This document shows positions 1-61,178 of a stretch of DNA of 61,178 bases, piece after piece. The position numbers and the translations under genes were made by a program. Numbering within the stretch: position 1 is the first letter of the stretch; the number at the start of each line of letters is the position of its first letter. A model generated the notes under the pieces. The model was not told where the DNA came from. It saw only the letters and a program-made list of their open reading frames with translations, and did not search any database. This DNA comes from Opitutales bacterium (GTDB lineage: Bacteria; Verrucomicrobiota; Verrucomicrobiia; Opitutales; Oceanipulchritudinaceae): contig JAFIGG010000013.1 in the NCBI GenBank assembly GCA_020831485.1, positions 1 to 61,178 of the forward strand. The letters run 5' to 3'.

Positions 1-1632
1 GACGGGGAGGCAGGCGTCGACACAATTGCCCTGCGCCACCAGGACGAGGATCTGGCCAGTCTTGACAGCCTGCGCATCGGCGGCATCGCCTTTAACCTCA
101 GCAAAATGGATGTTCACATCGAACGGTTCGCTGTCGACGGTCCTGTTGCAGAGGTCAAGCGGGATGTCGAAGGTCGGTTGAACCTGCTCACTCTCGTGCC
201 CCAGACGACAGAACTGGAATCCGCCGATCCACAACCGGAACAGATTTCCGCTGATCCCTACGAGCTACCCCTGAGCTGGTCATTGGCTGAACTCGAAGTC
301 CGCAACGGCCAGGTTGGGTTTAGCGATGAAAGTGTCTCCCCTGCCTTCGCAACCCGCACCGAGAACATCCAGCTGCGATTAAGGAACATCGAATCCGATC
401 CTGCCAGCCGCGGAGAAATGCAGTTCAGCGCAAGATTTGTCGAAGCCGGAACGATTGAACTGGAAGGCCAGACCAACGCAAACCCGCTGGACCTCTTCGC
501 CGACCTGCGTATGACCCTGACAGGCTTTGGCCTACCCGCGACCTCCGGCTACTCCGGCCAGTTTGTCGGCCGGGCGATTGCACAGGGACGCCTCGACCTT
601 GCCATAGACATTGAGATCGCTGATGAGTCCCTGACTGCCAGCAACGCCTTGCTGGTCCGCAACCTGAGTCTGGGCGACCGCGTCGACCACCCGGATGCCC
701 TCAGCCTGCCACTCGACCTTGCGGTTTCCCTCCTGCGCAACCGCCGTGGAGAAATCTCCCTCAATATTCCACTGAGTGGGCGCATTGACGACCCCCAGTT
801 CAGCATCGCATCGGTTGCCAGCCAGGCCTTCGCCTCCGTTATTGGCAACATCGTCAGCTCGCCCTTCTCTATTCTTGGCAATCTGGTCGGTTCACGGGCC
901 GAAGAATTGTCACGGGTGACCTTCGCACCAGGCTCTGCTGAGCTCAGGGACGACCAACGCGAACCGATCGCGGATCTGGCTCAAGCACTCTACCAGCGAC
1001 CGGCACTCGAGCTTGAGGTCCGCGTCCAGGTCGATCGCACAGCCGACCGCGAAGCGCTCGCAAATGCCGAACTGCGCCGTTCCCTCCGACAACACTACCG
1101 CGAGCAACACGGCGAGGAGGCTGAAATCCCGCAAAACTACTGGGAAAACACCGACTTGATTGCCGGCTATTACGAACAGGTATTCGGCCCTCTTGTAGAG
1201 GAAAGCGATGAGCCCGCCGAAAGCGCCGAACCGCCTGCACAGCGAACCCGCCGGCAGGAAGAGCGCGAGGAGAGTCGCGACCGCGACCGGGGTTTACTGG
1301 GTCGATTCGTCGATTGGTTGCGCGGCGTCGAAACGGCCGGGGACACCGAAACGGCCGATCAGCCAGTCGAACCGGTTGTCGACGCGGAAGAAATCGTTGA
1401 AACTGAATCCCTCAGCGAAGAACAACCCGAACGTCCCGACAGGCGGGTAATGCGTAACCGTCTTCTGCAGCGGATTGAAATCAGTGAAGATCAGCTGATG
1501 GAACTCGGCCAGGAGCGTGCGGAAAGCCTGAGGAAGGCATTTCTGCAGTCCGATCAGGTAGAAGCCGAACGCTTGCACTTCAGCGCAGTTGAAATCGGCT
1601 CCGAGGCCAAAGCTGAATTCGACGTTCGCTGA
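1..1632 (+). CDS. DUF748 / AsmA-like envelope protein (3' part)
   Basis: The reading frame is open from the first base of the window, so the N-terminus lies outside it. The visible 543 residues alternate beta-rich stretches typical of AsmA/DUF748 proteins (for example LEVRNGQVGFSDES), which are thought to span or tether to the envelope and act in lipid transport or outer-membrane maintenance. A segment near nt 920-1080 (FAPGSAELRDDQ) resembles the DUF748 C-terminal region. It is followed by a charged Glu/Arg-rich low-complexity stretch (about nt 1200-1440) and a helical tail. The family call rests on overall pattern; the exact function is unknown. Confidence 0.75.
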   Translation, partial: DGEAGVDTIALRHQDEDLASLDSLRIGGIAFNLSKMDVHIERFAVDGPVAEVKRDVEGRLNLLTLVPQTTELESADPQPEQISADPYELPLSWSLAELEVRNGQVGFSDESVSPAFATRTENIQLRLRNIESDPASRGEMQFSARFVEAGTIELEGQTNANPLDLFADLRMTLTGFGLPATSGYSGQFVGRAIAQGRLDLAIDIEIADESLTASNALLVRNLSLGDRVDHPDALSLPLDLAVSLLRNRRGEISLNIPLSGRIDDPQFSIASVASQAFASVIGNIVSSPFSILGNLVGSRAEELSRVTFAPGSAELRDDQREPIADLAQALYQRPALELEVRVQVDRTADREALANAELRRSLRQHYREQHGEEAEIPQNYWENTDLIAGYYEQVFGPLVEESDEPAESAEPPAQRTRRQEEREESRDRDRGLLGRFVDWLRGVETAGDTETADQPVEPVVDAEEIVETESLSEEQPERPDRRVMRNRLLQRIEISEDQLMELGQERAESLRKAFLQSDQVEAERLHFSAVEIGSEAKAEFDVR

Positions 1633-1652
1633 AGAGTCTCAACTGGTGGGCA

Positions 1653-2582
1653 TTATACTACGCTGGGCCAGTGGAACCAAAGGATGAAACAATCTTCTTG
1701 GACTGCAACGCCGATGTATTTCTGTTCGATGGCAGACTTCGCCCCTTTCAAGCCGAAAGCAGAAGCCACGAAATCAGCGCAGATGTTTAGCCCGTAGCCG
1801 CTGCTGTCGGCTGATTGACGGGCGTTGAACAAGGAACTCAGGTCATCTCCAAAACGTTCTTTCAGTGTCTGCGCATGCCCGGGCTCAATCTTATTGATGA
1901 GGACAAAGCGCAGTACCTTGGTACTCGCTTGAGGATCTACTTCGAAAATGTGGAAGTCCACGCGGTTATCCACGGCAAAACGTCCGGCATTGTTCATGCA
2001 ATTGTAGACGATGCGGTCCAGGGCGGAAAACTCCATGCAGCGTTCCGACACAGTGCCAACATAATCGCAGGAATAGCGGACATTCACGGCCCTTCCACCC
2101 TGCACCTGATAGGCTGCGTCCTGCCATTTCTCAGTGAGCAATTCGATTGAATGCCCGCGGTCCGCACGGTCACGGTTGACCGTTTCAAGGTCAATTTCAG
2201 GCACACAGTTGCGAAACATTTTCAAGTGGTCCCGCACCATACGAAACAACTGCAGAGCCGTTTTGTGCTGCCAGGGAAAGATTCCCCGGGCAATCAAATC
2301 GTAGCAGGAGACCACCGCAGCCAGACAGCCACCCCGAATGTCGTGAATCGCCCTCGGCAAACGCTCATCGCCGGTTCCATCCAGCGTTTCAATTCCCAGA
2401 TCCCGGGTGATGCCAGGAACTTCCCCGACATTGACGGCCAATATCGAAGCCATATCCGCTTCCGTCACCTCTGTCTTATCGACCATTGGCTTCAGGACTT
2501 TGAACAATTCGAATAAGCGCTCATAGATACGCTTCATCAAGTCTTGATCCTTCTCGCTGAAAAGGCTGAGAGGGGTATTCAT
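1653..2582 (-). CDS. Histidine-kinase-like protein with degenerate ATPase
   Basis: This is a 309-residue soluble protein. An H-box-like motif (RAIHDIRGG, His80) is followed by an N-box-like motif (VYNCMNNAG, about 193-200) and a G2-like loop (SGYGLNICADFV, about 261-272), the order seen in sensor histidine kinases. The expected DxGxG box is replaced by INKIEPGHA, so ATP binding may be impaired or atypical. There is no transmembrane or obvious sensor domain. The start at 2582 is preferred over a longer frame because a GAGGG ribosome-binding site lies 7-8 bases upstream. It is divergent from the phosphofructokinase gene and has no response regulator beside it. It could be a phosphotransfer or scaffold protein rather than an active kinase. 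Confidence 0.6.
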   Translation of the reverse strand: MNTPLSLFSEKDQDLMKRIYERLFELFKVLKPMVDKTEVTEADMASILAVNVGEVPGITRDLGIETLDGTGDERLPRAIHDIRGGCLAAVVSCYDLIARGIFPWQHKTALQLFRMVRDHLKMFRNCVPEIDLETVNRDRADRGHSIELLTEKWQDAAYQVQGGRAVNVRYSCDYVGTVSERCMEFSALDRIVYNCMNNAGRFAVDNRVDFHIFEVDPQASTKVLRFVLINKIEPGHAQTLKERFGDDLSSLFNARQSADSSGYGLNICADFVASAFGLKGAKSAIEQKYIGVAVQEDCFILWFHWPSVV

Positions 2583-2607
2583 GTGGTCACCCTCATACCG
2601 CTGCGAA

Positions 2608-2625
2608 CGATTTATGGTCAAATCG
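2608..2625. promoter_or_regulatory. Inverted repeat in divergent promoter region
   Basis: CGATTT-N6-AAATCG lies 25 bases upstream of the histidine-kinase-like gene, in the 225-base gap shared with the phosphofructokinase gene. It could be an operator. No matching second copy was noticed, so support is weak. Confidence 0.25.
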
Positions 2626-2807
2626 CTCGGAGCAAGGGCTAGAAGTTGGGATTTTTCAAACTGAACGCTCACGCAAGTCAAAAAAATCCGTGCTTAGCGT
2701 GCCGTCAAGTTTCGATGCTCGATTTAAATATCCAAAAACCTCAAATTCTGAGAGGACAGACGGAGGCTTGCATTCGCCTCAGCCTATCCGTAAAACCCCG
2801 TTCAATT

Positions 2808-3950
2808 ATGGCTGCCAAGTCCAAGACGCGTTGCATCGGCATTCTCACCTCTGGTGGAGATTGCCCCGGATTAAACGCCGCTATCCGCGGAATCACAAAA
2901 GCCGCCCACCAGCATGGAATACGTGTAATCGGTATTACGGATGGCTTCCGGGGCCTCGTCGAGAACCGGTTCAAAACCCTCGAAGACCGCGATGTTTCCG
3001 GCATTTTGACCCTCGGCGGAACACTGCTGGGCACCAGCCGGGACAAGCCGCACAAGATGACTATGGGCGACCGCGTCATGGACATGACGGATGTGGCCGT
3101 TACCAACGCCAAGGCACAACAGATCGACTGCCTGTTTTGCTTGGGTGGCAATGGCACCCAGAAAAACGCCCAGCGCATCCAGAAGGCCGGCCTGCCGGTC
3201 ATGACCCTGCCCAAAACCATCGACAACGATGTCGCCATGACGGATGTCTCCTTTGGCTATGATACCGCCCTGGAAACGGCGACTGAGGCCATTGACCGTC
3301 TCCACACCACAGCCATCAGCCATGACCGGATCATCGTCTGCGAGCTGATGGGACACAAAGCCGGTTGGCTGGCCCTCGGGGCGGGTATTGCCGGAGGTGC
3401 GGATGTGATTCTGATTCCCGAACTGCCTTACGACGTGAAGGCGATTGCCGAACACCTTATCGACCGCCGCAAACACAACAAACGCTTCTCCATCATCGCA
3501 GTGGCCGAGGGTGCCATTTCCCACAAGGAGTTCGCTGAAGCGCAGCAGGCCAAAAAGGACGGCGCCAGAGCCAAAAAGGAAGCCAAGGGAGATCCCAAAA
3601 CCGAACGGGCAAAACTCCTGCATGAGGGACCCCATCTGGTTCAGGAGTCTCTGGATAGCCGAATTGCCCGTCAGTTGCAGGCGCTCACCGGCCTGGAGGC
3701 ACGCACGACTTCCCTCGGCCACGTCCAGCGCGGAGGCACTCCGACTGGCCGCGACCGCCTGATTTGCACCCTGCTCGGCACCAAAGCGGTCGAACTGCTG
3801 AAGGCTGGAAAATACAACCACATGATGGCAATCCGCGGGAACGACATTGTGCCCGTTCCCCTTGCGGATGTAGCGGGCAAAACCAAAATTGTCCCCAAGG
3901 ATCACTTCTGGATCCAGGCGGCCAGGGATGTCGATACCTGCCTTGGATAA
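2808..3950 (+). CDS. pfkA: 6-phosphofructokinase
   Basis: The 380-residue product phosphorylates fructose-6-phosphate in glycolysis. The N-terminal nucleotide loop TSGGDCPGLNAAIRG (about 14-28) and the catalytic PKTIDND (135-141) are clear. The donor-site motif reads GGNGT (113-117): the glycine equivalent to E. coli Gly104 favours ATP, while the lysine in PKTIDND is found both in PPi-dependent and in group III ATP enzymes. An Asn replaces the usual Asp of GGDG. A longer in-frame extension upstream looks non-coding, and the ATG at 2808 gives the standard N-terminus. A hairpin terminator follows directly, so it is probably monocistronic. Donor specificity (ATP or PPi) cannot be fixed from sequence alone. 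Confidence 0.93.
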   Translation: MAAKSKTRCIGILTSGGDCPGLNAAIRGITKAAHQHGIRVIGITDGFRGLVENRFKTLEDRDVSGILTLGGTLLGTSRDKPHKMTMGDRVMDMTDVAVTNAKAQQIDCLFCLGGNGTQKNAQRIQKAGLPVMTLPKTIDNDVAMTDVSFGYDTALETATEAIDRLHTTAISHDRIIVCELMGHKAGWLALGAGIAGGADVILIPELPYDVKAIAEHLIDRRKHNKRFSIIAVAEGAISHKEFAEAQQAKKDGARAKKEAKGDPKTERAKLLHEGPHLVQESLDSRIARQLQALTGLEARTTSLGHVQRGGTPTGRDRLICTLLGTKAVELLKAGKYNHMMAIRGNDIVPVPLADVAGKTKIVPKDHFWIQAARDVDTCLG

Positions 3951-3955
3951 AGATA

Positions 3956-3985
3956 GAGCTCCGGACGAATCCGGAGCTCCCTTTC
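3956..3985 (+). terminator. Hairpin after pfkA
   Basis: A perfect 10-bp stem GAGCTCCGGA/TCCGGAGCTC with CGAA loop lies 6 bases after the stop, followed by a pyrimidine-rich but interrupted T tract. Confidence 0.7.
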
Positions 3986-4052
3986 TCCCTACCTATTACC
4001 ACTATTTAATCTACTGCTGGGTGTAACCCCTTAAGCGGCTTCGGGTTTCAAA

Positions 4053-5510
4053 TTAAATTTTCCCGCGACGGGCTTCCAGCTGACTGCGGATTGCCCGGGC
4101 CTTATCTTCCGTGATCGTATAGGAGGCGACCAGCCAGATTGCTACTGCAGAGGCAACGATAGGAATCGCCACATCGAAGAATCGCATAAGAAACAGCGTG
4201 CGCTCGGCCTGATCTCCACCCAACTCGACGTCAAAACCGGTGGCATTCAGCAGAACACCGGACAGCGCCAGGGCAAGAGCCATTCCCAGTTTCACCACCC
4301 ACCAGAAAATCGATCCAAACATTCCTTCCCTCCGACGACCTGTCTCGAGCTCATCGAAATCGCAAACGTCTGCGATCATTGAACCCATCAGGGTAAATAG
4401 GCCACCGAGACCGAACGCAATGAAGGGAGTCGAAACCAGCAGCAACATCGGTGTGGTCTGGCTGTAACAGAAATACTTCAGCGCATATCCAAAAATGGAG
4501 ATACCGATGGCGATAAAAAAGGCTGTTCGTTTTCCCGTCCGGGTAGATATCCAGGTGATCAGCGGGATCACCATAAAAGTGGCGATTGCCGATACCGTCC
4601 CGTTCCAACCCATCAATCGGGAGCCGGCCGACTGATCTCCTGAATAAACGTAAAAAATAATTACATAGGAAGAGAAGGCTGACACCAGCATAAAGCCGTT
4701 AAACACGAGAAAAGTTGCCGCACACAGCTTCAAAAACGGCCTGAAGCGAATGGTAATCAGGAAACCTTTCAGAAAGGCTTTGACCTGACGCATGACCGCT
4801 TCCATGCGGTCCTTGGAGACGATGGATTCCTGGCCCGCTTCAGCCTTCCCCAAGCGCTCCCGGCAGACAATCGCCGGGACAATCCCGACCAAGGCCGCAA
4901 AGACGCCGACCGCAATGGCAAGCCCTCTGGCCCCAGATACCGAATCGTCGAAGAAGCGCTTGTTCTCCATCAACCAATAAAACCAGGGCGCCAGCACCCA
5001 GGCAATCTGGCCCATGAAATTGGCCGTCCCCATGAGGCGAGTTCGCTCATTGTAATCCGGCGTCATTTCGTAGCCCAAGGCAACCCAGGGAGTGGCAAAA
5101 ACCGTGTAAGCCAGATAAAACAGGATGGACCCGCAAAGGAAAAACCAGAAGTAAAAGGTCTGGCTATGGCCCTCCGGCAATTGCCACAGCAGGGCGAATA
5201 CCAGTCCGGCGGCGATTGCTCCTACAAAGATAAAAGGCCTGCGCCGGCCCCAGCGGGTTTTACTCTGGTCCGATACAAAACCCATGATGGGATCGGTCAG
5301 GGCATCCGTCAGGCGCGGTAATGCCATCAGTAAGCCGACAACGGCCGGATTCATTCCCAGTCCCAGATTCAAAACAATCGCCATGACTCCGATTGCCGCC
5401 CCCAGAAGGTTGTTCACCAAGGCGCCCAAGCCGTAAGCCAGCCGCTGCGGTATCGATATGCGGTCTTCAGGGGCAGTCTGTTCGCCAGCGGGAATGCCTA
5501 TAGTACTCAT
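4053..5510 (-). CDS. GPH-family sugar:cation symporter (MFS)
   Basis: A 485-residue polytopic inner-membrane protein with about 12 hydrophobic segments. The N-terminal stretch RLAYGLGALVNNLLGAAIG and the loop LTDALTDPIMGFVSDQSKTRWGRRRPFI are typical of glycoside-pentoside-hexuronide:cation symporters (melibiose/xyloside type). Its ATG overlaps the stop of the upstream phosphorylase gene by four bases (ATGA), indicating translational coupling. The likely role is import of beta-glucan oligosaccharides or glucose-containing disaccharides from the periplasm for the phosphorylase. It is the last gene of the minus-strand glucan operon. Substrate is inferred from context only. Confidence 0.88.
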   Translation of the reverse strand: MSTIGIPAGEQTAPEDRISIPQRLAYGLGALVNNLLGAAIGVMAIVLNLGLGMNPAVVGLLMALPRLTDALTDPIMGFVSDQSKTRWGRRRPFIFVGAIAAGLVFALLWQLPEGHSQTFYFWFFLCGSILFYLAYTVFATPWVALGYEMTPDYNERTRLMGTANFMGQIAWVLAPWFYWLMENKRFFDDSVSGARGLAIAVGVFAALVGIVPAIVCRERLGKAEAGQESIVSKDRMEAVMRQVKAFLKGFLITIRFRPFLKLCAATFLVFNGFMLVSAFSSYVIIFYVYSGDQSAGSRLMGWNGTVSAIATFMVIPLITWISTRTGKRTAFFIAIGISIFGYALKYFCYSQTTPMLLLVSTPFIAFGLGGLFTLMGSMIADVCDFDELETGRRREGMFGSIFWWVVKLGMALALALSGVLLNATGFDVELGGDQAERTLFLMRFFDVAIPIVASAVAIWLVASYTITEDKARAIRSQLEARRGKI

Positions 5511-8500
5511 TGGGGTTGTTTTAGGATGTTTTCCCTCATACTGACCTCTATGTATCCAAGTGACTGATCGCGGGCAAAGACCGACCTGCTCAGCTCACGA
5601 CTGAGTTTGCAACCGCTTATAGTCACGGGATCGCGGTCATTGAAATGAACCTTAATTGCCGGTGCATCAGCGCCCAATTTGCAAACAACCGGAGTCTGAC
5701 AAACAGTATAGGCGAAACTGCCTTTGCCTGCCGTAAGCGAACATTCCCTACCTGCCTTGTTCAGGTAAGAAAAGGTTTGATCCGAACTCAGCAGTTCAGA
5801 TCGGATAAAACTGTGTATCGGTGCAAAATTGAGACAGCCATCGAGAACCCAAACGCCCAGCTCGCCTCTACGGGTCAGGATTTCTTCCTTCACCTGTCCG
5901 GTCATTCCCGGTTGCTGCGCACCCGCGTGCGCGGGCGTGTGCGAATAGGGATCCGTTGGAAAGGCACCATATTCCTGAGCAGACTTGCGATAGCCCAGAC
6001 CGTCCCTGACCCATTGATAATGCTGATCCAGTTTCTCCCTGAGTGCTGTCTCAGCATTCGACTGAACCGCAGCATATAGGTTCTCCTGAACGGCAAGAAG
6101 CAACTTGGACACCATGTGCCAGTAGACGCTGCCAAGGCCCTCGTAGGCGAACATTGAACCACTCCGACCGGTAAATGAGTGGTGGTTGAAAACCACTTCA
6201 TAAATGTCCAGTATCATTTGCCTCTCGCCCTGCAGTTGCGGGTCCTTATCAGCCAGAATTGAATCCAGCCGCGACCGGAGTTGGCCTTCGTTGTAAAGAT
6301 CCGGATGAAAGCGCCAGACAGAATCACTTTCTTTAACCACAAGCCGGGTATCACCCTGCTCGATCATGCCTTTCAACAGATTCGAGCGCAGGCCCATTTC
6401 AGCTGCCAGCTGGTTCTTCCGTAGAAAGGGAGTAATATCACGATCCGGATACAAAAGGTAAGTCTTACGCTTCGAACAATAGAGCGACGAGACCCGCAAA
6501 GATTCCAACAGTTTCACAGACTCAGCAGCATCGAGCATCCCTGCACTAAGAACTGCCACCTGCCCTTCCAACATCGGCTCCAAATAGCGAATATCAGCCC
6601 GATTATCAGTCAGCAGCATGAGGTTGTAGGCGTGATATAGACCATCTTCACGGCGGTTGATCCGAATCGTGTCATCCGCCCATTCGGTGAGGCGCTGCAA
6701 AAATTGGTGGATGCGACTAGCTGAGACAACCGTCTGGCTGCTCGAAAAATCCTCTCGATACGCCAGTGCACGGTAATCCGAACCGGCTTTTCCGAGGGCA
6801 TCGACAATACGCCTTCGACCTTCGGCATCTGTAGCATCGCGTTTGGAGTCTCCTCTACACAGAGCCTCATCAATCGCCTCCAACAACTCCACAACCGGTT
6901 TAGAAACCGTGTATTCTTCGGTCGATTCAGGACTGAAAAACCTGGTCAAAAACTGCTGATGCCGGCGCAGGTAATACAAGGTCACCATGGACAAACCATT
7001 CCCAACGAGGGCATTGTTGGCATCATTCCACTCCGGTCGCTGGGTAGTCATCCAAATGCCACCGCCTGGAACAAAATTGCTCCATTTGGCGAGTATGGGC
7101 ACCAGCAGCTTCTCCAACAGACAGACCAGAGCAGGCATTTCATTCGAACCCCACAACAACTTGCCGTCAGAGCCTTCCGCCGCAGCACGTTCATGCAGGA
7201 GCGCCGACAGCTGCATATCGCAACTCATGGTATTACGCGGGTCCTTCAGTATCGTATCATAATCATGGATACGGTATGGAACATTCGCATACGAATAACC
7301 TTGACGGTGCAAGAGCTTACCGAGCTTTCCGGGCTCATGTGCGTCCATGCACTCCAGTAGCTTCAAAAGATAAATAATCTGGTGATCGCCCCAATAGCCG
7401 TAGGCTGCCCAGGGGTCCTCAGGATCCGGCTCCTCCCAGTCTATGCCTTCCCTGGTAATACGGTAGGGATTGTAGCCGTCAGGCGTTGAGGCGTTGACGA
7501 ATTTGCTGACCATGTGCTCCAGGTAATCCGGAAAACTGAGTGCAAGAGCTTCCCAATTTTGAAAGATGTCCCGCCAATTGCCCTGAAAGGCCAGAATCTC
7601 ATTGCCGTTCGCATCACGTGTCTGAATTTTAAAGCGATTCCAGGGACGGCTCGGATCACCATGCCGACGACTGAACGAAAGCGGCAGGTATTCGAGGAAT
7701 ATACGTTCCAGCTGGGGACATTGCCGCCCTTCTATGCGTTTCTGAAGTTCTTGCCGGTTCAACACCAAGGGCAAAGACGATAACCATTCTTCATGCTCCG
7801 CTACGAGGCGCTTGTTGGACGTTTTGAGAAATGCGACAAAATCATCACGCAGCAACTCGTAGCCGTCGGCAAATATACCACCCCGCATGAGGTTGAAAAG
7901 CACATTGGCCAGGTGGTGAGCCGTCGCAGTCGAGTCTTCACTCAATTGCAAACCATCGGCTGCAGCCAGACGCCTGCGCAGGTTTGATTCACCCCTTACA
8001 ATGTCGTCGTACACCAGATCCACCACCGAATCGGACTGGAGTGTTTTGCCGAGTCGGGCAACACTGGCCTGGTCCAAAGCGGTATCCCCTACCCAGATCC
8101 AGGAAACCGGTTTATCTGAGTTTAATTCCAAGGCTGCAAATTCAACAAAATGGCCACGAACTCCACGGGTCACCCGGGATTCGGCAATTGCCTCACCCTC
8201 ACAGAAGCGGTTGACGGCTTTTGCATCCAGGCTTCTGACCGGTGCGCACAGACCACGGCTCCAAGCCACGGTTGCCCGCAAGGATTCGTGTGGTTCGGGT
8301 TGGTCGGTCAATCCGGATGACATCGAATATACGGCAAGGCCCAATGGTTCAAGTAACTCGTTCTGCTTGTAGGCGTCCGTTAGGCAACTCAGTTCGTTCT
8401 GCAGGCGCTGGGTAACACCCGTTGGCACAAGGTTGCGAACGCCGTGAATCACTTCCAACGAACGCCGACCCTTGGATTCGGTCATCAGTTCGCACTGACG

Positions 8501-8983
8501 CACTAGTCCAAACCGGTCACTGATCATAAGTGTTGAGCGGAAGACCAGACCAGCTACCAAATTGCTTTCCTCGAAGGTCAGGCGTGAACCAAGAATATTT
8601 TTCAACAGGCGGCGTTTTACTTCCGGGCCCGCATCCGGCTTGAACGGCTGCCAGTATTTCCAGGCACCGTCCTCTTTCCAGCGAAACAGAGCAAACGGCC
8701 CCGTGTGTGCTGCGCTGTCGTGAATCCTATCTACGGTCTCATAGGGCAACATGGCGTGATCCGCATCTTCGCGTCCGGCGGTAAGCGATCCTGTTGACGA
8801 AACGAACAGCCAGATATTGGCATCGCTCGTTAAAGAGCAGAAAAACGGTGGTATCTGGTCGTAGTCCTCGATTTCCAGTAGAATCCGGTCGGCATCTTTA
8901 GCACTTGCGGATGAGCTATTAAAGCCAGCTTTGGAATCATTTGTGCGAACCTCGGACTTAAGGGAAGTTGTTAGTGTTGCCAT
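5507..8983 (-). CDS. Large cytoplasmic glycoside phosphorylase, GH149-like (proposed)
   Basis: The 1158-residue product has no signal peptide, so it should act in the cytoplasm. The motif EWNDANNALVGNG (Asp about 654) matches the DWND..N..G motif that holds the catalytic acid of clan GH-Q phosphorylases such as GH94. A second conserved-looking block is GNWRDIFQNWEAL (about 468-480). Length (about 1100-1200) and neighbours (two GH16 laminarinases) fit GH149 beta-1,3-oligoglucan phosphorylase, which converts beta-1,3-glucan and phosphate to glucose-1-phosphate. GH161 or an uncharacterised GH94 relative are alternatives. An ATG at 8983 was chosen because it clears the upstream gene; a start at 9055 would overlap it by 38 bases. 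The gene is coupled to the symporter downstream. Confidence 0.65.
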   Translation of the reverse strand: MATLTTSLKSEVRTNDSKAGFNSSSASAKDADRILLEIEDYDQIPPFFCSLTSDANIWLFVSSTGSLTAGREDADHAMLPYETVDRIHDSAAHTGPFALFRWKEDGAWKYWQPFKPDAGPEVKRRLLKNILGSRLTFEESNLVAGLVFRSTLMISDRFGLVRQCELMTESKGRRSLEVIHGVRNLVPTGVTQRLQNELSCLTDAYKQNELLEPLGLAVYSMSSGLTDQPEPHESLRATVAWSRGLCAPVRSLDAKAVNRFCEGEAIAESRVTRGVRGHFVEFAALELNSDKPVSWIWVGDTALDQASVARLGKTLQSDSVVDLVYDDIVRGESNLRRRLAAADGLQLSEDSTATAHHLANVLFNLMRGGIFADGYELLRDDFVAFLKTSNKRLVAEHEEWLSSLPLVLNRQELQKRIEGRQCPQLERIFLEYLPLSFSRRHGDPSRPWNRFKIQTRDANGNEILAFQGNWRDIFQNWEALALSFPDYLEHMVSKFVNASTPDGYNPYRITREGIDWEEPDPEDPWAAYGYWGDHQIIYLLKLLECMDAHEPGKLGKLLHRQGYSYANVPYRIHDYDTILKDPRNTMSCDMQLSALLHERAAAEGSDGKLLWGSNEMPALVCLLEKLLVPILAKWSNFVPGGGIWMTTQRPEWNDANNALVGNGLSMVTLYYLRRHQQFLTRFFSPESTEEYTVSKPVVELLEAIDEALCRGDSKRDATDAEGRRRIVDALGKAGSDYRALAYREDFSSSQTVVSASRIHQFLQRLTEWADDTIRINRREDGLYHAYNLMLLTDNRADIRYLEPMLEGQVAVLSAGMLDAAESVKLLESLRVSSLYCSKRKTYLLYPDRDITPFLRKNQLAAEMGLRSNLLKGMIEQGDTRLVVKESDSVWRFHPDLYNEGQLRSRLDSILADKDPQLQGERQMILDIYEVVFNHHSFTGRSGSMFAYEGLGSVYWHMVSKLLLAVQENLYAAVQSNAETALREKLDQHYQWVRDGLGYRKSAQEYGAFPTDPYSHTPAHAGAQQPGMTGQVKEEILTRRGELGVWVLDGCLNFAPIHSFIRSELLSSDQTFSYLNKAGRECSLTAGKGSFAYTVCQTPVVCKLGADAPAIKVHFNDRDPVTISGCKLSRELSRSVFARDQSLGYIEVSMRENILKQPQ

Positions 8984-9017
8984 AATCGTATTGGGTGAGT
9001 TATAAATTCGTATAAGA

Positions 9018-10346
9018 TCATTCGACCTTGAATGGAAAATTTGCGGTTGTAGCACTGTTGGAGTCGTTGCGAATAGTTACGAAGAGTCGGTAAGCTCCAG
9101 GCGAATCCGGAGCGCGCACGAGCGCAGTCGGGCCATCGGATTCCACGACAGCCTCCGGATGCTTTGGGGGAATCGGCTCTCGGTCACCACCAACAGAGGG
9201 TTCGGTTTGTTCGGAGATTACCTCCCATGTAAATCGCAGCGGCTGGTCCTGTGGATCCTTCGCCTCAACAAAAACCGGCCACTCAGAACCAGGAGAAATA
9301 CGCTGTAAATGCGCTTCGAACCGCACAGAAATCAGTTCCGGACAACGATTTTCGGGATATTCGCCGGTCCAGGCGTAAGTCATCGCATCCACTGTTGGCA
9401 GTTTTTCACCGCTCTCAAGAAACATTCCATACCAGGTTCCAGTTGTCTCCTGCTTGTGTCCCCAGAGAAAAACGAAAGTCCCCAGACAAAGATCTCCGGC
9501 GTCTGCCATGACGGTCTTGTAGGTATTTAAATACTGCTCGGCCTTCTCGTTCCCGGTCGGTTCCAATGGAGCTCCCCAGTCGGTTTCCGCTACCTCCCAG
9601 TGTCCTCTCGGTCCGAATTCAGCGAGAACAAAGGGACGGTCAAAACCGGCCTGCTTGAGTTGGTCTCCGGTAACAATGGCAGCCGCATAGGCATTGACTC
9701 CCAGTATATCGAAGGCATCGCCGTAGCGCTGGACTTTGGCAATCTTCTCAGAGGTGAGCCCCGCAACCGTTGCCATTACCGGACGGCTTGGATCTGCCTC
9801 TTTGACGATCTCAGCCAGATGGTTCCATTCCTGCCACACATGGGTATCGTCGTCGTCATCCCGAAACGCTTCGACTTCATTACCCAGACCCCACAGCAGA
9901 ATTGCTGGATGATCCCGGTATTTCAGAACGGCTTCGCGAATGCTCTCCCGCTGAGCCTGCACCTGAACAGGATCGCGGTAATCAAAACCATGGCGCTCGT
10001 GTTGCACCCATATCCCCGCAACAACCACAAAACCACGGGCATAAACGTAGTCGAGAAAGGCTTCGCCTTCGATCGTCCGCTCAAGGTCATCAATGCCCCA
10101 AGTGCGCAGCGCATTACCGCCAGCAGCCTTCAACGCCTCGAGTTGCTCGCGCCCCCCTGCGCCGCGAATCTCCAGCACTTCGCCATTGTGGAGCAATTGA
10201 AAGGCCCCGTCGGCAGTACGGATAATCTCTGTCCGTTTCTCATCACCAACACCCTGCCCGCAACCCAATTGCGCTACAGATAGAAGTGATGCACACAGAA
10301 GCGCCAAAAAACCAGTCCCTTTGAGTGATTGCCTCGCGCCCAACAT
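9018..10346 (-). CDS. Clan GH-A glycoside hydrolase, possible lipoprotein (GH158-like or GH2-like)
   Basis: 442 residues. A hydrophobic signal (LALLCASLLSVAQLGC) ends in Cys29, suggesting a lipoprotein although the lipobox is imperfect. A TIM-barrel-like domain follows with LLWGLGNEVE (acid/base Glu157) and FVLAEFGPRG (nucleophile Glu243). A C-terminal Ig-like domain runs from about residue 330 to 442. Barrel plus C-terminal Ig-like domain, size and the 86-residue spacing of the glutamates resemble GH158 endo-beta-1,3-glucanases, but the barrel also resembles GH2 catalytic domains. The start at 10346 lies one base past the GH16 stop; a longer start would overlap that gene by over 120 bases. 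It probably trims imported laminarin fragments in the periplasm. Confidence 0.65.
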   Translation of the reverse strand: MLGARQSLKGTGFLALLCASLLSVAQLGCGQGVGDEKRTEIIRTADGAFQLLHNGEVLEIRGAGGREQLEALKAAGGNALRTWGIDDLERTIEGEAFLDYVYARGFVVVAGIWVQHERHGFDYRDPVQVQAQRESIREAVLKYRDHPAILLWGLGNEVEAFRDDDDDTHVWQEWNHLAEIVKEADPSRPVMATVAGLTSEKIAKVQRYGDAFDILGVNAYAAAIVTGDQLKQAGFDRPFVLAEFGPRGHWEVAETDWGAPLEPTGNEKAEQYLNTYKTVMADAGDLCLGTFVFLWGHKQETTGTWYGMFLESGEKLPTVDAMTYAWTGEYPENRCPELISVRFEAHLQRISPGSEWPVFVEAKDPQDQPLRFTWEVISEQTEPSVGGDREPIPPKHPEAVVESDGPTALVRAPDSPGAYRLFVTIRNDSNSATTANFPFKVE

Positions 10347-10347
10347 C

Positions 10348-11286
10348 TCAATCGACTTTTGGAGTGTTGAGAAAATAGATCCAGGCCCCGGGGATTTGCG
10401 GGCCGCCAGCATCCTCATCGCGCTGGTAAACCCGAACGTATTCAACCTCCATGGTCTGGGGGAAGATACTGTCATCTATGCCCTGCTGGCCGCCCCAGTT
10501 GCCGCCAATGGCTATGTTGAGGATCAGGTGAAAACGCCGATCAAAAGGCCATTCATCCGGTCCGTAGTGCGGCTGCCGCGGAAACTCAAAATACTCCTGG
10601 TCATCCACATACCAGCGAATGGTATCTGGCTCCCATTCAATGGCATAGGTATGGAACGCCGTGGCGACCTGATCGACCTGAATCGATCCACCGCGGTCGG
10701 TACCGATCATGTGGTTGAAACTATTGGTGTGAATCGTTCCATGCACGGTGCCCATGTTGAAGCCAACGTGTTCCATAATATCGATCTCACCACTCGCGGG
10801 CCAACCGCCGTATTCCCAGTCCGTCGGCAACATCCAAATCGCCGGCCAGGTGCCGACTCCCGCAGGCATCATAGCACGCACCTCAATACGCCCATAGAGC
10901 CAGTCACCCTTTTCACGGGTGACCATACGAGCTGAAGTGTAGGCGGAATTGCCCATCGCCTCTTTGCGGGCCTCGATAATCAACCGCCCGTCCTCCACCC
11001 GCGCATTCTCAAGCCTGTCAGTGTAATACTGGGCTTCGTTGTTGCCCCAGCCCACAAGGCCAACCGACTGCCCCGTGCCCAAGTCATAGGACCATTTATC
11101 CGGGTCCGGATATCCATCGGTCTCAAATTCATCACTCCAGACCAATTGCCAGTTTGCAGCGGAAAGGCCCGCAAAGCTGCTGAAAAAGATTGCTGAAAGC
11201 AAAATCCTGCGGGCAGCCGAATGCCAGGTCAAAGGACGTAGAATTAGAGAGGCGATCCCTGCATTATTAATGTATAATATTCGCAT
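10348..11286 (-). CDS. GH16 endo-beta-1,3-glucanase (laminarinase)
   Basis: 312 residues from the ATG at 11286. A hydrophobic export segment (about 28-44, ending FAGLSAA) precedes a single GH16 domain starting WQLVWSDEF. The catalytic motif GEIDIMEHVG gives nucleophile Glu167, assisting Asp169 and acid/base Glu172, the ExDxxE form of laminarinases. WGNNEAQYYTD and PFDRRFHLILNIAIGGNWGG are family signatures. It lacks the C-terminal aromatic tail found on the divergent GH16. It is first in the minus-strand operon GH16, clan GH-A hydrolase, phosphorylase, symporter. A TTG start at 11352 would lengthen the N-terminus by 22 residues and is possible. Confidence 0.9.
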   Translation of the reverse strand: MRILYINNAGIASLILRPLTWHSAARRILLSAIFFSSFAGLSAANWQLVWSDEFETDGYPDPDKWSYDLGTGQSVGLVGWGNNEAQYYTDRLENARVEDGRLIIEARKEAMGNSAYTSARMVTREKGDWLYGRIEVRAMMPAGVGTWPAIWMLPTDWEYGGWPASGEIDIMEHVGFNMGTVHGTIHTNSFNHMIGTDRGGSIQVDQVATAFHTYAIEWEPDTIRWYVDDQEYFEFPRQPHYGPDEWPFDRRFHLILNIAIGGNWGGQQGIDDSIFPQTMEVEYVRVYQRDEDAGGPQIPGAWIYFLNTPKVD

Positions 11287-11400
11287 TATTCTGTATTTTA
11301 TTTGGGTGAAAACAGCAAGGAGCTGATTAATTCCCTTTATAAAGGGGTTCAAGGAGCTTTAAACACAAAAAGAAAGATTTTACCGCTTGACAAGCATTTC

Positions 11401-11423
11401 TGCATTTAATTGCATATTTATGT
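11401..11423. promoter_or_regulatory. Candidate operator in divergent glucan promoter
   Basis: Two TGCAT copies 10 bases apart (11401-11405, 11411-11415) are followed by ATTTATG, in the AT-rich gap between the two divergent halves of the glucan locus. The same pentamer/octamer recurs before the TonB receptor and before the LacI gene, so this is a candidate site for that regulator. The match is looser than at the other two sites. Confidence 0.4.
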
Positions 11424-11489
11424 ATTTTTGAGAAATTCCTATTTCCGGGGCTTTCGAAAAGCAAACCAAAACACCCCCTGTTGCTCCTT

Positions 11490-13553
11490 ATGAAAAAAAG
11501 CATCTACATCGCGCTCAGCGCATCGCTTGCCGCATTGAGTGCCACTGCACTCGTTGCTGACACGACACCACCAACCACAGCTTCCCCGGTTCCCACCGAG
11601 CCGGCAGAAGACGTGATATCGATTTTCAGTGATGCATACACAGACGTTACCGTGGACACATTCCGCACGTCTTGGTCCTCCGCAGAATACGAAGAAGTAT
11701 CAATCGAGGGAACGCCGACAATACGCTATACCAATCTAGACTTCGTCGGTATCGAGACAGTCGCGTCCCAAATCGATGCCACCGAAATGGGGACCTTCCA
11801 CATCGACGTATGGACGCCGAACATGGATGTCATTCGCGTCAAACTGGTCGATTTCGGACCGGACGGTGCATTCGGAGGCGGCGACGACACCGAGCATGAA
11901 TTGGCATTCACCGGACTTGCGCAGGGCGAATGGCACAGCCTGGAAATCCCGCTATCGAACTTCTCCGGGCTGCAGAACCGGGCAAATCTCGCACAATTCA
12001 TCATATCGGGCACCCCCACTGGTGCCGGCACACTGTTCGTGGATAACATATATTTCAGCGTTGGTGGTGACGACGGAGAACCCGGTGAAACGCCAGCGGA
12101 ACAACCACCGACACCTGGCGGCTTCGTAGCCAACAGCGACGAAGTGGACTGGGGACAGGTTTTTGTTGCCGCCGGACCAAACAACGTGGCAGAGGACGAC
12201 CTTGAATACCGCCTGTTCTACTCAATTTCTGCAGACGCCCCAAGCGACCCAACAACCGCAAGCCAATACATCTTCGGATCCACAACGGCTGACGGCGGCG
12301 GCACAGGCCCCTTTGGTTTTGTTATCGCTGATCTTGAACCGGGCACAGAATACACATTCTGGCTCTACCAGTACAACACTGCAACCAGCACCTACTCTGC
12401 ACCGGCAACAGCAACCACTACATCAGGCGGCGAACCCGGCACAGCAAACCCTCCGTCGACTCCCGATGGTTTGGTTGCCTCAGATGCAGTCGGCGATGAT
12501 CCGGTTGGATCTGGTGAAATTTTTCTCGCAGTCGGACCCAACAACACGGGCGACGACATCGTCTACCGGCTGTTTTACTCGACAACTGCTACAGCTCCAA
12601 GCGACCCGACCACAGCTAACGAATACAGCTTCGGTGCGACAGCTGGTGATGGTGACGGTATTGCTGCCTTCGGCTTTGTGCTGGGCGGCCTGAACCCCGG
12701 AACCGAGTACACATTCTGGCTATACCAATACGACAATTCATCCAGCCTGTTCTCCAACAATGCCGCAACCGCATCAGCGGTCAGCGGTGGCAGCAACGGC
12801 AACGGCAATGGCAACGGCGGGACACCGGCTCCGACCGCACCAGCGACTGCATCGCCAGTTCCCACGGAACCGGCCGATGAGGTGATTTCGATCTTCAGCA
12901 GTGTATACTCTGACGTGCCAGTGGACACCTTCCGCACAGGATGGTCTGTGGCTGCCTTTGAAGAGGTTATGATCGAGGACGTTCCAACGCTTCGCTACAG
13001 CAACCTGGATTTCGTGGGCATCGAAACCGTTGCTTCGCAAATCGACGCCTCAGGCATGGAATACTTCCACATCGACGTGTGGACACCCAACATGGATGTC
13101 ATTCGCATCAAGTTGGTTGACTTCGGACCGGACGGTGCTTGGGGAGGCGGCGACGACACTGAGCATGAACTCGTTTTCGAAGGCCTCGCGCAAGGTGAGT
13201 GGCACAGCCTGCAGATTCCTCTTGCGGACTTCACCAACATGCTGAATCAGGCAAATCTCGCCCAGTTTATTCTGTCGGGAACTCCCGCCGGCGCCGGCAC
13301 ACTTTTTGTCGACAACATCTACCTCAGCGGCTCAGGCGAGGTCACCACCCCGCCAACGCATTTTGCCGGGTTCCCAATCGACTCCAAAGGCAACATCAAT
13401 ACCGGCGATTTCCTAGGCCCTATCCATGTATCCAGTGCCCCTTGGGTCTACATTTTCGACCTCAAACGCTGGGTCTACATGGTCGACCCCGGAGAAAACT
13501 TCGACGGTTCATGGTCATACTTCGCGAAACCCGAATCCAGTTCCCAGCCGTAA
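11490..13553 (+). CDS. Secreted multimodular glucan-binding protein (CBM-FN3-FN3-CBM-tail)
   Basis: 687 residues with no catalytic domain. A signal peptide (about 1-23, ALSATALVA) is followed by a beta-sandwich module (about 28-190), two fibronectin-III-like modules (about 207-311 and 318-425, each ending PGTEYTFWLYQY), a Gly/Asn linker (NGNGNGNGG), a second copy of the first module (about 449-615), and an aromatic tail (about 624-687). The module, with NLDFVGIETVASQIDA and FHIDVWTPNMDVI, is widespread as an accessory domain in Bacteroidota and Verrucomicrobiota glycan enzymes and is presumed carbohydrate-binding. It lies upstream of a GH16 on the same strand, so it may hold laminarin at the cell surface. 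ATG at 11490 is preferred to a TTG nine bases upstream. Confidence 0.8.
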   Translation: MKKSIYIALSASLAALSATALVADTTPPTTASPVPTEPAEDVISIFSDAYTDVTVDTFRTSWSSAEYEEVSIEGTPTIRYTNLDFVGIETVASQIDATEMGTFHIDVWTPNMDVIRVKLVDFGPDGAFGGGDDTEHELAFTGLAQGEWHSLEIPLSNFSGLQNRANLAQFIISGTPTGAGTLFVDNIYFSVGGDDGEPGETPAEQPPTPGGFVANSDEVDWGQVFVAAGPNNVAEDDLEYRLFYSISADAPSDPTTASQYIFGSTTADGGGTGPFGFVIADLEPGTEYTFWLYQYNTATSTYSAPATATTTSGGEPGTANPPSTPDGLVASDAVGDDPVGSGEIFLAVGPNNTGDDIVYRLFYSTTATAPSDPTTANEYSFGATAGDGDGIAAFGFVLGGLNPGTEYTFWLYQYDNSSSLFSNNAATASAVSGGSNGNGNGNGGTPAPTAPATASPVPTEPADEVISIFSSVYSDVPVDTFRTGWSVAAFEEVMIEDVPTLRYSNLDFVGIETVASQIDASGMEYFHIDVWTPNMDVIRIKLVDFGPDGAWGGGDDTEHELVFEGLAQGEWHSLQIPLADFTNMLNQANLAQFILSGTPAGAGTLFVDNIYLSGSGEVTTPPTHFAGFPIDSKGNINTGDFLGPIHVSSAPWVYIFDLKRWVYMVDPGENFDGSWSYFAKPESSSQP

Positions 13554-13587
13554 TTCTGAGATCAGGCAATTCAAGCAACAGACGAAT

Positions 13588-14685
13588 ATGCGCTTCAAAA
13601 TTCCATTCAGCCCAACGCTCTTAATCGCCGGACTTCTGACGACCGTCACCAGCTTCGCAGCTGGCGGAAACTGGACACTGGTCTGGGCCGATGAGTTCGA
13701 CGTCGATGGTCCGCCTAATCCCGCCAACTGGGATTACGATCTCGGCGGAGGCGGCTGGGGCAACAGCGAGATACAGACCTATACGGACAGTCTCGACAAC
13801 GCCCGCGTGGAAGACGGACGCCTTATTATCGAAGTTCGGCAGAACCGGGAGACAGCGCGCAATGCTTACACCTCTGCCAGGCTGGTGACCCGTGGTCTCC
13901 ATGCCTGGCAGTACGGTCGCATTGAATTCCGCGCCCGGCTGCCAAAAACAACAGGGACATGGTCTGCAGTATGGATGCTGTCTGAAAATGCCATCTTCGA
14001 TGGGGCCTTCTGGCCCGACAATGGCGAAATCGACCTGATGGAACACGTTGGTTACGAAGAAGACCCCCTGTTTCATGCAGTCCATGGCTCGGTTCCCAAC
14101 AACATTCACGGCACCCTGCACACCAAGATGCGCAACCACCTGACCTCGACGGGTCTCGGTGGCAGCACTTTGGTGGAAAACGCGACCGAGGAGTTCAACA
14201 CCTATGCCATCGTCTGGCTTGAAGACCGGATTGAGTTTGAAGTCAACGGAGTTGTCTACAACACCATCCACAAAGCGCAGCAAATACCTGTGCGCAACCC
14301 ACCGGACGACATCAGTCCGTACTGGCCCTTTGACCAGCCGTTTCACTTGATCGTCAACGTTGCCGTTGGCGGTGATTGGGGCGGCCACTTCAACAGTGGT
14401 TTTTATCCGGACGATTCTCCATACGGACCGCTGGGCATTGACCATGACGGTGAATGGCCACAACGGATGGAAATTGAATACATCCGCGTTTACGCACCTT
14501 CCGAAAACGCAGAGAGCTGGTTAGGCTTCCCTGTGCAAAGGGGTTACGCGGACACCGGCGACTGGCTCGGGCCTGTCAACATCTCCAACGCACCCTGGCT
14601 GTATTCTGCAGACTGGGGCTGGTTCAACGCTCCCGAAGAAGCACAGAACGAAACCGGCGGCTGGATCTGGCTTCCAGCCCCTTAA
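13588..14685 (+). CDS. GH16 laminarinase with C-terminal aromatic tail
   Basis: 365 residues. A signal peptide (about 1-24, TTVTSFAAG) precedes a GH16 domain (about 28-305) whose motif GEIDLMEHVG supplies Glu147, Asp149 and Glu152. After the domain (ends IEYIRVYAPS) there is a 55-residue tail containing GDWLGPVNISNAPWLY, shared with the flanking genes. The gap to the preceding gene is 34 bases, indicating an operon. The product should cleave beta-1,3-glucan outside the outer membrane or in the periplasm. It differs from the divergent GH16 by an insertion around NAIFDGAFWPDN and by the tail, so the two are not recent duplicates. Confidence 0.92.
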   Translation: MRFKIPFSPTLLIAGLLTTVTSFAAGGNWTLVWADEFDVDGPPNPANWDYDLGGGGWGNSEIQTYTDSLDNARVEDGRLIIEVRQNRETARNAYTSARLVTRGLHAWQYGRIEFRARLPKTTGTWSAVWMLSENAIFDGAFWPDNGEIDLMEHVGYEEDPLFHAVHGSVPNNIHGTLHTKMRNHLTSTGLGGSTLVENATEEFNTYAIVWLEDRIEFEVNGVVYNTIHKAQQIPVRNPPDDISPYWPFDQPFHLIVNVAVGGDWGGHFNSGFYPDDSPYGPLGIDHDGEWPQRMEIEYIRVYAPSENAESWLGFPVQRGYADTGDWLGPVNISNAPWLYSADWGWFNAPEEAQNETGGWIWLPAP

Positions 14686-14732
14686 AAAAGACAAATTCAT
14701 TTTTTCTCAACCCATAAGCATATACACACACT

Positions 14733-15587
14733 ATGAAAAAACTCCTCAGCATTATCACATCCCTTGGTCTTCTCGCCGCTGCCGGCGCCCAGGCCAACAC
14801 CCCACTGCTCGTTGATCCGACTGACTTCTCCAATGACGGAGAGTGGATCGTTGGCGCCAATCAATTCGTTGCTGGCGACTGGGCCGGCTTCGCTACTCTG
14901 GAAGCCGAAAACCAAGTCAGCGTTTCCGGTGACAGCTTCACGTTCAGCTCCTGGGACGATGGCACCAGCGACATGATCGAAACCTTCCTCTTTCAGGAAT
15001 TCTTCGCAGGACCATCAGACAGCCCTTGGCCAAACACCCTTTTCGCCACGGGCGACGAAATCGTGTTCACCGGTGAAGCCAGCGCTACCCGCAGCGGACC
15101 CAACACCGGAAACATGACCGTTCGGGCATTCATCAAAATGCTTGGCTACAATGAACTCGGCTGGGAATTCCAGACCAAAACTGCACAATCAGACTTTTTT
15201 CCGATTGGCAGCAGCAACGAAGCCTTCGAATTGCGGGTAACCTTCCCTGACCTCGCAGAAGACGACAGCTTCCAAGTACTGCAGGTTGGTTTTGAAATCA
15301 CCACACAGTTTAGCAGCGGCGACATGAACAGCGGAACGATCACCTTCAGCAATATCGACGCTCACATCGTTGGCGACGGCACCGATCCGGACCCTGAAGT
15401 GACCTACGCAGGCATCGTCGTCGACAGCCATGGCAACGTCGACAGTGGCGACTTCATGGGACTGCTCCACGTTGCCCACGAGCCATGGGTTTACGTCTAC
15501 GACCTGAGCCGCTGGATCTACATGCCGGACCCAGGTGACGACTTCGCAGGCGCTTGGGCATTTGTCCTTCGGCCTTCCGCAGACTGA
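14733..15587 (+). CDS. Secreted beta-sandwich protein with aromatic tail
   Basis: 284 residues. The signal peptide (about 1-21) ends AAAGAQA. The body is beta-rich (SVSGDSFTFSSWDDG; FEITTQFSSGDMNSGTITFSNIDAHIVG) and resembles carbohydrate-binding jelly rolls, without catalytic motifs. The last 60 residues contain GDFMGLLHVAHEPWVYVYD, the tail also present on the two preceding genes. It lies 47 bases after the GH16 and ends in a strong terminator, so it is the third gene of the plus-strand unit. Probable role: glycan binding at the cell surface. The exact family was not recognised. Confidence 0.65.
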   Translation: MKKLLSIITSLGLLAAAGAQANTPLLVDPTDFSNDGEWIVGANQFVAGDWAGFATLEAENQVSVSGDSFTFSSWDDGTSDMIETFLFQEFFAGPSDSPWPNTLFATGDEIVFTGEASATRSGPNTGNMTVRAFIKMLGYNELGWEFQTKTAQSDFFPIGSSNEAFELRVTFPDLAEDDSFQVLQVGFEITTQFSSGDMNSGTITFSNIDAHIVGDGTDPDPEVTYAGIVVDSHGNVDSGDFMGLLHVAHEPWVYVYDLSRWIYMPDPGDDFAGAWAFVLRPSAD

Positions 15588-15610
15588 TCCAGGCAAGGAT
15601 TCTATTTTTC

Positions 15611-15639
15611 GCCCGGCACTCCCAGTGCCGGGCTTTTTT
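15611..15639 (+). terminator. Rho-independent terminator
   Basis: Perfect 10-bp stem GCCCGGCACT/AGTGCCGGGC with a CCC loop and six T residues, 23 bases after the stop of the preceding gene. Confidence 0.92.
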
Positions 15640-15654
15640 ATGCATGTTTATGCA
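15637..15654. promoter_or_regulatory. Candidate LacI-family operator before TonB receptor
   Basis: TTTATGCA occurs twice with a 10-base period (15637-15644, 15647-15654), and TGCAT-N4-ATGCA forms an inverted repeat (15641-15654). The palindrome TTTATGCATAAA precedes the LacI gene of the same locus. The site lies about 100 bases upstream of the receptor start and abuts the preceding terminator. Confidence 0.5.
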
Positions 15655-15757
15655 GTTTAATATTGACTAGCAGATGCAGTCAGGAAATGATCTCAAACAG
15701 TCGGGTGGAAAATATCCCCCAACCCTTGAACTCCAAGCTCCGCTAAATCCCATAACT

Positions 15758-18709
15758 ATGAAAAATAGAGCCTACAGAATGCCTTTACGGACACCCCTCA
15801 TCCCTTTTCTGGGTATTTTAACAGCAGCCTTTGCAACCTCTCTAAGCGCCCAGGACGCACCCGACCAGGTCTTTGACCTGTCGCCCTTTGAAGTAGTCAC
15901 GAGCGACGACCGAGGATATTTTGCCGCCAACGCGATCACCGGTTCACGCCTGAATGTCCTTATCCAGGATCTGCCGCTGACCATCGAGGTGCTCACTTCT
16001 GAATTTATCAGCGATACAGGATCCACCGACCTGCGGTCGAGTCTGCGCTACAGTGCCGGTATTGTACTGCAATCACAGAATGACGCCTTCACTGCCTCCT
16101 TCAGTGATTTCGGCCAGGTCAACAATCCCGAAGGAGCAACCGCAAACAAGTCCGACTCTTCCTTCAAAATCCGCGGCTTCGTAACCAACAACACCCTGCG
16201 CAAGGGCTTTCGCCGTCAGCACGCGACCGACACCATCAACATTGACCGCATTGAAGTCGTCCGCGGCCCATCGGCCCTGCTCTACGGAGTGGGCAACTTT
16301 GGCGGTGTGGTGAACTACCTGCCCAAAAGCCCCCAGCAAACTCGCGCAGAGGAATTCAGCGTTGGCATCGGCAACGACAACTGGCGCCGAGCCACCGTGG
16401 ATGCAACCGGACCGCTTCCCTGGAACCTCGCCTACCGGGTTACGGCAGCCTATGAGGACCGTGAACATTACACTGACCTGAACGAACACAAGCACTGGTT
16501 TGTATCGCCTGTCCTCGAGTGGCGCCCGTTCAAGGGGACTCGCCTGACTGTAGACTTTGAAGCTGGCAGTGCCCGGGACGACGCGATCGGATTCCTGAGC
16601 GTCCGAACTCCTACCCTTGAAGGGATTCCCATCTTTCAGTCCGACCGACTTGAAACATACGGCTTCCTTGAATTTCCCGGTAAAGACCAACGCACTTTTC
16701 GCTGGTCTGGACCCGATACTTACCTGAAGACTGATTCCTGGAACCTCAACGTCGACTGGCAGCAGACTATCGGCGAAAAGATCAACCTGCTGGTTGGCTT
16801 CAATCGGTCCAACACTCAGTTCGAGTGGCGGGACGTCTTCGGCGGCATTGCCACTAACCCCAGCGCTGCCAGAGCCCTGCCCCACGTGGCGACCATCCGA
16901 GCCCGTCAAATCATCGACGGCCGCTCAACGGACGTCTTCGTCGATGTCAACAACGCGGTCATGCAATACAACTGGACCGGAGCCGAAGAAAATACGGATT
17001 GGGACCAGTTCCGCGCCGAATTGAATTACAGCGACCGTTTCTTTGAGGGTCACCGCTTTCTTGATTCCGAACACAACCTGCTTCTGGGCGCGTCCTGGGA
17101 AAGGCAAGACAACGACAACACGGGTTTCCGCACCGCTGACAGCCCTGATGGTGACAATTTCCGCTATCGGAATCCGACAGACCCGAGCCTGATCCGCTTT
17201 GCCACACAGGCGGACGGATCGCCAAACCTTCCTTTCCGGGAATACGACCTATCCGGCAACAAAGTCGGAAACGATGGCCTCTATGCCGTGTACTCCGCCC
17301 GCTTCTTACGCGATCGCCTTTTCCTGATCGGTGGTATTCGGCAGGATGTCAGCACATCGAAAGATGGCTACTACGGAGTCATCGGTTCCCGTGCAGGCAT
17401 TCAGGACTTCCCTGACTCCGAAGTAAGCAAGACGACCAATCAGTTTGGTATCAGTTACGAAATAACGGATGGCATCAACATCTTCGTCCTCCAGTCCGAA
17501 GGAGTTGAACCCAACTTTGGCGGGCAGCGTGATGGCCTCGGCCGCGCGCTTGAGTCATCCGTCGCCAAAGCCCGCGAAATCGGCATGAAGTTCAACTTCC
17601 TTGACAACCGGGTAGCCGCCACTGTCAGTGTCTTCAACATCAAACGCGATGGCTTGCCGTTCAGCTACTGGTGGGCGCCAGCTCCTGTAAAAGGCAACTT
17701 TCGTCCCAATGATGACATCATTTATCGCCTGGATGAGGTCAACCTTGACCGCCAACCCAACAACCCTTACCTACAGCAGGCTGTTGCCGAATGGAACGCT
17801 GCAAAAGCATCCGGCGCTGTGTATAACCGTCAAAGCGAAGACGGCCGCTCCACTTTCACATACTTGAACGCGTCGACAGCGGAGGGTGCAGCCTATCTGG
17901 ATCGGGTATTTGAGGCACTGAACGAGGAATTCGCCAAGCCCTTTGATCAGCGCACCGACAACGATCCCTGGGTGGGTTTTCTCTATAACGGCTTTGACGA
18001 TCCCCATGTTAACAATGCCACTGAGGACTACGCAACCGGTGATTTCTTCCAGTCGATCTCCGACCAGTCCGAAGGCTTTGAGGCACAGTTCATCCTGACG
18101 CCCACCGATCAACTTCAAATCGTTCTGAATTACTCACACGTTCGCCGCGAAGTACTCAATCCCGGACAATTCGTGACCTACCCTTACGCCGAGGGCAACT
18201 GGGACCGCTGGGCATCATGGTACTACCCGAATGCCAACTGGGGTCTTGCCGGTGTCCCACCGGAAGAAGCTTACCCTGGCGGAGACACCCCCGGCTTGCC
18301 GAACAAGGACACCGCCAGCTGGAGCGGAATTGGTTGGGGTAAGGGCGAAGCGCTCGACGATACCCCGAAACACGTCATCAGCGCCTGGGCCTCCTACCGT
18401 TTCGATTCCGACATCTTTGACGGGCTTCAGGTTGGCTTTGGAGGAACCTGGGAAGGCCGCCGTGAATACGCCTCTGCCTTTACTTCGGCCGGTCAGCGTA
18501 AACAAAACGAAACCGGTGAAACCATTAAGGCCTACACGGATGCACGCCTGACACTGAACGGCATGATCAAATACAGCCGCTTTGTAGCCGGGAGATTCGA
18601 CTCCTACGTACAGCTGAACGTCGATAACATACTGAACGACCGCTCACAGTATGGCCTTATCTACGCTCCCGGCCTCTCATGGAGAATGAACTTCGGCGTT
18701 AGCTTCTAA
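15758..18709 (+). CDS. TonB-dependent outer-membrane receptor
   Basis: 983 residues from the ATG at 15758; the in-frame sequence upstream lacks export features. The signal peptide ends LSAQDA (about residue 33). The mature N-terminus carries QVFDLSPFEVV, the conserved stretch of Opitutia receptors that may serve as TonB box. A plug domain follows (LNVLIQDLPLTIEVL to IEVVRGPSALLYGVGNFGGVVNYLPK), then a beta-barrel ending in an aromatic residue (WRMNFGVSF). Its place between laminarinase genes and the LacI regulator suggests import of beta-glucan oligosaccharides. No SusD partner is present, as is usual outside Bacteroidota. Confidence 0.93.
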   Translation: MKNRAYRMPLRTPLIPFLGILTAAFATSLSAQDAPDQVFDLSPFEVVTSDDRGYFAANAITGSRLNVLIQDLPLTIEVLTSEFISDTGSTDLRSSLRYSAGIVLQSQNDAFTASFSDFGQVNNPEGATANKSDSSFKIRGFVTNNTLRKGFRRQHATDTINIDRIEVVRGPSALLYGVGNFGGVVNYLPKSPQQTRAEEFSVGIGNDNWRRATVDATGPLPWNLAYRVTAAYEDREHYTDLNEHKHWFVSPVLEWRPFKGTRLTVDFEAGSARDDAIGFLSVRTPTLEGIPIFQSDRLETYGFLEFPGKDQRTFRWSGPDTYLKTDSWNLNVDWQQTIGEKINLLVGFNRSNTQFEWRDVFGGIATNPSAARALPHVATIRARQIIDGRSTDVFVDVNNAVMQYNWTGAEENTDWDQFRAELNYSDRFFEGHRFLDSEHNLLLGASWERQDNDNTGFRTADSPDGDNFRYRNPTDPSLIRFATQADGSPNLPFREYDLSGNKVGNDGLYAVYSARFLRDRLFLIGGIRQDVSTSKDGYYGVIGSRAGIQDFPDSEVSKTTNQFGISYEITDGINIFVLQSEGVEPNFGGQRDGLGRALESSVAKAREIGMKFNFLDNRVAATVSVFNIKRDGLPFSYWWAPAPVKGNFRPNDDIIYRLDEVNLDRQPNNPYLQQAVAEWNAAKASGAVYNRQSEDGRSTFTYLNASTAEGAAYLDRVFEALNEEFAKPFDQRTDNDPWVGFLYNGFDDPHVNNATEDYATGDFFQSISDQSEGFEAQFILTPTDQLQIVLNYSHVRREVLNPGQFVTYPYAEGNWDRWASWYYPNANWGLAGVPPEEAYPGGDTPGLPNKDTASWSGIGWGKGEALDDTPKHVISAWASYRFDSDIFDGLQVGFGGTWEGRREYASAFTSAGQRKQNETGETIKAYTDARLTLNGMIKYSRFVAGRFDSYVQLNVDNILNDRSQYGLIYAPGLSWRMNFGVSF

Positions 18710-18735
18710 GATCCAAGAATAATCATAACAAAAAA

Positions 18736-18763
18736 GCCCGGACATCCAGTCCGGGCTTTTTTT
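18736..18763. terminator. Bidirectional terminator between TonB receptor and lacI
   Basis: Stem GCCCGGAC/GTCCGGGC with ATCCA loop, flanked by A-rich sequence on the left and seven T residues on the right, between convergent genes. It can serve both strands. Confidence 0.9.
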
Positions 18764-18764
18764 G

Positions 18765-19805
18765 TTAGACCAGACTCCACTGAGCCTTGATCGAATTGCC
18801 GCGTATCAACGCACCGTCCACTAACAAATGTCGACGTGGCGCTGTCGGCTGCTCGATTCGCCTCAACAACTGATTGATCGCTGACCGTCCCAACTCATCG
18901 TAGGGGACCCGCACGGTCGCCACCGGAACCGAGTCCGCCGGCGGCTCTATGCCATCAAAACCTGTAATGGAGCACTCCTCCGGAACCTGGATTCCCTGAC
19001 GGCCCAGCTCGGCGATGAGCGGATAGGCCTGGTGATCGGCTGCACAGCAATAAGCGGTTACACCGTCCCTAATTCGTTCAGCAGCAATGGCTGCTGCCTC
19101 TTCCGGCTGCAGAGAATCAGAAATGCGAATATTCACGCAGTCCTCAGGCTCGAAAGGCAGGTCAAAACGGTACAAGGCCTCCACAAAGCTGCCTAAACGG
19201 TGCTGCACCCAAGGAGTCTGCACCTGATAGGTCCAACTGAAAAAACCAATCCGGCGGTGGCCCGCCTGCACCAATTGCTGCACCAGATCAAAGATTCCAC
19301 CCGCCTGATCAACGTCGACACAGTCGATAAAGGTGTTCTTGTAGTTTTCAATAATCGAAACACAGGGGATGGTCCGCTCAATGGTCTGCAAAACCGCCAA
19401 TGGCATCGGATGAAAGAAAATACAACCCTGCCAGCCGGCCTGCTTGATCCGCCGCAACAGGGTTTTGCTGTCTCCATCCGCCGGCTCATGATGAACCACA
19501 TCCAGCGTAATGTTTTCCAAAGTGCTCTTCTCTGACAACCCCCTCAGTACCGGAGCAAAGGTTTCGCTCTTCGACTGAAAGCGGTGTGGAATGGAAATAA
19601 TGATGCCAATGACAAAGGGCTTGTTCGTTCGTTGGCCCTTGCGCAGCTGACTAACCTTCTGCTGATAACCCAGACGCACAGCCGTCTCCCAGACCAAAGC
19701 CTTGGTTTCGGCATTGATCGCCGGATGATTGGCCAGGGACCGGGATACCGTTGGCTGTGAAAGGTTGAGAATACGGGCTATTTCGTGTTGACTTGCGCTG
19801 GCCAT
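18765..19805 (-). CDS. LacI-family transcriptional regulator
   Basis: 346 residues. An N-terminal helix-turn-helix (about 6-25, HEIARILNLSQPTVSRSLANH) and hinge lead into a periplasmic-binding-protein-like effector domain (FVIGIIISIPH to the C-terminus). The family usually represses catabolic genes and releases DNA when a sugar binds. It sits at the end of the glucan locus, convergent with the TonB receptor, and has the palindrome TTTATGCATAAA about 21 bases before its start, suggesting autoregulation and control of the receptor and hydrolase promoters. The inducer is unknown; a glucan-derived sugar is the natural guess. Confidence 0.9.
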   Translation of the reverse strand: MASASQHEIARILNLSQPTVSRSLANHPAINAETKALVWETAVRLGYQQKVSQLRKGQRTNKPFVIGIIISIPHRFQSKSETFAPVLRGLSEKSTLENITLDVVHHEPADGDSKTLLRRIKQAGWQGCIFFHPMPLAVLQTIERTIPCVSIIENYKNTFIDCVDVDQAGGIFDLVQQLVQAGHRRIGFFSWTYQVQTPWVQHRLGSFVEALYRFDLPFEPEDCVNIRISDSLQPEEAAAIAAERIRDGVTAYCCAADHQAYPLIAELGRQGIQVPEECSITGFDGIEPPADSVPVATVRVPYDELGRSAINQLLRRIEQPTAPRRHLLVDGALIRGNSIKAQWSLV

Positions 19806-19825
19806 AATAAAGCTGTTAATACTTG

Positions 19826-19837
19826 TTTATGCATAAA
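19826..19837. promoter_or_regulatory. Palindromic candidate operator upstream of lacI
   Basis: TTTATGCATAAA is a perfect 12-base palindrome centred 27 bases upstream of the lacI start. It shares TTTATGCA with the site before the TonB receptor. Confidence 0.5.
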
Positions 19838-19942
19838 TCAGACTGAAAAGACAAGTCTTTAAATACTTACTTGACCCCAGAGAGAACTAGGTCGCAATGA
19901 ACACCTGTGCAAGTACTATTGCACTTGACGACTCAGTCAATC

Positions 19943-19970
19943 TGGACGAATTTACCTTTCAGTTTATAGT
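19943..19970 (+). promoter_or_regulatory. Putative promoter of tmRNA
   Basis: TGGACG (-35 like) and TATAGT (-10 like) are separated by 16 bases and lie 22 bases before the mature 5' end. A short leader removed by RNase P is normal for tmRNA. Confidence 0.45.
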
Positions 19971-19992
19971 TTACAGCTGAACAGCTGAGCAC

Positions 19993-20343
<351 letters not shown>

Positions 20344-20371
20344 ATTTTCCGAACGGGCAGCAACCCAAGGG

Positions 20372-20430
20372 GTGCGGACGCCCTCGTCCGCACAAAACAA
20401 TCGCCCTCTACGGGCACGAGGCGTGCCCGT
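20372..20430. repeat. Pair of GC-rich palindromic elements
   Basis: Two perfect 9-bp hairpins lie in tandem: GTGCGGACG-CCCT-CGTCCGCAC (20372-20393) and ACGGGCACG-AGG-CGTGCCCGT (20410-20430). The first could also terminate tmRNA, but no T tract follows. Similar elements occur at 48770 and 61063-61149. Confidence 0.7.
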
Positions 20431-20475
20431 CCCCGGAAGCCCTCAGCAAGAGCTTCCCCCTGCCCAGTCAGCCCA

Positions 20476-20494
20476 CAGCCTCACAGCCCACCGA
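20476..20494. repeat. 19-base intergenic repeat, copy 1
   Basis: CAGCCTCACAGCCCACCGA recurs exactly at 51872-51890. Both copies lie in CAC/CAG-rich sequence just past the 3' end of a minus-strand gene (symporter here, argS there). Tandem CTCACCG units continue to the stop codon at 20510. Confidence 0.6.
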
Positions 20495-20509
20495 CAAACC
20501 GCTCACCGC

Positions 20510-22456
20510 TCACCGCTCATCACTGTCCTCCGGTTCTTCCATATCCAGACCGCGCTCAATAATCTCATCCTGATATTTCTGCCAGGAAACGGCTTCGGAG
20601 CGTTTGCCGAAGTAATACATTGCGCCCCCAAAGGCGGTTAGAATTACGCCGAGGAATACAAAGCTCATCGAGCCAGTGCCCTGAATCGGGATGATCCACA
20701 TGAAAAGGATGAAGAGGCCGATCAGGATTGTGTTGATGCCGACCAGCGGGAAGGTGGAGGTTTCTTTACGGCCCCGGGCGTAGACTTCCTTGGCAACGTC
20801 CACCGGGCGGTAGAGGCGCTTGAAGAAGTCTTCGACCTGCTCGCGATCGGATTCCGACTCGCGGGCAAACAGGGAGGCAAAGTAATAGATGCTGTAGCCC
20901 TTCAAGGCAACCAGTAGCGGCAAGGCGATGTGCAGGAAACGAGTGGATTCGGCTTGGTTGAAAAATGCCAGGAAGGCATAAAGCAGAACCGTAAAGACAA
21001 CCGAAATGAGGATCAAACGTTTGCGGTCGCGCTGATAAAGTTGGCCGAGGTACCCCGAACCGACGAAAAACGCGAACGACAACACCGCTACCAGATAAAT
21101 CTGCGGCCCAAAGCTCCAGTCGAGCAGATAACGTGTCAGAACACCAATGTAGAGCCCCCAGACCGTCGAACCGAATGCACCCCAGCGCGGGATCCATTTA
21201 AAGATAAGACCAAAGGCAATCGGAATCGCGGTTGGCAGGTTCAAGAGGGTAAAAAATGCCATCATTATATTGAAGATCCCCGTTTCACTGTGCACGAAGA
21301 CCAAAGCCAGACCAATTGTGCCCAAACCAAGACCAATGGTAGCATAACGACCCAGGCGGAAGATCAACTGATCGGACGCTTGAGGATTAAAGGCGTCTTT
21401 ATACATATCCCGCACAATGATTGAGGAAATCAGGTTGTAGACGGAACTCAAAGCACTCATGGTCGCCGCCAGCAAAGCCGCGACAAAGACACCTATCAAA
21501 CCTGCAGGCAGAACCTCCACACTGACGGCCAGATACACAAGATCCTTGGGCTGGAACTGCCCTTCGAAGAAAGGCACCACCGACAGATCCGGCCACAAGA
21601 CCCGGGCAACCAGAGGCGGAACGCCAAAGATGAAAGGGAAGGTCAGAAACAGGACCGCCGCCAGCTTGCCCACCTTCTTGGCTGACTTCTCATCGCGCAC
21701 GCTGTAAAAGCGCTGCGCACCACCCGCAGCTACCCCGATCGTGGTAATCAACAACAGGCCTATCAGGTAGTGCCCATCGTAGTGCACATTGTTGTAAACA
21801 TGGTTCATCGACAGTGGTGGCAGGTTGCGCACCAGCTCCACGGGTCCACCGACCAGGCCCAGACTCAAAAAGACGATAACCACACTCACAGCCATCAGAA
21901 TGACAAACTGAACAAAGTCCGTGATATTCACCGCCCACAAACCGCCGGAAAAGGTATAGGCGAGAATGATCACCCCGATGCCGATGATAATCAAACTCAC
22001 ATCGATTCCCAGCGTTGGCGCCAGCAAGCGCCCAATGGCGGCCAGTTGCACCCCGGCAGACAAGATAAAAACCAGAGCAATGCAGTAACTGAAAAGCTGC
22101 TGAGTCGTCAGGTTGTAACGGATGTTAGTGTATTCAACCGGCGAAATAACCCGGCTTCGACGCCAGCGGGCTGCGGTGAGCTGAGAGCCCAGGTAATACG
22201 CCACAGCCATCAGAAGGAAATGGATCAAGGCAAAATAACCGGTGAAATAAACATAACCCGCAGCCCCGGCAAAAATCCAGGCACTGAAATTGGTCATGTA
22301 AAGCGAAACCCCAGAAGTCCACCACGGGATCTTATTGCCGCCGGCAAAGTAGTCCTTTGTTGTTGTCAGCCGGTTCAGGAAGTAAAAGCCAATCGCCAGC
22401 ATCAACACAAAATACAGGGCGATTACCACGTAATCAATAGTCTCCAGGATATTCAT
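20510..22456 (-). CDS. Sodium:solute symporter (SSS family)
   Basis: 648 residues with about 13-14 hydrophobic segments and the SSF fold signatures near the N-terminus (TTTKDYFAGGNKIPWWTSGVSLYMTNFSAWIFAGAAG). A hydrophilic segment around residue 540 (FARESESDREQVEDFFKRLYRPVDVAKE) precedes the last helices, as in longer SSS sugar or organic-acid transporters. It is monocistronic. A run of nine C residues (coding sense) lies ten bases upstream of the ATG where a ribosome-binding site would be expected. Because of its nearness to the glucan locus it could import glucose or another sugar, but the tmRNA gene separates them and the substrate cannot be read from sequence. Confidence 0.88.
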   Translation of the reverse strand: MNILETIDYVVIALYFVLMLAIGFYFLNRLTTTKDYFAGGNKIPWWTSGVSLYMTNFSAWIFAGAAGYVYFTGYFALIHFLLMAVAYYLGSQLTAARWRRSRVISPVEYTNIRYNLTTQQLFSYCIALVFILSAGVQLAAIGRLLAPTLGIDVSLIIIGIGVIILAYTFSGGLWAVNITDFVQFVILMAVSVVIVFLSLGLVGGPVELVRNLPPLSMNHVYNNVHYDGHYLIGLLLITTIGVAAGGAQRFYSVRDEKSAKKVGKLAAVLFLTFPFIFGVPPLVARVLWPDLSVVPFFEGQFQPKDLVYLAVSVEVLPAGLIGVFVAALLAATMSALSSVYNLISSIIVRDMYKDAFNPQASDQLIFRLGRYATIGLGLGTIGLALVFVHSETGIFNIMMAFFTLLNLPTAIPIAFGLIFKWIPRWGAFGSTVWGLYIGVLTRYLLDWSFGPQIYLVAVLSFAFFVGSGYLGQLYQRDRKRLILISVVFTVLLYAFLAFFNQAESTRFLHIALPLLVALKGYSIYYFASLFARESESDREQVEDFFKRLYRPVDVAKEVYARGRKETSTFPLVGINTILIGLFILFMWIIPIQGTGSMSFVFLGVILTAFGGAMYYFGKRSEAVSWQKYQDEIIERGLDMEEPEDSDER

Positions 22457-22465
22457 CGGAATTCA

Positions 22466-22474
22466 GGGGGGGGG
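22466..22474. repeat. G9 homopolymer in symporter 5' leader
   Basis: Nine consecutive G on the plus strand (C9 in the coding sense) lie ten bases before the symporter start codon. Such tracts are prone to length change. Confidence 0.8.
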
Positions 22475-22601
22475 TGAGTTCTCAATAACCACAATTCAAC
22501 GCACTTCCAGAAGCCTCGCCGCTGCAAATCTCTGAAGCAAACCTCAATACCGCCGATTTTATTTTAACGTAAGCCAAGGAGTAGAGGGAAAAGTCCCTGG
22601 T

Positions 22602-22621
22602 CCCGACGCTTAAGCATCGGG
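22602..22621. repeat. Imperfect intergenic palindrome
   Basis: CCCGACGC-TTAA-GCATCGGG is a 20-base palindrome with one mismatch, between the divergent symporter and SRPBCC genes. It belongs to the same general class of short palindromes as those at 20372 and 48770. Confidence 0.45.
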
Positions 22622-22675
22622 CTACTCGCGCGCGCCCTTGCATTCGCTTCAAATCCAGCATATTGATAAGATTCT

Positions 22676-23143
22676 ATGGAACACGATCTGCACGCCGAAA
22701 TTGAGCTGCCTTTGAATCTGGACACGGTTTTCGAGTTTTTCAGCAAGGCTGAGAACCTCGAGCGGATTACTCCCTCCGAGCTTAAGTTTCGGATTCTCAA
22801 CCCTACCCCAGTGCCTATGCAAGTTGGCACCCTGATCGATTATCGTCTTCAATTGTTTGGAATGCCCTTCAAGTGGAGTTCCCTTATAAGCGAATGGGAT
22901 CCCCCGCACTCCTTCACGGACGAGCAGGTAAAGGGCCCGTATGCCCTCTGGGTTCACCGACACAGTTTCGAGCCCACCGAAAACGGCACCCGCATCCGCG
23001 ACCATGTTCGCTACCGCCTGCCGCTGAGTCCGCTCGGTGATCTGGCCTTGCCGCTCGTGAAGCTCCAACTCCGCCGCATCTTCGCCCACCGCCAGCAGGC
23101 AGTACAGGATGCGTTGATGCAGACAAAAGCGTCCGCCGGTTGA
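22676..23143 (+). CDS. SRPBCC (START-like) family protein
   Basis: 155 residues, cytoplasmic. The start HDLHAEIELPLNLDTVFEFFSKAENLERITP and the later GTRIRDHVRYRLPLSPLGDL are the pattern of SRPBCC ligand-binding proteins (polyketide-cyclase/dehydrase type), which hold hydrophobic ligands in a helix-grip pocket. It has its own promoter region and is followed after about 100 bases by the porin gene on the same strand, with a regulatory box between, so it is probably not co-regulated. The ligand is unknown. Confidence 0.85.
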   Translation: MEHDLHAEIELPLNLDTVFEFFSKAENLERITPSELKFRILNPTPVPMQVGTLIDYRLQLFGMPFKWSSLISEWDPPHSFTDEQVKGPYALWVHRHSFEPTENGTRIRDHVRYRLPLSPLGDLALPLVKLQLRRIFAHRQQAVQDALMQTKASAG

Positions 23144-23183
23144 ATGCTTTGATTGTCCACCAAAGCCATCCCAAACCACAACA

Positions 23184-23223
23184 CCTTTACAATATTGTAA
23201 CAGAAGCGCCATAGGAAGTTCAC
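23184..23223 (+). promoter_or_regulatory. Pho-box-like direct repeats / TTACA-N4-TGTAA palindrome before porin
   Basis: Four heptamers with 4-base spacers (11-base period) read CCTTTAC, TTGTAAC, GCGCCAT and AGTTCAC, each matching CTGTCAY at 4-5 of 7 positions. The same stretch contains the perfect palindrome TTACAATATTGTAA (23187-23200). The site ends 22 bases before the porin ATG. A matching site precedes the gene at 28706. Confidence 0.5.
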
Positions 23224-23245
23224 AATGCCGGTTTAGGTTTGGGCG

Positions 23246-24739
23246 ATGATCCAAACTCTTAAAACACGGACCTTAGGATTTACGGCATTGGCTTCACTGG
23301 CCGTCGCGGTTGGTGCCGGAACATCATTGTTTTCGGCCCAATCAGAAGTGGACGCCTTGATTGAAGTCCTCATTGAAGAAGGACTGATACCGGCCCAGCG
23401 GGCGGACGTCATTCGCCAGCGGGTTGCAGAAAAGACGGCTCCACCCGAGGATGCTGAAAGCCCACCAATCAGCCGGCGCTTTCCGGGTGTTCAATACGAG
23501 CCGACAGAACGCCTGCGGGACGAGCCGGTAAAAACTCAGGTTCGTCGCTTTGGTGTTGAGACGGCCGATGGAACAGAACGCTTCCGCATTCGCGGCCGCT
23601 TAATGGTGGACGGGGCACTGGTTGGCTTCAGCACAGAGGACACCGTCGATGACGAACGCGACGGCCAGGGTAACATTGCCCGCCACGGCACCATTATCCG
23701 ACGTGCGCGCCTGGGCGTTCTTGGCGTGATTGCCAACGATTGGGAATACCAGATGGAAGTTGATTTTCGCGATGCTGAAATCAGGTTCGCCAACTCCTAC
23801 ATTGCCTACCTCGGCCTGCCGGGTTCACGCCTGGCCATCGGCAATTTCAAAGAACCTTTCAGCATGGAGAGTTCCACAAGCTCCCGCCGAATTACATTTA
23901 TTGAGCGAGCAACCCCCATTGACGCCTACCGCCCGGATCGCGAACTGGGAATTCTCTACGAAACGGTACGCCCCCGCCACTACCTCGCCGCTGGCGTCTT
24001 TGGCGGAGACGGAGTGGTCCGCAACCGTGAAATCCACGAGGGCTACTCGCTTGCGCTGCGCGGGTCATTCGCCCCCTATTACGGGGATAGCAACTGGATG
24101 CACATCGGCGCATTTGCCAACTACCGCAAAAATGCGTTCGAGCGGCTGGCAAACGGCAACAAGGCTTGGAACGATGTCCGCCTCCGCTCCCGCCTTGGCA
24201 CCCGCGCTGTCGATGCCCGATTCATCGGTCGCCGCGACCTTGAGGACGTGCAATCGCTGACCCGTTACGGTCTCGAGTTTGCCGCAGGTTTCGGCTCGTC
24301 TTCCATTCAGGCGGAATACGTCAAGGCGGATGCAGACCTTGACCGTCCCGACGTAGACAACGTAAAGCTCGACGGCTACTACATTCAATTCTCGCACTAC
24401 CTGACCGGCGAGCAGCGCAATTATCGTCCGGAAAGTGGAGACATCGGCCGCACTCCAGTTCTGCGCCCCTTCTCGCCAGGTGCAGGCGGTGGTCCTGGGG
24501 CTTGGGAGGTTGCTGCTCGTTTTTCTCACACGGACTCCACAGACGCCTTCCGCGTCACCAATGGTGGCCAGAAAATGGACCACTGGACCCTCGGCCTCAA
24601 CTGGTTCCCGACCTCCGATATCATATTTAAATTCAATTACATCTACCTCGATGCCTACAGCATCAGCGGACGAGGAAACGAATTTGAGAAAAACACCAGC
24701 GGCAGTGTCTATGCACTTCGCGCACAATATGAATTTTAA
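23246..24739 (+). CDS. OprO/OprP-type phosphate-selective porin family protein
   Basis: 497 residues. The signal peptide ends SLFSAQ. A short N-terminal helical segment (VDALIEVLIEEGLIPAQRADVIRQRV) is of the kind that precedes the barrel in Gram-negative O/P porins. The barrel includes FRIRGRLMVDGALVGF, WEYQMEVDFRDAEIRFANSYIAYLG and a C-terminal strand ending AQYEF. The family forms anion-selective, often phosphate-selective, outer-membrane channels. A Pho-box-like element upstream and an ABC importer downstream support uptake of phosphate or phosphorus compounds. A hairpin terminator separates it from the ABC genes, so they may be only partly co-transcribed. Confidence 0.88.
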   Translation: MIQTLKTRTLGFTALASLAVAVGAGTSLFSAQSEVDALIEVLIEEGLIPAQRADVIRQRVAEKTAPPEDAESPPISRRFPGVQYEPTERLRDEPVKTQVRRFGVETADGTERFRIRGRLMVDGALVGFSTEDTVDDERDGQGNIARHGTIIRRARLGVLGVIANDWEYQMEVDFRDAEIRFANSYIAYLGLPGSRLAIGNFKEPFSMESSTSSRRITFIERATPIDAYRPDRELGILYETVRPRHYLAAGVFGGDGVVRNREIHEGYSLALRGSFAPYYGDSNWMHIGAFANYRKNAFERLANGNKAWNDVRLRSRLGTRAVDARFIGRRDLEDVQSLTRYGLEFAAGFGSSSIQAEYVKADADLDRPDVDNVKLDGYYIQFSHYLTGEQRNYRPESGDIGRTPVLRPFSPGAGGGPGAWEVAARFSHTDSTDAFRVTNGGQKMDHWTLGLNWFPTSDIIFKFNYIYLDAYSISGRGNEFEKNTSGSVYALRAQYEF

Positions 24740-24772
24740 TTAAATCTAGCTAATAAGGGAATAGATCCACTG

Positions 24773-24809
24773 GGTGCCGCGGTGAAGAAGCCGCGGCACC
24801 TTCAATTTT
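24773..24809 (+). terminator. Hairpin terminator after porin
   Basis: 10-bp stem GGTGCCGCGG/CCGCGGCACC with an 8-base loop, followed by TTCAATTTT. The T tract is interrupted, so partial read-through into the ABC genes is possible. Confidence 0.8.
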
Positions 24810-24845
24810 AACCATATCTGGCAGGACAATTGCTCAAAAAACACT

Positions 24846-25916
24846 ATGGCAGCATTTCTCAGCAGTGAAGGATTACAGAAGAGCTTCGACGGAACCCGTG
24901 TGCTCGACGATGTTCACTTCAACCTGAAACGCGGTGAATGCTTGGTTCTACTGGGGCCCTCTGGATGCGGAAAGAGCACCCTGCTGAACATCCTCTCGGG
25001 CATGCTGCAAACCGATGCGGGTTGCCTGCGCTGCGATAGAGTGGTACTGGACGAACCCGCCACGCAGACGCATGTCGGCATGCGTTCCCGCAACTTCTCC
25101 ATGGTCTTCCAGGATTTCAGCCTCTGGCCGCACATGACCGTCGCGGAGAACGTGGCCTTTGGCTTACGCGTCAAGGGGATTGGCCGGAGCGAAAGGGAAA
25201 GCCGTGTCAAACAAGCCCTTGACCAGGTTCAGATGTCCACCTTCTTCGAACGTAAGCCGGCTCAGCTCTCTGGCGGACAGCAGCAGCGGGTGGCAATCGC
25301 CAGGGCCTTGGTGGTCAAACCGCGACTGATCCTGCTGGATGAACCCCTAAGCGCGCTGGATGCGCGACTCCGCGAGGACTTGAAACTGGAAATCGCCGGC
25401 CTGCTGAAAGAAAACGATTTGACCGCCGTCTATGTAACCCACGATCAGGCGGAAGCCTTCTCTCTGGGAGACCAGGTGGCTCTGATGAACCAAGGACGCA
25501 TCGAGCAACTGGACCGTCCCGAAGTGGTCTACGCCCGGCCTGCAACCCGCTTCGCGGCCTCTTTTATCGGCAGTTCAAACATCTTCGCCTATGAGCGCAG
25601 CAACGATGGACTGCGCCTAGAATCAGGCTTCTCGCTTCCAGCAAAAATCGATATGGATACACCTGAACGGGGACATGTCTGCATCCGCCGCGAGGCGGTT
25701 CAGATATTCCCTGGAAAAACCGCCTGTGGAAACAATGGCCACATTTCGATCAATGCCAGTTGCATCAAAGAGAGCTTCCTCGGTGACCGGGTTGAGATTC
25801 ATGCCGAAGTGGATGCGACCACAGTCTTCAGGGGTTATTCCGAAATAAGGCTGAAGCCCGGAGAACCGGTTTACCTTCGAATCGACCCCCATGCACTGCA
25901 TTTTCTTGAGCATTAA
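24846..25916 (+). CDS. ABC importer ATP-binding protein (FbpC/PhnT-like)
   Basis: 356 residues. Walker A GPSGCGKST (about 38-46), signature LSGGQQQRVAIARAL, Walker B LILLDEPLSALD and switch His (YVTHDQAEAF) are intact. A C-terminal TOBE-like regulatory domain fills the last 120 residues. It belongs to the CUT1/ferric/AEP importer type. The end overlaps the start of the binding-protein gene by 26 bases, then the permease follows, making a complete three-gene importer. With the porin and the Pho-box-like sites, a phosphorus substrate is at least as likely as iron. Confidence 0.92.
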   Translation: MAAFLSSEGLQKSFDGTRVLDDVHFNLKRGECLVLLGPSGCGKSTLLNILSGMLQTDAGCLRCDRVVLDEPATQTHVGMRSRNFSMVFQDFSLWPHMTVAENVAFGLRVKGIGRSERESRVKQALDQVQMSTFFERKPAQLSGGQQQRVAIARALVVKPRLILLDEPLSALDARLREDLKLEIAGLLKENDLTAVYVTHDQAEAFSLGDQVALMNQGRIEQLDRPEVVYARPATRFAASFIGSSNIFAYERSNDGLRLESGFSLPAKIDMDTPERGHVCIRREAVQIFPGKTACGNNGHISINASCIKESFLGDRVEIHAEVDATTVFRGYSEIRLKPGEPVYLRIDPHALHFLEH

Positions 25917-26895
25917 GCACAGCTGCCTCGCGGCGCTGCTCTTGTTCCTTATGGCCTGCGGGCGATCGGACACAGAAACGCTGGTCGTCTATTCAGCTGG
26001 GCCGCGCCCACTGGCGGAGGCTATCTGTCGAGCTTTTGAGGCAGAGACCGGTATGCGCATTGAGCTCTTCACCGCAACCAACGGTCAGATCATGGCCAAG
26101 TTGGAAGCTGAAAAATACCGCCCGCGGGCCGACATCGTTATCCTCGCCAGTCAGGTGGCTGCCGAAGCGCTCAAACAGCAGGACCGCCTGCTCGCACACA
26201 GCGGTGACTGGTGGGAGTCCACTCGAACAGAATGGCACGACACCGACCGCAAATACTTTGCGACCTCCGCCGGCACAGTCGGCATAGCCACCCGCAGCAG
26301 CCGACCAGTGCCCGAGACATGGAAAACGCTCTTCAATGATCCCGGTGCTTTTGGACGCGTGACTATGCCCTCCCCTTCCCGCTCCGGCTCAGCCGGCGAC
26401 TTCCTGGTAGCCTACACCTTGGCCAATAAAGAGAGTGCCTGGCACCAATACCGCAGTGCCCGCAGCGGTGGACTTGAGTTTGCCGCCGCCAACAACCAGG
26501 CGATCACGGGCCTTCTCATCGGATCCTACGATGTGATTCTTGCCGCAGTCGATTACCTGATATACCGTCAGGTGGAGTCGGGAGCCCCTTTGAAGATGAG
26601 CTACCCCGAACCCGGACCGGTCGTCGTCGCGCGTCCTATTGCGATTCTCAATTCAACCGGAAACAGCGACGGAGCACGCCGCTTTGTGGACTTTTATTTC
26701 TCGGACTTCGCCCAAAACGCGGTCGCTGCGACCCATCTAATCCCCGCACGCCACGACATACCGCTCAGCTCCACTCGCGAAGCTGACGGCCTGCCGCAAG
26801 GAATAGACTTCCACACGGGCGCCGCGCTGCGCGAATACCGAACAATCCTCAGACGCTTCCAAATGGAAATCGAGCGGGCGGCAGTTGTTCGCTGA
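25891..26895 (+). CDS. ABC importer substrate-binding lipoprotein (ferric/AEP type)
   Basis: 334 residues. The N-terminus has a lipobox LMAC (Cys about 24), so the protein is membrane-anchored. The fold begins LVVYSAGPRPLAEAICRAFEAETGM, typical of the FbpA/PhnS/AepX cluster. The adjacent Tyr-Tyr pair of ferric-binding proteins is not evident: the corresponding area reads AAVDYLIYRQVESG. The ligand loop MPSPSRSGSAGDFL is Ser-rich, as expected for an oxyanion site. This favours a phosphonate or phosphate-ester ligand over Fe3+, but that is inference. The start overlaps the ATPase gene by 26 bases. Confidence 0.85.
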   Translation: MHCIFLSIKHSCLAALLLFLMACGRSDTETLVVYSAGPRPLAEAICRAFEAETGMRIELFTATNGQIMAKLEAEKYRPRADIVILASQVAAEALKQQDRLLAHSGDWWESTRTEWHDTDRKYFATSAGTVGIATRSSRPVPETWKTLFNDPGAFGRVTMPSPSRSGSAGDFLVAYTLANKESAWHQYRSARSGGLEFAAANNQAITGLLIGSYDVILAAVDYLIYRQVESGAPLKMSYPEPGPVVVARPIAILNSTGNSDGARRFVDFYFSDFAQNAVAATHLIPARHDIPLSSTREADGLPQGIDFHTGAALREYRTILRRFQMEIERAAVVR

Positions 26896-26900
26896 ATCCG

Positions 26901-28586
26901 ATGCATACAATGTCTGACTTCCTGAAAAGAACCGTATCCAGCAAGCAATTCCCCCTGCTGTTGTGCCTGCTCTTTCTGGGAGTCAGCACGGGCTACCCGC
27001 TCGCCCTTCTGTTTCTGCAAAGTATTTTTCCGGGCATCCTGGGGGGACGTTTCGATGGTTTCCTCGATGCCTACATCCGCATCGCCGAGACGGCGGACAT
27101 CGTCCAGCTGCTGGTCAACTCGCTTGCATGGGCCGGCGCAACCACGCTGGTCAGCTGGATAATGGGCATTCCCTGTGGTTATTTTCTCGCACGCACCAAC
27201 CTGCCTGGAAAGCTCTGGGCCCGATTGAGTCTACTGGTGCCGATCATGACACCGCCCTACATCGCCGCGCTCTCCTACATCCTGATCATGCAGCCGGGTG
27301 GTTTCAGCGACAGCTTCCTCGGCACCATGCCCGAAGGGTTCCGCCAGTTCTTTTTCTCATTCTGGGGCGTCACCCTCGTCATGGCTCTGTCATCCTTTGG
27401 TTACGTAGCCCTTGCCATCGAGGCTGCGCTGCGCTGCATCCCCTCGCGCCTGGAGGATGCGGCCACCCTTCTCGGCGCAAACTGGAAACAGATCGGGTGG
27501 CGCATCCTTTTCCCCTTGCTGCTCCCGGCCATCCTCAATTCGGGCCTGTTGGTCTTTCTCGAAGCGCTGTCCAACTTTGGCGTCCCGGCCGTGCTCGGCA
27601 CCCGGGCCAACCTGCCACTGCTGCCGGCCGAGATCTTTTTCCTGGTCACCAGCTGGCCAGTCGATCTCGCCCTCGCCACTTCGCTTTCGAGCATTCTCTG
27701 TCTGATCGCTCTAATGAGCCTCTACGGCAGTCGCGCCATCAGTGCCTGGTTTGGCAGCGGATCCTACCGCCCCAGCAACAGCCACGTCCGGCCGCTGGGA
27801 GTTGTCGGCCTTACCCTCGCCTGGGGACTCTTTGGCGGCCTGTTTTTCCTCAGCGCGGTGATGCCCTATTTCGCAATGATCCTGACGAGCTTTGCCAACG
27901 AATGGACGGATGGCATTCCGAGTCTCACCTTCGCGCACTACCGCCAGGTATTCTCCACCGATTCAGCAGCCTTTGGTGCCCTGCGAACCAGCCTGGGCCT
28001 GAGCATCGGCGCTGCGAGCCTGTGCGTTCTTGCAGGCGGTTACATTGCCTACGTCAACGTCCGCTCGGAAGGCCTTCTGCAAAAGCTGCTGGACGGCCTC
28101 GCCCTGCTCCCACGCGTGATTCCAAAGATCGTGATGGCGGTCGCCCTGATCCTGGCCTGGAACGCACCCTGGATCCCGGTGGACATCTACAACACCGTCT
28201 GGATGTTGCTGCTGGCCTACGTGATCATCTACATCACCGATGCGCTCAACTACGCCAACACCAACCTCCGCAGCATGAGCGTTAACCTTGAGAACGCCGG
28301 TGCCGTACTGGGAGCCTCCCGCTTCGCCATATTTTTCCGGATTGTCCTCCCCCAACTGAAGCCCGGCCTTCTGGCGGCCTGGATCACAACTTTCATTGTC
28401 TGCATGCGCGAACTGGTGGCTTCGATTCTGTTACTGCCACCGGGCGTAGATACCACCGCCACCTATATCTTCAACCAGTTCGAGCAAGGTGATATTTCAA
28501 TGGCAATGGCAATGGCAACGGTGACGATCCTTCTTAGCACCGTGGTGCTGATCCTATTTCAGCTGAGAAGCAAGAGCAGCAACTGA
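26901..28586 (+). CDS. ABC importer permease, two fused domains (FbpB-like)
   Basis: 561 residues with about 12 membrane segments in two homologous halves. EAA-loop-like motifs occur in each half (LEDAATLLGANWKQIGWRILFPLLLPAI and LENAGAVLGASRFAIFFRIVLPQLKPGL). This is the fused permease of ferric and 2-aminoethylphosphonate importers. The start at 26901 is six bases after the binding-protein stop; an internal ATG at 26910 is equally possible. A regulatory box begins two bases after its stop codon, marking the end of this transcription unit. Confidence 0.92.
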   Translation: MHTMSDFLKRTVSSKQFPLLLCLLFLGVSTGYPLALLFLQSIFPGILGGRFDGFLDAYIRIAETADIVQLLVNSLAWAGATTLVSWIMGIPCGYFLARTNLPGKLWARLSLLVPIMTPPYIAALSYILIMQPGGFSDSFLGTMPEGFRQFFFSFWGVTLVMALSSFGYVALAIEAALRCIPSRLEDAATLLGANWKQIGWRILFPLLLPAILNSGLLVFLEALSNFGVPAVLGTRANLPLLPAEIFFLVTSWPVDLALATSLSSILCLIALMSLYGSRAISAWFGSGSYRPSNSHVRPLGVVGLTLAWGLFGGLFFLSAVMPYFAMILTSFANEWTDGIPSLTFAHYRQVFSTDSAAFGALRTSLGLSIGAASLCVLAGGYIAYVNVRSEGLLQKLLDGLALLPRVIPKIVMAVALILAWNAPWIPVDIYNTVWMLLLAYVIIYITDALNYANTNLRSMSVNLENAGAVLGASRFAIFFRIVLPQLKPGLLAAWITTFIVCMRELVASILLLPPGVDTTATYIFNQFEQGDISMAMAMATVTILLSTVVLILFQLRSKSSN

Positions 28587-28587
28587 G

Positions 28588-28627
28588 TTGTTACAAAACT
28601 GTAACCTGATTTCAGTCAGTTTGTGAC
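28588..28627 (+). promoter_or_regulatory. Pho-box-like direct repeats / TTACA-N4-TGTAA palindrome before PEP-CTERM gene
   Basis: Heptamers TTGTTAC, CTGTAAC, TTTCAGT and TTGTGAC are spaced by exactly 4 bases (11-base period); three match CTGTCAY at 5-6 of 7 positions. GTTACA-AAAC-TGTAAC (28590-28605) is also a perfect inverted repeat. A TTAAAT -10-like hexamer begins 10 bases after the last heptamer (28638), the spacing of PhoB-type promoters in which the box replaces the -35. Confidence 0.55.
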
Positions 28628-28705
28628 ACAAGCCCGGTTAAATACCCAACGCAACGGCAGGACAATAGCCGTTTCGGCTCAATTTCGCAACCGGTCTTAA
28701 AACTC

Positions 28706-29572
28706 ATGAAAAATCTGCACACTCTTATCTTCACCTGTGGCTTGGTATGCCCTATGGTCCCAGCGTTCGCTTCGGTCAGCTTTAACAGTATCGGCCAGAC
28801 TTATTCACAAAACTTCAATACCTTCGAAGGAACAGAGACCAGCCTGCCAGACAATTGGTCCTTTGAAGGCGATGGAACGGACATTTTCCGCGGCGTTTTC
28901 AATTCCAGCACCGATTCCGCCAGCACCTTCACAGGCGTCATGGCTGCCACCAATGGCAGCTCCGGCAACTCCATCGTCTGGCGTGAATCCACCGGTGGAG
29001 CAAGTCTCGACGATTTTCGCCTGATTCTCAGTGTGACCAACAATACCAGCACAGCCATAACCAGTTTTGAATACCAATACACTCTGGAAACTTGGGTCAA
29101 CGGACGCCGCGACAACGAACTGCGCTTCAAATACGACACCATTCTGGATGATACCGCCGCCGACCGCGGCACTTTCGAAAACGACATCGTCGCACGGAAC
29201 TCTCAGTTCACCCAAAACCCTAATCACACCCCGATCGCATCGAATGGCGAACAGTTTGTTTTGGACGGCACTCAAGCAGCCAACCAAACCATCGTTTTTG
29301 GCACATTGGACCTGACAACTTTTCTAATTGATGAAAGCGACCCCAGTGCGGGAGTGTTCGGCGCACTTCAACCCGGCGAAACCGGCTATTTCCGTTGGCA
29401 GATTTCCAACAACCAGCTGACCGACGGCAATCGTTCCGCCTTAGGCATCAATGATCTCTCCCTGACCGCCATCCCCGAACCCCGCGTATACGCCTCGCTT
29501 GCTGGTCTGTTTGCATTTACATGGGTCGTCTACCGGCGGCGTGCTCAGGTACACAAAGCCATTGAGGGTTGA
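28706..29572 (+). CDS. PEP-CTERM sorting-domain protein
   Basis: 288 residues. The signal peptide (about 1-22) ends VPAFAS. The body is beta-rich and rich in Ser/Thr/Asn (FNSIGQTYSQNFNTFEG), without known catalytic motifs. The C-terminus carries the full PEP-CTERM pattern: IPEPRVYASLAGLF, a hydrophobic helix, and the basic cluster YRRRAQ. This is recognised by an exosortase that anchors or processes proteins for extracellular matrix or cell-surface display; no exosortase gene is in this window. The Pho-box-like promoter directly upstream suggests induction with the porin. The autotransporter-repeat gene starts 33 bases downstream and is probably co-transcribed. Confidence 0.88.
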   Translation: MKNLHTLIFTCGLVCPMVPAFASVSFNSIGQTYSQNFNTFEGTETSLPDNWSFEGDGTDIFRGVFNSSTDSASTFTGVMAATNGSSGNSIVWRESTGGASLDDFRLILSVTNNTSTAITSFEYQYTLETWVNGRRDNELRFKYDTILDDTAADRGTFENDIVARNSQFTQNPNHTPIASNGEQFVLDGTQAANQTIVFGTLDLTTFLIDESDPSAGVFGALQPGETGYFRWQISNNQLTDGNRSALGINDLSLTAIPEPRVYASLAGLFAFTWVVYRRRAQVHKAIEG

Positions 29573-29604
29573 ATTCCACGCAGCTTTCCTACAGAAGAAG
29601 AACT

Positions 29605-32412
29605 ATGCTTCCGAACATCCCAAAACCTTACTTTGCCTGCCTTCTGGGGCTTGCGAGCATCGGATTCTCTACTATTGGGTCCATCCACGCGAGCTCCGGC
29701 TTGCCACAGAACCTGCCCGAAGGCCTACCTTCCGGACTACTCCTCAGCCCCTTCGTCGCCGACCGTGTCTGGGTCGAGCGCTGGGGCTCAAATGACGACT
29801 GGGCCAACAACGGCGTCTGGCTTACAGGCAACCAGGTGGGTGAACAGGTCGACGTCAACTTCGACAACAGTGTCCTTATCAACAACCGCAATGTCTACCG
29901 TGAAGACGACTACGATGGAACCGGCCTGGCGCTGCAGGAGATCCTTCCTAAACCCGGCTTTCCGGACAGTCCTGGCATTTCCGTCTGGGTTGGAACCGCA
30001 GAGCCCGAGGGCACTTCTGGGAATGACAATGTCGATGTTGGCGGAACCTTTACCATTGGCTCTTTGACTGTACAGAACGTCTCCGCAGGAGTCGGACGTA
30101 GTTTCCGCAATGGAGGCACACTTGTTTTCGACAGCGGCGACGCTGAAACCCCCGCTCGGATCGTTCATTTGGGTGATGAAAGCAGCGACGGTGATGACTT
30201 CAACATCCGTGAAGGAACAAGCTTTCAACTGAACAGCCCAACTGAGTTCTATTTGCTCAATACCGGCTCCCGCTTCCGTATCCGCGACAATTCGGCGATA
30301 ACGGGGACTGGCAACCTCATCCTCAATCCGGGCAACGCACCCAGCTATAACGGGGCAGAAACCAGCCAAGGATCCGAAATTCAGCGTGAAGTGCGAATTG
30401 AAGACACTGGCCGCATCTCCACCACTGGCGAGATCCAAATCGGCGCCGCCCGCATCCGCATCGTCGACAACGCCGACATCATCAGCGCATCCGCCATCCA
30501 CATTCACCCTGAAGGCCAGCTCCGTTTGGAACGCACGGGCACGGTCAGCTACGACCTCGGTGATGGCACCATTTTCCTCGACAGTGAAGGCCATCGGATG
30601 GACGACGAAAGCAACGGCGCCATCCGCCAGCAGGCCAACACCGTCAATGACACCGCCACCGTCAGCAATCCGATCACGGTTGTTGGCGACTCCCGCGTCC
30701 ACAGTCGCGACGAGGGCAACCTAGTGCTCGGTGGTGACATCGATGGCGAAGGTGAACTGCGTAAAACGGGTGATGGCCTTCTGCGCCTCAGCGGTGTGAT
30801 CAGCAATGAGGGTGGCTTGGACATCACCAACGGAACGGTGGAGATCCTCTCGGCCAATCGCCTCAACAGCGTTCCGCTCAAATTTGGAACTCGTGAAAAC
30901 CAGCGCAAACTGGTCCTCAACGGAAATCAAACAGTTTCCCTGCTCGATGGCGAAGATCTCGACCCCAGCGATGCAGGCACGTCCAGCACACTGGAGCTTG
31001 AACTGCAAGGCAGCACAGTGCTGACCGTCGACCAGGCCTTCAGCTGGGATGACGACGAAGAGGCAAGCACGCGCTTCCAGGGAACTATCAGTGGCAGTGG
31101 CAGCCTGGTGAAAACCGGTGACGGCACCCTGCGCCTGACACGCTGGGCCAAGACCTATTCCGGCGAGACCCACATCGAAGAGGGTGTATTGGAAGTCTCT
31201 GCATCGGCAGCCCTTGCCGAAAGCAGTGGCATCACTGTGCTCGACGGTGGCCAACTGCGCCTGACCACCAGTGGCAGCGATGTGCAATACAGCTTTGGCG
31301 GCCCAATTGTTTTGAATGGCGATGGACGTTCCGCTGCGGTCGGCACAGGACAAGGCCTGGGCATCCGTGGGGCCCTCCGTTACGATCCCGGCAGCGGCGC
31401 CCAACAGGCGACCGTAGCGAGTGCAATTGAACTGGCCTCAGACGCGGGTCTGCATGTGGACGGTGCGCAGAAGATCATGCGCCTTACGGGGGTGATTTCC
31501 GGTTCTGGAGGTTTTGTCAAAAGCGGCGGTGGAGACCTGATCTTGCACGCCGACAACAGCTATGCCGGCGACACGGTTATCGAAAACGGACGGCTTATCA
31601 TTCAGGGCAGCCATTCGGGCAGCGGCACGGTTTTAGTCCTGTCCGGTGCCCAGCTCGGCGGCACCGGCAGCATCGCCGGTGACCTTGAAATCGGCGGAGA
31701 CTTTAGTATCCCCTTGGGGAGTTCCACTTTTTCGGTCGGCGGCTCAATGGTCCTGGAATCCAGCGCCCGGTTGGCATTTGACCTCGACGAGCAGTCAAGC
31801 GAAACTGCACGGCTCAGCAGTGGCGGATCGGTCACCATCGACTCCGGTGCAGATTTGGAACTGCACGGCAGCATGAATGCCGGCAGCTACACAATCCTCA
31901 GTTCAGCAAGCGGCATTCAGGGTATCGAGAACCTGAGCGTCTCCGGCCTGGCAGGATCCGGTTTGGCCGCGAATCTATCGGTTTCCAACGACGACTTGGT
32001 ACTCGAACTGTACAGCGAAGACGGCAGCGATTTCCCAATCTTCAATTTTGTTGGTCCAGTCACTCCCGGCAGCCAGCCCGACACCTTCATCTCCGAATGG
32101 TTCGGTGAAATCCGCGTCCTCAATATCAGTGACGACGGAACCACCGCCCTCTTTGAACAGGCCAAACTCGGTGCCCTCTGGACGCACAGCGCCCTGGTTT
32201 CTGAAACCGGAACGTGGTTCTACTCCGCAGAAAGTCGTTCCTTCACTTTCACTGGTGAGAACACTTTTCCATACGTCTACCGCCCCGCCATTGGCTGGGT
32301 CTGGTATGCCGCCAGCGATACAAACTACCGCTGGCTCTTCAACCTTGAAGACGAATCCTGGTACGCCGAAACGCGCACCGAACTCATTCTGGTGAGCCCA
32401 GCACAGGACTGA
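29605..32412 (+). CDS. Autotransporter-associated beta-strand repeat protein with aromatic C-terminus
   Basis: 935 residues. The signal peptide ends GSIHASS. The body is a beta-helix with passenger-type repeats such as GELRKTGDGLLRLSG, GSLVKTGDGTLRL and GGFVKSGGGDLIL, each followed by a GxTxIxxGxL-like turn. There is no C-terminal autotransporter barrel and no PEP-CTERM signal. Instead the last 110 residues are rich in Trp, Tyr and Phe (FPYVYRPAIGWVWY, RWLFNLEDESWY). Such barrel-less repeat proteins are common in Verrucomicrobiota and are probably surface adhesins or matrix proteins. ATG at 29605 is chosen because the in-frame TTG at 29569 overlaps the previous stop. Confidence 0.85.
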   Translation: MLPNIPKPYFACLLGLASIGFSTIGSIHASSGLPQNLPEGLPSGLLLSPFVADRVWVERWGSNDDWANNGVWLTGNQVGEQVDVNFDNSVLINNRNVYREDDYDGTGLALQEILPKPGFPDSPGISVWVGTAEPEGTSGNDNVDVGGTFTIGSLTVQNVSAGVGRSFRNGGTLVFDSGDAETPARIVHLGDESSDGDDFNIREGTSFQLNSPTEFYLLNTGSRFRIRDNSAITGTGNLILNPGNAPSYNGAETSQGSEIQREVRIEDTGRISTTGEIQIGAARIRIVDNADIISASAIHIHPEGQLRLERTGTVSYDLGDGTIFLDSEGHRMDDESNGAIRQQANTVNDTATVSNPITVVGDSRVHSRDEGNLVLGGDIDGEGELRKTGDGLLRLSGVISNEGGLDITNGTVEILSANRLNSVPLKFGTRENQRKLVLNGNQTVSLLDGEDLDPSDAGTSSTLELELQGSTVLTVDQAFSWDDDEEASTRFQGTISGSGSLVKTGDGTLRLTRWAKTYSGETHIEEGVLEVSASAALAESSGITVLDGGQLRLTTSGSDVQYSFGGPIVLNGDGRSAAVGTGQGLGIRGALRYDPGSGAQQATVASAIELASDAGLHVDGAQKIMRLTGVISGSGGFVKSGGGDLILHADNSYAGDTVIENGRLIIQGSHSGSGTVLVLSGAQLGGTGSIAGDLEIGGDFSIPLGSSTFSVGGSMVLESSARLAFDLDEQSSETARLSSGGSVTIDSGADLELHGSMNAGSYTILSSASGIQGIENLSVSGLAGSGLAANLSVSNDDLVLELYSEDGSDFPIFNFVGPVTPGSQPDTFISEWFGEIRVLNISDDGTTALFEQAKLGALWTHSALVSETGTWFYSAESRSFTFTGENTFPYVYRPAIGWVWYAASDTNYRWLFNLEDESWYAETRTELILVSPAQD

Positions 32413-32414
32413 TC

Positions 32415-32475
32415 GGCTAAAGGCCGGGCTCCAACATACAGCCACAGATCACAGACCACCGGCCACAGATTACCG
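32415..32475. repeat. Intergenic repeat (AAGGCCGGG-CTCCAAC type)
   Basis: AAGGCCGGGCTCCAAC (32420-32435) recurs with one inserted T at 51811-51827. It is followed by CACAG/CCAC-rich sequence up to the 3' end of the minus-strand DUF2235 gene, the same arrangement as before argS. Confidence 0.5.
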
Positions 32476-33720
32476 TCAACTCTCCACCCACTCAAAGGGC
32501 CATTCGCTCTCCGGGAGGCTCATCAGGTCTTTGATGCGGTTGATTTCGGTGACATTGTAGGGCCGGTAATCCACTCTCCAGCGCTTGCCTTTGCGTTCGG
32601 CGTAGGCGTTGTCGGTCTGCCAGAGTTCGGCGACCGAAACGTGGAGTTTGGGTTTGATTGGCTGGGGACTGCTGTCAGCGCCGCGCACGCGGATGCGGCG
32701 CAGGGATTTGCCGTTCAGGCGAAAACCGCGGCTGAGGCCGTGGTAGTGGAAATCGTAGTCCTGCTCGTCTTCAATACTGCGGTATTCGCCAAGGCCGTTG
32801 TCGTCCCATTCAATGGGATGGAGGCCATTCTTGTCCACGTGCTGATCCAAGCGGGCAATCATAAAATCCAAAGTGATTCGGGCCAGGCCGTCGCGCTGGT
32901 AGCCTCCGCCAACATCGGCGTGCACCCCCGGAAACCAGACTTCTTCTATATGCTCCTCCGGAGCCATCAGCATTGGCAAAAAGGCGTTACGGGTTTCGTC
33001 GATGGCGACACAGTGCACGGCACGCTTTACATTGCTGGCCACTTGCAGGTTGCGAAAGGGTTCGTCGCCATTCCAGCGCTGACGGAAATCAGTCCACCAA
33101 CTGATGCAACGGTTCAACTTGGGATGGTTGGGAAAACGCAGTGGCAGCACAAATGCTCCAACGGTATCCCAGCAGCCGAGAAAGCTTATTTCCACCGGGA
33201 TGGACCCGCCTTTGCCCGTGTAGGAGAGGACCCGGGTTTCCACCTGCCGGGTTATCCGGTTGGCATTGCACTCGCTTTCGATTTCTATCGACGGATAGAG
33301 CCCGAATCGTTCGAGATCCGAAGCCAAACGGCGAGCGCAGGCCGCGCCGCGGCTGAAGCCCAGAATGAACAACCGATCACCTGGACGGTAATCCTTGTGA
33401 ATCGACGCAAACACCGCCTTGCGGATCGCACGCTCACCGGCACCGTTGAAACCATGCAATTTGCGCTTGAGCCAGCCATTGTCCTGGGCATTGCCGACGC
33501 CACGGAAGTAGCGGGCAATCTGCTTGGCACTGTCCGCCGCCAGGCAATCGTACAGCCGTCTCACATTCGATAATGCCCCAGAACTGTCAGCAGACCGCTC
33601 CTCGTTCCAGGTGCCATCCAGCAGGATGAAAAAGTTACGCCCCGGACCTTCCGGAGTCCTGTCCATATCAATACGGTGCTGGGTGACAATCGAAGAAGGC
33701 AAGGTTTCGAGAGACTTCAT
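32476..33720 (-). CDS. DUF2235 alpha/beta-hydrolase-like protein
   Basis: 414 residues without a signal peptide. FILLDGTWNE (about 31-40) and the nucleophile elbow GFSRGA (Ser about 123) define DUF2235, a family that includes type VI secretion phospholipase effectors and many uncharacterised hydrolases. Conserved HADVGGGY near residue 270 is also family-typical. No secretion-system genes are nearby. The start may be at 33720 or at a second Met 18 codons in. It is convergent with the autotransporter-repeat gene. Confidence 0.85.
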   Translation of the reverse strand: MKSLETLPSSIVTQHRIDMDRTPEGPGRNFFILLDGTWNEERSADSSGALSNVRRLYDCLAADSAKQIARYFRGVGNAQDNGWLKRKLHGFNGAGERAIRKAVFASIHKDYRPGDRLFILGFSRGAACARRLASDLERFGLYPSIEIESECNANRITRQVETRVLSYTGKGGSIPVEISFLGCWDTVGAFVLPLRFPNHPKLNRCISWWTDFRQRWNGDEPFRNLQVASNVKRAVHCVAIDETRNAFLPMLMAPEEHIEEVWFPGVHADVGGGYQRDGLARITLDFMIARLDQHVDKNGLHPIEWDDNGLGEYRSIEDEQDYDFHYHGLSRGFRLNGKSLRRIRVRGADSSPQPIKPKLHVSVAELWQTDNAYAERKGKRWRVDYRPYNVTEINRIKDLMSLPESEWPFEWVES

Positions 33721-33768
33721 GCCTCAATGCAAACGGTTTTTACAAAAATGACAAACTGAAAGAAAGCC

Positions 33769-35139
33769 CTACTCAGCCGCGTCCTGTTCGCGACCTTTTT
33801 TAAGCGCTCGCCGCTTGAGGGTGGTAAGCACCCCTCCCAGGGCCAGCAATGCGATCAGGTTGGGCGCAGCCATCAAACCATTCAAGGTATCCGCAATGGC
33901 CCAAATCAGTTCGAGTTCAATCAAAGCGCCGACGGGAATCAACAAAAGGAACACGACGCGGTAAAAGGGAATGCTGCGCTTGCCGGTGAGGTATTCGCAG
34001 CTTTTTTCTCCATAAAAATTCCATGTCAGCATCGTGGTGTAAGAAAATAGCACGAGTCCCACCAAAACAAGGTATCCACCAGCCCCCGGCAGTCCCTTGG
34101 TAAAGGCCATACTTGCCAACTCTGCGCCGGTCGTACCGGTCTCCAGCGCCCCGGTGACCATGATCACTAAGGCAGTCATCGTACAAATAACCATGGTATC
34201 GATAAACACCTCCCAAATAGCCCACATGCCTTGCCCTACAGGCGTATTGCGGGATTGGGCATAGACGATTGAAGCCGAGCCGAGACCGGCTTCGTTGGAA
34301 AAGATACCGCGGGCAATGCCATAACGAACGGCCTCCGCAACCATTGCACCGGCGAACCCTCCGGCTGCTGCAGCCGGCACAAAGGCATGGTAGACAATCG
34401 CCCATAAGGCCGCTGGAACCTCCCTGAAATGCAGTGCAAGGATCAGCAGCGCACCGAAAACGTAGATTACCGCCATTACAGGGACGATGCGCTCAGCTGC
34501 CTTGCCGATGCGCTGAATCCCCCCTAAAGTCACTGCACCCACCAACAATACAGCCCCCAGACCGGCCGCCCATCGGGGGACGTTGAATCCGGTGTCCAAA
34601 GCGTGGGCCAGCGTATTGGCCTGGACCATGTTGCCAATACCAAAGGCGGCCAGGGCGGCGAACAAAGCATAAAGCATTGCCAACGGCTTCCAGCGTGGAC
34701 CAAGACCTTTCTCAATGTAGTAAAAAACCCCACCGGAAATACGTCCATCTGCATCGACCTGGCGAAAGCGGGTGCCGAGCGTCGCCTCGCCAAATTTTGT
34801 CGCCATGCCAACCAGCGCAACAATCCACATCCAGAAAACCGCTCCCGGACCTCCAAGCGCCATTGCCGTTGCAACTCCCGCAATATTGCCGACACCAATG
34901 GTCGCAGCCATGGCTGAACTGACTGCCTGAAATGGCGTAATAGACCCGGTAAGCGATCCTTCCGTCTCCCTCCTGCACAACTTACCGACCGTTTGCAGCC
35001 AGATAAAGCGGAAATGGGTAAACTGGAAGAAACCGAGCCTGAAACTAAGGTATAGTCCAGTTCCCACCAGCAGAATCATGAAGGGCGGCCCCCATACAAT
35101 TGAGTTCAGGCGGGCATTTAGGTCTTCGATCCATTCCAT
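33769..35139 (-). CDS. Alanine/glycine:cation symporter (AGCS family)
   Basis: 456 residues with about 10-11 membrane segments. Family signatures include GNIAGVATAMALGGPGAVFWMW (about 95-116) and the C-terminal TTMLTWNFYGEKSCEYL. The family imports alanine or glycine with Na+ or H+. It lies 21 bases downstream of cstA on the same strand, so the two are probably one operon for uptake of small amino acids and pyruvate-like substrates. Confidence 0.92.
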   Translation of the reverse strand: MEWIEDLNARLNSIVWGPPFMILLVGTGLYLSFRLGFFQFTHFRFIWLQTVGKLCRRETEGSLTGSITPFQAVSSAMAATIGVGNIAGVATAMALGGPGAVFWMWIVALVGMATKFGEATLGTRFRQVDADGRISGGVFYYIEKGLGPRWKPLAMLYALFAALAAFGIGNMVQANTLAHALDTGFNVPRWAAGLGAVLLVGAVTLGGIQRIGKAAERIVPVMAVIYVFGALLILALHFREVPAALWAIVYHAFVPAAAAGGFAGAMVAEAVRYGIARGIFSNEAGLGSASIVYAQSRNTPVGQGMWAIWEVFIDTMVICTMTALVIMVTGALETGTTGAELASMAFTKGLPGAGGYLVLVGLVLFSYTTMLTWNFYGEKSCEYLTGKRSIPFYRVVFLLLIPVGALIELELIWAIADTLNGLMAAPNLIALLALGGVLTTLKRRALKKGREQDAAE

Positions 35140-35160
35140 GGCACAAAATGCAATAATGTT

Positions 35161-36639
35161 TCAGTCCCCACCGTGGAACAAGCCCTCATCAGGGCGTTTT
35201 GAATCGGCATCCACCGGTTCATCCAGGGGAGTGTCCCAGGTGGGCGTATTCAGAATATGCGTCCACAGGAAACCACCCAGAACGATTGCGGTCGCCACGC
35301 CCCCGATCGCATAAGAAAGATTTAAATCCAAACCAAAACCTATGGGAGCGTTGAGGATGTAGGTGAAGCAAACAGACGTGATAAAGGTCGCCGGCACCGT
35401 CGCGATCCAGTGAAACTTACCCGCCCGGGCAAGGTAGACGGCAGCAACCCAGAGCGCCAGCATGGCGGTGGACTGATTGGCCCAGGAAAAATAGCGCCAG
35501 AGCATAGAGAAATCGATAAAGGTAAGCCCGAAAGAGATGAAGAACAACGGCAGAGCGATCCACAAGCGATTCGCCATTTTGCGCTGAAGAATTCCAAAGT
35601 AATCACCCAGAATCATCCGTGCGCTGCGAAAAGCGGTGTCGCCTGAAGTGATGGGCAGGACCACGACTCCAAGAATTGCCAGAGTACCGCCAACCGTTCC
35701 CAACAGGGTCATTGAGACTTCCCTGACAACGCCCGCTGGACCAACGGTAGCGATCAACTCCGAAAGGTCACGCCCGTAGAACAAACTCATTGCTGCAGCA
35801 GCCCAGATCATAGCAATGACGGCTTCGGCGATCATCATGCCATAAAAGATCTGGCGGCCCTGAGACTCATTCTGGGTCGTCCGGGAAATAATGGGCGACT
35901 GAGTTGCGTGAAAGCCAGACAAGGCTCCACAGGAAATAGTCAGAAAAAGCAAAGGGTAAACAGGCAGTCCTTCCGGATGCAGATTGCTCAGGGTCAATTC
36001 CGGGATTGGAGCTCCGGACAACAGCAACGTCAGCCCTACACCGACTGCGCTAAACACAAGCAACATGCCCAGATATGGATACACTCGACCGATTATTTTA
36101 TCAATAGGCAACAAGGTGGCCAAAACATAGTATAAATAGATGACAGCAGCAATGACCGCCACGGAACCCCAGCCACCCAGAATATTATGAATCAGCGTCG
36201 AGGGCGCACTCACGAACACCGTCCCAACCAGAAGCAGCAAAAGCACCGAGAAGAAATTCACCAAGTGCCGAAACGCTTTTCCCAGATACTTCCCAGCCAG
36301 ATCCGGCAGATGGGCCCCGCCATTGCGAATGGAAATCATTCCTGTCAGGTAGTCGTGCACTGCGCCTGCAAAAATGGCGCCAAAGACAATCCATAGAAAT
36401 GCAACCGGACCATACAGCGCGCCCAAAACAGGCCCAAAGATTGGCCCGACCCCAGCGATGTTCAAAAGCTGAATCATCGAATTCCGCGGTCCCTTCATCG
36501 GCAGGTAATCCACCCCATCCCGCATGGAATAAGCCGGCGTGGATCGCTCTGGCTTGGGCCCGAAAATGCGCACGACCAATCGACTGTACAGCAAATATCC
36601 TAGAAGGAGAAGGGTAAGAGAGAGGATGAAGGTAATCAT
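35161..36639 (-). CDS. cstA: Carbon starvation protein CstA family transporter
   Basis: 492 residues, shorter than the roughly 690-residue E. coli CstA but typical of the compact form found in many phyla. Motifs include DGVDYLPMKGPRNSMIQLLNIAGVGPIFGPVLGA and FAGAVHDYLTGMISIRNGG. CstA-type proteins import pyruvate or peptides during carbon limitation. It lies just downstream of a four-gene two-component cluster on the same strand; in E. coli a two-component system controls related transporters, so a functional link is plausible but not shown. Confidence 0.92.
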   Translation of the reverse strand: MITFILSLTLLLLGYLLYSRLVVRIFGPKPERSTPAYSMRDGVDYLPMKGPRNSMIQLLNIAGVGPIFGPVLGALYGPVAFLWIVFGAIFAGAVHDYLTGMISIRNGGAHLPDLAGKYLGKAFRHLVNFFSVLLLLLVGTVFVSAPSTLIHNILGGWGSVAVIAAVIYLYYVLATLLPIDKIIGRVYPYLGMLLVFSAVGVGLTLLLSGAPIPELTLSNLHPEGLPVYPLLFLTISCGALSGFHATQSPIISRTTQNESQGRQIFYGMMIAEAVIAMIWAAAAMSLFYGRDLSELIATVGPAGVVREVSMTLLGTVGGTLAILGVVVLPITSGDTAFRSARMILGDYFGILQRKMANRLWIALPLFFISFGLTFIDFSMLWRYFSWANQSTAMLALWVAAVYLARAGKFHWIATVPATFITSVCFTYILNAPIGFGLDLNLSYAIGGVATAIVLGGFLWTHILNTPTWDTPLDEPVDADSKRPDEGLFHGGD

Positions 36640-36714
36640 GGAGAGCCCCGCAGTCTCAGGAAAGGCTCACCGCAGCGGCAAAAGAATCGCTGCTTTACGG
36701 TATGCCTGAGCGGC

Positions 36715-37791
36715 TTAAGCCGATTCAGCTGCTTGCTGAGGAATGTCCACGGCAACCACCAGCCCACCCCCTTCAGTTGGGGAAAAATTGATCTTTCCAC
36801 CATGCACAGAGACAAAATCCTGACACAAGCGCAGTCCAAGCCCAAAGCCCTTTTCGCCTTTGGTGCCAATCTGTGAGCGAGTAGAAACTCCGCTTATCAA
36901 CTTGTTGATATCGTCAGGCTTCATCCCCACGCCATGATCAATCACCTGAAACTCGAAGCGTCCCTCGGATAGGCTCTGCCTGACATGAATGCTCGTGCCA
37001 GAGGGAGAAAATTTCACGGCATTACCCAAAAGGTTACGCATGACAAATGCCAACATGCTGGGATCTACATCCAACGGTAGTCTATTGTCTGACTCGATCT
37101 GAATATCAATCCCTTTGCTCAGAGCCATTGGTTTCAACAAAGCCAAAACCTGGTCTAGAACAACCCGGGCACAAACCGATTGTCGCTGCAGCAAAGGCCT
37201 GTCCCGGCGGCTGCTTGCCCACTGTAACAGATTTTCGATCGCATCACCGAGATAGCTCAGATTGCCATCAATGTCATCGATATAGGAATTCAAGCGCTCA
37301 GCCTCTATTCCCCTGGGAATATTTCGCAACAGATAGAGGAGGCCATTCAATTGAAAAATCGGTGTCCGCAGGTCGTGCCCTACTACCGACATCATCAAAT
37401 CTCTCGATTGAATCGCCTCTTCCAATTCTGCCTGTCGCCGATGCCACTTGGTCACATCAGTCACGCATGCGACCAGCCCCCTCAGCTCCGCCAACGGCTG
37501 AAACATGAATTCCAGCTGCAGCGACCCGTTGTCGGTTTCAACCTTTCGCAGCAGTTCAAATGTGTCACCGCCAATGGCCCGCTGGAATATTTCCGACCAG
37601 AACTGCCGTTCTTGCATTTCCAATCCATCAAGCAAACCCTGACCCTTCTCAGCTCTCAACCCAAAAACGGCCGGACACCATCCCTCAAAAAGGCTATTGC
37701 AGTCGACCAAGCCAAAACGCTCATCCAGGACAAACAAGGCCTGCGTGCTCCCGTCGATGACTTTTTGGAAATAACTGCGACTGTCGCTCAA
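36715..37791 (-). CDS. PAS-domain sensor histidine kinase
   Basis: 358 residues, soluble. A PAS-like domain (about 5-115; FQKVIDGSTQALFVLDERFGLVDCN) is followed by the H-box MSVVGHDLRTPIFQL (His139), N-box FVMRNLLGNAVKFSP, G1 VIDHGVGM and G2 GFGLGLRLCQDFV, all intact. The start is taken as TTG at 37791 because an in-frame stop lies a few codons upstream and no ATG precedes the PAS domain; this is uncertain. It is the last gene of a two-component cluster and lies upstream of cstA. Confidence 0.88.
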   Translation of the reverse strand: MSDSRSYFQKVIDGSTQALFVLDERFGLVDCNSLFEGWCPAVFGLRAEKGQGLLDGLEMQERQFWSEIFQRAIGGDTFELLRKVETDNGSLQLEFMFQPLAELRGLVACVTDVTKWHRRQAELEEAIQSRDLMMSVVGHDLRTPIFQLNGLLYLLRNIPRGIEAERLNSYIDDIDGNLSYLGDAIENLLQWASSRRDRPLLQRQSVCARVVLDQVLALLKPMALSKGIDIQIESDNRLPLDVDPSMLAFVMRNLLGNAVKFSPSGTSIHVRQSLSEGRFEFQVIDHGVGMKPDDINKLISGVSTRSQIGTKGEKGFGLGLRLCQDFVSVHGGKINFSPTEGGGLVVAVDIPQQAAESA

Positions 37792-37965
37792 GAATATGGG
37801 GGGTTAAGTTTCTTTGACCCAACAACGAGGCCTATACCCTAGAAAAGATACGAGAAATCCAATAAAAACAACTTCAAAGTTGCCGAACACCCAGCGTTCG
37901 CGGGACTACCTTTGAAAGGGATTCAATCGCTGTCAAAACATTGGCACCGCCTACCCAAGGGGCTA

Positions 37966-39639
37966 TTAAAGCACCTCACGCAGCCGCAACAGCAGCTGCT
38001 TGGCGGTGTAAGGTTTATTTAAAGCATTCTTTGCTTCAGGCTGCCCACTGAGCTTGGATGTGGCATTTTCACCGGTAACAATCAACTGAAGAGACGGTTT
38101 TAAAGCTTTTAGGGTACGCACCAACGCAAGGCCATCCAAAGCTACGACCTTCAGATCTGCGACGACTACGTCAACTTCAGAGACTTTTTCACGGAAAAGA
38201 GCCAGGGCTTCCAATCCCGTTTCAGAGCTGAGCACGCGATAACCAAAGGATTCCAGCATTTGACTGGTGATCCCGCGAACCGATGCTTCGCTTTCCGCAA
38301 CCAGTACGCACTCGCCTCCACCCAATGGAAGCCCGTCCAGCAAAGAAGAGCGATAGGAGGGTTCACTTTTATCAGCCGCAATCGGTAAATAGACCTTGAA
38401 GGTCGTCCCCTGCCCCAGTTGACTCTCCACGTCCACGAAGCCCCCGTGGTTACAGACAATTCCGGCAACAGTCGGAAGGCCCAGACCAGTTCCTTTGTCC
38501 GCAGCCTTCGTTGTAAAAAAGGGCTCAAAGATTTGCTCGAGACTGACCGGATCAATCCCACAACCGGAATCCTGAACTTCCAGGCAGAGATAGCTTCCGG
38601 CAAAAGCGGTGCCTCGAGCCGGCCTTTCGCGGCGATCTGCCTCAGCAAGCTCAATTTGTCCCAGAGTGAGCTTCAACTCTCCACCGTCCGCCATCGCGTC
38701 GCGTGCATTGAAGCATAGATTAAGTACCACCTGACTCAACTGAGTTGGATTGGCCAGAATCGGCGGCAATGCTTCCTCGCACTCCAATTTGAAACGAATC
38801 GCCTGAGGAAAGGTTTTTTCGATCATCGGCTTCATGTCAGCCAACACCGCGCTTAGATCCAACGGCTTTCGGGGTTCACCATCGTCGCCCCGCGCAAAGG
38901 ACAAGACCTGACGGACCAGCGCCGAACCGCGCTGAGCGCTGTCTTCAATGGTTTGCATGACTTGCAGCACTGGTTCGGGCAAATCAAATTTTCGGCTGAA
39001 GCCAACCCCCATCAAAATCGGCGACAAAAGATTATTTAAGTCATGCGCCACGCCTCCAGCCAGGGCACCGATGCTCTCCATCCGCTGCGCACGCAGGAGC
39101 TGTTGCTCCAGTTTTTCACGCGCAATTAAGTCCGCCGCCAACCGCCGGTTCGCAGCTTCCAATTCAAGGGTCTTGTCCTCCAGTTTACGAATCAACGATT
39201 CACTGTATGATTTGTAGATTCGATCTTCCTCGACTACCGGATTTCTGGGAATGGCAACACTCGCCGAATTTGCCTGCGTCACAACCGTCTGGGTTTGTTG
39301 AATGAAGTCTTCCGGCTCGCAGGGCTTAAGAATAAAACCATCCGCGCCCATGTCCATCGCCAGCTTACGGTCATCCTGTTCGGTGTACGTAGCCGTATAG
39401 ACAATAAAAGGGATCGCCCTGAGGTCGGCATCGGACTTCCAGTTCCGCAGCAGTGTGTAACCGTCCATAACAGGCATCAATAAATCCGATACAATCAGGT
39501 CAGGCCTGTCATGCCGAGCCTTCTGCAAAGCCTCAGCCCCATTCAAAGCAGTCAAAACACTGTATCCGTGCCCCTGCAGCAATGCGGACAAGTAATAGAG
39601 GTTTTCCTCCTTGTCGTCGACGATCAAGACCCTCTTCAT
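37966..39639 (-). CDS. Hybrid receiver-kinase-receiver protein
   Basis: 557 residues. Domain order: receiver (about 1-120, Asp52 in VSDLLMPVMDG), coiled-coil linker (about 145-185), histidine-kinase dimerisation domain (GGVAHDLNNLLSPI, His199), ATPase (GTGLGLPTVAGIV), and a second receiver (VVADLKVVALDG; Lys in ALNKPYT). The second receiver has AESE where an acidic pair DD is usual. The ATG at 39639 has an AGGAG 13 bases upstream and follows the upstream response-regulator stop by seven bases. The product should pass phosphate within a relay; it has no membrane or DNA-binding segment. Confidence 0.9.
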   Translation of the reverse strand: MKRVLIVDDKEENLYYLSALLQGHGYSVLTALNGAEALQKARHDRPDLIVSDLLMPVMDGYTLLRNWKSDADLRAIPFIVYTATYTEQDDRKLAMDMGADGFILKPCEPEDFIQQTQTVVTQANSASVAIPRNPVVEEDRIYKSYSESLIRKLEDKTLELEAANRRLAADLIAREKLEQQLLRAQRMESIGALAGGVAHDLNNLLSPILMGVGFSRKFDLPEPVLQVMQTIEDSAQRGSALVRQVLSFARGDDGEPRKPLDLSAVLADMKPMIEKTFPQAIRFKLECEEALPPILANPTQLSQVVLNLCFNARDAMADGGELKLTLGQIELAEADRRERPARGTAFAGSYLCLEVQDSGCGIDPVSLEQIFEPFFTTKAADKGTGLGLPTVAGIVCNHGGFVDVESQLGQGTTFKVYLPIAADKSEPSYRSSLLDGLPLGGGECVLVAESEASVRGITSQMLESFGYRVLSSETGLEALALFREKVSEVDVVVADLKVVALDGLALVRTLKALKPSLQLIVTGENATSKLSGQPEAKNALNKPYTAKQLLLRLREVL

Positions 39640-39646
39640 CCGATTT

Positions 39647-40024
39647 TCATTCTCCTTCCTTTGGCCGGTACCCTTCAATGTCCGCAATAAATGTCTCAGG
39701 ATTGATCGGTTTCTCAATGTAACCACAACAGCCCGCCTGCAAGGCTTTTTCCCGATCTCCTACCATGGCGTAGGAGGTCACGGCGATAATGGGCACCTTG
39801 TTGAGCACCTTCAACTTGCGCAAGGCCTGCGCCACATCGTAGCCGTGCATGGTTGGTAACTGAATATCAAGCAGGATTAAGCCGGGCTTGCAGTGCTCAG
39901 CCAGGGCGATTCCACTCGCACCATCATGAGCAGCAACCACCTCGTACCCATTGCGCTCCAGCAGAAAGCTCGCCATGTAGCGATTCTGCTCGTTGTCCTC
40001 AATCATCAATACGCGTTTATTCAT
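39647..40024 (-). CDS. Single-domain response regulator (CheY-like)
   Basis: 125 residues with only a receiver domain: acidic pocket MIEDN, phospho-acceptor Asp53 in LLDIQLPTMHG, Thr/Ser in AVTSYA and Lys in YIEKPI. No output domain. Its start overlaps the end of the membrane kinase gene by eight bases and it is followed seven bases later by the hybrid kinase, so it probably shuttles phosphate between those two kinases. Confidence 0.93.
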   Translation of the reverse strand: MNKRVLMIEDNEQNRYMASFLLERNGYEVVAAHDGASGIALAEHCKPGLILLDIQLPTMHGYDVAQALRKLKVLNKVPIIAVTSYAMVGDREKALQAGCCGYIEKPINPETFIADIEGYRPKEGE

Positions 40025-41174
40025 GTTTACCAGAAAGCTGACGAGTTAAAACAACCGTAAACACACTGCCTCTACCACGCTCGCTGTTAACAGATATCTC
40101 CCCTTCGAGCAAAACTGCCAAGCGTTCACAAATCGCCAAACCGAGACCAGTTCCTTCATGCTGACGAGTCAGACCCGAATCGAGCTGAACGAAGGGTTGG
40201 AACAATTGTTTTAAATGCGAATCCTTAATGCCAATTCCTGTATCCGCTACCGTCACCCGAACGGCGTCCACAGCTGACGTTTTACCCTTTGGACGAAAAC
40301 CTTGATCCGCTGATACGCTGAGTACGACCTTTCCAGTATCTGTAAACTTTGCCGCATTGCCCAAAAGATTCAGCAAGATCTGCTCAAAACGGCGCTGATC
40401 ACTGAACATCGCGCCGATGCCCGGCCCAACATCGACCTCAAACTCCAGCCCTTTGCGTTCGATTAGCGGCTGCATCAAGTTTGCTACTTTTTCAACAGAT
40501 GCCGCGACCTCGAACGTTTCCGGCTGAATCGGCAATTGTCCGGCTTCGATTTTGGAAAGGTCGAGCACATCGTTAATAAGATCCAGCAAATGACGCGCAC
40601 TCGTCTGCACCATGCCAAGCTGCTTACGCTGCTCGTCATTGAGTTCCCCAGCCAGGCCCTGCACAACAATACCGGTAAAGCCGATGATGGAATTCAAGGG
40701 CGTCCTCAATTCATGCGACATGGTCGCCAGAAATGCGGATTTCATTCGATCCGCCGACTGCGCCTGGTCCAGAGCCTCCTTCAATTCAGAAGTTCGGTCA
40801 GCAACCTGCGCCTCAAGGCTTCGATTCAAGCTGGCCAATTGGCCGGCCTGCGTCCTCAGAACCTCTGCACTGACTTCCAGAGCCTGAAAGGTACGACCAA
40901 TCAGGAACTGGATTAAAAGCGCGGTACAGAGCACAAACACAACGCCTTTGTAAACGCTCCAGCGCAGGATCAAATCCGGGTCCTGAAAAATGATTCCCAA
41001 TGCCTTGTCCGAAAAATAAATCCACAATACAGCAACTACCGCGTAGACCCCTGTAATCTTCCAGGCCCGCCGATTCATCACGGCCGCCCGCAAGCGACCA
41101 AATTCAGTAGACCAACGATCGGAATCGGTCGTTGTAGAGTTCGAAGCAGAGACAGACAAGGGGCGGTCAGACAT
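40017..41174 (-). CDS. Membrane-bound sensor histidine kinase
   Basis: 385 residues. Two membrane segments (about 40-55 and 77-93) enclose only about 20 residues, so the sensor is likely within the membrane or cytoplasmic. A coiled coil (about 95-145) leads to H-box FLATMSHELRTPLNS (His154), N-box ILLNLLGNAAKFT, and G2 GTGLGLAICERLA. ATG at 41174 was preferred to a longer frame that runs to the tRNA. It is the first gene of the cluster and sits beside tRNA-Ile2. Confidence 0.92.
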   Translation of the reverse strand: MSDRPLSVSASNSTTTDSDRWSTEFGRLRAAVMNRRAWKITGVYAVVAVLWIYFSDKALGIIFQDPDLILRWSVYKGVVFVLCTALLIQFLIGRTFQALEVSAEVLRTQAGQLASLNRSLEAQVADRTSELKEALDQAQSADRMKSAFLATMSHELRTPLNSIIGFTGIVVQGLAGELNDEQRKQLGMVQTSARHLLDLINDVLDLSKIEAGQLPIQPETFEVAASVEKVANLMQPLIERKGLEFEVDVGPGIGAMFSDQRRFEQILLNLLGNAAKFTDTGKVVLSVSADQGFRPKGKTSAVDAVRVTVADTGIGIKDSHLKQLFQPFVQLDSGLTRQHEGTGLGLAICERLAVLLEGEISVNSERGRGSVFTVVLTRQLSGKHE

Positions 41175-41269
41175 CAAAAGCAGCGTGGCTCCGCAAATAA
41201 AAGACACAGGATGGCTCGGTGTCAACCAAAGGCGAATTGTAAAACTTGCAAATTCGACTGCCTCCAAAA

Positions 41270-41342
41270 TGGGCCCTCAGGGATTCGAACCCTGGACCAA
41301 AGGATTATGAGTCCTCTGCTCTAACCGCTGAGCTAAGGGCCC
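41270..41342 (-). tRNA. tRNA-Ile2 (anticodon CAU)
   Basis: A 73-base cloverleaf on the minus strand: acceptor GGGCCCT/AGGGCCC, D-stem GCTC/GAGC, anticodon stem GAGGA/TCCTT with loop CTCATAA, T-stem CAGGG/CCCTG with TTCGAAT, discriminator A. CCA is not encoded. The anticodon CAU also occurs in Met tRNAs, but the body is closest to E. coli ileX (GACTCATAATC, TTGGTC), so the minor Ile tRNA modified by TilS to lysidine is most likely. Confidence 0.92.
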
Positions 41343-41460
41343 TAAAGTGGGATTCAAACAGGACACAAGGGTTATGTGCCCCGTTCAGAAACAAGATCCA
41401 AAACGATGCTTTTTGATGAACACAGGGCAAGACTTTAAATTCGGAACACCCATCACACTC

Positions 41461-41604
41461 CTACTCCACCACCTCCAGCTCCACGGGCTCGGGGCCGAAG
41501 CGGTCGGCGACGTGGAAAAAGACTGTCCAGGCGGTGATCATCAGGGCAAAGCCCAGCAGGACCAAAATTAAGACATAAACACCAGGGCTGATAGGGGATT
41601 TCAT
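41461..41604 (-). CDS. 47-residue single-pass membrane protein after ccoG
   Basis: MKSPISPGVYVL is followed by one hydrophobic helix (ILVLLGFALMITAWTVFF) and an acidic tail (VELEVVE). The ATG overlaps the ccoG stop (ATGA), indicating strict coupling. In many cbb3 clusters ccoG is followed by ccoH (about 150 residues); this product is too short to be a full CcoH but might be a reduced counterpart or an extra oxidase subunit. Confidence 0.65.
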   Translation of the reverse strand: MKSPISPGVYVLILVLLGFALMITAWTVFFHVADRFGPEPVELEVVE

Positions 41605-43001
41605 TGTTGCAAAAGGCTTGGATCGGGACCGACGAAATTGAGTTCGCGCTTGACTTGCCAACCGCCGGGTTCGGCGGTGACTTGAATTTCAAGGGGAAAG
41701 CCGCCGGTATAGGTTTCGAGTGGCACGCGCACGACCCAGGTAACGCTCCGTTCTTCGGAAGGCCCCAATTCCCAGCTCTGGCGCTCGACGACGACCGCGT
41801 CCGCCCATTCGGCTGCAACCACAGGTTCGATCCTGAATGTCTGGGCTTGCGTGCTCTTGTTGAGTAGATTGACCCGGTATTGATTCCTGATCGAATCCTC
41901 ACTAATGTAGAAGGCACTGCCCGTCATCCGGGTCACTTGAGCGGAGATCGGTTTGACCGTGCTAAAGGCAAAACCGGCAACAGAAATGCCAAGCAAAAGC
42001 AGTCCGGTATAGAGGTAAGCGCGCGGTCGCAGCCAGCGTGTTCTGCGCCCTTCAAGTTCTTCTTCGGAGGCATAGCGAATCAGACCACGCGGGCGATTGA
42101 CCCGGTCCATGATCTGATCACAGGCATCAATACAATTGGCACAGCCAACGCATTCCAGCTGCAGGCCCTGGCGGATATCAATTCCCGTTGGGCACACCTG
42201 CACACAGCGCCGACAATCAATACAGTCCCCGGCATTGGGATCGCTGACAGGGCCCGGGGGCTCCCCCCGCTGGTAATCGTAGGCAATGTTCAAGGTGTGT
42301 TCATCGACCAAGGCGGACTGCATGCGTCCATAGGGGCAAATAACGATGCACAACTGTTCGCGAAACCAGGCGAAGTTTGCGTAGAGGGTCAGGGTAATAA
42401 TCCCCACAAACAGAAAACTTGACCAGTGCTCAAAAGGCGACTGGCGCATCCAGCTCCAGAGTTCGGGAATCGACACAAAATACGCCAGAAAGACATGCGC
42501 TATCAGCGCTGAAAACACTATAAATATAGCGTGTTTCAGCAATCTGCGGACAATTTTCCCTGGAGACCAGAAAGCTTTGTCGAGCTTGCGACGGTTCGGT
42601 GCATCGCCGTCGATCCAGCGTTCGACCCGCCGGTAGACATGCTCCAGAAAAACGGTCTGTGGGCAGGCCCAGCCACACCATACCCGACCCAGAAAAGCCG
42701 TTACATAAAATAGCGTAAAAGCCAGGCCGGAAATTAAAAAAACCAACAGCCACAGATCCTGAGTGGCCAGAGTCAGGCCAAACAGGTGAAACCTGCGGTT
42801 CATAATATCCAGAAAGACTGCCGGATTACCGTTCACCGGGATCCAGGGCAGCAGCCCATAAACGGCGATGAGGAGCAAAGCGACCAGGCGCCGCAAGACC
42901 GTAAAACGGCCAAAAACATCCGCCGGGTGAATCGCGAATCGCGAGCCATCACGGTTGATAGTGGTGACCGTGTCGAGATTGGGCCTTTTCGAAGCGCTCA
43001 T
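41601..43001 (-). CDS. ccoG: Cytochrome cbb3 oxidase accessory ferredoxin CcoG
   Basis: 466 residues with about five membrane segments. Two 4Fe-4S motifs are intact (CIDCRRCVQVCPTGID and CVGCANCIDACDQIMD), plus the membrane-associated CGWACPQTVFLEHVYRRVE. CcoG is required for cbb3 maturation and acts in copper reduction. The C-terminal 130 residues form an Ig-like periplasmic domain (IRNQYRVNLLNKSTQAQTFRIEP). The gene starts seven bases after the ccoP stop and is coupled to the small membrane gene downstream. Confidence 0.95.
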   Translation of the reverse strand: MSASKRPNLDTVTTINRDGSRFAIHPADVFGRFTVLRRLVALLLIAVYGLLPWIPVNGNPAVFLDIMNRRFHLFGLTLATQDLWLLVFLISGLAFTLFYVTAFLGRVWCGWACPQTVFLEHVYRRVERWIDGDAPNRRKLDKAFWSPGKIVRRLLKHAIFIVFSALIAHVFLAYFVSIPELWSWMRQSPFEHWSSFLFVGIITLTLYANFAWFREQLCIVICPYGRMQSALVDEHTLNIAYDYQRGEPPGPVSDPNAGDCIDCRRCVQVCPTGIDIRQGLQLECVGCANCIDACDQIMDRVNRPRGLIRYASEEELEGRRTRWLRPRAYLYTGLLLLGISVAGFAFSTVKPISAQVTRMTGSAFYISEDSIRNQYRVNLLNKSTQAQTFRIEPVVAAEWADAVVVERQSWELGPSEERSVTWVVRVPLETYTGGFPLEIQVTAEPGGWQVKRELNFVGPDPSLLQQ

Positions 43002-43007
43002 AGGCGC

Positions 43008-43592
43008 TTATTCCGCAATCGGATCATTTTCCGTCGATGCATCCGCCAGGGATTCCGGATCGTGATAACTCAAAATATAGGCGACCACCTGATTCACTCG
43101 CTGGGCTCCGAGGTCTCCCATCCACGCTTGCATGCCTGACATGCGGTCGGGCGAGCCGTTGGCGACCACCTCGTATATACTCATCGGCGTATTGCCCCAA
43201 ACCCATTGTTCGTCCACCAGGTTATTGCCAATCCCGCCTTCCAGATTTTCACCGTGGCATGCCATACAGTAGTTCTGGTAGACAGTGCGGCCTTGCGAAA
43301 CAAAACCTTCGTTGCGGCTCATGTCCCACAAGGTGTCGGCATTGATGTCGCCGCGCGCAGCCAATCGGGCCTCCTCAACCTCGGCAATAAATGCATCCAT
43401 TTTTTCCTCCTCCATTTTGATGAAACCCGCATCATAGCGGGTGAACCAATAGATCGCAGAAAAAATAATGGTGAGGTAGAAAGTCCACAGCCACCAGTTC
43501 GGCATGCGGTTATCGTATTCCTGAATCCCGTCGTAGACGTGCGGGCGCATCTCAGGTTGCTCCGGCTCTTTGCGCTTGGATGGTTCAGTCAT
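43008..43592 (-). CDS. ccoP: cbb3 oxidase subunit III, monohaem CcoP
   Basis: 194 residues. An N-terminal cytoplasmic stretch, one membrane helix (about 33-50, NWWLWTFYLTIIFSAIYWF) and one cytochrome c domain with CMACH (Cys109, Cys112, His113) and methionine ligand candidates (DRMSGMQAW). Canonical CcoP has about 300 residues and two haems; only one CxxCH is present and the next gene starts seven bases after the stop, so the second haem domain is absent rather than lost by an obvious frameshift. It overlaps ccoQ by eight bases. Confidence 0.93.
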   Translation of the reverse strand: MTEPSKRKEPEQPEMRPHVYDGIQEYDNRMPNWWLWTFYLTIIFSAIYWFTRYDAGFIKMEEEKMDAFIAEVEEARLAARGDINADTLWDMSRNEGFVSQGRTVYQNYCMACHGENLEGGIGNNLVDEQWVWGNTPMSIYEVVANGSPDRMSGMQAWMGDLGAQRVNQVVAYILSYHDPESLADASTENDPIAE

Positions 43593-43770
43593 TGTTTTTC
43601 GGGGTTTCGTTTTCGTCCTTCTCCAACGGCAGGTTTGACATCCGCTCACGCTCCTTCTTACGCATGCGCAATGCCCGGACCGTGAAGTAGGTGAACGTGG
43701 CAAAACTCAGGAAGAAGGCGATCAGCGTGACCGTCATCTGCCATTCTTCAAATAGAACTCTTCGGATCAT
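43585..43770 (-). CDS. ccoQ: cbb3 oxidase subunit IV (CcoQ-like)
   Basis: 61 residues with one membrane helix (VTLIAFFLSFATFTYFTVRAL) followed by a basic stretch and an acidic C-terminus, the usual CcoQ/FixQ layout. It lies 20 bases after ccoNO and overlaps ccoP by eight bases. It likely stabilises the association of CcoP with the core. Confidence 0.85.
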   Translation of the reverse strand: MIRRVLFEEWQMTVTLIAFFLSFATFTYFTVRALRMRKKERERMSNLPLEKDENETPKNND

Positions 43771-43790
43771 AATTGCGTTCCCGGCTGATG

Positions 43791-46142
43791 TTATCGGTCA
43801 AAGACCCCGCTGGACTCTATGCGCTCACGGGCCTCTTCAGGCGTCTCGTAGGTACCCAGTTTCTGCAGGTAAGCGATGAGGGCAACGATCTGACGGCGCG
43901 GCTCGGTGGAGCGGAACTGACTGCGCAGGTCGGCGACGATCTCATCCGCTTGTTCCTCCATTAGAGCCACCACTTCTTCCTTACTCCAATCCGGATAAGG
44001 CACGCCTAGCATCCGCTGCACGCGGATGCGGCGGTGCATCTTCTCGAAATCGAGATCCTGCTCCAACAGCCAGGGATACGGCGGCATATTGGAACCCGGC
44101 GAAGTCGAGAGAGGATCCTCCATGTGGTCGAAGTGCCAGGAATTCGGCCGCTTACCACCCTCCCGGCTCAGGTCCGGACCAGTTCGCTTGGAACCCCATT
44201 GGAAGGGGAAGTCATAGATCGATTCCCCGATGCGGGAGTAATCCCCGTAGCGCAGCACATCCGAGCGCAATGTCCGAATCTGCTGGCTGTGACAGGTGTA
44301 ACAGCCTTCCGCGATGTAGATGTCGCGTCCGGCCAGTTCCAGTGGCGTATAGGGCACCTGTACCCGACCTTCCAGATTTTTGGCCTTCTGGACCACAAGG
44401 GTCGGGATGATCTGTATAACACCACCGATCGCCACTGCGATGAACACCAGCACGGTAAAGGGTGCCCAGTTGCCAATCAGGCGCTCATACCATTCGGCCC
44501 AGGTCGCCCTGCTGGCCTGAAAGTGCACAATCGACAACAAGCTGAAAAAGGCTGTCAGCATCACGCCGCTCAGCATAATCAATCCACCGCCGAAGAACCA
44601 CAGCGAAAGCCCGAGCATTACCCAGAAGCTGTAAAACATCGGCCAGTTGAACAAGGTGCCAGCCGGGCTGATCGTGCCTTCGATTTCAACCGTTTCGCGG
44701 CGGTCGTCGACGGACACTTCAACCGTGCCGTCCACCGGTTCGGCACCGCGAATCGTCTTCCACAGGTTATAAATCATCAGCAGCCAGCCTGTCAGAAACA
44801 GGATGCCGCCAAACGCCCGCGTCAACATCAACGGCCGGATTGTATCCAGCGTCTCAACAAAATTGGCATATACCAATGAAGTGCCGCCCTCTTCGGTGGC
44901 ATTCAACATGAGGCCCTGGGTAATACCGCTGGCCCACATGGAGGAAACATACAGGAGTATCCCGAACAGCCCGATCCAGAAGTGCATATTGGCCAGCTGC
45001 ACCGAGTAAAGTTTCGTTTTCCATATCCGCGGTGCCAGAAAGTAGAACAATCCGGCCGCCATCATACCGTTCCAACCCATCGCACCGAGGTGAACGTGGG
45101 CGATGATCCAGTCCGTATAGTGGGCCAGAGCGTTGACCGTACGTATCGACAGCAACGGCCCTTCAAAGGTCGCCATGCCGTAAAAGGTAATGCCCGCGAC
45201 AAAAAACTTCAGCACCGGATCCGTCCGCAACTTGTGCCAGGCTCCACGCAGGGTCAGCAGACCATTCAACATCCCGCCCCAGGAAGGCGCCCACAGCATC
45301 AAACTGAAAATCATGCCCAGGGTCTGCAACCAACTCGGCAGCGAGGTATTGAGCAAGTGGTGAGGCCCCGCCCAGATATAAATGAAAACCAGCGACCAGA
45401 AGTGCACGATGCTCAACCGATAGCTGTAGACCGGTCGGTTCGCCGCCTTCGGCACGTAGTAATACATCAAACCGAGAATCGGCGTTGTCAGGAAGAACGC
45501 CACCGCGTTGTGCCCATACCACCACTGGATCAGCGCATCCTGGACCCCGCTGAATATCGGGTAGCTATGGGTCAGACTGGTTGGAATAGCCAGATTGTTG
45601 ACCACATACAACATAGCCACGGTAACAATCGTAGCGATGTAAAACCAGATCGCCACATACAGGGTCGGCTCGTTGCGCTTGGCCAGAGTCCAGAAGAAGT
45701 TGATCGCAAAAATCACCCAGACCACCACGACCAGAATATCAATCGGCCAGATCAGCTCGGCGTATTCCTTACTCTTGGTCAGTCCCAACGGCAAGGTGAC
45801 CGCAGCCAGAACAATGACACTCTGCCAACCCCAAAAGTGGATCCGCGTCAGCCAGTCATTGGCCATGCGGGTCTTGCACAGGCGCTGGGTGGAATGGTAA
45901 ATGCCGGCAAACATCATATTGCCGACAAGCGCGAATATCACCGCATTGGTATGCAGCGGGCGCAGACGTCCAAAGGTCAGCCACGAAGTCTCGAAATTGA
46001 GGGCCGGAAAGTTCATCTGCAGCGCGATGAGCGCTCCCACGATCATGCCGATCATCCCCCAGAATATGGAGGCCAGCATGAACAGACGCACGTGATGATC
46101 ATCATAGGTGATGACCTGACGGTTACTTGATAAGGTATTCAT
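43791..46142 (-). CDS. ccoNO: Fused cbb3 oxidase subunits I and II (CcoN-CcoO)
   Basis: 783 residues. The first about 480 residues are the haem-copper oxidase subunit CcoN, with about 12 helices and metal-ligand motifs (LHTNAVIFALVGNMM; WWYGHNAVAFFLT; DWIIAHVHLGAMGWNG). A linker leads to a CcoO domain with a membrane helix and c-type haem site CYTCHSQQIRTL. Separate ccoN and ccoO are the rule in proteobacteria; a single fused chain is known in several other phyla. The product is the catalytic core of a high-affinity terminal oxidase. ccoS lies upstream and ccoQPG downstream on the same strand. Confidence 0.95.
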   Translation of the reverse strand: MNTLSSNRQVITYDDHHVRLFMLASIFWGMIGMIVGALIALQMNFPALNFETSWLTFGRLRPLHTNAVIFALVGNMMFAGIYHSTQRLCKTRMANDWLTRIHFWGWQSVIVLAAVTLPLGLTKSKEYAELIWPIDILVVVVWVIFAINFFWTLAKRNEPTLYVAIWFYIATIVTVAMLYVVNNLAIPTSLTHSYPIFSGVQDALIQWWYGHNAVAFFLTTPILGLMYYYVPKAANRPVYSYRLSIVHFWSLVFIYIWAGPHHLLNTSLPSWLQTLGMIFSLMLWAPSWGGMLNGLLTLRGAWHKLRTDPVLKFFVAGITFYGMATFEGPLLSIRTVNALAHYTDWIIAHVHLGAMGWNGMMAAGLFYFLAPRIWKTKLYSVQLANMHFWIGLFGILLYVSSMWASGITQGLMLNATEEGGTSLVYANFVETLDTIRPLMLTRAFGGILFLTGWLLMIYNLWKTIRGAEPVDGTVEVSVDDRRETVEIEGTISPAGTLFNWPMFYSFWVMLGLSLWFFGGGLIMLSGVMLTAFFSLLSIVHFQASRATWAEWYERLIGNWAPFTVLVFIAVAIGGVIQIIPTLVVQKAKNLEGRVQVPYTPLELAGRDIYIAEGCYTCHSQQIRTLRSDVLRYGDYSRIGESIYDFPFQWGSKRTGPDLSREGGKRPNSWHFDHMEDPLSTSPGSNMPPYPWLLEQDLDFEKMHRRIRVQRMLGVPYPDWSKEEVVALMEEQADEIVADLRSQFRSTEPRRQIVALIAYLQKLGTYETPEEARERIESSGVFDR

Positions 46143-46188
46143 GTATTAGGGTGGGGAGAGCGGGCATACACCGCTCTATTGGGAATAT

Positions 46189-46356
46189 TCAATTTCTGCG
46201 ATGCTTGTCCGGAGAATCATCGTCGTCCTCCAACGGCAGCAGTGCATCCTGCTCCGGACTTCGCGCCCCCCGCTGACGACGCTCACCGATGAAGAGCACG
46301 GCAAAGATCGCTACCAGCACCAGGCTGAGAAAAACCGTTAACAGTATGACCCGCAT
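46189..46356 (-). CDS. ccoS: cbb3 oxidase maturation protein CcoS
   Basis: 55 residues from the ATG at 46356: one N-terminal helix (MRVILLTVFLSLVLVAIFAVLFI) then a hydrophilic, acidic tail (LLPLEDDDDSPDK). This is the size and form of CcoS, needed for cofactor insertion into cbb3 oxidase. It is the first gene of the oxidase operon, 46 bases before ccoNO. A longer in-frame start upstream extends into the divergent promoter and looks non-coding. Confidence 0.85.
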   Translation of the reverse strand: MRVILLTVFLSLVLVAIFAVLFIGERRQRGARSPEQDALLPLEDDDDSPDKHRRN

Positions 46357-46501
46357 TGCGCTAATTATTTGCGGTGGATACCCTATATGGGTCAACGCAA
46401 TTCTGCCGCTTAGGGCAACTTTTAAGATATTGGCATCCGAAATCAAAGTTTTCGTTGATGCGCAGCCCGCTGAAGGCTTCACTGGTAGCCCTCCGATATT
46501 T

Positions 46502-47281
46502 ATGAATTTGCTTAAAATGATCCTCATGACCGTGGCTGCGGGCTACCTTGGCCTGGCGCTGTTCGCATTGGTATTTGCCAATCGCATGATCTTCCCCCAG
46601 CCACCCTCAAGCTATTCGGACTCGGACGCCATTATCAAGATTCCCTACGGCGACGAGGGCTATAAGATCTCAGCCCTGTTTCTGCCCCACGAACAAGCCG
46701 ACCGGATTGTCTTCTACCACCACGGCAATGGAGAGGACCTCGGCCGTAGCCAGGGCCGTCTGGAGCTGCTGCGCGAACAGGGTTTTGCGGTCTTTGCCTG
46801 GGACTACCCAGGCTACGGAACCAGCACCGGCCGCCCCAACGAAAGGCGCATCATGGAAGCCGCACAGGCCAGCATGCAGTACATCGTGGAGGAGTTGGGG
46901 TTCAGTAAAGAACAGGTCATCCTTTACGGACGCTCTCTCGGCGGAGGACCAGCGGTCCAGTTGGCTGAGGACCACTCGGTTGCTGGTGTCATCCTGGAAG
47001 GCACCTTTACCAGCACCTTCCGGGTCTTAACCCGGGTTCGCCTCCTGCCATGGGATGTATTCGACAACCTCAGCCGGATTGATCGCATCCAGGCACCGCT
47101 GCTGATCATTCATGGCACCCTCGACTATACTATCCCCTACTCCCACAGCCTTGCCCTCTATCAGCGCGCCAAGGACCCCAAAACACTGGTCACGGTTGAC
47201 ACGGGTGGGCACAATAACCTTGTTGAGGACTTTGCCGAAATCTACTGGGAGGCCGTCGACACCTTCATCCAAAGTCTCTGA
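46502..47281 (+). CDS. Membrane-anchored alpha/beta hydrolase (ABHD13/17-like)
   Basis: 259 residues. An N-terminal hydrophobic anchor (about 6-25) precedes an alpha/beta-hydrolase fold with YHHGNGED (oxyanion loop), the nucleophile elbow GRSLGG (Ser about 149), a catalytic Asp in HGTLDYTIPYSHS and His in GGHNNL. The layout resembles the BEM46/ABHD13 group of serine hydrolases. The substrate is unknown. It lies 32 bases before cysS on the same strand and is divergent from the oxidase operon. Confidence 0.87.
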   Translation: MNLLKMILMTVAAGYLGLALFALVFANRMIFPQPPSSYSDSDAIIKIPYGDEGYKISALFLPHEQADRIVFYHHGNGEDLGRSQGRLELLREQGFAVFAWDYPGYGTSTGRPNERRIMEAAQASMQYIVEELGFSKEQVILYGRSLGGGPAVQLAEDHSVAGVILEGTFTSTFRVLTRVRLLPWDVFDNLSRIDRIQAPLLIIHGTLDYTIPYSHSLALYQRAKDPKTLVTVDTGGHNNLVEDFAEIYWEAVDTFIQSL

Positions 47282-47313
47282 ATTTCGGCGATCGATTCCA
47301 ACAAACCATTTTC

Positions 47314-48759
47314 ATGCAAACGGTACAGCTACACGATACTCTGTCACGTCAACTGAAGCCGCTCCAACCGGAGCGGCCCGATCACTACCGCATGTATGTC
47401 TGTGGACCGACAGTCTACGGCCCGGCCCACATCGGTAACTTCATCACTTTCGTGCGTTTCGACGTGCTCTACCGCCTGCTCAAGGCAGCTGGCTACAATC
47501 CGCTCTACGTCCGCAACATCACGGACGTGGACGACAAAACAATCAAGGGTGCACTGGAATCCGGAAAGAGCCTGGAGGAATTCACCTCTCACTGGACGGA
47601 TAAATTCCAGACCGACTGCAGGCGCCTCAACCTGCTCACCCCGGATGTCGAGCCGCGTGCGACCGAGCACATTGCCGAGCAGCTGGAGATGATCCAGAAG
47701 CTTATGGACAAAGGCTTCGCCTATGTCGGCGGCGACGGATCGGTGTACTACAAGGTCAGCCACTTCAAGGGCTACGGCAAACTCTCCCACTTCGATCCGG
47801 AGGCCCTGCTCAGCCAGTCCACCAACAGCGCTGGAAGCGCCAACCTGGCCGACGAATACGAACGCGACGCGGTCGCCGATTTTGCCCTCTGGAAGGCACA
47901 CAAGGACAGCGATGGTCCAGTGGCCTGGGACAGTCCCTGGGGACGGGGTCGGCCGGGCTGGCACTTGGAGTGCTCGGCCATGAGCATCCGCTATCTGGGC
48001 GAAACCTTTGACCTCCACGGCGGCGGCGAGGACCTCTGCTTCCCGCACCACGAAAACGAAATTGCACAGAGCGAGGCCGCCACCGGTAAACCCTTCGCCC
48101 GCCACTGGATGCACGGCGTCCACCTGCTGGTCGAAGGCAAAAAGATGTCCAAGAGCCTGGGTAATTTCTTCACCCTCGACGACCTTATCGAAAAGGGCTT
48201 CGAGCCAATGGAAATCCGCCTCGGCATGCTCGGCGGTCACTACCGCCAGCAATTCAACTTCACCCTGGGCGGCCTCAACGCCGCCCGCGCCGCCCTGGGC
48301 AAACTGGGACGCGGATATGCCCGACTTCTGGAAAAGGCCGGCGAATCGGTCGAAGACTCGAAGGCAATACCGCAGTCCCTCGACACGCCGCTCGACGATT
48401 TCGGTGCCTTCACCGCCGCCTGGGATGCAATCCGCAAGGACCTCAACACGCCGGCCGCACTCGGCGCCCTCCATACAGGCTTAAAAGCCGCCCTGGCGGC
48501 AAACTCCGGTGACGCTCAACGCGACCTCCAGGCCTTCCGCAAACTGCTCGCCGTACTCGGCCTGGAAGTCCAACCCGAAACCGACAAAGCCCCCGCCAGC
48601 GAAGTGCCCGCAGAAATCCAGCAGCTCGCCGAACGCCGCTGGCAGGCCAAAAAGGACCGCGACTTCGCCACCGCCGACTCCCTCCGCAACGAACTCCAGC
48701 AAGCCGGCTGGACCGTCGTCGACCAAAAGGATGGTTTTGAGCTGAAAGCCAATACCTGA
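47314..48759 (+). CDS. cysS: Cysteinyl-tRNA synthetase
   Basis: 481 residues. Class I aminoacyl-tRNA synthetase with [13 protein letters not shown] (HIGH-like motif 39-42; Cys30 is the zinc ligand that selects cysteine) and KMSKS (277-281). ECSAMS and [20 protein letters not shown] are enzyme-specific zinc-site blocks. The C-terminal DALR-like domain is complete ([23 protein letters not shown]). Length is normal. Confidence 0.97.
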
Positions 48760-48769
48760 ATCCCCCGGG

Positions 48770-48791
48770 GTGGGCGCGCCCCCGCGCCCAC
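48770..48791. repeat. GC-rich palindromic element
   Basis: GTGGGCGCG-CCCC-CGCGCCCAC, a 9-bp stem with a 4-base loop, 11 bases after cysS. Its architecture equals the 20372 element (9-bp stem, CCCT loop). It may act as terminator, although no T tract follows. Confidence 0.65.
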
Positions 48792-48859
48792 ATCCACCAA
48801 CCAAAATCGAAGTTCAGATTTGAAGCCTGCAGGCATCCGGATAAATTAATTCTCTGATT

Positions 48860-49408
48860 ATGGCAAAAGCACTGATACTCATTCCCGAAGGTTTCGAAGA
48901 AATGGAAACCGTCGCCCCAATTGACCTTCTACGCCGTGCAGATGTGGAGGTTACGGTGGCCACGACCGAAGAGGAACTGCTGATCAAAGGCCGCAGCGGC
49001 ATTTCGTTGCAAGCGGACGTTCATTTCAAGGATATCGCAGACAAGGATTTTGACCTCGTGGTCCTGCCCGGTGGGCCGGGCCACACCCGGCTGCTCGATA
49101 AGGACCATGTCCTCGATTGGTTGCGCAAGCAGAACTCTGCCGGCAAATGGATCGCCTCCATCTGCGCTGGCCCGATCGTGCTCAATGCCGCCGGCATCAT
49201 TGATGGCCGCGCCTTCACCTCCCACCATTCAACCTCAGGCAAGCTACCGGGCCGTGATCCGGATGCACCGGTGGTCGAGAGTGGACGCCTGATCACCTCC
49301 CAGGGAGCTGGCACCGCAACCCGTTTTGCCCTCCGTCTGGTCGCCGCACTCTGCGGCGAGGACAAAGCCAAAGAAATTGCCGACTCGATCGCCTTTGACC
49401 TCCAGTGA
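48860..49408 (+). CDS. DJ-1/PfpI family protein (YajL-like)
   Basis: 182 residues. The fold begins AKALILIPEGFEEMETVAPIDLLRRA and carries the nucleophile elbow SICAGP (Cys102) with the family Glu near residue 13. DJ-1/YajL members act in protection against carbonyl and oxidative stress, as chaperone or glyoxalase-type enzymes. A His follows the elbow region (TSHHSTSG). It sits between cysS and rpoZ as a probable independent gene. Confidence 0.93.
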   Translation: MAKALILIPEGFEEMETVAPIDLLRRADVEVTVATTEEELLIKGRSGISLQADVHFKDIADKDFDLVVLPGGPGHTRLLDKDHVLDWLRKQNSAGKWIASICAGPIVLNAAGIIDGRAFTSHHSTSGKLPGRDPDAPVVESGRLITSQGAGTATRFALRLVAALCGEDKAKEIADSIAFDLQ

Positions 49409-49482
49409 GAACCACTAACCACTTTAACCTTGCCAAAATCCCGCAACCGCAGGTAGGCTGATCGCTTTTATTTTTTCCAGCT

Positions 49483-49698
49483 GTGAGAGACGAATACATT
49501 AAAGAAGCCAAAAAGGTCATCAATGACCCAAACATCCTGATCAACGTTGTTTCACGTCGCGTGAAACAACTCAAATTGGGCCAAAAACCGCTGGTCGAAT
49601 CCCTCGAACGCCTGACTCCGGAAGACATCGCTCTGCGGGAAATCATCGAAGGCAAGATCACTTACGAGCTTTACGAGCCGGAGTCGGAGTCGAGATAA
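49483..49698 (+). CDS. rpoZ: RNA polymerase omega subunit
   Basis: 71 residues from a GTG start. The core NILINVVSRRVKQLKLGQKPLVESLERLTPEDIALREIIEGKI is characteristic of bacterial omega, which helps assemble RNA polymerase. No clear ribosome-binding site is seen before the GTG. It is 25 bases upstream of smpB. Confidence 0.88.
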   Translation: MRDEYIKEAKKVINDPNILINVVSRRVKQLKLGQKPLVESLERLTPEDIALREIIEGKITYELYEPESESR

Positions 49699-49723
49699 GG
49701 CGCCTGATCACCGTCCACCCCGA

Positions 49724-50194
49724 TTGAAAAAGAAGTCTGACGGCAGCCGAGTAAAGGAAGTCCGGAACGCGCGTGCGTCTCGGGACTTTTTTGTGGACGA
49801 CCGCATGGAGTGTGGAATCGTCCTGAAAGGCACGGAGGTTAAATCCATCCGCTGTGGCCAGGCGCAGATCGCCGAGGCCTTTGTCCGCCTGCAAAACAAC
49901 AAGGCGACCCTCTACCACGCGCACATCGCCGAATACGCGTTTGGAACGGATGCCAATCACAATCCCTACCGGCCCCGCCAATTGCTGATGCACAAACGGG
50001 AATTCCGCAAATGGGAGCAGGAAATCCAGAGCGGCGGCAAGGCAATCATTCCTCTGCGCCTGTATTTCAAACAGGGTCTGGTGAAGATCGAAATCGGGCT
50101 ATGCCGATCGAAAAAGCAGTATGACAAGCGTGACGACATGAAAAAAGCCGTTGAGCTTCGGGAAGCCGAACAGATGGTCAAACGCTACTCCTGA
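49724..50194 (+). CDS. smpB: SsrA-binding protein SmpB
   Basis: 156 residues from a TTG start. NARASRDFFVDDRMECGIVLKGTEVKSIRCGQAQIAEAFV is the conserved OB-fold start, and the C-terminal tail KKQYDKRDDMKKAVELREAEQMVKRY enters the mRNA channel of a stalled ribosome. It works with the tmRNA encoded at 19993. TTG is used because no ATG or GTG lies in frame between the rpoZ stop and the conserved core. Confidence 0.95.
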   Translation: MKKKSDGSRVKEVRNARASRDFFVDDRMECGIVLKGTEVKSIRCGQAQIAEAFVRLQNNKATLYHAHIAEYAFGTDANHNPYRPRQLLMHKREFRKWEQEIQSGGKAIIPLRLYFKQGLVKIEIGLCRSKKQYDKRDDMKKAVELREAEQMVKRYS

Positions 50195-50201
50195 TCGAAC
50201 C

Positions 50202-50702
50202 GTGAGCACCCCACCCCGTCTGCAGCTAATTCTTTTCAATCCGGAAATCCCCCAGAATACCGGAAACATTGGCAGGCTCTGCGCCTTCACCAACGCCCGC
50301 CTGCACCTGATACGCCCACTGGGCTTCGAGCTGACGGACCGCTACCTGAAGCGCAGCGGCATGGACTACTGGCGGGCACTGGACTACCACATCCACGACA
50401 ATTGGCAGGCTTTCCGCACCAGCCCGCTGGCTCCACGCCGCATCTGGATGCTCACCACCCACGGTGGCCCCGATATCTGGTCCGCCCGCTTTGAACAGGG
50501 CGACGGTCTGCTCTTCGGTAACGAAGGACACGGCTGCCCGGATTGGCTGCACTCCGAACTCGGCGAATCCCAGCGCTTGCGCATCCCCCGTTTTAATCCC
50601 GATCCCCTGCGCTCGCTCAACCTTTCCACAGCGGCCGGCATCGCCACCTACGAGGCCCTGCGCCAGATAGAATTGACTTCAGAGCTATCAACGGCTTTGT
50701 GA
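50202..50702 (+). CDS. trmL: tRNA (cytidine/uridine-34-2'-O)-methyltransferase TrmL
   Basis: 166 residues from a GTG start seven bases after smpB. A SPOUT-class enzyme: N-terminal LILFNPEIPQNTGNIGRLCAFTNARLHLI, then LLFGNEGHG, and the knot motif RIPRFNPDPLRSLNLSTAAGIATYEALRQ. Methylates the wobble ribose of tRNA-Leu. Usual Met-Arg-Ser-Leu-Asn reads PLRSLN here. An earlier in-frame TTG inside smpB is unlikely to be used. Confidence 0.93.
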   Translation: MSTPPRLQLILFNPEIPQNTGNIGRLCAFTNARLHLIRPLGFELTDRYLKRSGMDYWRALDYHIHDNWQAFRTSPLAPRRIWMLTTHGGPDIWSARFEQGDGLLFGNEGHGCPDWLHSELGESQRLRIPRFNPDPLRSLNLSTAAGIATYEALRQIELTSELSTAL

Positions 50703-50746
50703 ATAGGGAACCCTAAGTTCCTGCTGCTGTCTAACCCTTACCTACC

Positions 50747-51211
50747 ATGCAATGCCCAAAATGTAGCGCCAAGGACACCCGGGTCATCGACTCCCGGGTC
50801 CAACGCAATGGCTTTGCCATCCGCCGTCGGCGAATGTGTCAGGTCTGCGACTACCGCTTTACCACAACCGAGGAAATTGTGCGCGAAGGTTTGGTTGTCA
50901 AAAAGGCCGATGGCCGACGCGAAGAATTCGATCGCACAAAGATTCTCAACGGCATCCGCCGCGCCTGTGAAAAACGTCCGATTGACATCGAACAGATTGA
51001 GATGATGGTTTCGGATCTGATGGCAGAGCTGGAAGCAGCCTGCGAAACCGAGATCCCCAGCCGCCTGATCGGTGAACGCATCATGAATCGGCTCAGGGAC
51101 ATCGATCAAATTGCCTACGTGCGCTTCGCCAGCGTATATAAAGACTTTCGCGACATCAATGAACTCGCCCAGGAAATCTCAGCCCTACGGGAAACAGAGA
51201 CCGGACCTTGA
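50747..51211 (+). CDS. nrdR: Transcriptional repressor NrdR
   Basis: 154 residues. A zinc ribbon (CPKCSAKDTRVIDSR ... CQVCDYRFTT) and an ATP-cone domain (LVVKKADGRREEFDRTKILNGIRRACEKR) are complete. NrdR represses ribonucleotide reductase genes in response to nucleotide levels. No nrd gene is visible in the window. Confidence 0.97.
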   Translation: MQCPKCSAKDTRVIDSRVQRNGFAIRRRRMCQVCDYRFTTTEEIVREGLVVKKADGRREEFDRTKILNGIRRACEKRPIDIEQIEMMVSDLMAELEAACETEIPSRLIGERIMNRLRDIDQIAYVRFASVYKDFRDINELAQEISALRETETGP

Positions 51212-51251
51212 CCTGCTGGAGTGGGCCAAGACCCACTGTCTGCGGGGCATT

Positions 51252-51677
51252 ATGGGCGTCGAACCGGGTGTCGACGAGCCATTGGTGGACACGCTTAAAT
51301 CCGCGATCGACGCCTCCCTCAAGCCGAGCCCGGAATCCGACCACTACCTGCAAGCCTTCGCCCAGGTGGCCGAGGAAATCATCGACCAGTTCGGCCTCGA
51401 CCGAAAAAACCGCTCATTCGGCTTTCTCGAAATCGACCTCCGCCAACGCGACTGGGAACCTCTCTTCATCCACGACCAGCTTCTTCGGGGCCTCAAACGC
51501 ATCGCCGGCTACGAACGCTCACTGATCGTCTTCCGCGGCCTGAAAACCTGCTTCATCCGCAAATCCAACTGCTCCCAACTCCGATGGCAGCGCTACTACG
51601 ACGTCAAAGACGACCTCGACACCATAATCTCCGACCATTCGACCTCAAGCACCGTGGTCCAGGTGATTTATATTTAG
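51252..51677 (+). CDS. Uncharacterised protein downstream of nrdR
   Basis: About 141 residues from an ATG at 51252. The frame stays open upstream into nrdR (LDLLEWAKTHCLRGI), so a start at a non-ATG codon just after the nrdR stop is possible. The middle contains AFAQVAEEIIDQFGLDRKNRSFGFLEIDLRQRDWEP and the C-terminus is beta-rich (STVVQVIYI). No signal peptide or membrane segment. The family was not recognised. Confidence 0.5.
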   Translation: MGVEPGVDEPLVDTLKSAIDASLKPSPESDHYLQAFAQVAEEIIDQFGLDRKNRSFGFLEIDLRQRDWEPLFIHDQLLRGLKRIAGYERSLIVFRGLKTCFIRKSNCSQLRWQRYYDVKDDLDTIISDHSTSSTVVQVIYI

Positions 51678-51800
51678 AAAATCACCCAGTCAGGGTTCCT
51701 TTCGCCGAAAGAGACCACCCCATCCAGGACACCCACTGGAGAACAGGCTTGAGTCTGAACCCCGCGCCCCAGCCAAAACACCCGCAGCTAATGCCCCGCA

Positions 51801-51890
51801 ATTCGGCCTGAAGGCCGGGTCTCCAACGCCACAGCTACCTCAGCCCCTCAGCTCCTCAGAACTCAGCCCACCAGCCTCACAGCCCACCGA
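51801..51890. repeat. Intergenic repeat region before argS 3' end
   Basis: CGGCCT-GA-AGGCCG (51804-51817) is a short palindrome, overlapped by AAGGCCGGGTCTCCAAC shared with 32420. Then follows CTCAG/CACAG-rich sequence ending in the 19-base repeat CAGCCTCACAGCCCACCGA (51872-51890), identical to 20476-20494. The rest of the 221-base gap (51678-51898) shows no gene. Confidence 0.6.
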
Positions 51891-51898
51891 AAACCGCC

Positions 51899-53668
51899 CT
51901 ACATCCGCTCCAGCGTCTTCAGACCGAGCAGATGCAATCCACACTCGAGCACGCGAAGAGTGCGCTGGCAGAGCATCAGGCGGCGGTCCCGGACTGCGGG
52001 ATCGTCGACGAGCACTTTGTTGGCGGTATAGAAAGAGCTGAACACTCCGGCCAGTTCGAAGAGGTAGCCGCCGAGGAAGTGGGGACGCAGGTCAGACAGG
52101 GTCTGGTCGAGGGTTGCAGGGAACAGGACGAGCTTCCGAGCCAGTTCCTTTTCACCATCACTCTCCAACTCCGCTCCCTGCGGGAGCTCGTCCAGTTGAT
52201 CCGGCTGGATGCCGGCCTTGCGCAGAATACTGTGAATCCGCGCTACTGCATAGAGCAGGTAAGGCGCAGTGTTGCCCTCGAAGGACAGCATGCGCTCCCA
52301 GGAGAAAATGTAGTCGCTGGTGCGGTTCTGGGACAGGTCGATGTAACGGATCGCGCCCAGGCCAACGGCTTCGGCGATCTTGCGGCGCTCGTCTTCCGGC
52401 AGGTCCGGATTCTTTTCCGTCACGACCGCAAAGGAACGCTCAATGGCCTCCTGCATGAGGTCTTTGAGCTTCACCGAGCCACCCTCCTTGGTTTTGATCG
52501 GCTTGCCGTTTTCACCGAGCACGGTGCCAAAAGAAACGTGCTGCATGGACGGGGCCTTCCAGCCTTTGGCGGCATAGTATTTGGCTACAGTCAGAAAGAG
52601 CTGTTCAAAGTGGTCGCTCTGACGCGAATCGACCACATAGATCACTTCATCCGCCTTCAGCTCATCGGTGCGGTAGCGCACTGTTGCCAAGTCCGTGCTT
52701 GCGTAGTTGGACGCGCCGTCGGCCTTGCGCACGATGAAAGGCTGCTTGGCAAAGCGCTTGTGCTCGGGATGGAACACCACCAGGGCTCCCTGGTCCTCCT
52801 GGGCGAGGCCAGTCTCCGTCAGATCCTGATAAATACCGTCGACTTGTTTGCGGTAGTGACTTTCACCCAGCACCAGGTCGAACTGAATATCCAGCGCATC
52901 GTAAATCACTTGAAAGGCTTGCCAGCTGATTTCAGTAATGCGCTTCCAGATGCGGTCGCTCTCGGGATCCCCGCGCTGCAGCTTCACCAGCTCCGCACGG
53001 ATCTGATCGGCCGCTTCCGGACTCTCCTTGTAACGGGCATTGCCTTTCTTGTAGAGCGCCTCCAATTCGGCCAATGCATTCGGTCCGGGATTATCGAGGT
53101 CACAGCCAGAATCCTTGATCGCCCAGATCAGCATGCCAAACTGCGTGCCCCAGTCTCCTATATGGTTGTCGCGAATCACTTCCGCACCCGAAAACTCCAG
53201 CAGGCGGCTGATGGCCTCACCGATGACCGTCGAACGGATATGCCCCACGTGCATTTCCTTTGCGGTATTGGGCGAACTGAAATCGACCACGACCTTGCGG
53301 CCGGACAACTTCCCCGCCGCGCCAGCCCGCAGGCTGGCCTGATCGCGGTACTGCTTGAGCCAGGCCAACTGGAAGGCAGGCAGGAGTTTGAAATTGATAA
53401 AACCGGGGCCGGCAATCGACGTCTCCACCCAATCCCCCAGATCCGGATTCCGCGCATTCAAGGCGTCCAGCAAGGCAGTCGCCAGCTGGCGTGGGTTCAC
53501 TCCCTGGCGCTTGGCCCAGGGCAGCACGCCGTTGGCCTGATAGTCGCCAAAGCGCGGATCAGCAGGACGCAGCTGTGCGTCAAAATCCGCGCCAAGGCCC
53601 TCGACCTCAGCGGCCGCTGCCGAAAGCAGCCGATCCAATGTCACCGCAGGATTGAATTGAATATCCAT
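51899..53668 (-). CDS. argS: Arginyl-tRNA synthetase
   Basis: 589 residues. The N-terminal Add-1 tRNA-binding domain is followed by the catalytic core with VVDFSSPNTAKEMHVGHIRSTVIGEA (HIGH motif HVGH) and DNHIGDWGTQFGMLI, then the anticodon-binding domain ending FLGGYLFELAGVFSSFYTANKVLV ... LHLLGLKTLERM. ArgS commonly lacks KMSK, as here. ATG at 53668 was chosen over an in-frame GTG eight codons earlier. Confidence 0.97.
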   Translation of the reverse strand: MDIQFNPAVTLDRLLSAAAAEVEGLGADFDAQLRPADPRFGDYQANGVLPWAKRQGVNPRQLATALLDALNARNPDLGDWVETSIAGPGFINFKLLPAFQLAWLKQYRDQASLRAGAAGKLSGRKVVVDFSSPNTAKEMHVGHIRSTVIGEAISRLLEFSGAEVIRDNHIGDWGTQFGMLIWAIKDSGCDLDNPGPNALAELEALYKKGNARYKESPEAADQIRAELVKLQRGDPESDRIWKRITEISWQAFQVIYDALDIQFDLVLGESHYRKQVDGIYQDLTETGLAQEDQGALVVFHPEHKRFAKQPFIVRKADGASNYASTDLATVRYRTDELKADEVIYVVDSRQSDHFEQLFLTVAKYYAAKGWKAPSMQHVSFGTVLGENGKPIKTKEGGSVKLKDLMQEAIERSFAVVTEKNPDLPEDERRKIAEAVGLGAIRYIDLSQNRTSDYIFSWERMLSFEGNTAPYLLYAVARIHSILRKAGIQPDQLDELPQGAELESDGEKELARKLVLFPATLDQTLSDLRPHFLGGYLFELAGVFSSFYTANKVLVDDPAVRDRRLMLCQRTLRVLECGLHLLGLKTLERM

Positions 53669-53731
53669 AAGCGCACCAGCCAAAGCATCCACCCGCCCAA
53701 GGGCAAGCCAAGGATTTAAGGAGCCAGCGCA

Positions 53732-56449
53732 CTATTCGATCACGGGCTCCACCTGCGAATGTATCTCGAACTCATGGATCGCCTTGAAAAGCTGCTGATC
53801 AAATTCAATCGAATTCGTGAGAACCCCCTCAATGGTGCCCTCCTCAATATAAGTTGCCGATTCATCGACGAGCAGGCGACTGCTGCCAGCAAAATGAATG
53901 GCATCTTCAAACGCATGTCCGTCGAGGTTGTCCCTATGCCGTTGGCGCTCAGCCGCAAGAAACCGCCCCCGCACATCAAACTCAAACCGAACCTCGTCGG
54001 ATCCGTCCTCGAGGCGCTGCATTCTCCCTTCAATCGAACCGGTCGCGGAATCAATACTAACGCCAAAAATGCGGAACGATGAGGGAACCTGCACCTGCCA
54101 ACTTTCTCCCGCTTGAATCGCTTCAGCATTCCAGTATTCAGGCCCAAACCATAACACAGGCGCTATCGGACTGAACACTCGGGCATCCTCGTTCCGGCCT
54201 TCGAACCGCCCCTTCCATTCGCCATTGGGCTGGCGCTCGATGGCAATCGTTTCACCGACCTGCGGGGCCACCGCCAAGGCCTCAGGCGATAATTCCTGCG
54301 AGCTCTCACGGGATTCGATGTGAATCCGCGCACGTTCCCAAAACCCTCCCGCATTGAGCCCATCCACAACGAACAAACTGCCCATCGTGGTCGTCGACTC
54401 CACTACATCCCCTGGATTTGTTTCCCATGCGGTTGAAAATGCCTGGCTAAAGCGATTGCGGGTGGTTCCCAACACCCTAAAACGCCGCGGTCCATCGGCA
54501 AAATTCGGCATTTTATAGTCCGGAACCAAGCGCCCGGTCCAGCCGGTTATGGGCGAATACTCAGTGAGCAGGAAAATGTTCCGGGCAGTTCGGTAGCCTT
54601 CCTTGTGCAAATCAACCGTGAGCCTCGTTTCTTTCGGCAATCCAGTGACAAGCATAGGCGCAGTGCCGACCACCTGATCGTTAATACGTATCTCCGCTCC
54701 TTCCGGAATGGATCCGATCGTCAACTTCGCAACCGGTAACTCAACCGAAAGCTCGGCGGCTTCAGCGCGAAGAACTTCCACCCGGCCTTCAGCATTGATT
54801 GGCCCCCACAGACTGTCATGCCAAACCTTATACGTATAGAGGCCAACGGGAATGGTGCCCCGAAAAGGCATTGACCCAGCGGCAACAGCCTCGTCATCAG
54901 AGCCCTGCTCATACAATGAGAACTGACCACTTTGCAGCTCTCCCCTCAAGGCCAGGGCTAATTCACCCTTGCTTCGTTCCAGCTCGACGGAAACCTCCGT
55001 CAGCCCGTCCTCAACCACTTCTACTTCTCCCTCCCAGGCTTCGTAGCCGTCTTTGCTTACATGCACGGAAAATACTCCAAGGCGCAGGTCATCAAAGGTC
55101 GCCGGACTCGTTTGCTCCTCAACATCATTGATGACCACAACCGCTGCCTCGGGTCGAGTGACCACGCGCACACTGCCGCGGGCGTGCTCAAGGCGATAGG
55201 CCTCCAACTCCGCAGCGGCATTCCGCCAGTCCGCAGCAATGGTATCGCTAAACTCATCGGGCGCGTTATCCAGATAAGCGCCGACGGCACTTTGCAACTC
55301 CGCCAGAACATCCGCCGGGGCATCCATGGGCAAAGACTCAATGCGCTCCCGCATCTGCTGAGCTTCAGCCGCCACTTGCTTCGCTTCTGCCAACGCTTGC
55401 GCCTCCCGTTCCCGCTCCTGCTCCGCAGGCAGGTGGACGCCGTAGTAATAACCCAATGCCCCGCCGGCAACAAACAGCAGCAACAATAAAACAAGCCAAC
55501 GGCCGCCTTTGCCGGAGGACTTCACCGGATGGGCAGCAACCGGAGTGGACTGTGTTTCCTCGCGCGGCTTTTCAAGGCCGATGCCCTGCAGCTGCTCGAG
55601 CGCCAGCTCGGCGCTCGCAATCCGGTCTTCGGGCTCCGGTTCCAGCACTGCGTTGATCCAGTCGTCCCATGCCGGATCCAGCCCCTCCACCCACTTGCTC
55701 GCATCCTTGTAGCGCCCAACTGGCTTGCGCCCGGTCAGCCATTCATAGGCCATCACCCCAACGGCATAGAGGTCGCTGCGCACCGTCGCCTCCCCACCCT
55801 GCATGACTTCGGGCGCCATGTATTGCAGCGTCCCGGCGTAGTCGAAACTGGAGCAGGATTTTCCGGAGCCGTCCGCAATGGTAGCCACATCGCCAACCTG
55901 CGAGCGGGCAATGGATTCCTCGACCACCGATTTCACAAAGGCCTCACCGACGACCTGAGCGACGCCAAAGTCCGCCACCTTGACGACACCGTCACTAGTC
56001 TGCAGGAGATTCGAGGGCTTGAGGTCGCGGTGCACGATCCCTTTGCCATGGGCGTAGGCCAGTCCGGACAGCACCTGCACCAGGCTCGCCTGAATTGCCT
56101 CCGGCCCCTGCGGTTGGGCAAAGGCGTTGAGAAGTTCCATGACGAGGAAAAAGCGGCCATCCGCCTCCCCCGCATACATCACCGACACCACATTGGCGTG
56201 GCTCAAGGACGCCAGCGTCCGCGCCTCCGTGCGAAAGCGTTCGCGAAAGCGCGGATCCTCCGTCAACTGGCCGGGCAAAACCTTGACCGCATAGGACCGG
56301 CCGAGGTGAACCTGCTCGGCCTCGTAGACTTCACCCATTGCGCCCCGGCCCAATAAGCGACTAATCCTATAGTCGCCCAGCATGAAGCCGGACTCAAGCG
56401 AGTCGGACTCGTCTCCAGAATCACCCAATACGGTCTTGTCATCATCCAT
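53732..56449 (-). CDS. Transmembrane Ser/Thr protein kinase with PEGA domains
   Basis: 905 residues. The N-terminal kinase domain (about 26-300) has GRGAMGEVYEA, Lys56 in YAVKVL, catalytic HRDLKPSNLL (Asp142), DFG (Asp160) and APE (MAPEVMQGG). One membrane helix follows (about 325-345), then a coiled coil and several PEGA-type domains (VRVVTRPEAAVVVINDVEEQTSPATFDDLRLG; LTIGSIPEGAEIRINDQVVGTAP). The last about 270 residues are beta-rich and presumed outside the membrane. This is a receptor-like kinase that may sense the envelope. It starts with ATG at 56449; GTG at 56455 would add two residues. Confidence 0.93.
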   Translation of the reverse strand: MDDDKTVLGDSGDESDSLESGFMLGDYRISRLLGRGAMGEVYEAEQVHLGRSYAVKVLPGQLTEDPRFRERFRTEARTLASLSHANVVSVMYAGEADGRFFLVMELLNAFAQPQGPEAIQASLVQVLSGLAYAHGKGIVHRDLKPSNLLQTSDGVVKVADFGVAQVVGEAFVKSVVEESIARSQVGDVATIADGSGKSCSSFDYAGTLQYMAPEVMQGGEATVRSDLYAVGVMAYEWLTGRKPVGRYKDASKWVEGLDPAWDDWINAVLEPEPEDRIASAELALEQLQGIGLEKPREETQSTPVAAHPVKSSGKGGRWLVLLLLLFVAGGALGYYYGVHLPAEQEREREAQALAEAKQVAAEAQQMRERIESLPMDAPADVLAELQSAVGAYLDNAPDEFSDTIAADWRNAAAELEAYRLEHARGSVRVVTRPEAAVVVINDVEEQTSPATFDDLRLGVFSVHVSKDGYEAWEGEVEVVEDGLTEVSVELERSKGELALALRGELQSGQFSLYEQGSDDEAVAAGSMPFRGTIPVGLYTYKVWHDSLWGPINAEGRVEVLRAEAAELSVELPVAKLTIGSIPEGAEIRINDQVVGTAPMLVTGLPKETRLTVDLHKEGYRTARNIFLLTEYSPITGWTGRLVPDYKMPNFADGPRRFRVLGTTRNRFSQAFSTAWETNPGDVVESTTTMGSLFVVDGLNAGGFWERARIHIESRESSQELSPEALAVAPQVGETIAIERQPNGEWKGRFEGRNEDARVFSPIAPVLWFGPEYWNAEAIQAGESWQVQVPSSFRIFGVSIDSATGSIEGRMQRLEDGSDEVRFEFDVRGRFLAAERQRHRDNLDGHAFEDAIHFAGSSRLLVDESATYIEEGTIEGVLTNSIEFDQQLFKAIHEFEIHSQVEPVIE

Positions 56450-56530
56450 GCCCACTCAGGCATCGTGGACGATCGCCATGGCGTGGACAAAACTTTTTTA
56501 CCCGCCAAGAGGAATTTAATCAGGAGGGGA

Positions 56531-59500
56531 TCAGGGATTACTCAACAGCAAATCGACCGCGCCCAGCTCAACCGCCATTGTTTGGCCGTCATCGGGTTCA
56601 CGCAGTGAGAATTGAATGCGCTCGATCTGAGAAGGTTGAATGCGGTCGTCGGGGCCGCCACGGCCCTCTGTCGGTTCGACCCAATAACTCCAGTAGCCGG
56701 GATAGGCCTGCGGCAGCAGCACGCCCTTATCGGCCTCCAGGGTGTCCAGTGGCACGGTGTAACTCTGCCATTCATCCGTCAGCGCAAAACGCTGCACCCA
56801 GGAGGTCCCATCGGCCTCCATCAGGGTCAGGACAAACATGCCGGAACCGGTGTGGGCCCTAGCCCGAAATTCCAGGGCTTCAACCGAATCGATCGCGGCT
56901 CCTAGTTCCTTCAAGCGGCTGACAATATCCAGCGAGGCACTGAAGTCGCCCTGGCGCTCGTTCAAGCGCTGTGAACCGAGCCGCAAAGTTGCCTCACCCT
57001 CGACCTTGCGCCCCTCGCCCAGCAGGCGCGTGTAGCTCAGGCGGTCGATATCGGCGTCGGCATCAAACAGGCGGAAGCGTTCGCCCTCGAAAGGCAATTC
57101 GTCCAAAGTCACAAACTCGCCCATGCCAATACGCCCAATCGAATCCGGCAGGTCGGCTGTATCAAAGTCCTCGGCGCTGACCAGTAGGTAAATACCAGGC
57201 GTCACCTGAAAGCGGGCATTGTTTGTTTGCCGGACTTGCTCGCGCTTTCGCAGATCCCTGATCTCAAAGCCCTCACCCAAGTCCGGGAGCAGAACCCGCA
57301 TCGGCCATTCGCGGTGCCGGATATCCACCACCACACGATCCACACTTGGTTGCGCATAGGGGTCGGCGATCAACTCGGCATCCGGATGCACTTCGAGACG
57401 CCAGACACCCGGTTGGATGCGGTCGAGAAAATAAATACCCTTGCCACTGTAGTCCACCACCGGCGACGAACCATAGCCGACGATGTGTTCCAGCGACTCC
57501 GGATCCTTGGGTTCCGTTGAGGTATTCGATGTGTAGTAGAAATGCCTGCTGCTGTTCCATTCGGACAGGTCGGCCGCGTAATCCAGACGAAATTCGCCAA
57601 ACTGTTTGTTTTCCGGATAGGCGCCGAACTCTTCACCGGCTGCGATTTCCCGCATGACTTCGCCGGCAATGATCGAACTGACGGCCTTCTGCGGCGTCGA
57701 CACCAGATTCAGGAAGTGCGTTTGCCAACCGAGGTTATAACGGGATGTGCGCAGCATGTCATAGGAAAACATTGCCGCATACTGAACTTCCAGCGACCGG
57801 AATGTCCGGGTCATTGCCGGATACATGACGTTCGACATCATGTCCGCCTGATCGAATTCATAAACCACCCGTGAAAGGCCGGTCAAATCAACTTCGCGTA
57901 TTGGCGGGAAGTCATCGACCGCGCGCAGAAAATTGCCTTCCAGCGTCCGCCCGGAGACCAGTCCGGAGGGATACCAGCCGATGCTGGCGCCGTCGACATT
58001 TGAAGCCCTCATGGCGTCGGCAATGCCAACGGCCTGGGTCAGGTTGTGGAAGGTGATCTTGTCCGGCGCCACGTCTTTGACCGCTGCCACCAGTTCATTA
58101 ATAAAATGCACAGAGCCATCGAAGTCGTCGACGTGGTGGTAGGGTTCGTTGACCATTTCGACAAAGGGAATAAAGGGATCGTCCTTGAGAGCCACACCGG
58201 TATAGGGATTCACATACTCAAGCAGCTGCCGGATGTAGTTGACCTGGGCCGCAATGGCATCCGGATTGACCCCGCGTTCCTGGCCGGAATATTCGGCAAA
58301 GATACCACTTGGCTCCTGGTCCATCGCACCGGGCCAGAGTGCAGTGTGGTTCACGATCGGACTCAGCAGCATATAGACCCCGCGTTCACCCGCACGGTAG
58401 ATCAGGTAACAAAGCAGGTCCAGGTGTTCGTTTTCGATCAGGTTGCCTTCGGCATCCGTGTTCTCTGAATCGCCCCAGAAGGACAGGCGCAGGCCATCCC
58501 AGCGCATGCGGGCGAAATGCTGCATGTCTTCGTCGATCATGCCTTTCAGGTCATCGGACACCGCTCTCGCAGCGCGATAATCGGAGGCCGACGGCAAGCA
58601 GTAGTTGGCGCCGAACAGAATAACTTCGGAACCATCTTCCTGCCAGCGGATCACCCCGCTCTCATCCTGAAACATTGGACGCGCATCGAGCTCCGTCCTG
58701 GCGGGCTCGTGAAGCAATTCCACGCCATAGTCGGCAGCCATTTCGCGGTAGAGCTGAAGGAATTCGTTGCCTTCGTAGCGATTGCTCGGCTGGCGCCGCT
58801 CGCCTGTCTCCGTCACCGTTCCACCCGGTGCTTCAGCCGGGTTCATGCCGTCGCGCAGCAAGTTCGGACGCGGTCCACCGCCGGCGTTGCCGCCATCGCG
58901 GTCAAAGATTGCCTCCTGGTGGCGGGTCGGCTCCCAGATAAAGGTGCCCCAGCCGCGTTGATCCGGAGCATTGTAGACGATGTCGTTGATGTACTGCTTG
59001 CGGCTGGAATACTCAACGATATTGAATCCATGCTCGGGATAGCGTTCGATAAACTTTTCAATGGTCCGCTCCCAGTCGCCTTCCTCCTGCTGCTGGTAGG
59101 CCGAGAATCCGACCACATCAAACTCGACGCCCCGCTCCAGCAGGTTGTCCATCCAATCCTTAACCATTTCCCAGTGACGGCCCAGGTGGTGATGCACCAT
59201 TACCTTGCTCTCTGGCGAAGCCTCGCGCACGGCGCGAATCCCCGCCTTCAGCAGCTCGGCAAAGTTGTCGTAGCCGCCCGCGCCCTCGACATTCATATGG
59301 TTGGCATCCGTAACCGGATTGCCCGTCGGGAAAGAAGCCTCCACCCGACCCTCAGGCCAGAGCATGCCAAAGGTGTTTTCGTTGCCGATCTGAACCATGT
59401 CCGGTGGTGTGCCTTGGTCTACCAGGGCCTGCACTGAAGCCTTGGTATACTCATAAAGCGCATCCACCAGATCAGGAAACTCCAGGTCCTGCCAGGCCCG

Positions 59501-59887
59501 CGGCTTGGGCTGATGCTCCGGGTCCGCCCAGGTGTCACTGTAGTGAAAGTTCAACAAATATCCCATACCTGCATCCCGTGCGCGCTGGGCCATCTTCAAA
59601 GTCTGCTCAATACCGCACCAGCGATCCTCAGGAGAGCGTCGAGAGTACCCGTGTTCAGGGTCGACGAAGACCCGCAGGCGCACGTAGTTGAAGCCATGCT
59701 GCGTCAGCACGTCAAAAATTTCTCTACGGACACCGTTAACGTAGTATTCCGCTCCTCTCGCCTCATCCTGCGGAATCCAGGAAATATCGGCACCCATCTT
59801 AAAGCTGCCCGGACGGGAAGCGGAATGAGCGGAAGCAAGCAATACGAACAACAGGGACACAATCGGGAGTATCAGGGTTCGAAACAT
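56531..59887 (-). CDS. GH53 endo-beta-1,4-galactanase fused to a second clan GH-A domain
   Basis: 1118 residues. A signal peptide (about 1-23) precedes a GH53 domain (about 28-360): FKMGADISWIPQDEARG, FNYVRLRVFVDPEHGY, LLNFHYSDTWADP, MVQIGNENTFGMLWP (acid/base Glu170) and NIVEYSS (nucleophile Glu292). A second TIM-barrel region (about 430-750) has FVEMVNEPYHH and VVYEFDQADMM as candidate catalytic glutamates, so two active sites are likely. The last about 120 residues look like a carbohydrate-binding beta-sandwich (LEFRARAHTGSGMFVL). It should degrade pectic or algal galactan and an associated glycan. The second domain's family was not recognised; GH5, GH2 or GH42 relatives are possible. Confidence 0.85.
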   Translation of the reverse strand: MFRTLILPIVSLLFVLLASAHSASRPGSFKMGADISWIPQDEARGAEYYVNGVRREIFDVLTQHGFNYVRLRVFVDPEHGYSRRSPEDRWCGIEQTLKMAQRARDAGMGYLLNFHYSDTWADPEHQPKPRAWQDLEFPDLVDALYEYTKASVQALVDQGTPPDMVQIGNENTFGMLWPEGRVEASFPTGNPVTDANHMNVEGAGGYDNFAELLKAGIRAVREASPESKVMVHHHLGRHWEMVKDWMDNLLERGVEFDVVGFSAYQQQEEGDWERTIEKFIERYPEHGFNIVEYSSRKQYINDIVYNAPDQRGWGTFIWEPTRHQEAIFDRDGGNAGGGPRPNLLRDGMNPAEAPGGTVTETGERRQPSNRYEGNEFLQLYREMAADYGVELLHEPARTELDARPMFQDESGVIRWQEDGSEVILFGANYCLPSASDYRAARAVSDDLKGMIDEDMQHFARMRWDGLRLSFWGDSENTDAEGNLIENEHLDLLCYLIYRAGERGVYMLLSPIVNHTALWPGAMDQEPSGIFAEYSGQERGVNPDAIAAQVNYIRQLLEYVNPYTGVALKDDPFIPFVEMVNEPYHHVDDFDGSVHFINELVAAVKDVAPDKITFHNLTQAVGIADAMRASNVDGASIGWYPSGLVSGRTLEGNFLRAVDDFPPIREVDLTGLSRVVYEFDQADMMSNVMYPAMTRTFRSLEVQYAAMFSYDMLRTSRYNLGWQTHFLNLVSTPQKAVSSIIAGEVMREIAAGEEFGAYPENKQFGEFRLDYAADLSEWNSSRHFYYTSNTSTEPKDPESLEHIVGYGSSPVVDYSGKGIYFLDRIQPGVWRLEVHPDAELIADPYAQPSVDRVVVDIRHREWPMRVLLPDLGEGFEIRDLRKREQVRQTNNARFQVTPGIYLLVSAEDFDTADLPDSIGRIGMGEFVTLDELPFEGERFRLFDADADIDRLSYTRLLGEGRKVEGEATLRLGSQRLNERQGDFSASLDIVSRLKELGAAIDSVEALEFRARAHTGSGMFVLTLMEADGTSWVQRFALTDEWQSYTVPLDTLEADKGVLLPQAYPGYWSYWVEPTEGRGGPDDRIQPSQIERIQFSLREPDDGQTMAVELGAVDLLLSNP

Positions 59888-59948
59888 ACTCCATCCTCAA
59901 GGGAATATGGCCACCGATCAATGCGGGGCCTGACGGACAGTCAGAAAA

Positions 59949-60122
59949 TCAACGCGCATTGGCATCGTTTTTGGCGATGATCCAGATGGCATGAATGATT
60001 CCCGGAATGTAGCCGAGCAGAGTCAGCAAAATATTGATCCAAAAAGACGGCTTGATGCCCTCAGTAAGAAAAACACCCAGGGGCGGCAAAAGCACGGCGA
60101 AGATAATACGGAGTAAGCTCAT
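59949..60122 (-). CDS. YqaE/Pmp3 family small membrane protein
   Basis: A 57-residue product starting MSLLRIIFAVLLPPLGVFLT, with TEGIKPSFWINILLTLLGYIPG and IIHAIWIIAK: two membrane helices with the family motif PPLGVF and LGYIPGIIHAIW. Members (YqaE, Pmp3, stress-inducible) modulate membrane potential under ionic stress. It stands between the GH53 fusion and the AraC-Ogt gene on the same strand, with its own 61-base downstream gap. Confidence 0.92.
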   Translation of the reverse strand: MSLLRIIFAVLLPPLGVFLTEGIKPSFWINILLTLLGYIPGIIHAIWIIAKNDANAR

Positions 60123-60143
60123 AAAACTAAACTCTAGGCAATT

Positions 60144-60992
60144 TTAAGACAATTGCAACCGTTCCCAAAGCTGAATGACCTGCTTGCGCTCCACGCCCCA
60201 ACGGTAGCCTCCCAATGCGCCGCTTTGCTGAATTACCCGATGGCAGGGAATGAGAAAAGCAATGGGGTTCATCCCCACCGCCGTCCCAACCGCACGACTG
60301 GCCTTCGGCCGTCCAACCGCTTCCGCAATCCTCCCGTAGCTGGTTCCATGGCCCGGAGGAATCCGCAACAGCGCCCGCCAGACCGCCACCTGGAAGTTGG
60401 TGCCCGCGACCTGCAAAGGCAGCGCGGTATCTCCCGGCGACGAGCGATCGAACAAGCGTGATACCACCTCAGCGGAAGCAGTCTCTGCTTGCCGGATTTC
60501 CGCAGCTGGCCAGCTTTCGCTCAGCCGCATTCGCGCTGCTGGCAGACCCTCCGGTACAATGAACTCCAGTCGGCAGATCCCGCGATCCGTTAAAGCCACA
60601 AACACCTTACCAAACGGGGAATCGTGCAGACCCCAGCCCAACGTCAACCCACTGCCCAGGCGTTTAAACTCTCCCGGGCTCACGGCCTCGAGCTGCACAA
60701 AGTGGTCGTGCAACCGCGAGGGCCCGCTCAAACCCAACTCGCTGGCCGTTTCCATCACCGGAACCGCCTGCCGCAGCAAGGATTTGCCCCGCTCAACCGT
60801 CAAGACCTCAAGAAAGCGCTTAGGCGTTGTCCCCGCCCAGCGCTTAAACAGCCGCTGAAAATGGAACGGACTCAAATGCAGCTGCCGCGCCAACTCCTCC
60901 AAACCCGGCTGACTGCCCACATTCGCCCGCAAGTAAGCAATCGCCTTGGCGATTCGCTCGTAGTCGGAAAGCGGATGTGGTTCTTCTTTCAT
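60144..60992 (-). CDS. AraC-type HTH fused to O6-alkylguanine-DNA methyltransferase (Ada-like)
   Basis: 282 residues. N-terminal AraC-type DNA-binding domain (about 10-110; GLEELARQLHLSPFHFQRLFKRWAGTTPKRFLEV) followed by the Ogt domain with acceptor motif IPCHRVI (Cys about 250) and NFQVAVWRALLRIPPGHGTSYGRIA. The Zn-binding N-terminal domain of E. coli Ada, which repairs phosphotriesters and triggers activation, is absent. The protein repairs O6-methylguanine and may regulate genes, but would need another trigger. The gene starts at ATG 60992. Confidence 0.93.
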   Translation of the reverse strand: MKEEPHPLSDYERIAKAIAYLRANVGSQPGLEELARQLHLSPFHFQRLFKRWAGTTPKRFLEVLTVERGKSLLRQAVPVMETASELGLSGPSRLHDHFVQLEAVSPGEFKRLGSGLTLGWGLHDSPFGKVFVALTDRGICRLEFIVPEGLPAARMRLSESWPAAEIRQAETASAEVVSRLFDRSSPGDTALPLQVAGTNFQVAVWRALLRIPPGHGTSYGRIAEAVGRPKASRAVGTAVGMNPIAFLIPCHRVIQQSGALGGYRWGVERKQVIQLWERLQLS

Positions 60993-61062
60993 TCAGTTCA
61001 ACCATCATCCTAGCGAAAAGCCTCCGGCAGATACCACCCGAATCTTGCGCAATCCACGGTAG

Positions 61063-61162
61063 GGCCGTCTCGCCGAGACGGCCGCTGGACGAAGTCGGGC
61101 ACCACAAAACGATCTCTCAGCCCACTCCGGCGGCCTCGGCGAGGCCGCCCCCCCCCCCCCCC
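61063..61162. repeat. Pair of GC-rich palindromes ending in a C15 tract
   Basis: GGCCGTCTCG-C-CGAGACGGCC (61063-61083) and GGCGGCCTC-GGC-GAGGCCGCC (61129-61149) are two tandem palindromes, arranged like the pair at 20372-20430. The second runs into 15 consecutive C (61148-61162). TTGCGCAATCC occurs on both sides (61045-61055 and 61166-61176). The interval 60993-61178 shows no gene. Confidence 0.6.
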
Positions 61163-61178
61163 GCGGTTGCGCAATCCC

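Follow-up and report, generated by a model that had tools for sequence, protein, structure and literature searches.

Three adjacent secreted proteins (a CBM-like protein, a GH16 and a beta-sandwich protein), encoded at 11481-15587 of the window, end in a common C-terminal domain of about 58 residues. The window is the whole stretch of 61,178 nucleotides that was analysed. This short aromatic domain is found on diverse bodies, mainly at the C-terminus, has a confidently predicted fold, and exchanges with PEP-CTERM on homologous bodies. The explanation towards which we lean is that it constitutes a folded module for non-covalent retention at the surface or in the matrix, used in place of PEP-CTERM; we infer its surface location, its binding function and the existence of a ligand. 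The features concerned are as follows.

11490..13553, + strand: secreted CBM-like protein with an fn3 match, ending in the short aromatic domain
13356..13550, + strand: short aromatic domain, copy 1, C-terminus of the CBM-like protein (E 1.7e-37, the copy itself being in the profile)
13588..14685, + strand: secreted GH16 protein (Glyco_hydro_16, E 1.4e-18) with the short aromatic domain at its end
14512..14682, + strand: short aromatic domain, copy 2, C-terminus of the GH16 protein (profile match)
14733..15587, + strand: small secreted protein, kept in sister MAGs, ending in the short aromatic domain
15399..15584, + strand: short aromatic domain, copy 3 (modelled in AlphaFold2 as 15396-15584)
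29569..32412, + strand: PATR (passenger-repeat) protein (PATR, E 2.2e-17) with the long-form aromatic domain at its end
32083..32409, + strand: long-form aromatic domain, about 95-110 residues, apparently distant kin of the short domain

The open reading frame of the CBM-like protein covers 11481-13553, and by inspection the ATG at 11490 is its likelier start; for the GH16 protein 13588 was likewise preferred over 13426. We read the CBM-like protein as containing two mutually similar CBM-like beta modules. The small protein at 14733-15587 gave no significant Pfam match.

A common aromatic domain and its longer relative

The cores GDFLGPIHVSSAPWVY, GDWLGPVNISNAPWLY and GDFMGLLHVAHEPWVY lie at the ends of the three open reading frames. 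Alignment of the tails gave 13 invariant columns, the other two being 37 and 47% identical to the first. The common tail proposed in the first-pass annotation is thus real, although the residues that precede the core read [DN]-[TS]-G-D and not D/N-x-[TS] as stated there. A profile of the three tails searched against the host's own genome yielded 16 short-form matches in 15 proteins, 13 of them beyond the seed tails (E 1.2e-15 to 2.1e-5). Eleven of these 13 end at the stop codon or within 6 residues of it; the other two are the leading copy of a tandem pair and a copy close to an N-terminus. The E-values of the profile, in this genome and in the family genomes, rule out a chance likeness of the tails.

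The composition of the domain was analysed on 114 copies, kept from 134 unique ones after exclusion of duplicates and of copies below 40 bits. It is rich in aromatic residues (20% W/F/Y) and acidic (mean net charge -5.8), with 1% Lys. The 114 copies contain no membrane-like stretch, the highest mean hydropathy over 15 residues being 1.36, which rules out a membrane anchor; a lipid anchor through a cysteine of the domain is ruled out as well, Cys being present in 2 of the 114. A proline- or acid-rich linker ahead of the domain was seen in 9 of 97 proteins and in 4 of 97 controls, so that a general disordered linker upstream was also discarded. Starts resembling signal peptides were counted in 81 of 97 short-form and 28 of 33 long-form proteins versus 17 of 31 other open reading frames of the window, by a crude rule of our own and with membrane proteins among the 31.

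The looser aromatic C-terminus of the PATR protein, which had been set beside the three tails, turned out to represent a separate and longer domain (E 4.6e-19, the copy itself being in the long-form profile). The relationship held, since profile-profile alignment of the short and long forms gave a probability of 96% (E 3e-9) over 40 columns, while 20 runs of a column-shuffle control, which counts as a weak one, gave 0.1 to 3.5%; the assignment to the same tail did not. As judged from their profiles, the long domain would be an order-wide, distant relative of the short one. Beyond the host's family it was found in eight more families of Opitutales, and one genome gave at least 38 matches.

The short domain was present in 16 of the 17 genomes of the host's Opitutales family, with up to 39 matches per genome, and in 4 of 387 genomes of a phylum sample, all four from that same family; the phylum samples for both forms scored 13-18 candidates per genome. 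Hence the domain appears to be mostly restricted to a single Opitutales family, in agreement with the earlier suggestion that the tail is peculiar to this group, whose members are probably soda-lake dwellers. The titles and abstract openings retrieved by literature search did not describe the domain, and neither 'C-terminal' nor 'PEP-CTERM' occurs in the main text of the Verruconatronum paper.

Bodies, position and predicted fold

The 108 bodies of short-domain proteins fell into 50 clusters, a count that can be inflated by the many bodies cut off by the 1.5-kb flanks. This diversity rules out descent with GH16 only, the alternative that the first-pass annotation had held against its own proposal. 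GH16 and small-protein frames fall together in the largest cluster (19), a putative link. Among 90 tailed proteins chosen from 112 sequences, no Pfam family was matched by more than 6, and 21 NCBIfam families were matched (E 0.001). The families found with the domain include GH16, GH10, GH26, rhamnogalacturonan (RG)-lyase PL11, pectate-lyase and heparinase, and also CotH, PQQ-type dehydrogenase, choice-of-anchor and DNRLRE families. The 21 families include neither a PEP-CTERM family nor the T9SS sorting-domain model, which we take to be TIGR04183, as had been anticipated for the tail; one tailed protein matched GldK, a different T9SS component (3.5e-4).

When the stop codon was in hand the domain formed the end of the protein in 101 of 103 short-form and 57 of 64 long-form cases. 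The 60 stretches of the family genomes were hand-picked from among the matches listed, and the loci are mostly those of the best matches, therefore the position counts lean to strong copies. Nine of 110 short-form proteins were not shown to be C-terminal, and of 21 such proteins of both forms 14 start the domain within 80 residues of the open-frame start. Copies located near the N-terminus or internally occur at L057, L089, L111, L086 and L048, and 22 of the 110 proteins carry two copies. For these reasons a tag read at the C-terminus is disfavoured, and a strictly C-terminal one is ruled out. The expectation of a terminal domain on many diverse secreted bodies was therefore borne out as a strong tendency and not as a rule, and arbitrary positions inside proteins concern at most the small minority of 9 in 110.

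In AlphaFold2, copy 3 modelled alone reached a pLDDT of 94.0 and a pTM of 0.80, so the short domain is predicted to fold independently, which answers the structural check proposed earlier; the model of the long form reached 90.6 and 0.78. The isolated short domain had no significant match in Pfam or NCBIfam, and 15 short-form copies compared with Pfam up to E 10 retrieved DUF7183 (1.2) only. Thirty-six long-form copies, compared up to E 1, matched five families with one member each, OST-HTH being the best (0.0062). The Pfam CW_binding model matched none of these 15 short and 36 long copies, and no Pfam CBM model matched the isolated short or long domain. A Foldseek search of the PDB with the short form gave 7 matches (best E 6.5), and none of 14 PDB chains realigned to the model attained Z 2. 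The long form gave a best E of 0.29 and a best Z of 4.6, to a designed barrel, and no CW_binding chain was among the Foldseek matches listed for either form. A profile search against PDB sequences retrieved 7pl5, a putative endo-beta-N-acetylglucosaminidase that we take to be the LytB choline-binding module, with E 3.3e-5 over several stretches and 0.034 for the best one. This match is weak because unrelated-looking proteins score at like E-values, namely 6xi1 (flagellin hook-motif protein, 3.2e-5) and 7obi (designed repeat protein, 0.0084).

Exchange with PEP-CTERM and the putative role

Either the short domain or PEP-CTERM is found on the same body in at least three body families, among the best 14 of 18 rows. 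The best pairs share 73% identity over 238 amino acids, 58% over 190 and 35% over 300, and one further family pairs a weak long domain with PEP-CTERM (33% over 231). The homology of the bodies extends to about the junction, some of the homologous bodies with alternative ends are neighbouring genes, and Pfam confirms PEP-CTERM on two of the exchange partners. In the A10 body family three proteins end in the short domain, five in PEP-CTERM (two of them weak members) and two in neither, in a table of which 5 of 15 rows are frames running off the locus edge, at least three of these five looking like truncated duplicates of others. Four body families underlie the exchange, and the best sampled of them lies mostly on two contigs.

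The short domain stands where sister proteins carry PEP-CTERM, so its probable role is to keep exported proteins at the cell surface or in its matrix. The tail would be a small, independently folding, acidic beta domain rich in Trp and Tyr. The proteins, with their signal-peptide-like starts, would be exported by Sec and then passed to the outside, where the domain would bind some component of the surface or extracellular matrix of the producing cell itself, the simplest putative ligand being a glycan that aromatic residues exposed on the domain would grip. In this way glucanases, lyases, beta-helix and PATR proteins would be retained near the cell, the short domain taking the place of PEP-CTERM on sister proteins, and the longer order-wide form, its presumed distant kin, would probably act alike. 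Several observations run against retention: some of the tailed proteins degrade polysaccharides, so substrate binding is possible, two A10-family proteins have neither end, the exchange concerns few body families, Pfam's choline- and cell-wall-binding models do not match, and a general proline/acid linker is lacking. In its founding paper the destination of PEP-CTERM is itself inferred (PMC1569441).

A folded C-terminal signal similar to that of T9SS, which an outer-membrane machine would recognise, export and perhaps cleave, would fit the C-terminal bias, the diversity of bodies within one genome and across the family, and the exchange with PEP-CTERM, which is likewise a putative signal for sorting. 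It is rather unlikely, however, given the N-terminal, internal and doubled copies and the absence of sorting-domain models among the NCBIfam families. Moreover, exosortase, the only export gene examined, was matched in 66 of 89 relatives, many of them without the short domain, while genome G008 has the domain and no exosortase match (the assembly is 94% complete, which makes the absence uncertain). The two did not keep company across the 89 relatives, and the co-occurrence with one export gene that would have supported a sorting tag was not obtained. Of the functions suggested at first, surface attachment is the one that fits the exchange, and a strict C-terminal sorting tag does not agree with the copies found elsewhere.

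A carbohydrate-binding module that aims enzymes at a beta-glucan or another polysaccharide, and not at the producer surface, would account for the abundant conserved aromatics, for the glycoside hydrolase and lyase bodies, and for the polysaccharide-degradation genes at the window locus and on contigs C3 and C33. We consider it unlikely: the domain is also found with the last four families listed above, from CotH to DNRLRE, and on bodies in which no family was seen (for example that at 14733-15587), a single domain serves enzymes for chemically different polysaccharides, and homologous bodies swap it for an anchor signal. The acidic, almost Lys-free composition would suit a haloalkaliphile and, together with the terminal position, an end-cap or assembly domain, which would keep beta-rich secreted proteins stable or join them into oligomers where pH and salt are high, no surface ligand being involved; but homologous bodies lacking the domain carry PEP-CTERM, and the longer kin is present, by taxonomic count, in eight more families of Opitutales, making such a role very unlikely.

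Surface retention, the reading preferred here, can be tested directly, because neighbouring paralogues exchange the domain with PEP-CTERM. It bears on how Gram-negative Verrucomicrobiota retain their many polysaccharide-degrading enzymes and giant secreted proteins at the cell. An end-domain with the per-genome numbers given above for both forms would point to an extensive surface proteome that has so far stayed hidden, would offer proteins of no known family a role that can be tested and might be of use as an alkali-tolerant display module. More tentatively, Opitutales could possess, in addition to PEP-CTERM, another and uncatalogued system of surface display, in which two related folded aromatic domains would hold tens of exported proteins per genome by recognising the same constituent of surface or matrix; such a system would correspond, in Gram-negatives, to the choline-binding proteins, possibly with a fold unseen among solved structures.

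Comparison with known systems

The T9SS C-terminal domain is folded, of similar size and C-terminal on many diverse exported proteins; it is known as a strictly C-terminal and single domain, whereas a minority of short-domain copies are N-terminal, internal or doubled. GlyGly-CTERM, LPXTG and PEP-CTERM are alternative tails within one body family (PMC3237569). Those tails consist of a short motif (Pro-Glu-Pro in PEP-CTERM), a membrane helix and a basic cluster, while the short domain is, by prediction, a soluble folded domain. Aromatic repeats form a beta sheet in the OCRE domain (octamer repeat of aromatic residues) of RBM5 (PMC5127646); RBM5 is a eukaryotic splicing factor, and the likeness of its OCRE domain to the short domain is in pattern only. 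Pneumococcal choline-binding modules, usually C-terminal, are N-terminal in LytB and LytC (PMC4929436). They resemble the short domain in being aromatic-rich and end-mounted on diverse secreted proteins and in the weak PDB sequence match, and differ in forming long repeat arrays instead of one or two copies and in the lack of a Pfam CW_binding match here. Unlike the pneumococcal system, the host lineage is presumably Gram-negative. A further parallel is PEP-CTERM/exosortase. The short domain differs from PEP-CTERM in having no membrane helix, in its predicted fold of some 58 residues and in that it can also be N-terminal, internal or doubled. Like PEP-CTERM, it terminates a wide range of secreted proteins within a single genome; the two tails share genomes, and homologous proteins, at times encoded side by side, carry one or the other.

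A short aromatic domain at the end of three adjacent genes

Three adjacent genes of the window share a C-terminal sequence of about 58 residues, and the alignment bears out the common tail that the first-pass annotation had described on these secreted proteins:

11490-13553 (+), CBM-like modules and fn3, short domain at the end (sequence, Pfam)
13588-14685 (+), GH16, short domain at the end (sequence, Pfam)
14733-15587 (+), small protein, short domain at the end (sequence; no significant Pfam match)

The genes seem to be part of a beta-glucan locus containing two GH16, a GH2-type protein, a TonB-dependent receptor, an MFS sugar transporter and a LacI-type regulator. Over 246 residues the neighbouring GH16 at 10348-11352 (-) shares 60% identity with a tailed GH16 (L109); it terminates in a short stub, ...GAWIYFLNTPKVD, which is similar to the domain's final strand alone and is possibly a truncated tail. 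The 1182-residue protein at 5507-9055 (-), adjoining the glucan genes, has no Pfam match (E 0.001).

A profile built from the three tails, the check proposed at first pass, found 18 places (E < 0.004) in the 3.86-Mb genome of the window, which, read with their frames, correspond to 16 short-form matches in 15 proteins and two places of a longer relative. The domain is at the protein end in 14 of the 15, the exception (L008/L057) carrying it near the N-terminus, directly behind a presumed signal peptide. The consensus of 114 copies is W-A-G-[YF]-P-[VI]...G-.-V-D-T-G-.-[WF]-L-G-.-L-.-V...P-W-V-Y-S...L..W-.-Y-.-P...G-A-W-.-[YFW], with the final Trp kept in all of them, W/F/Y near 20%, lysine at 1% and a mean net charge of -5.8; none of the 114 contains a membrane-like stretch. 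Fifteen copies compared with Pfam and NCBIfam hit nothing significant (best E 1.2 and 0.049, respectively). On the annotation's question whether the domain folds alone, the prediction is that it does, AlphaFold2 modelling the window copy from 114 sequences with pLDDT 94.0 and pTM 0.80.

Distribution, bodies and the longer relative

A 16-copy profile matches 21 of 89 relatives (E 0.001). Sixteen of these are among the 17 from the window's own family and carry between 2 and 39 matches apiece; the other five lie outside that family, four of them matching weakly (best E 3e-4 to 7e-4). The fifth, G076 of family f5 in the same order, has three short-form matches (best E 3e-17), the only strong ones outside the own family among the 89, and at least 38 long-form matches; its short-form matches may reflect transfer or mis-binning. 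Of 387 genomes sampled across the phylum, four match (E 1e-4), all from the own family. Among named records, the third gene's protein (14733-15587) occurs in five Opitutales MAGs, of which two bear 'CSSed' sample names, which we take to denote soda-lake sediments, and in one contig labelled Salinarimonadaceae. This 3.6-kb contig (REDO01000203.1, L160) holds a piece of the body (55% identity, query residues 18-129) and is, at a guess, a mis-binned Opitutales contig. The own family is likely T3Sed10-336 of GTDB, described as Verruconatronaceae in PMC13274419.

The bodies that carry the domain are diverse: 108 form 50 single-linkage clusters, a number raised by truncated bodies among them, the largest with 19 and 10 members and 34 being singletons. 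Pfam and NCBIfam assign GH16, GH10, GH26, RG-lyase PL11, pectate lyase, heparinase and CBM6/35/96, as well as PQQ-type dehydrogenases, CotH, beta-helix, TSP3 repeats and choice-of-anchor families, the commonest Pfam family being present on at most 6 of 90 tailed proteins.

The looser aromatic end noted on the PATR protein (29569-32412) proved to be kin to the short tail but to belong to a separate, longer C-terminal domain, in the style of WFGxF...GWIYH..HGWLYV......WFWD...GWLWT...YPYLY....WLYY....R.FY......W. Profile-profile alignment of both forms covers 40 columns at 96% probability, a result obtained again with a second alignment (A9), while unrelated bodies gave 0.2% (A10) and 0.5% (A6); 20 column-shuffled versions reached at most 3.5%, a weak control, as these runs were unchecked for failures. 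The long form has 27 matches in the window's genome (E 0.001) and is present in 49 of 133 relatives spanning nine families of the order; in phylum samples, a 9-row profile matched 5 of 288 genomes and a 36-row profile 9 of 387, two outside the order. Scans of 36 copies against Pfam and NCBIfam hit nothing significant (best E 0.0062, from one copy against OST-HTH, and 0.5, respectively). AlphaFold2 models the window copy from 36 sequences with eleven strands (pLDDT 90.6, pTM 0.78). Foldseek against the PDB returned no match at E 0.001 for either form; VIA-align listed nothing at Z 2 for the short form, and the highest Z for the long form was 4.6, inside the middling range of the tool's own warning. 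Contig C97 of the window's genome has three open frames (L026, L027 and L028; 2896-3978 residues) with similar long-form ends (66-82% identity), preceded by what appear to be Ig-like repeats. Directly before the PATR gene, 28706-29572 (+) has a PEP-CTERM-like end, IPEPRVYASLAGLFAFTWVVYRRR.

Position in the protein and exchange with PEP-CTERM

Position was counted in 110 short-form proteins, mostly of the strongest loci: a stop is in hand for 103, of which 101 extend no more than 15 residues past the domain, and in five of the seven others the frame continues more than 100 residues past it. Two copies occur in 22 of the 110. The long form is C-terminal in 57 of the 64 proteins with a stop in hand (69 in total). 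For 21 proteins, counting both forms, a C-terminal position is not shown; in 14 of them the domain begins within 80 residues of the open-frame start (short form in L008/L057, L089 and two in L111; long form in ten, e.g. L031, L163, L167, L203 and L212); in the rest it is internal or near the end, internal copies being those of L086, where a presumed fn3 follows, and L087. In L031 and L163 a putative fasciclin-type domain comes next. At N-terminal or internal positions one would expect a binding module to work, but not a signal that has to be read at the C-terminus.

The key result is the exchange of ends. A search of the fetched DNA for tail-less relatives of tailed bodies yielded 23 frames, some ending in a sequence like that of PEP-CTERM, a C-terminal anchor and putative sorting signal. 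In pairwise alignments homology reaches about the junction; beyond it, the aromatic domain follows in one partner, and IPEP, a helix and basic residues in the other. Short domain and PEP-CTERM alternate on the same body in at least three families (among the 14 listed of 18 rows), a weak long domain and PEP-CTERM in one, and short and long domains on related bodies in two (25-35% identity); Pfam confirmed PEP-CTERM on two exchange partners. Alternative tails on body families have likewise been reported for GlyGly-CTERM, LPXTG and PEP-CTERM (PMC3237569). One body family (A10) has 14 matches in 4 of the 17 own-family genomes; three proteins end in the domain, five in PEP-CTERM (two being weak members of 33-38 bits) and two in neither, and five further frames run off their locus. 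On contig C3 of the window's genome three A10 members lie within 5 kb, two of them ending in the domain and the third in PEP-CTERM. A 361-residue A10 frame (L269) shows a further end type, with no anchor and the C-terminal stretch FLYQLRGTSDFNSWTDLGTAQPGTG....

A candidate retention module

Our conclusion is that the domain probably serves to retain exported proteins from one of their ends. It would play the part of the PEP-CTERM anchor but differ from it in being folded, as predicted, and non-covalent. Exosortase, the partner enzyme of PEP-CTERM, does not track the short domain, being found in 66 of 89 relatives and unmatched in one domain-bearing genome (G008).

In a PDB sequence search with the profile, 7pl5 (LytB) was among the best matches. 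Since unrelated-looking proteins scored similarly and the Pfam choline-binding models do not match the domain, membership in the choline-binding group is not claimed. Phosphatidylcholines are among the dominant lipids of the described isolate of the likely family (PMC13274419), and a choline-type surface ligand is therefore conceivable, a bold sub-hypothesis to which we give a very slight chance. The layout of the aromatic domain is the same as that of choline-binding modules, which, as reviewed in PMC4929436, are aromatic-rich, mostly C-terminal and N-terminal in some proteins.
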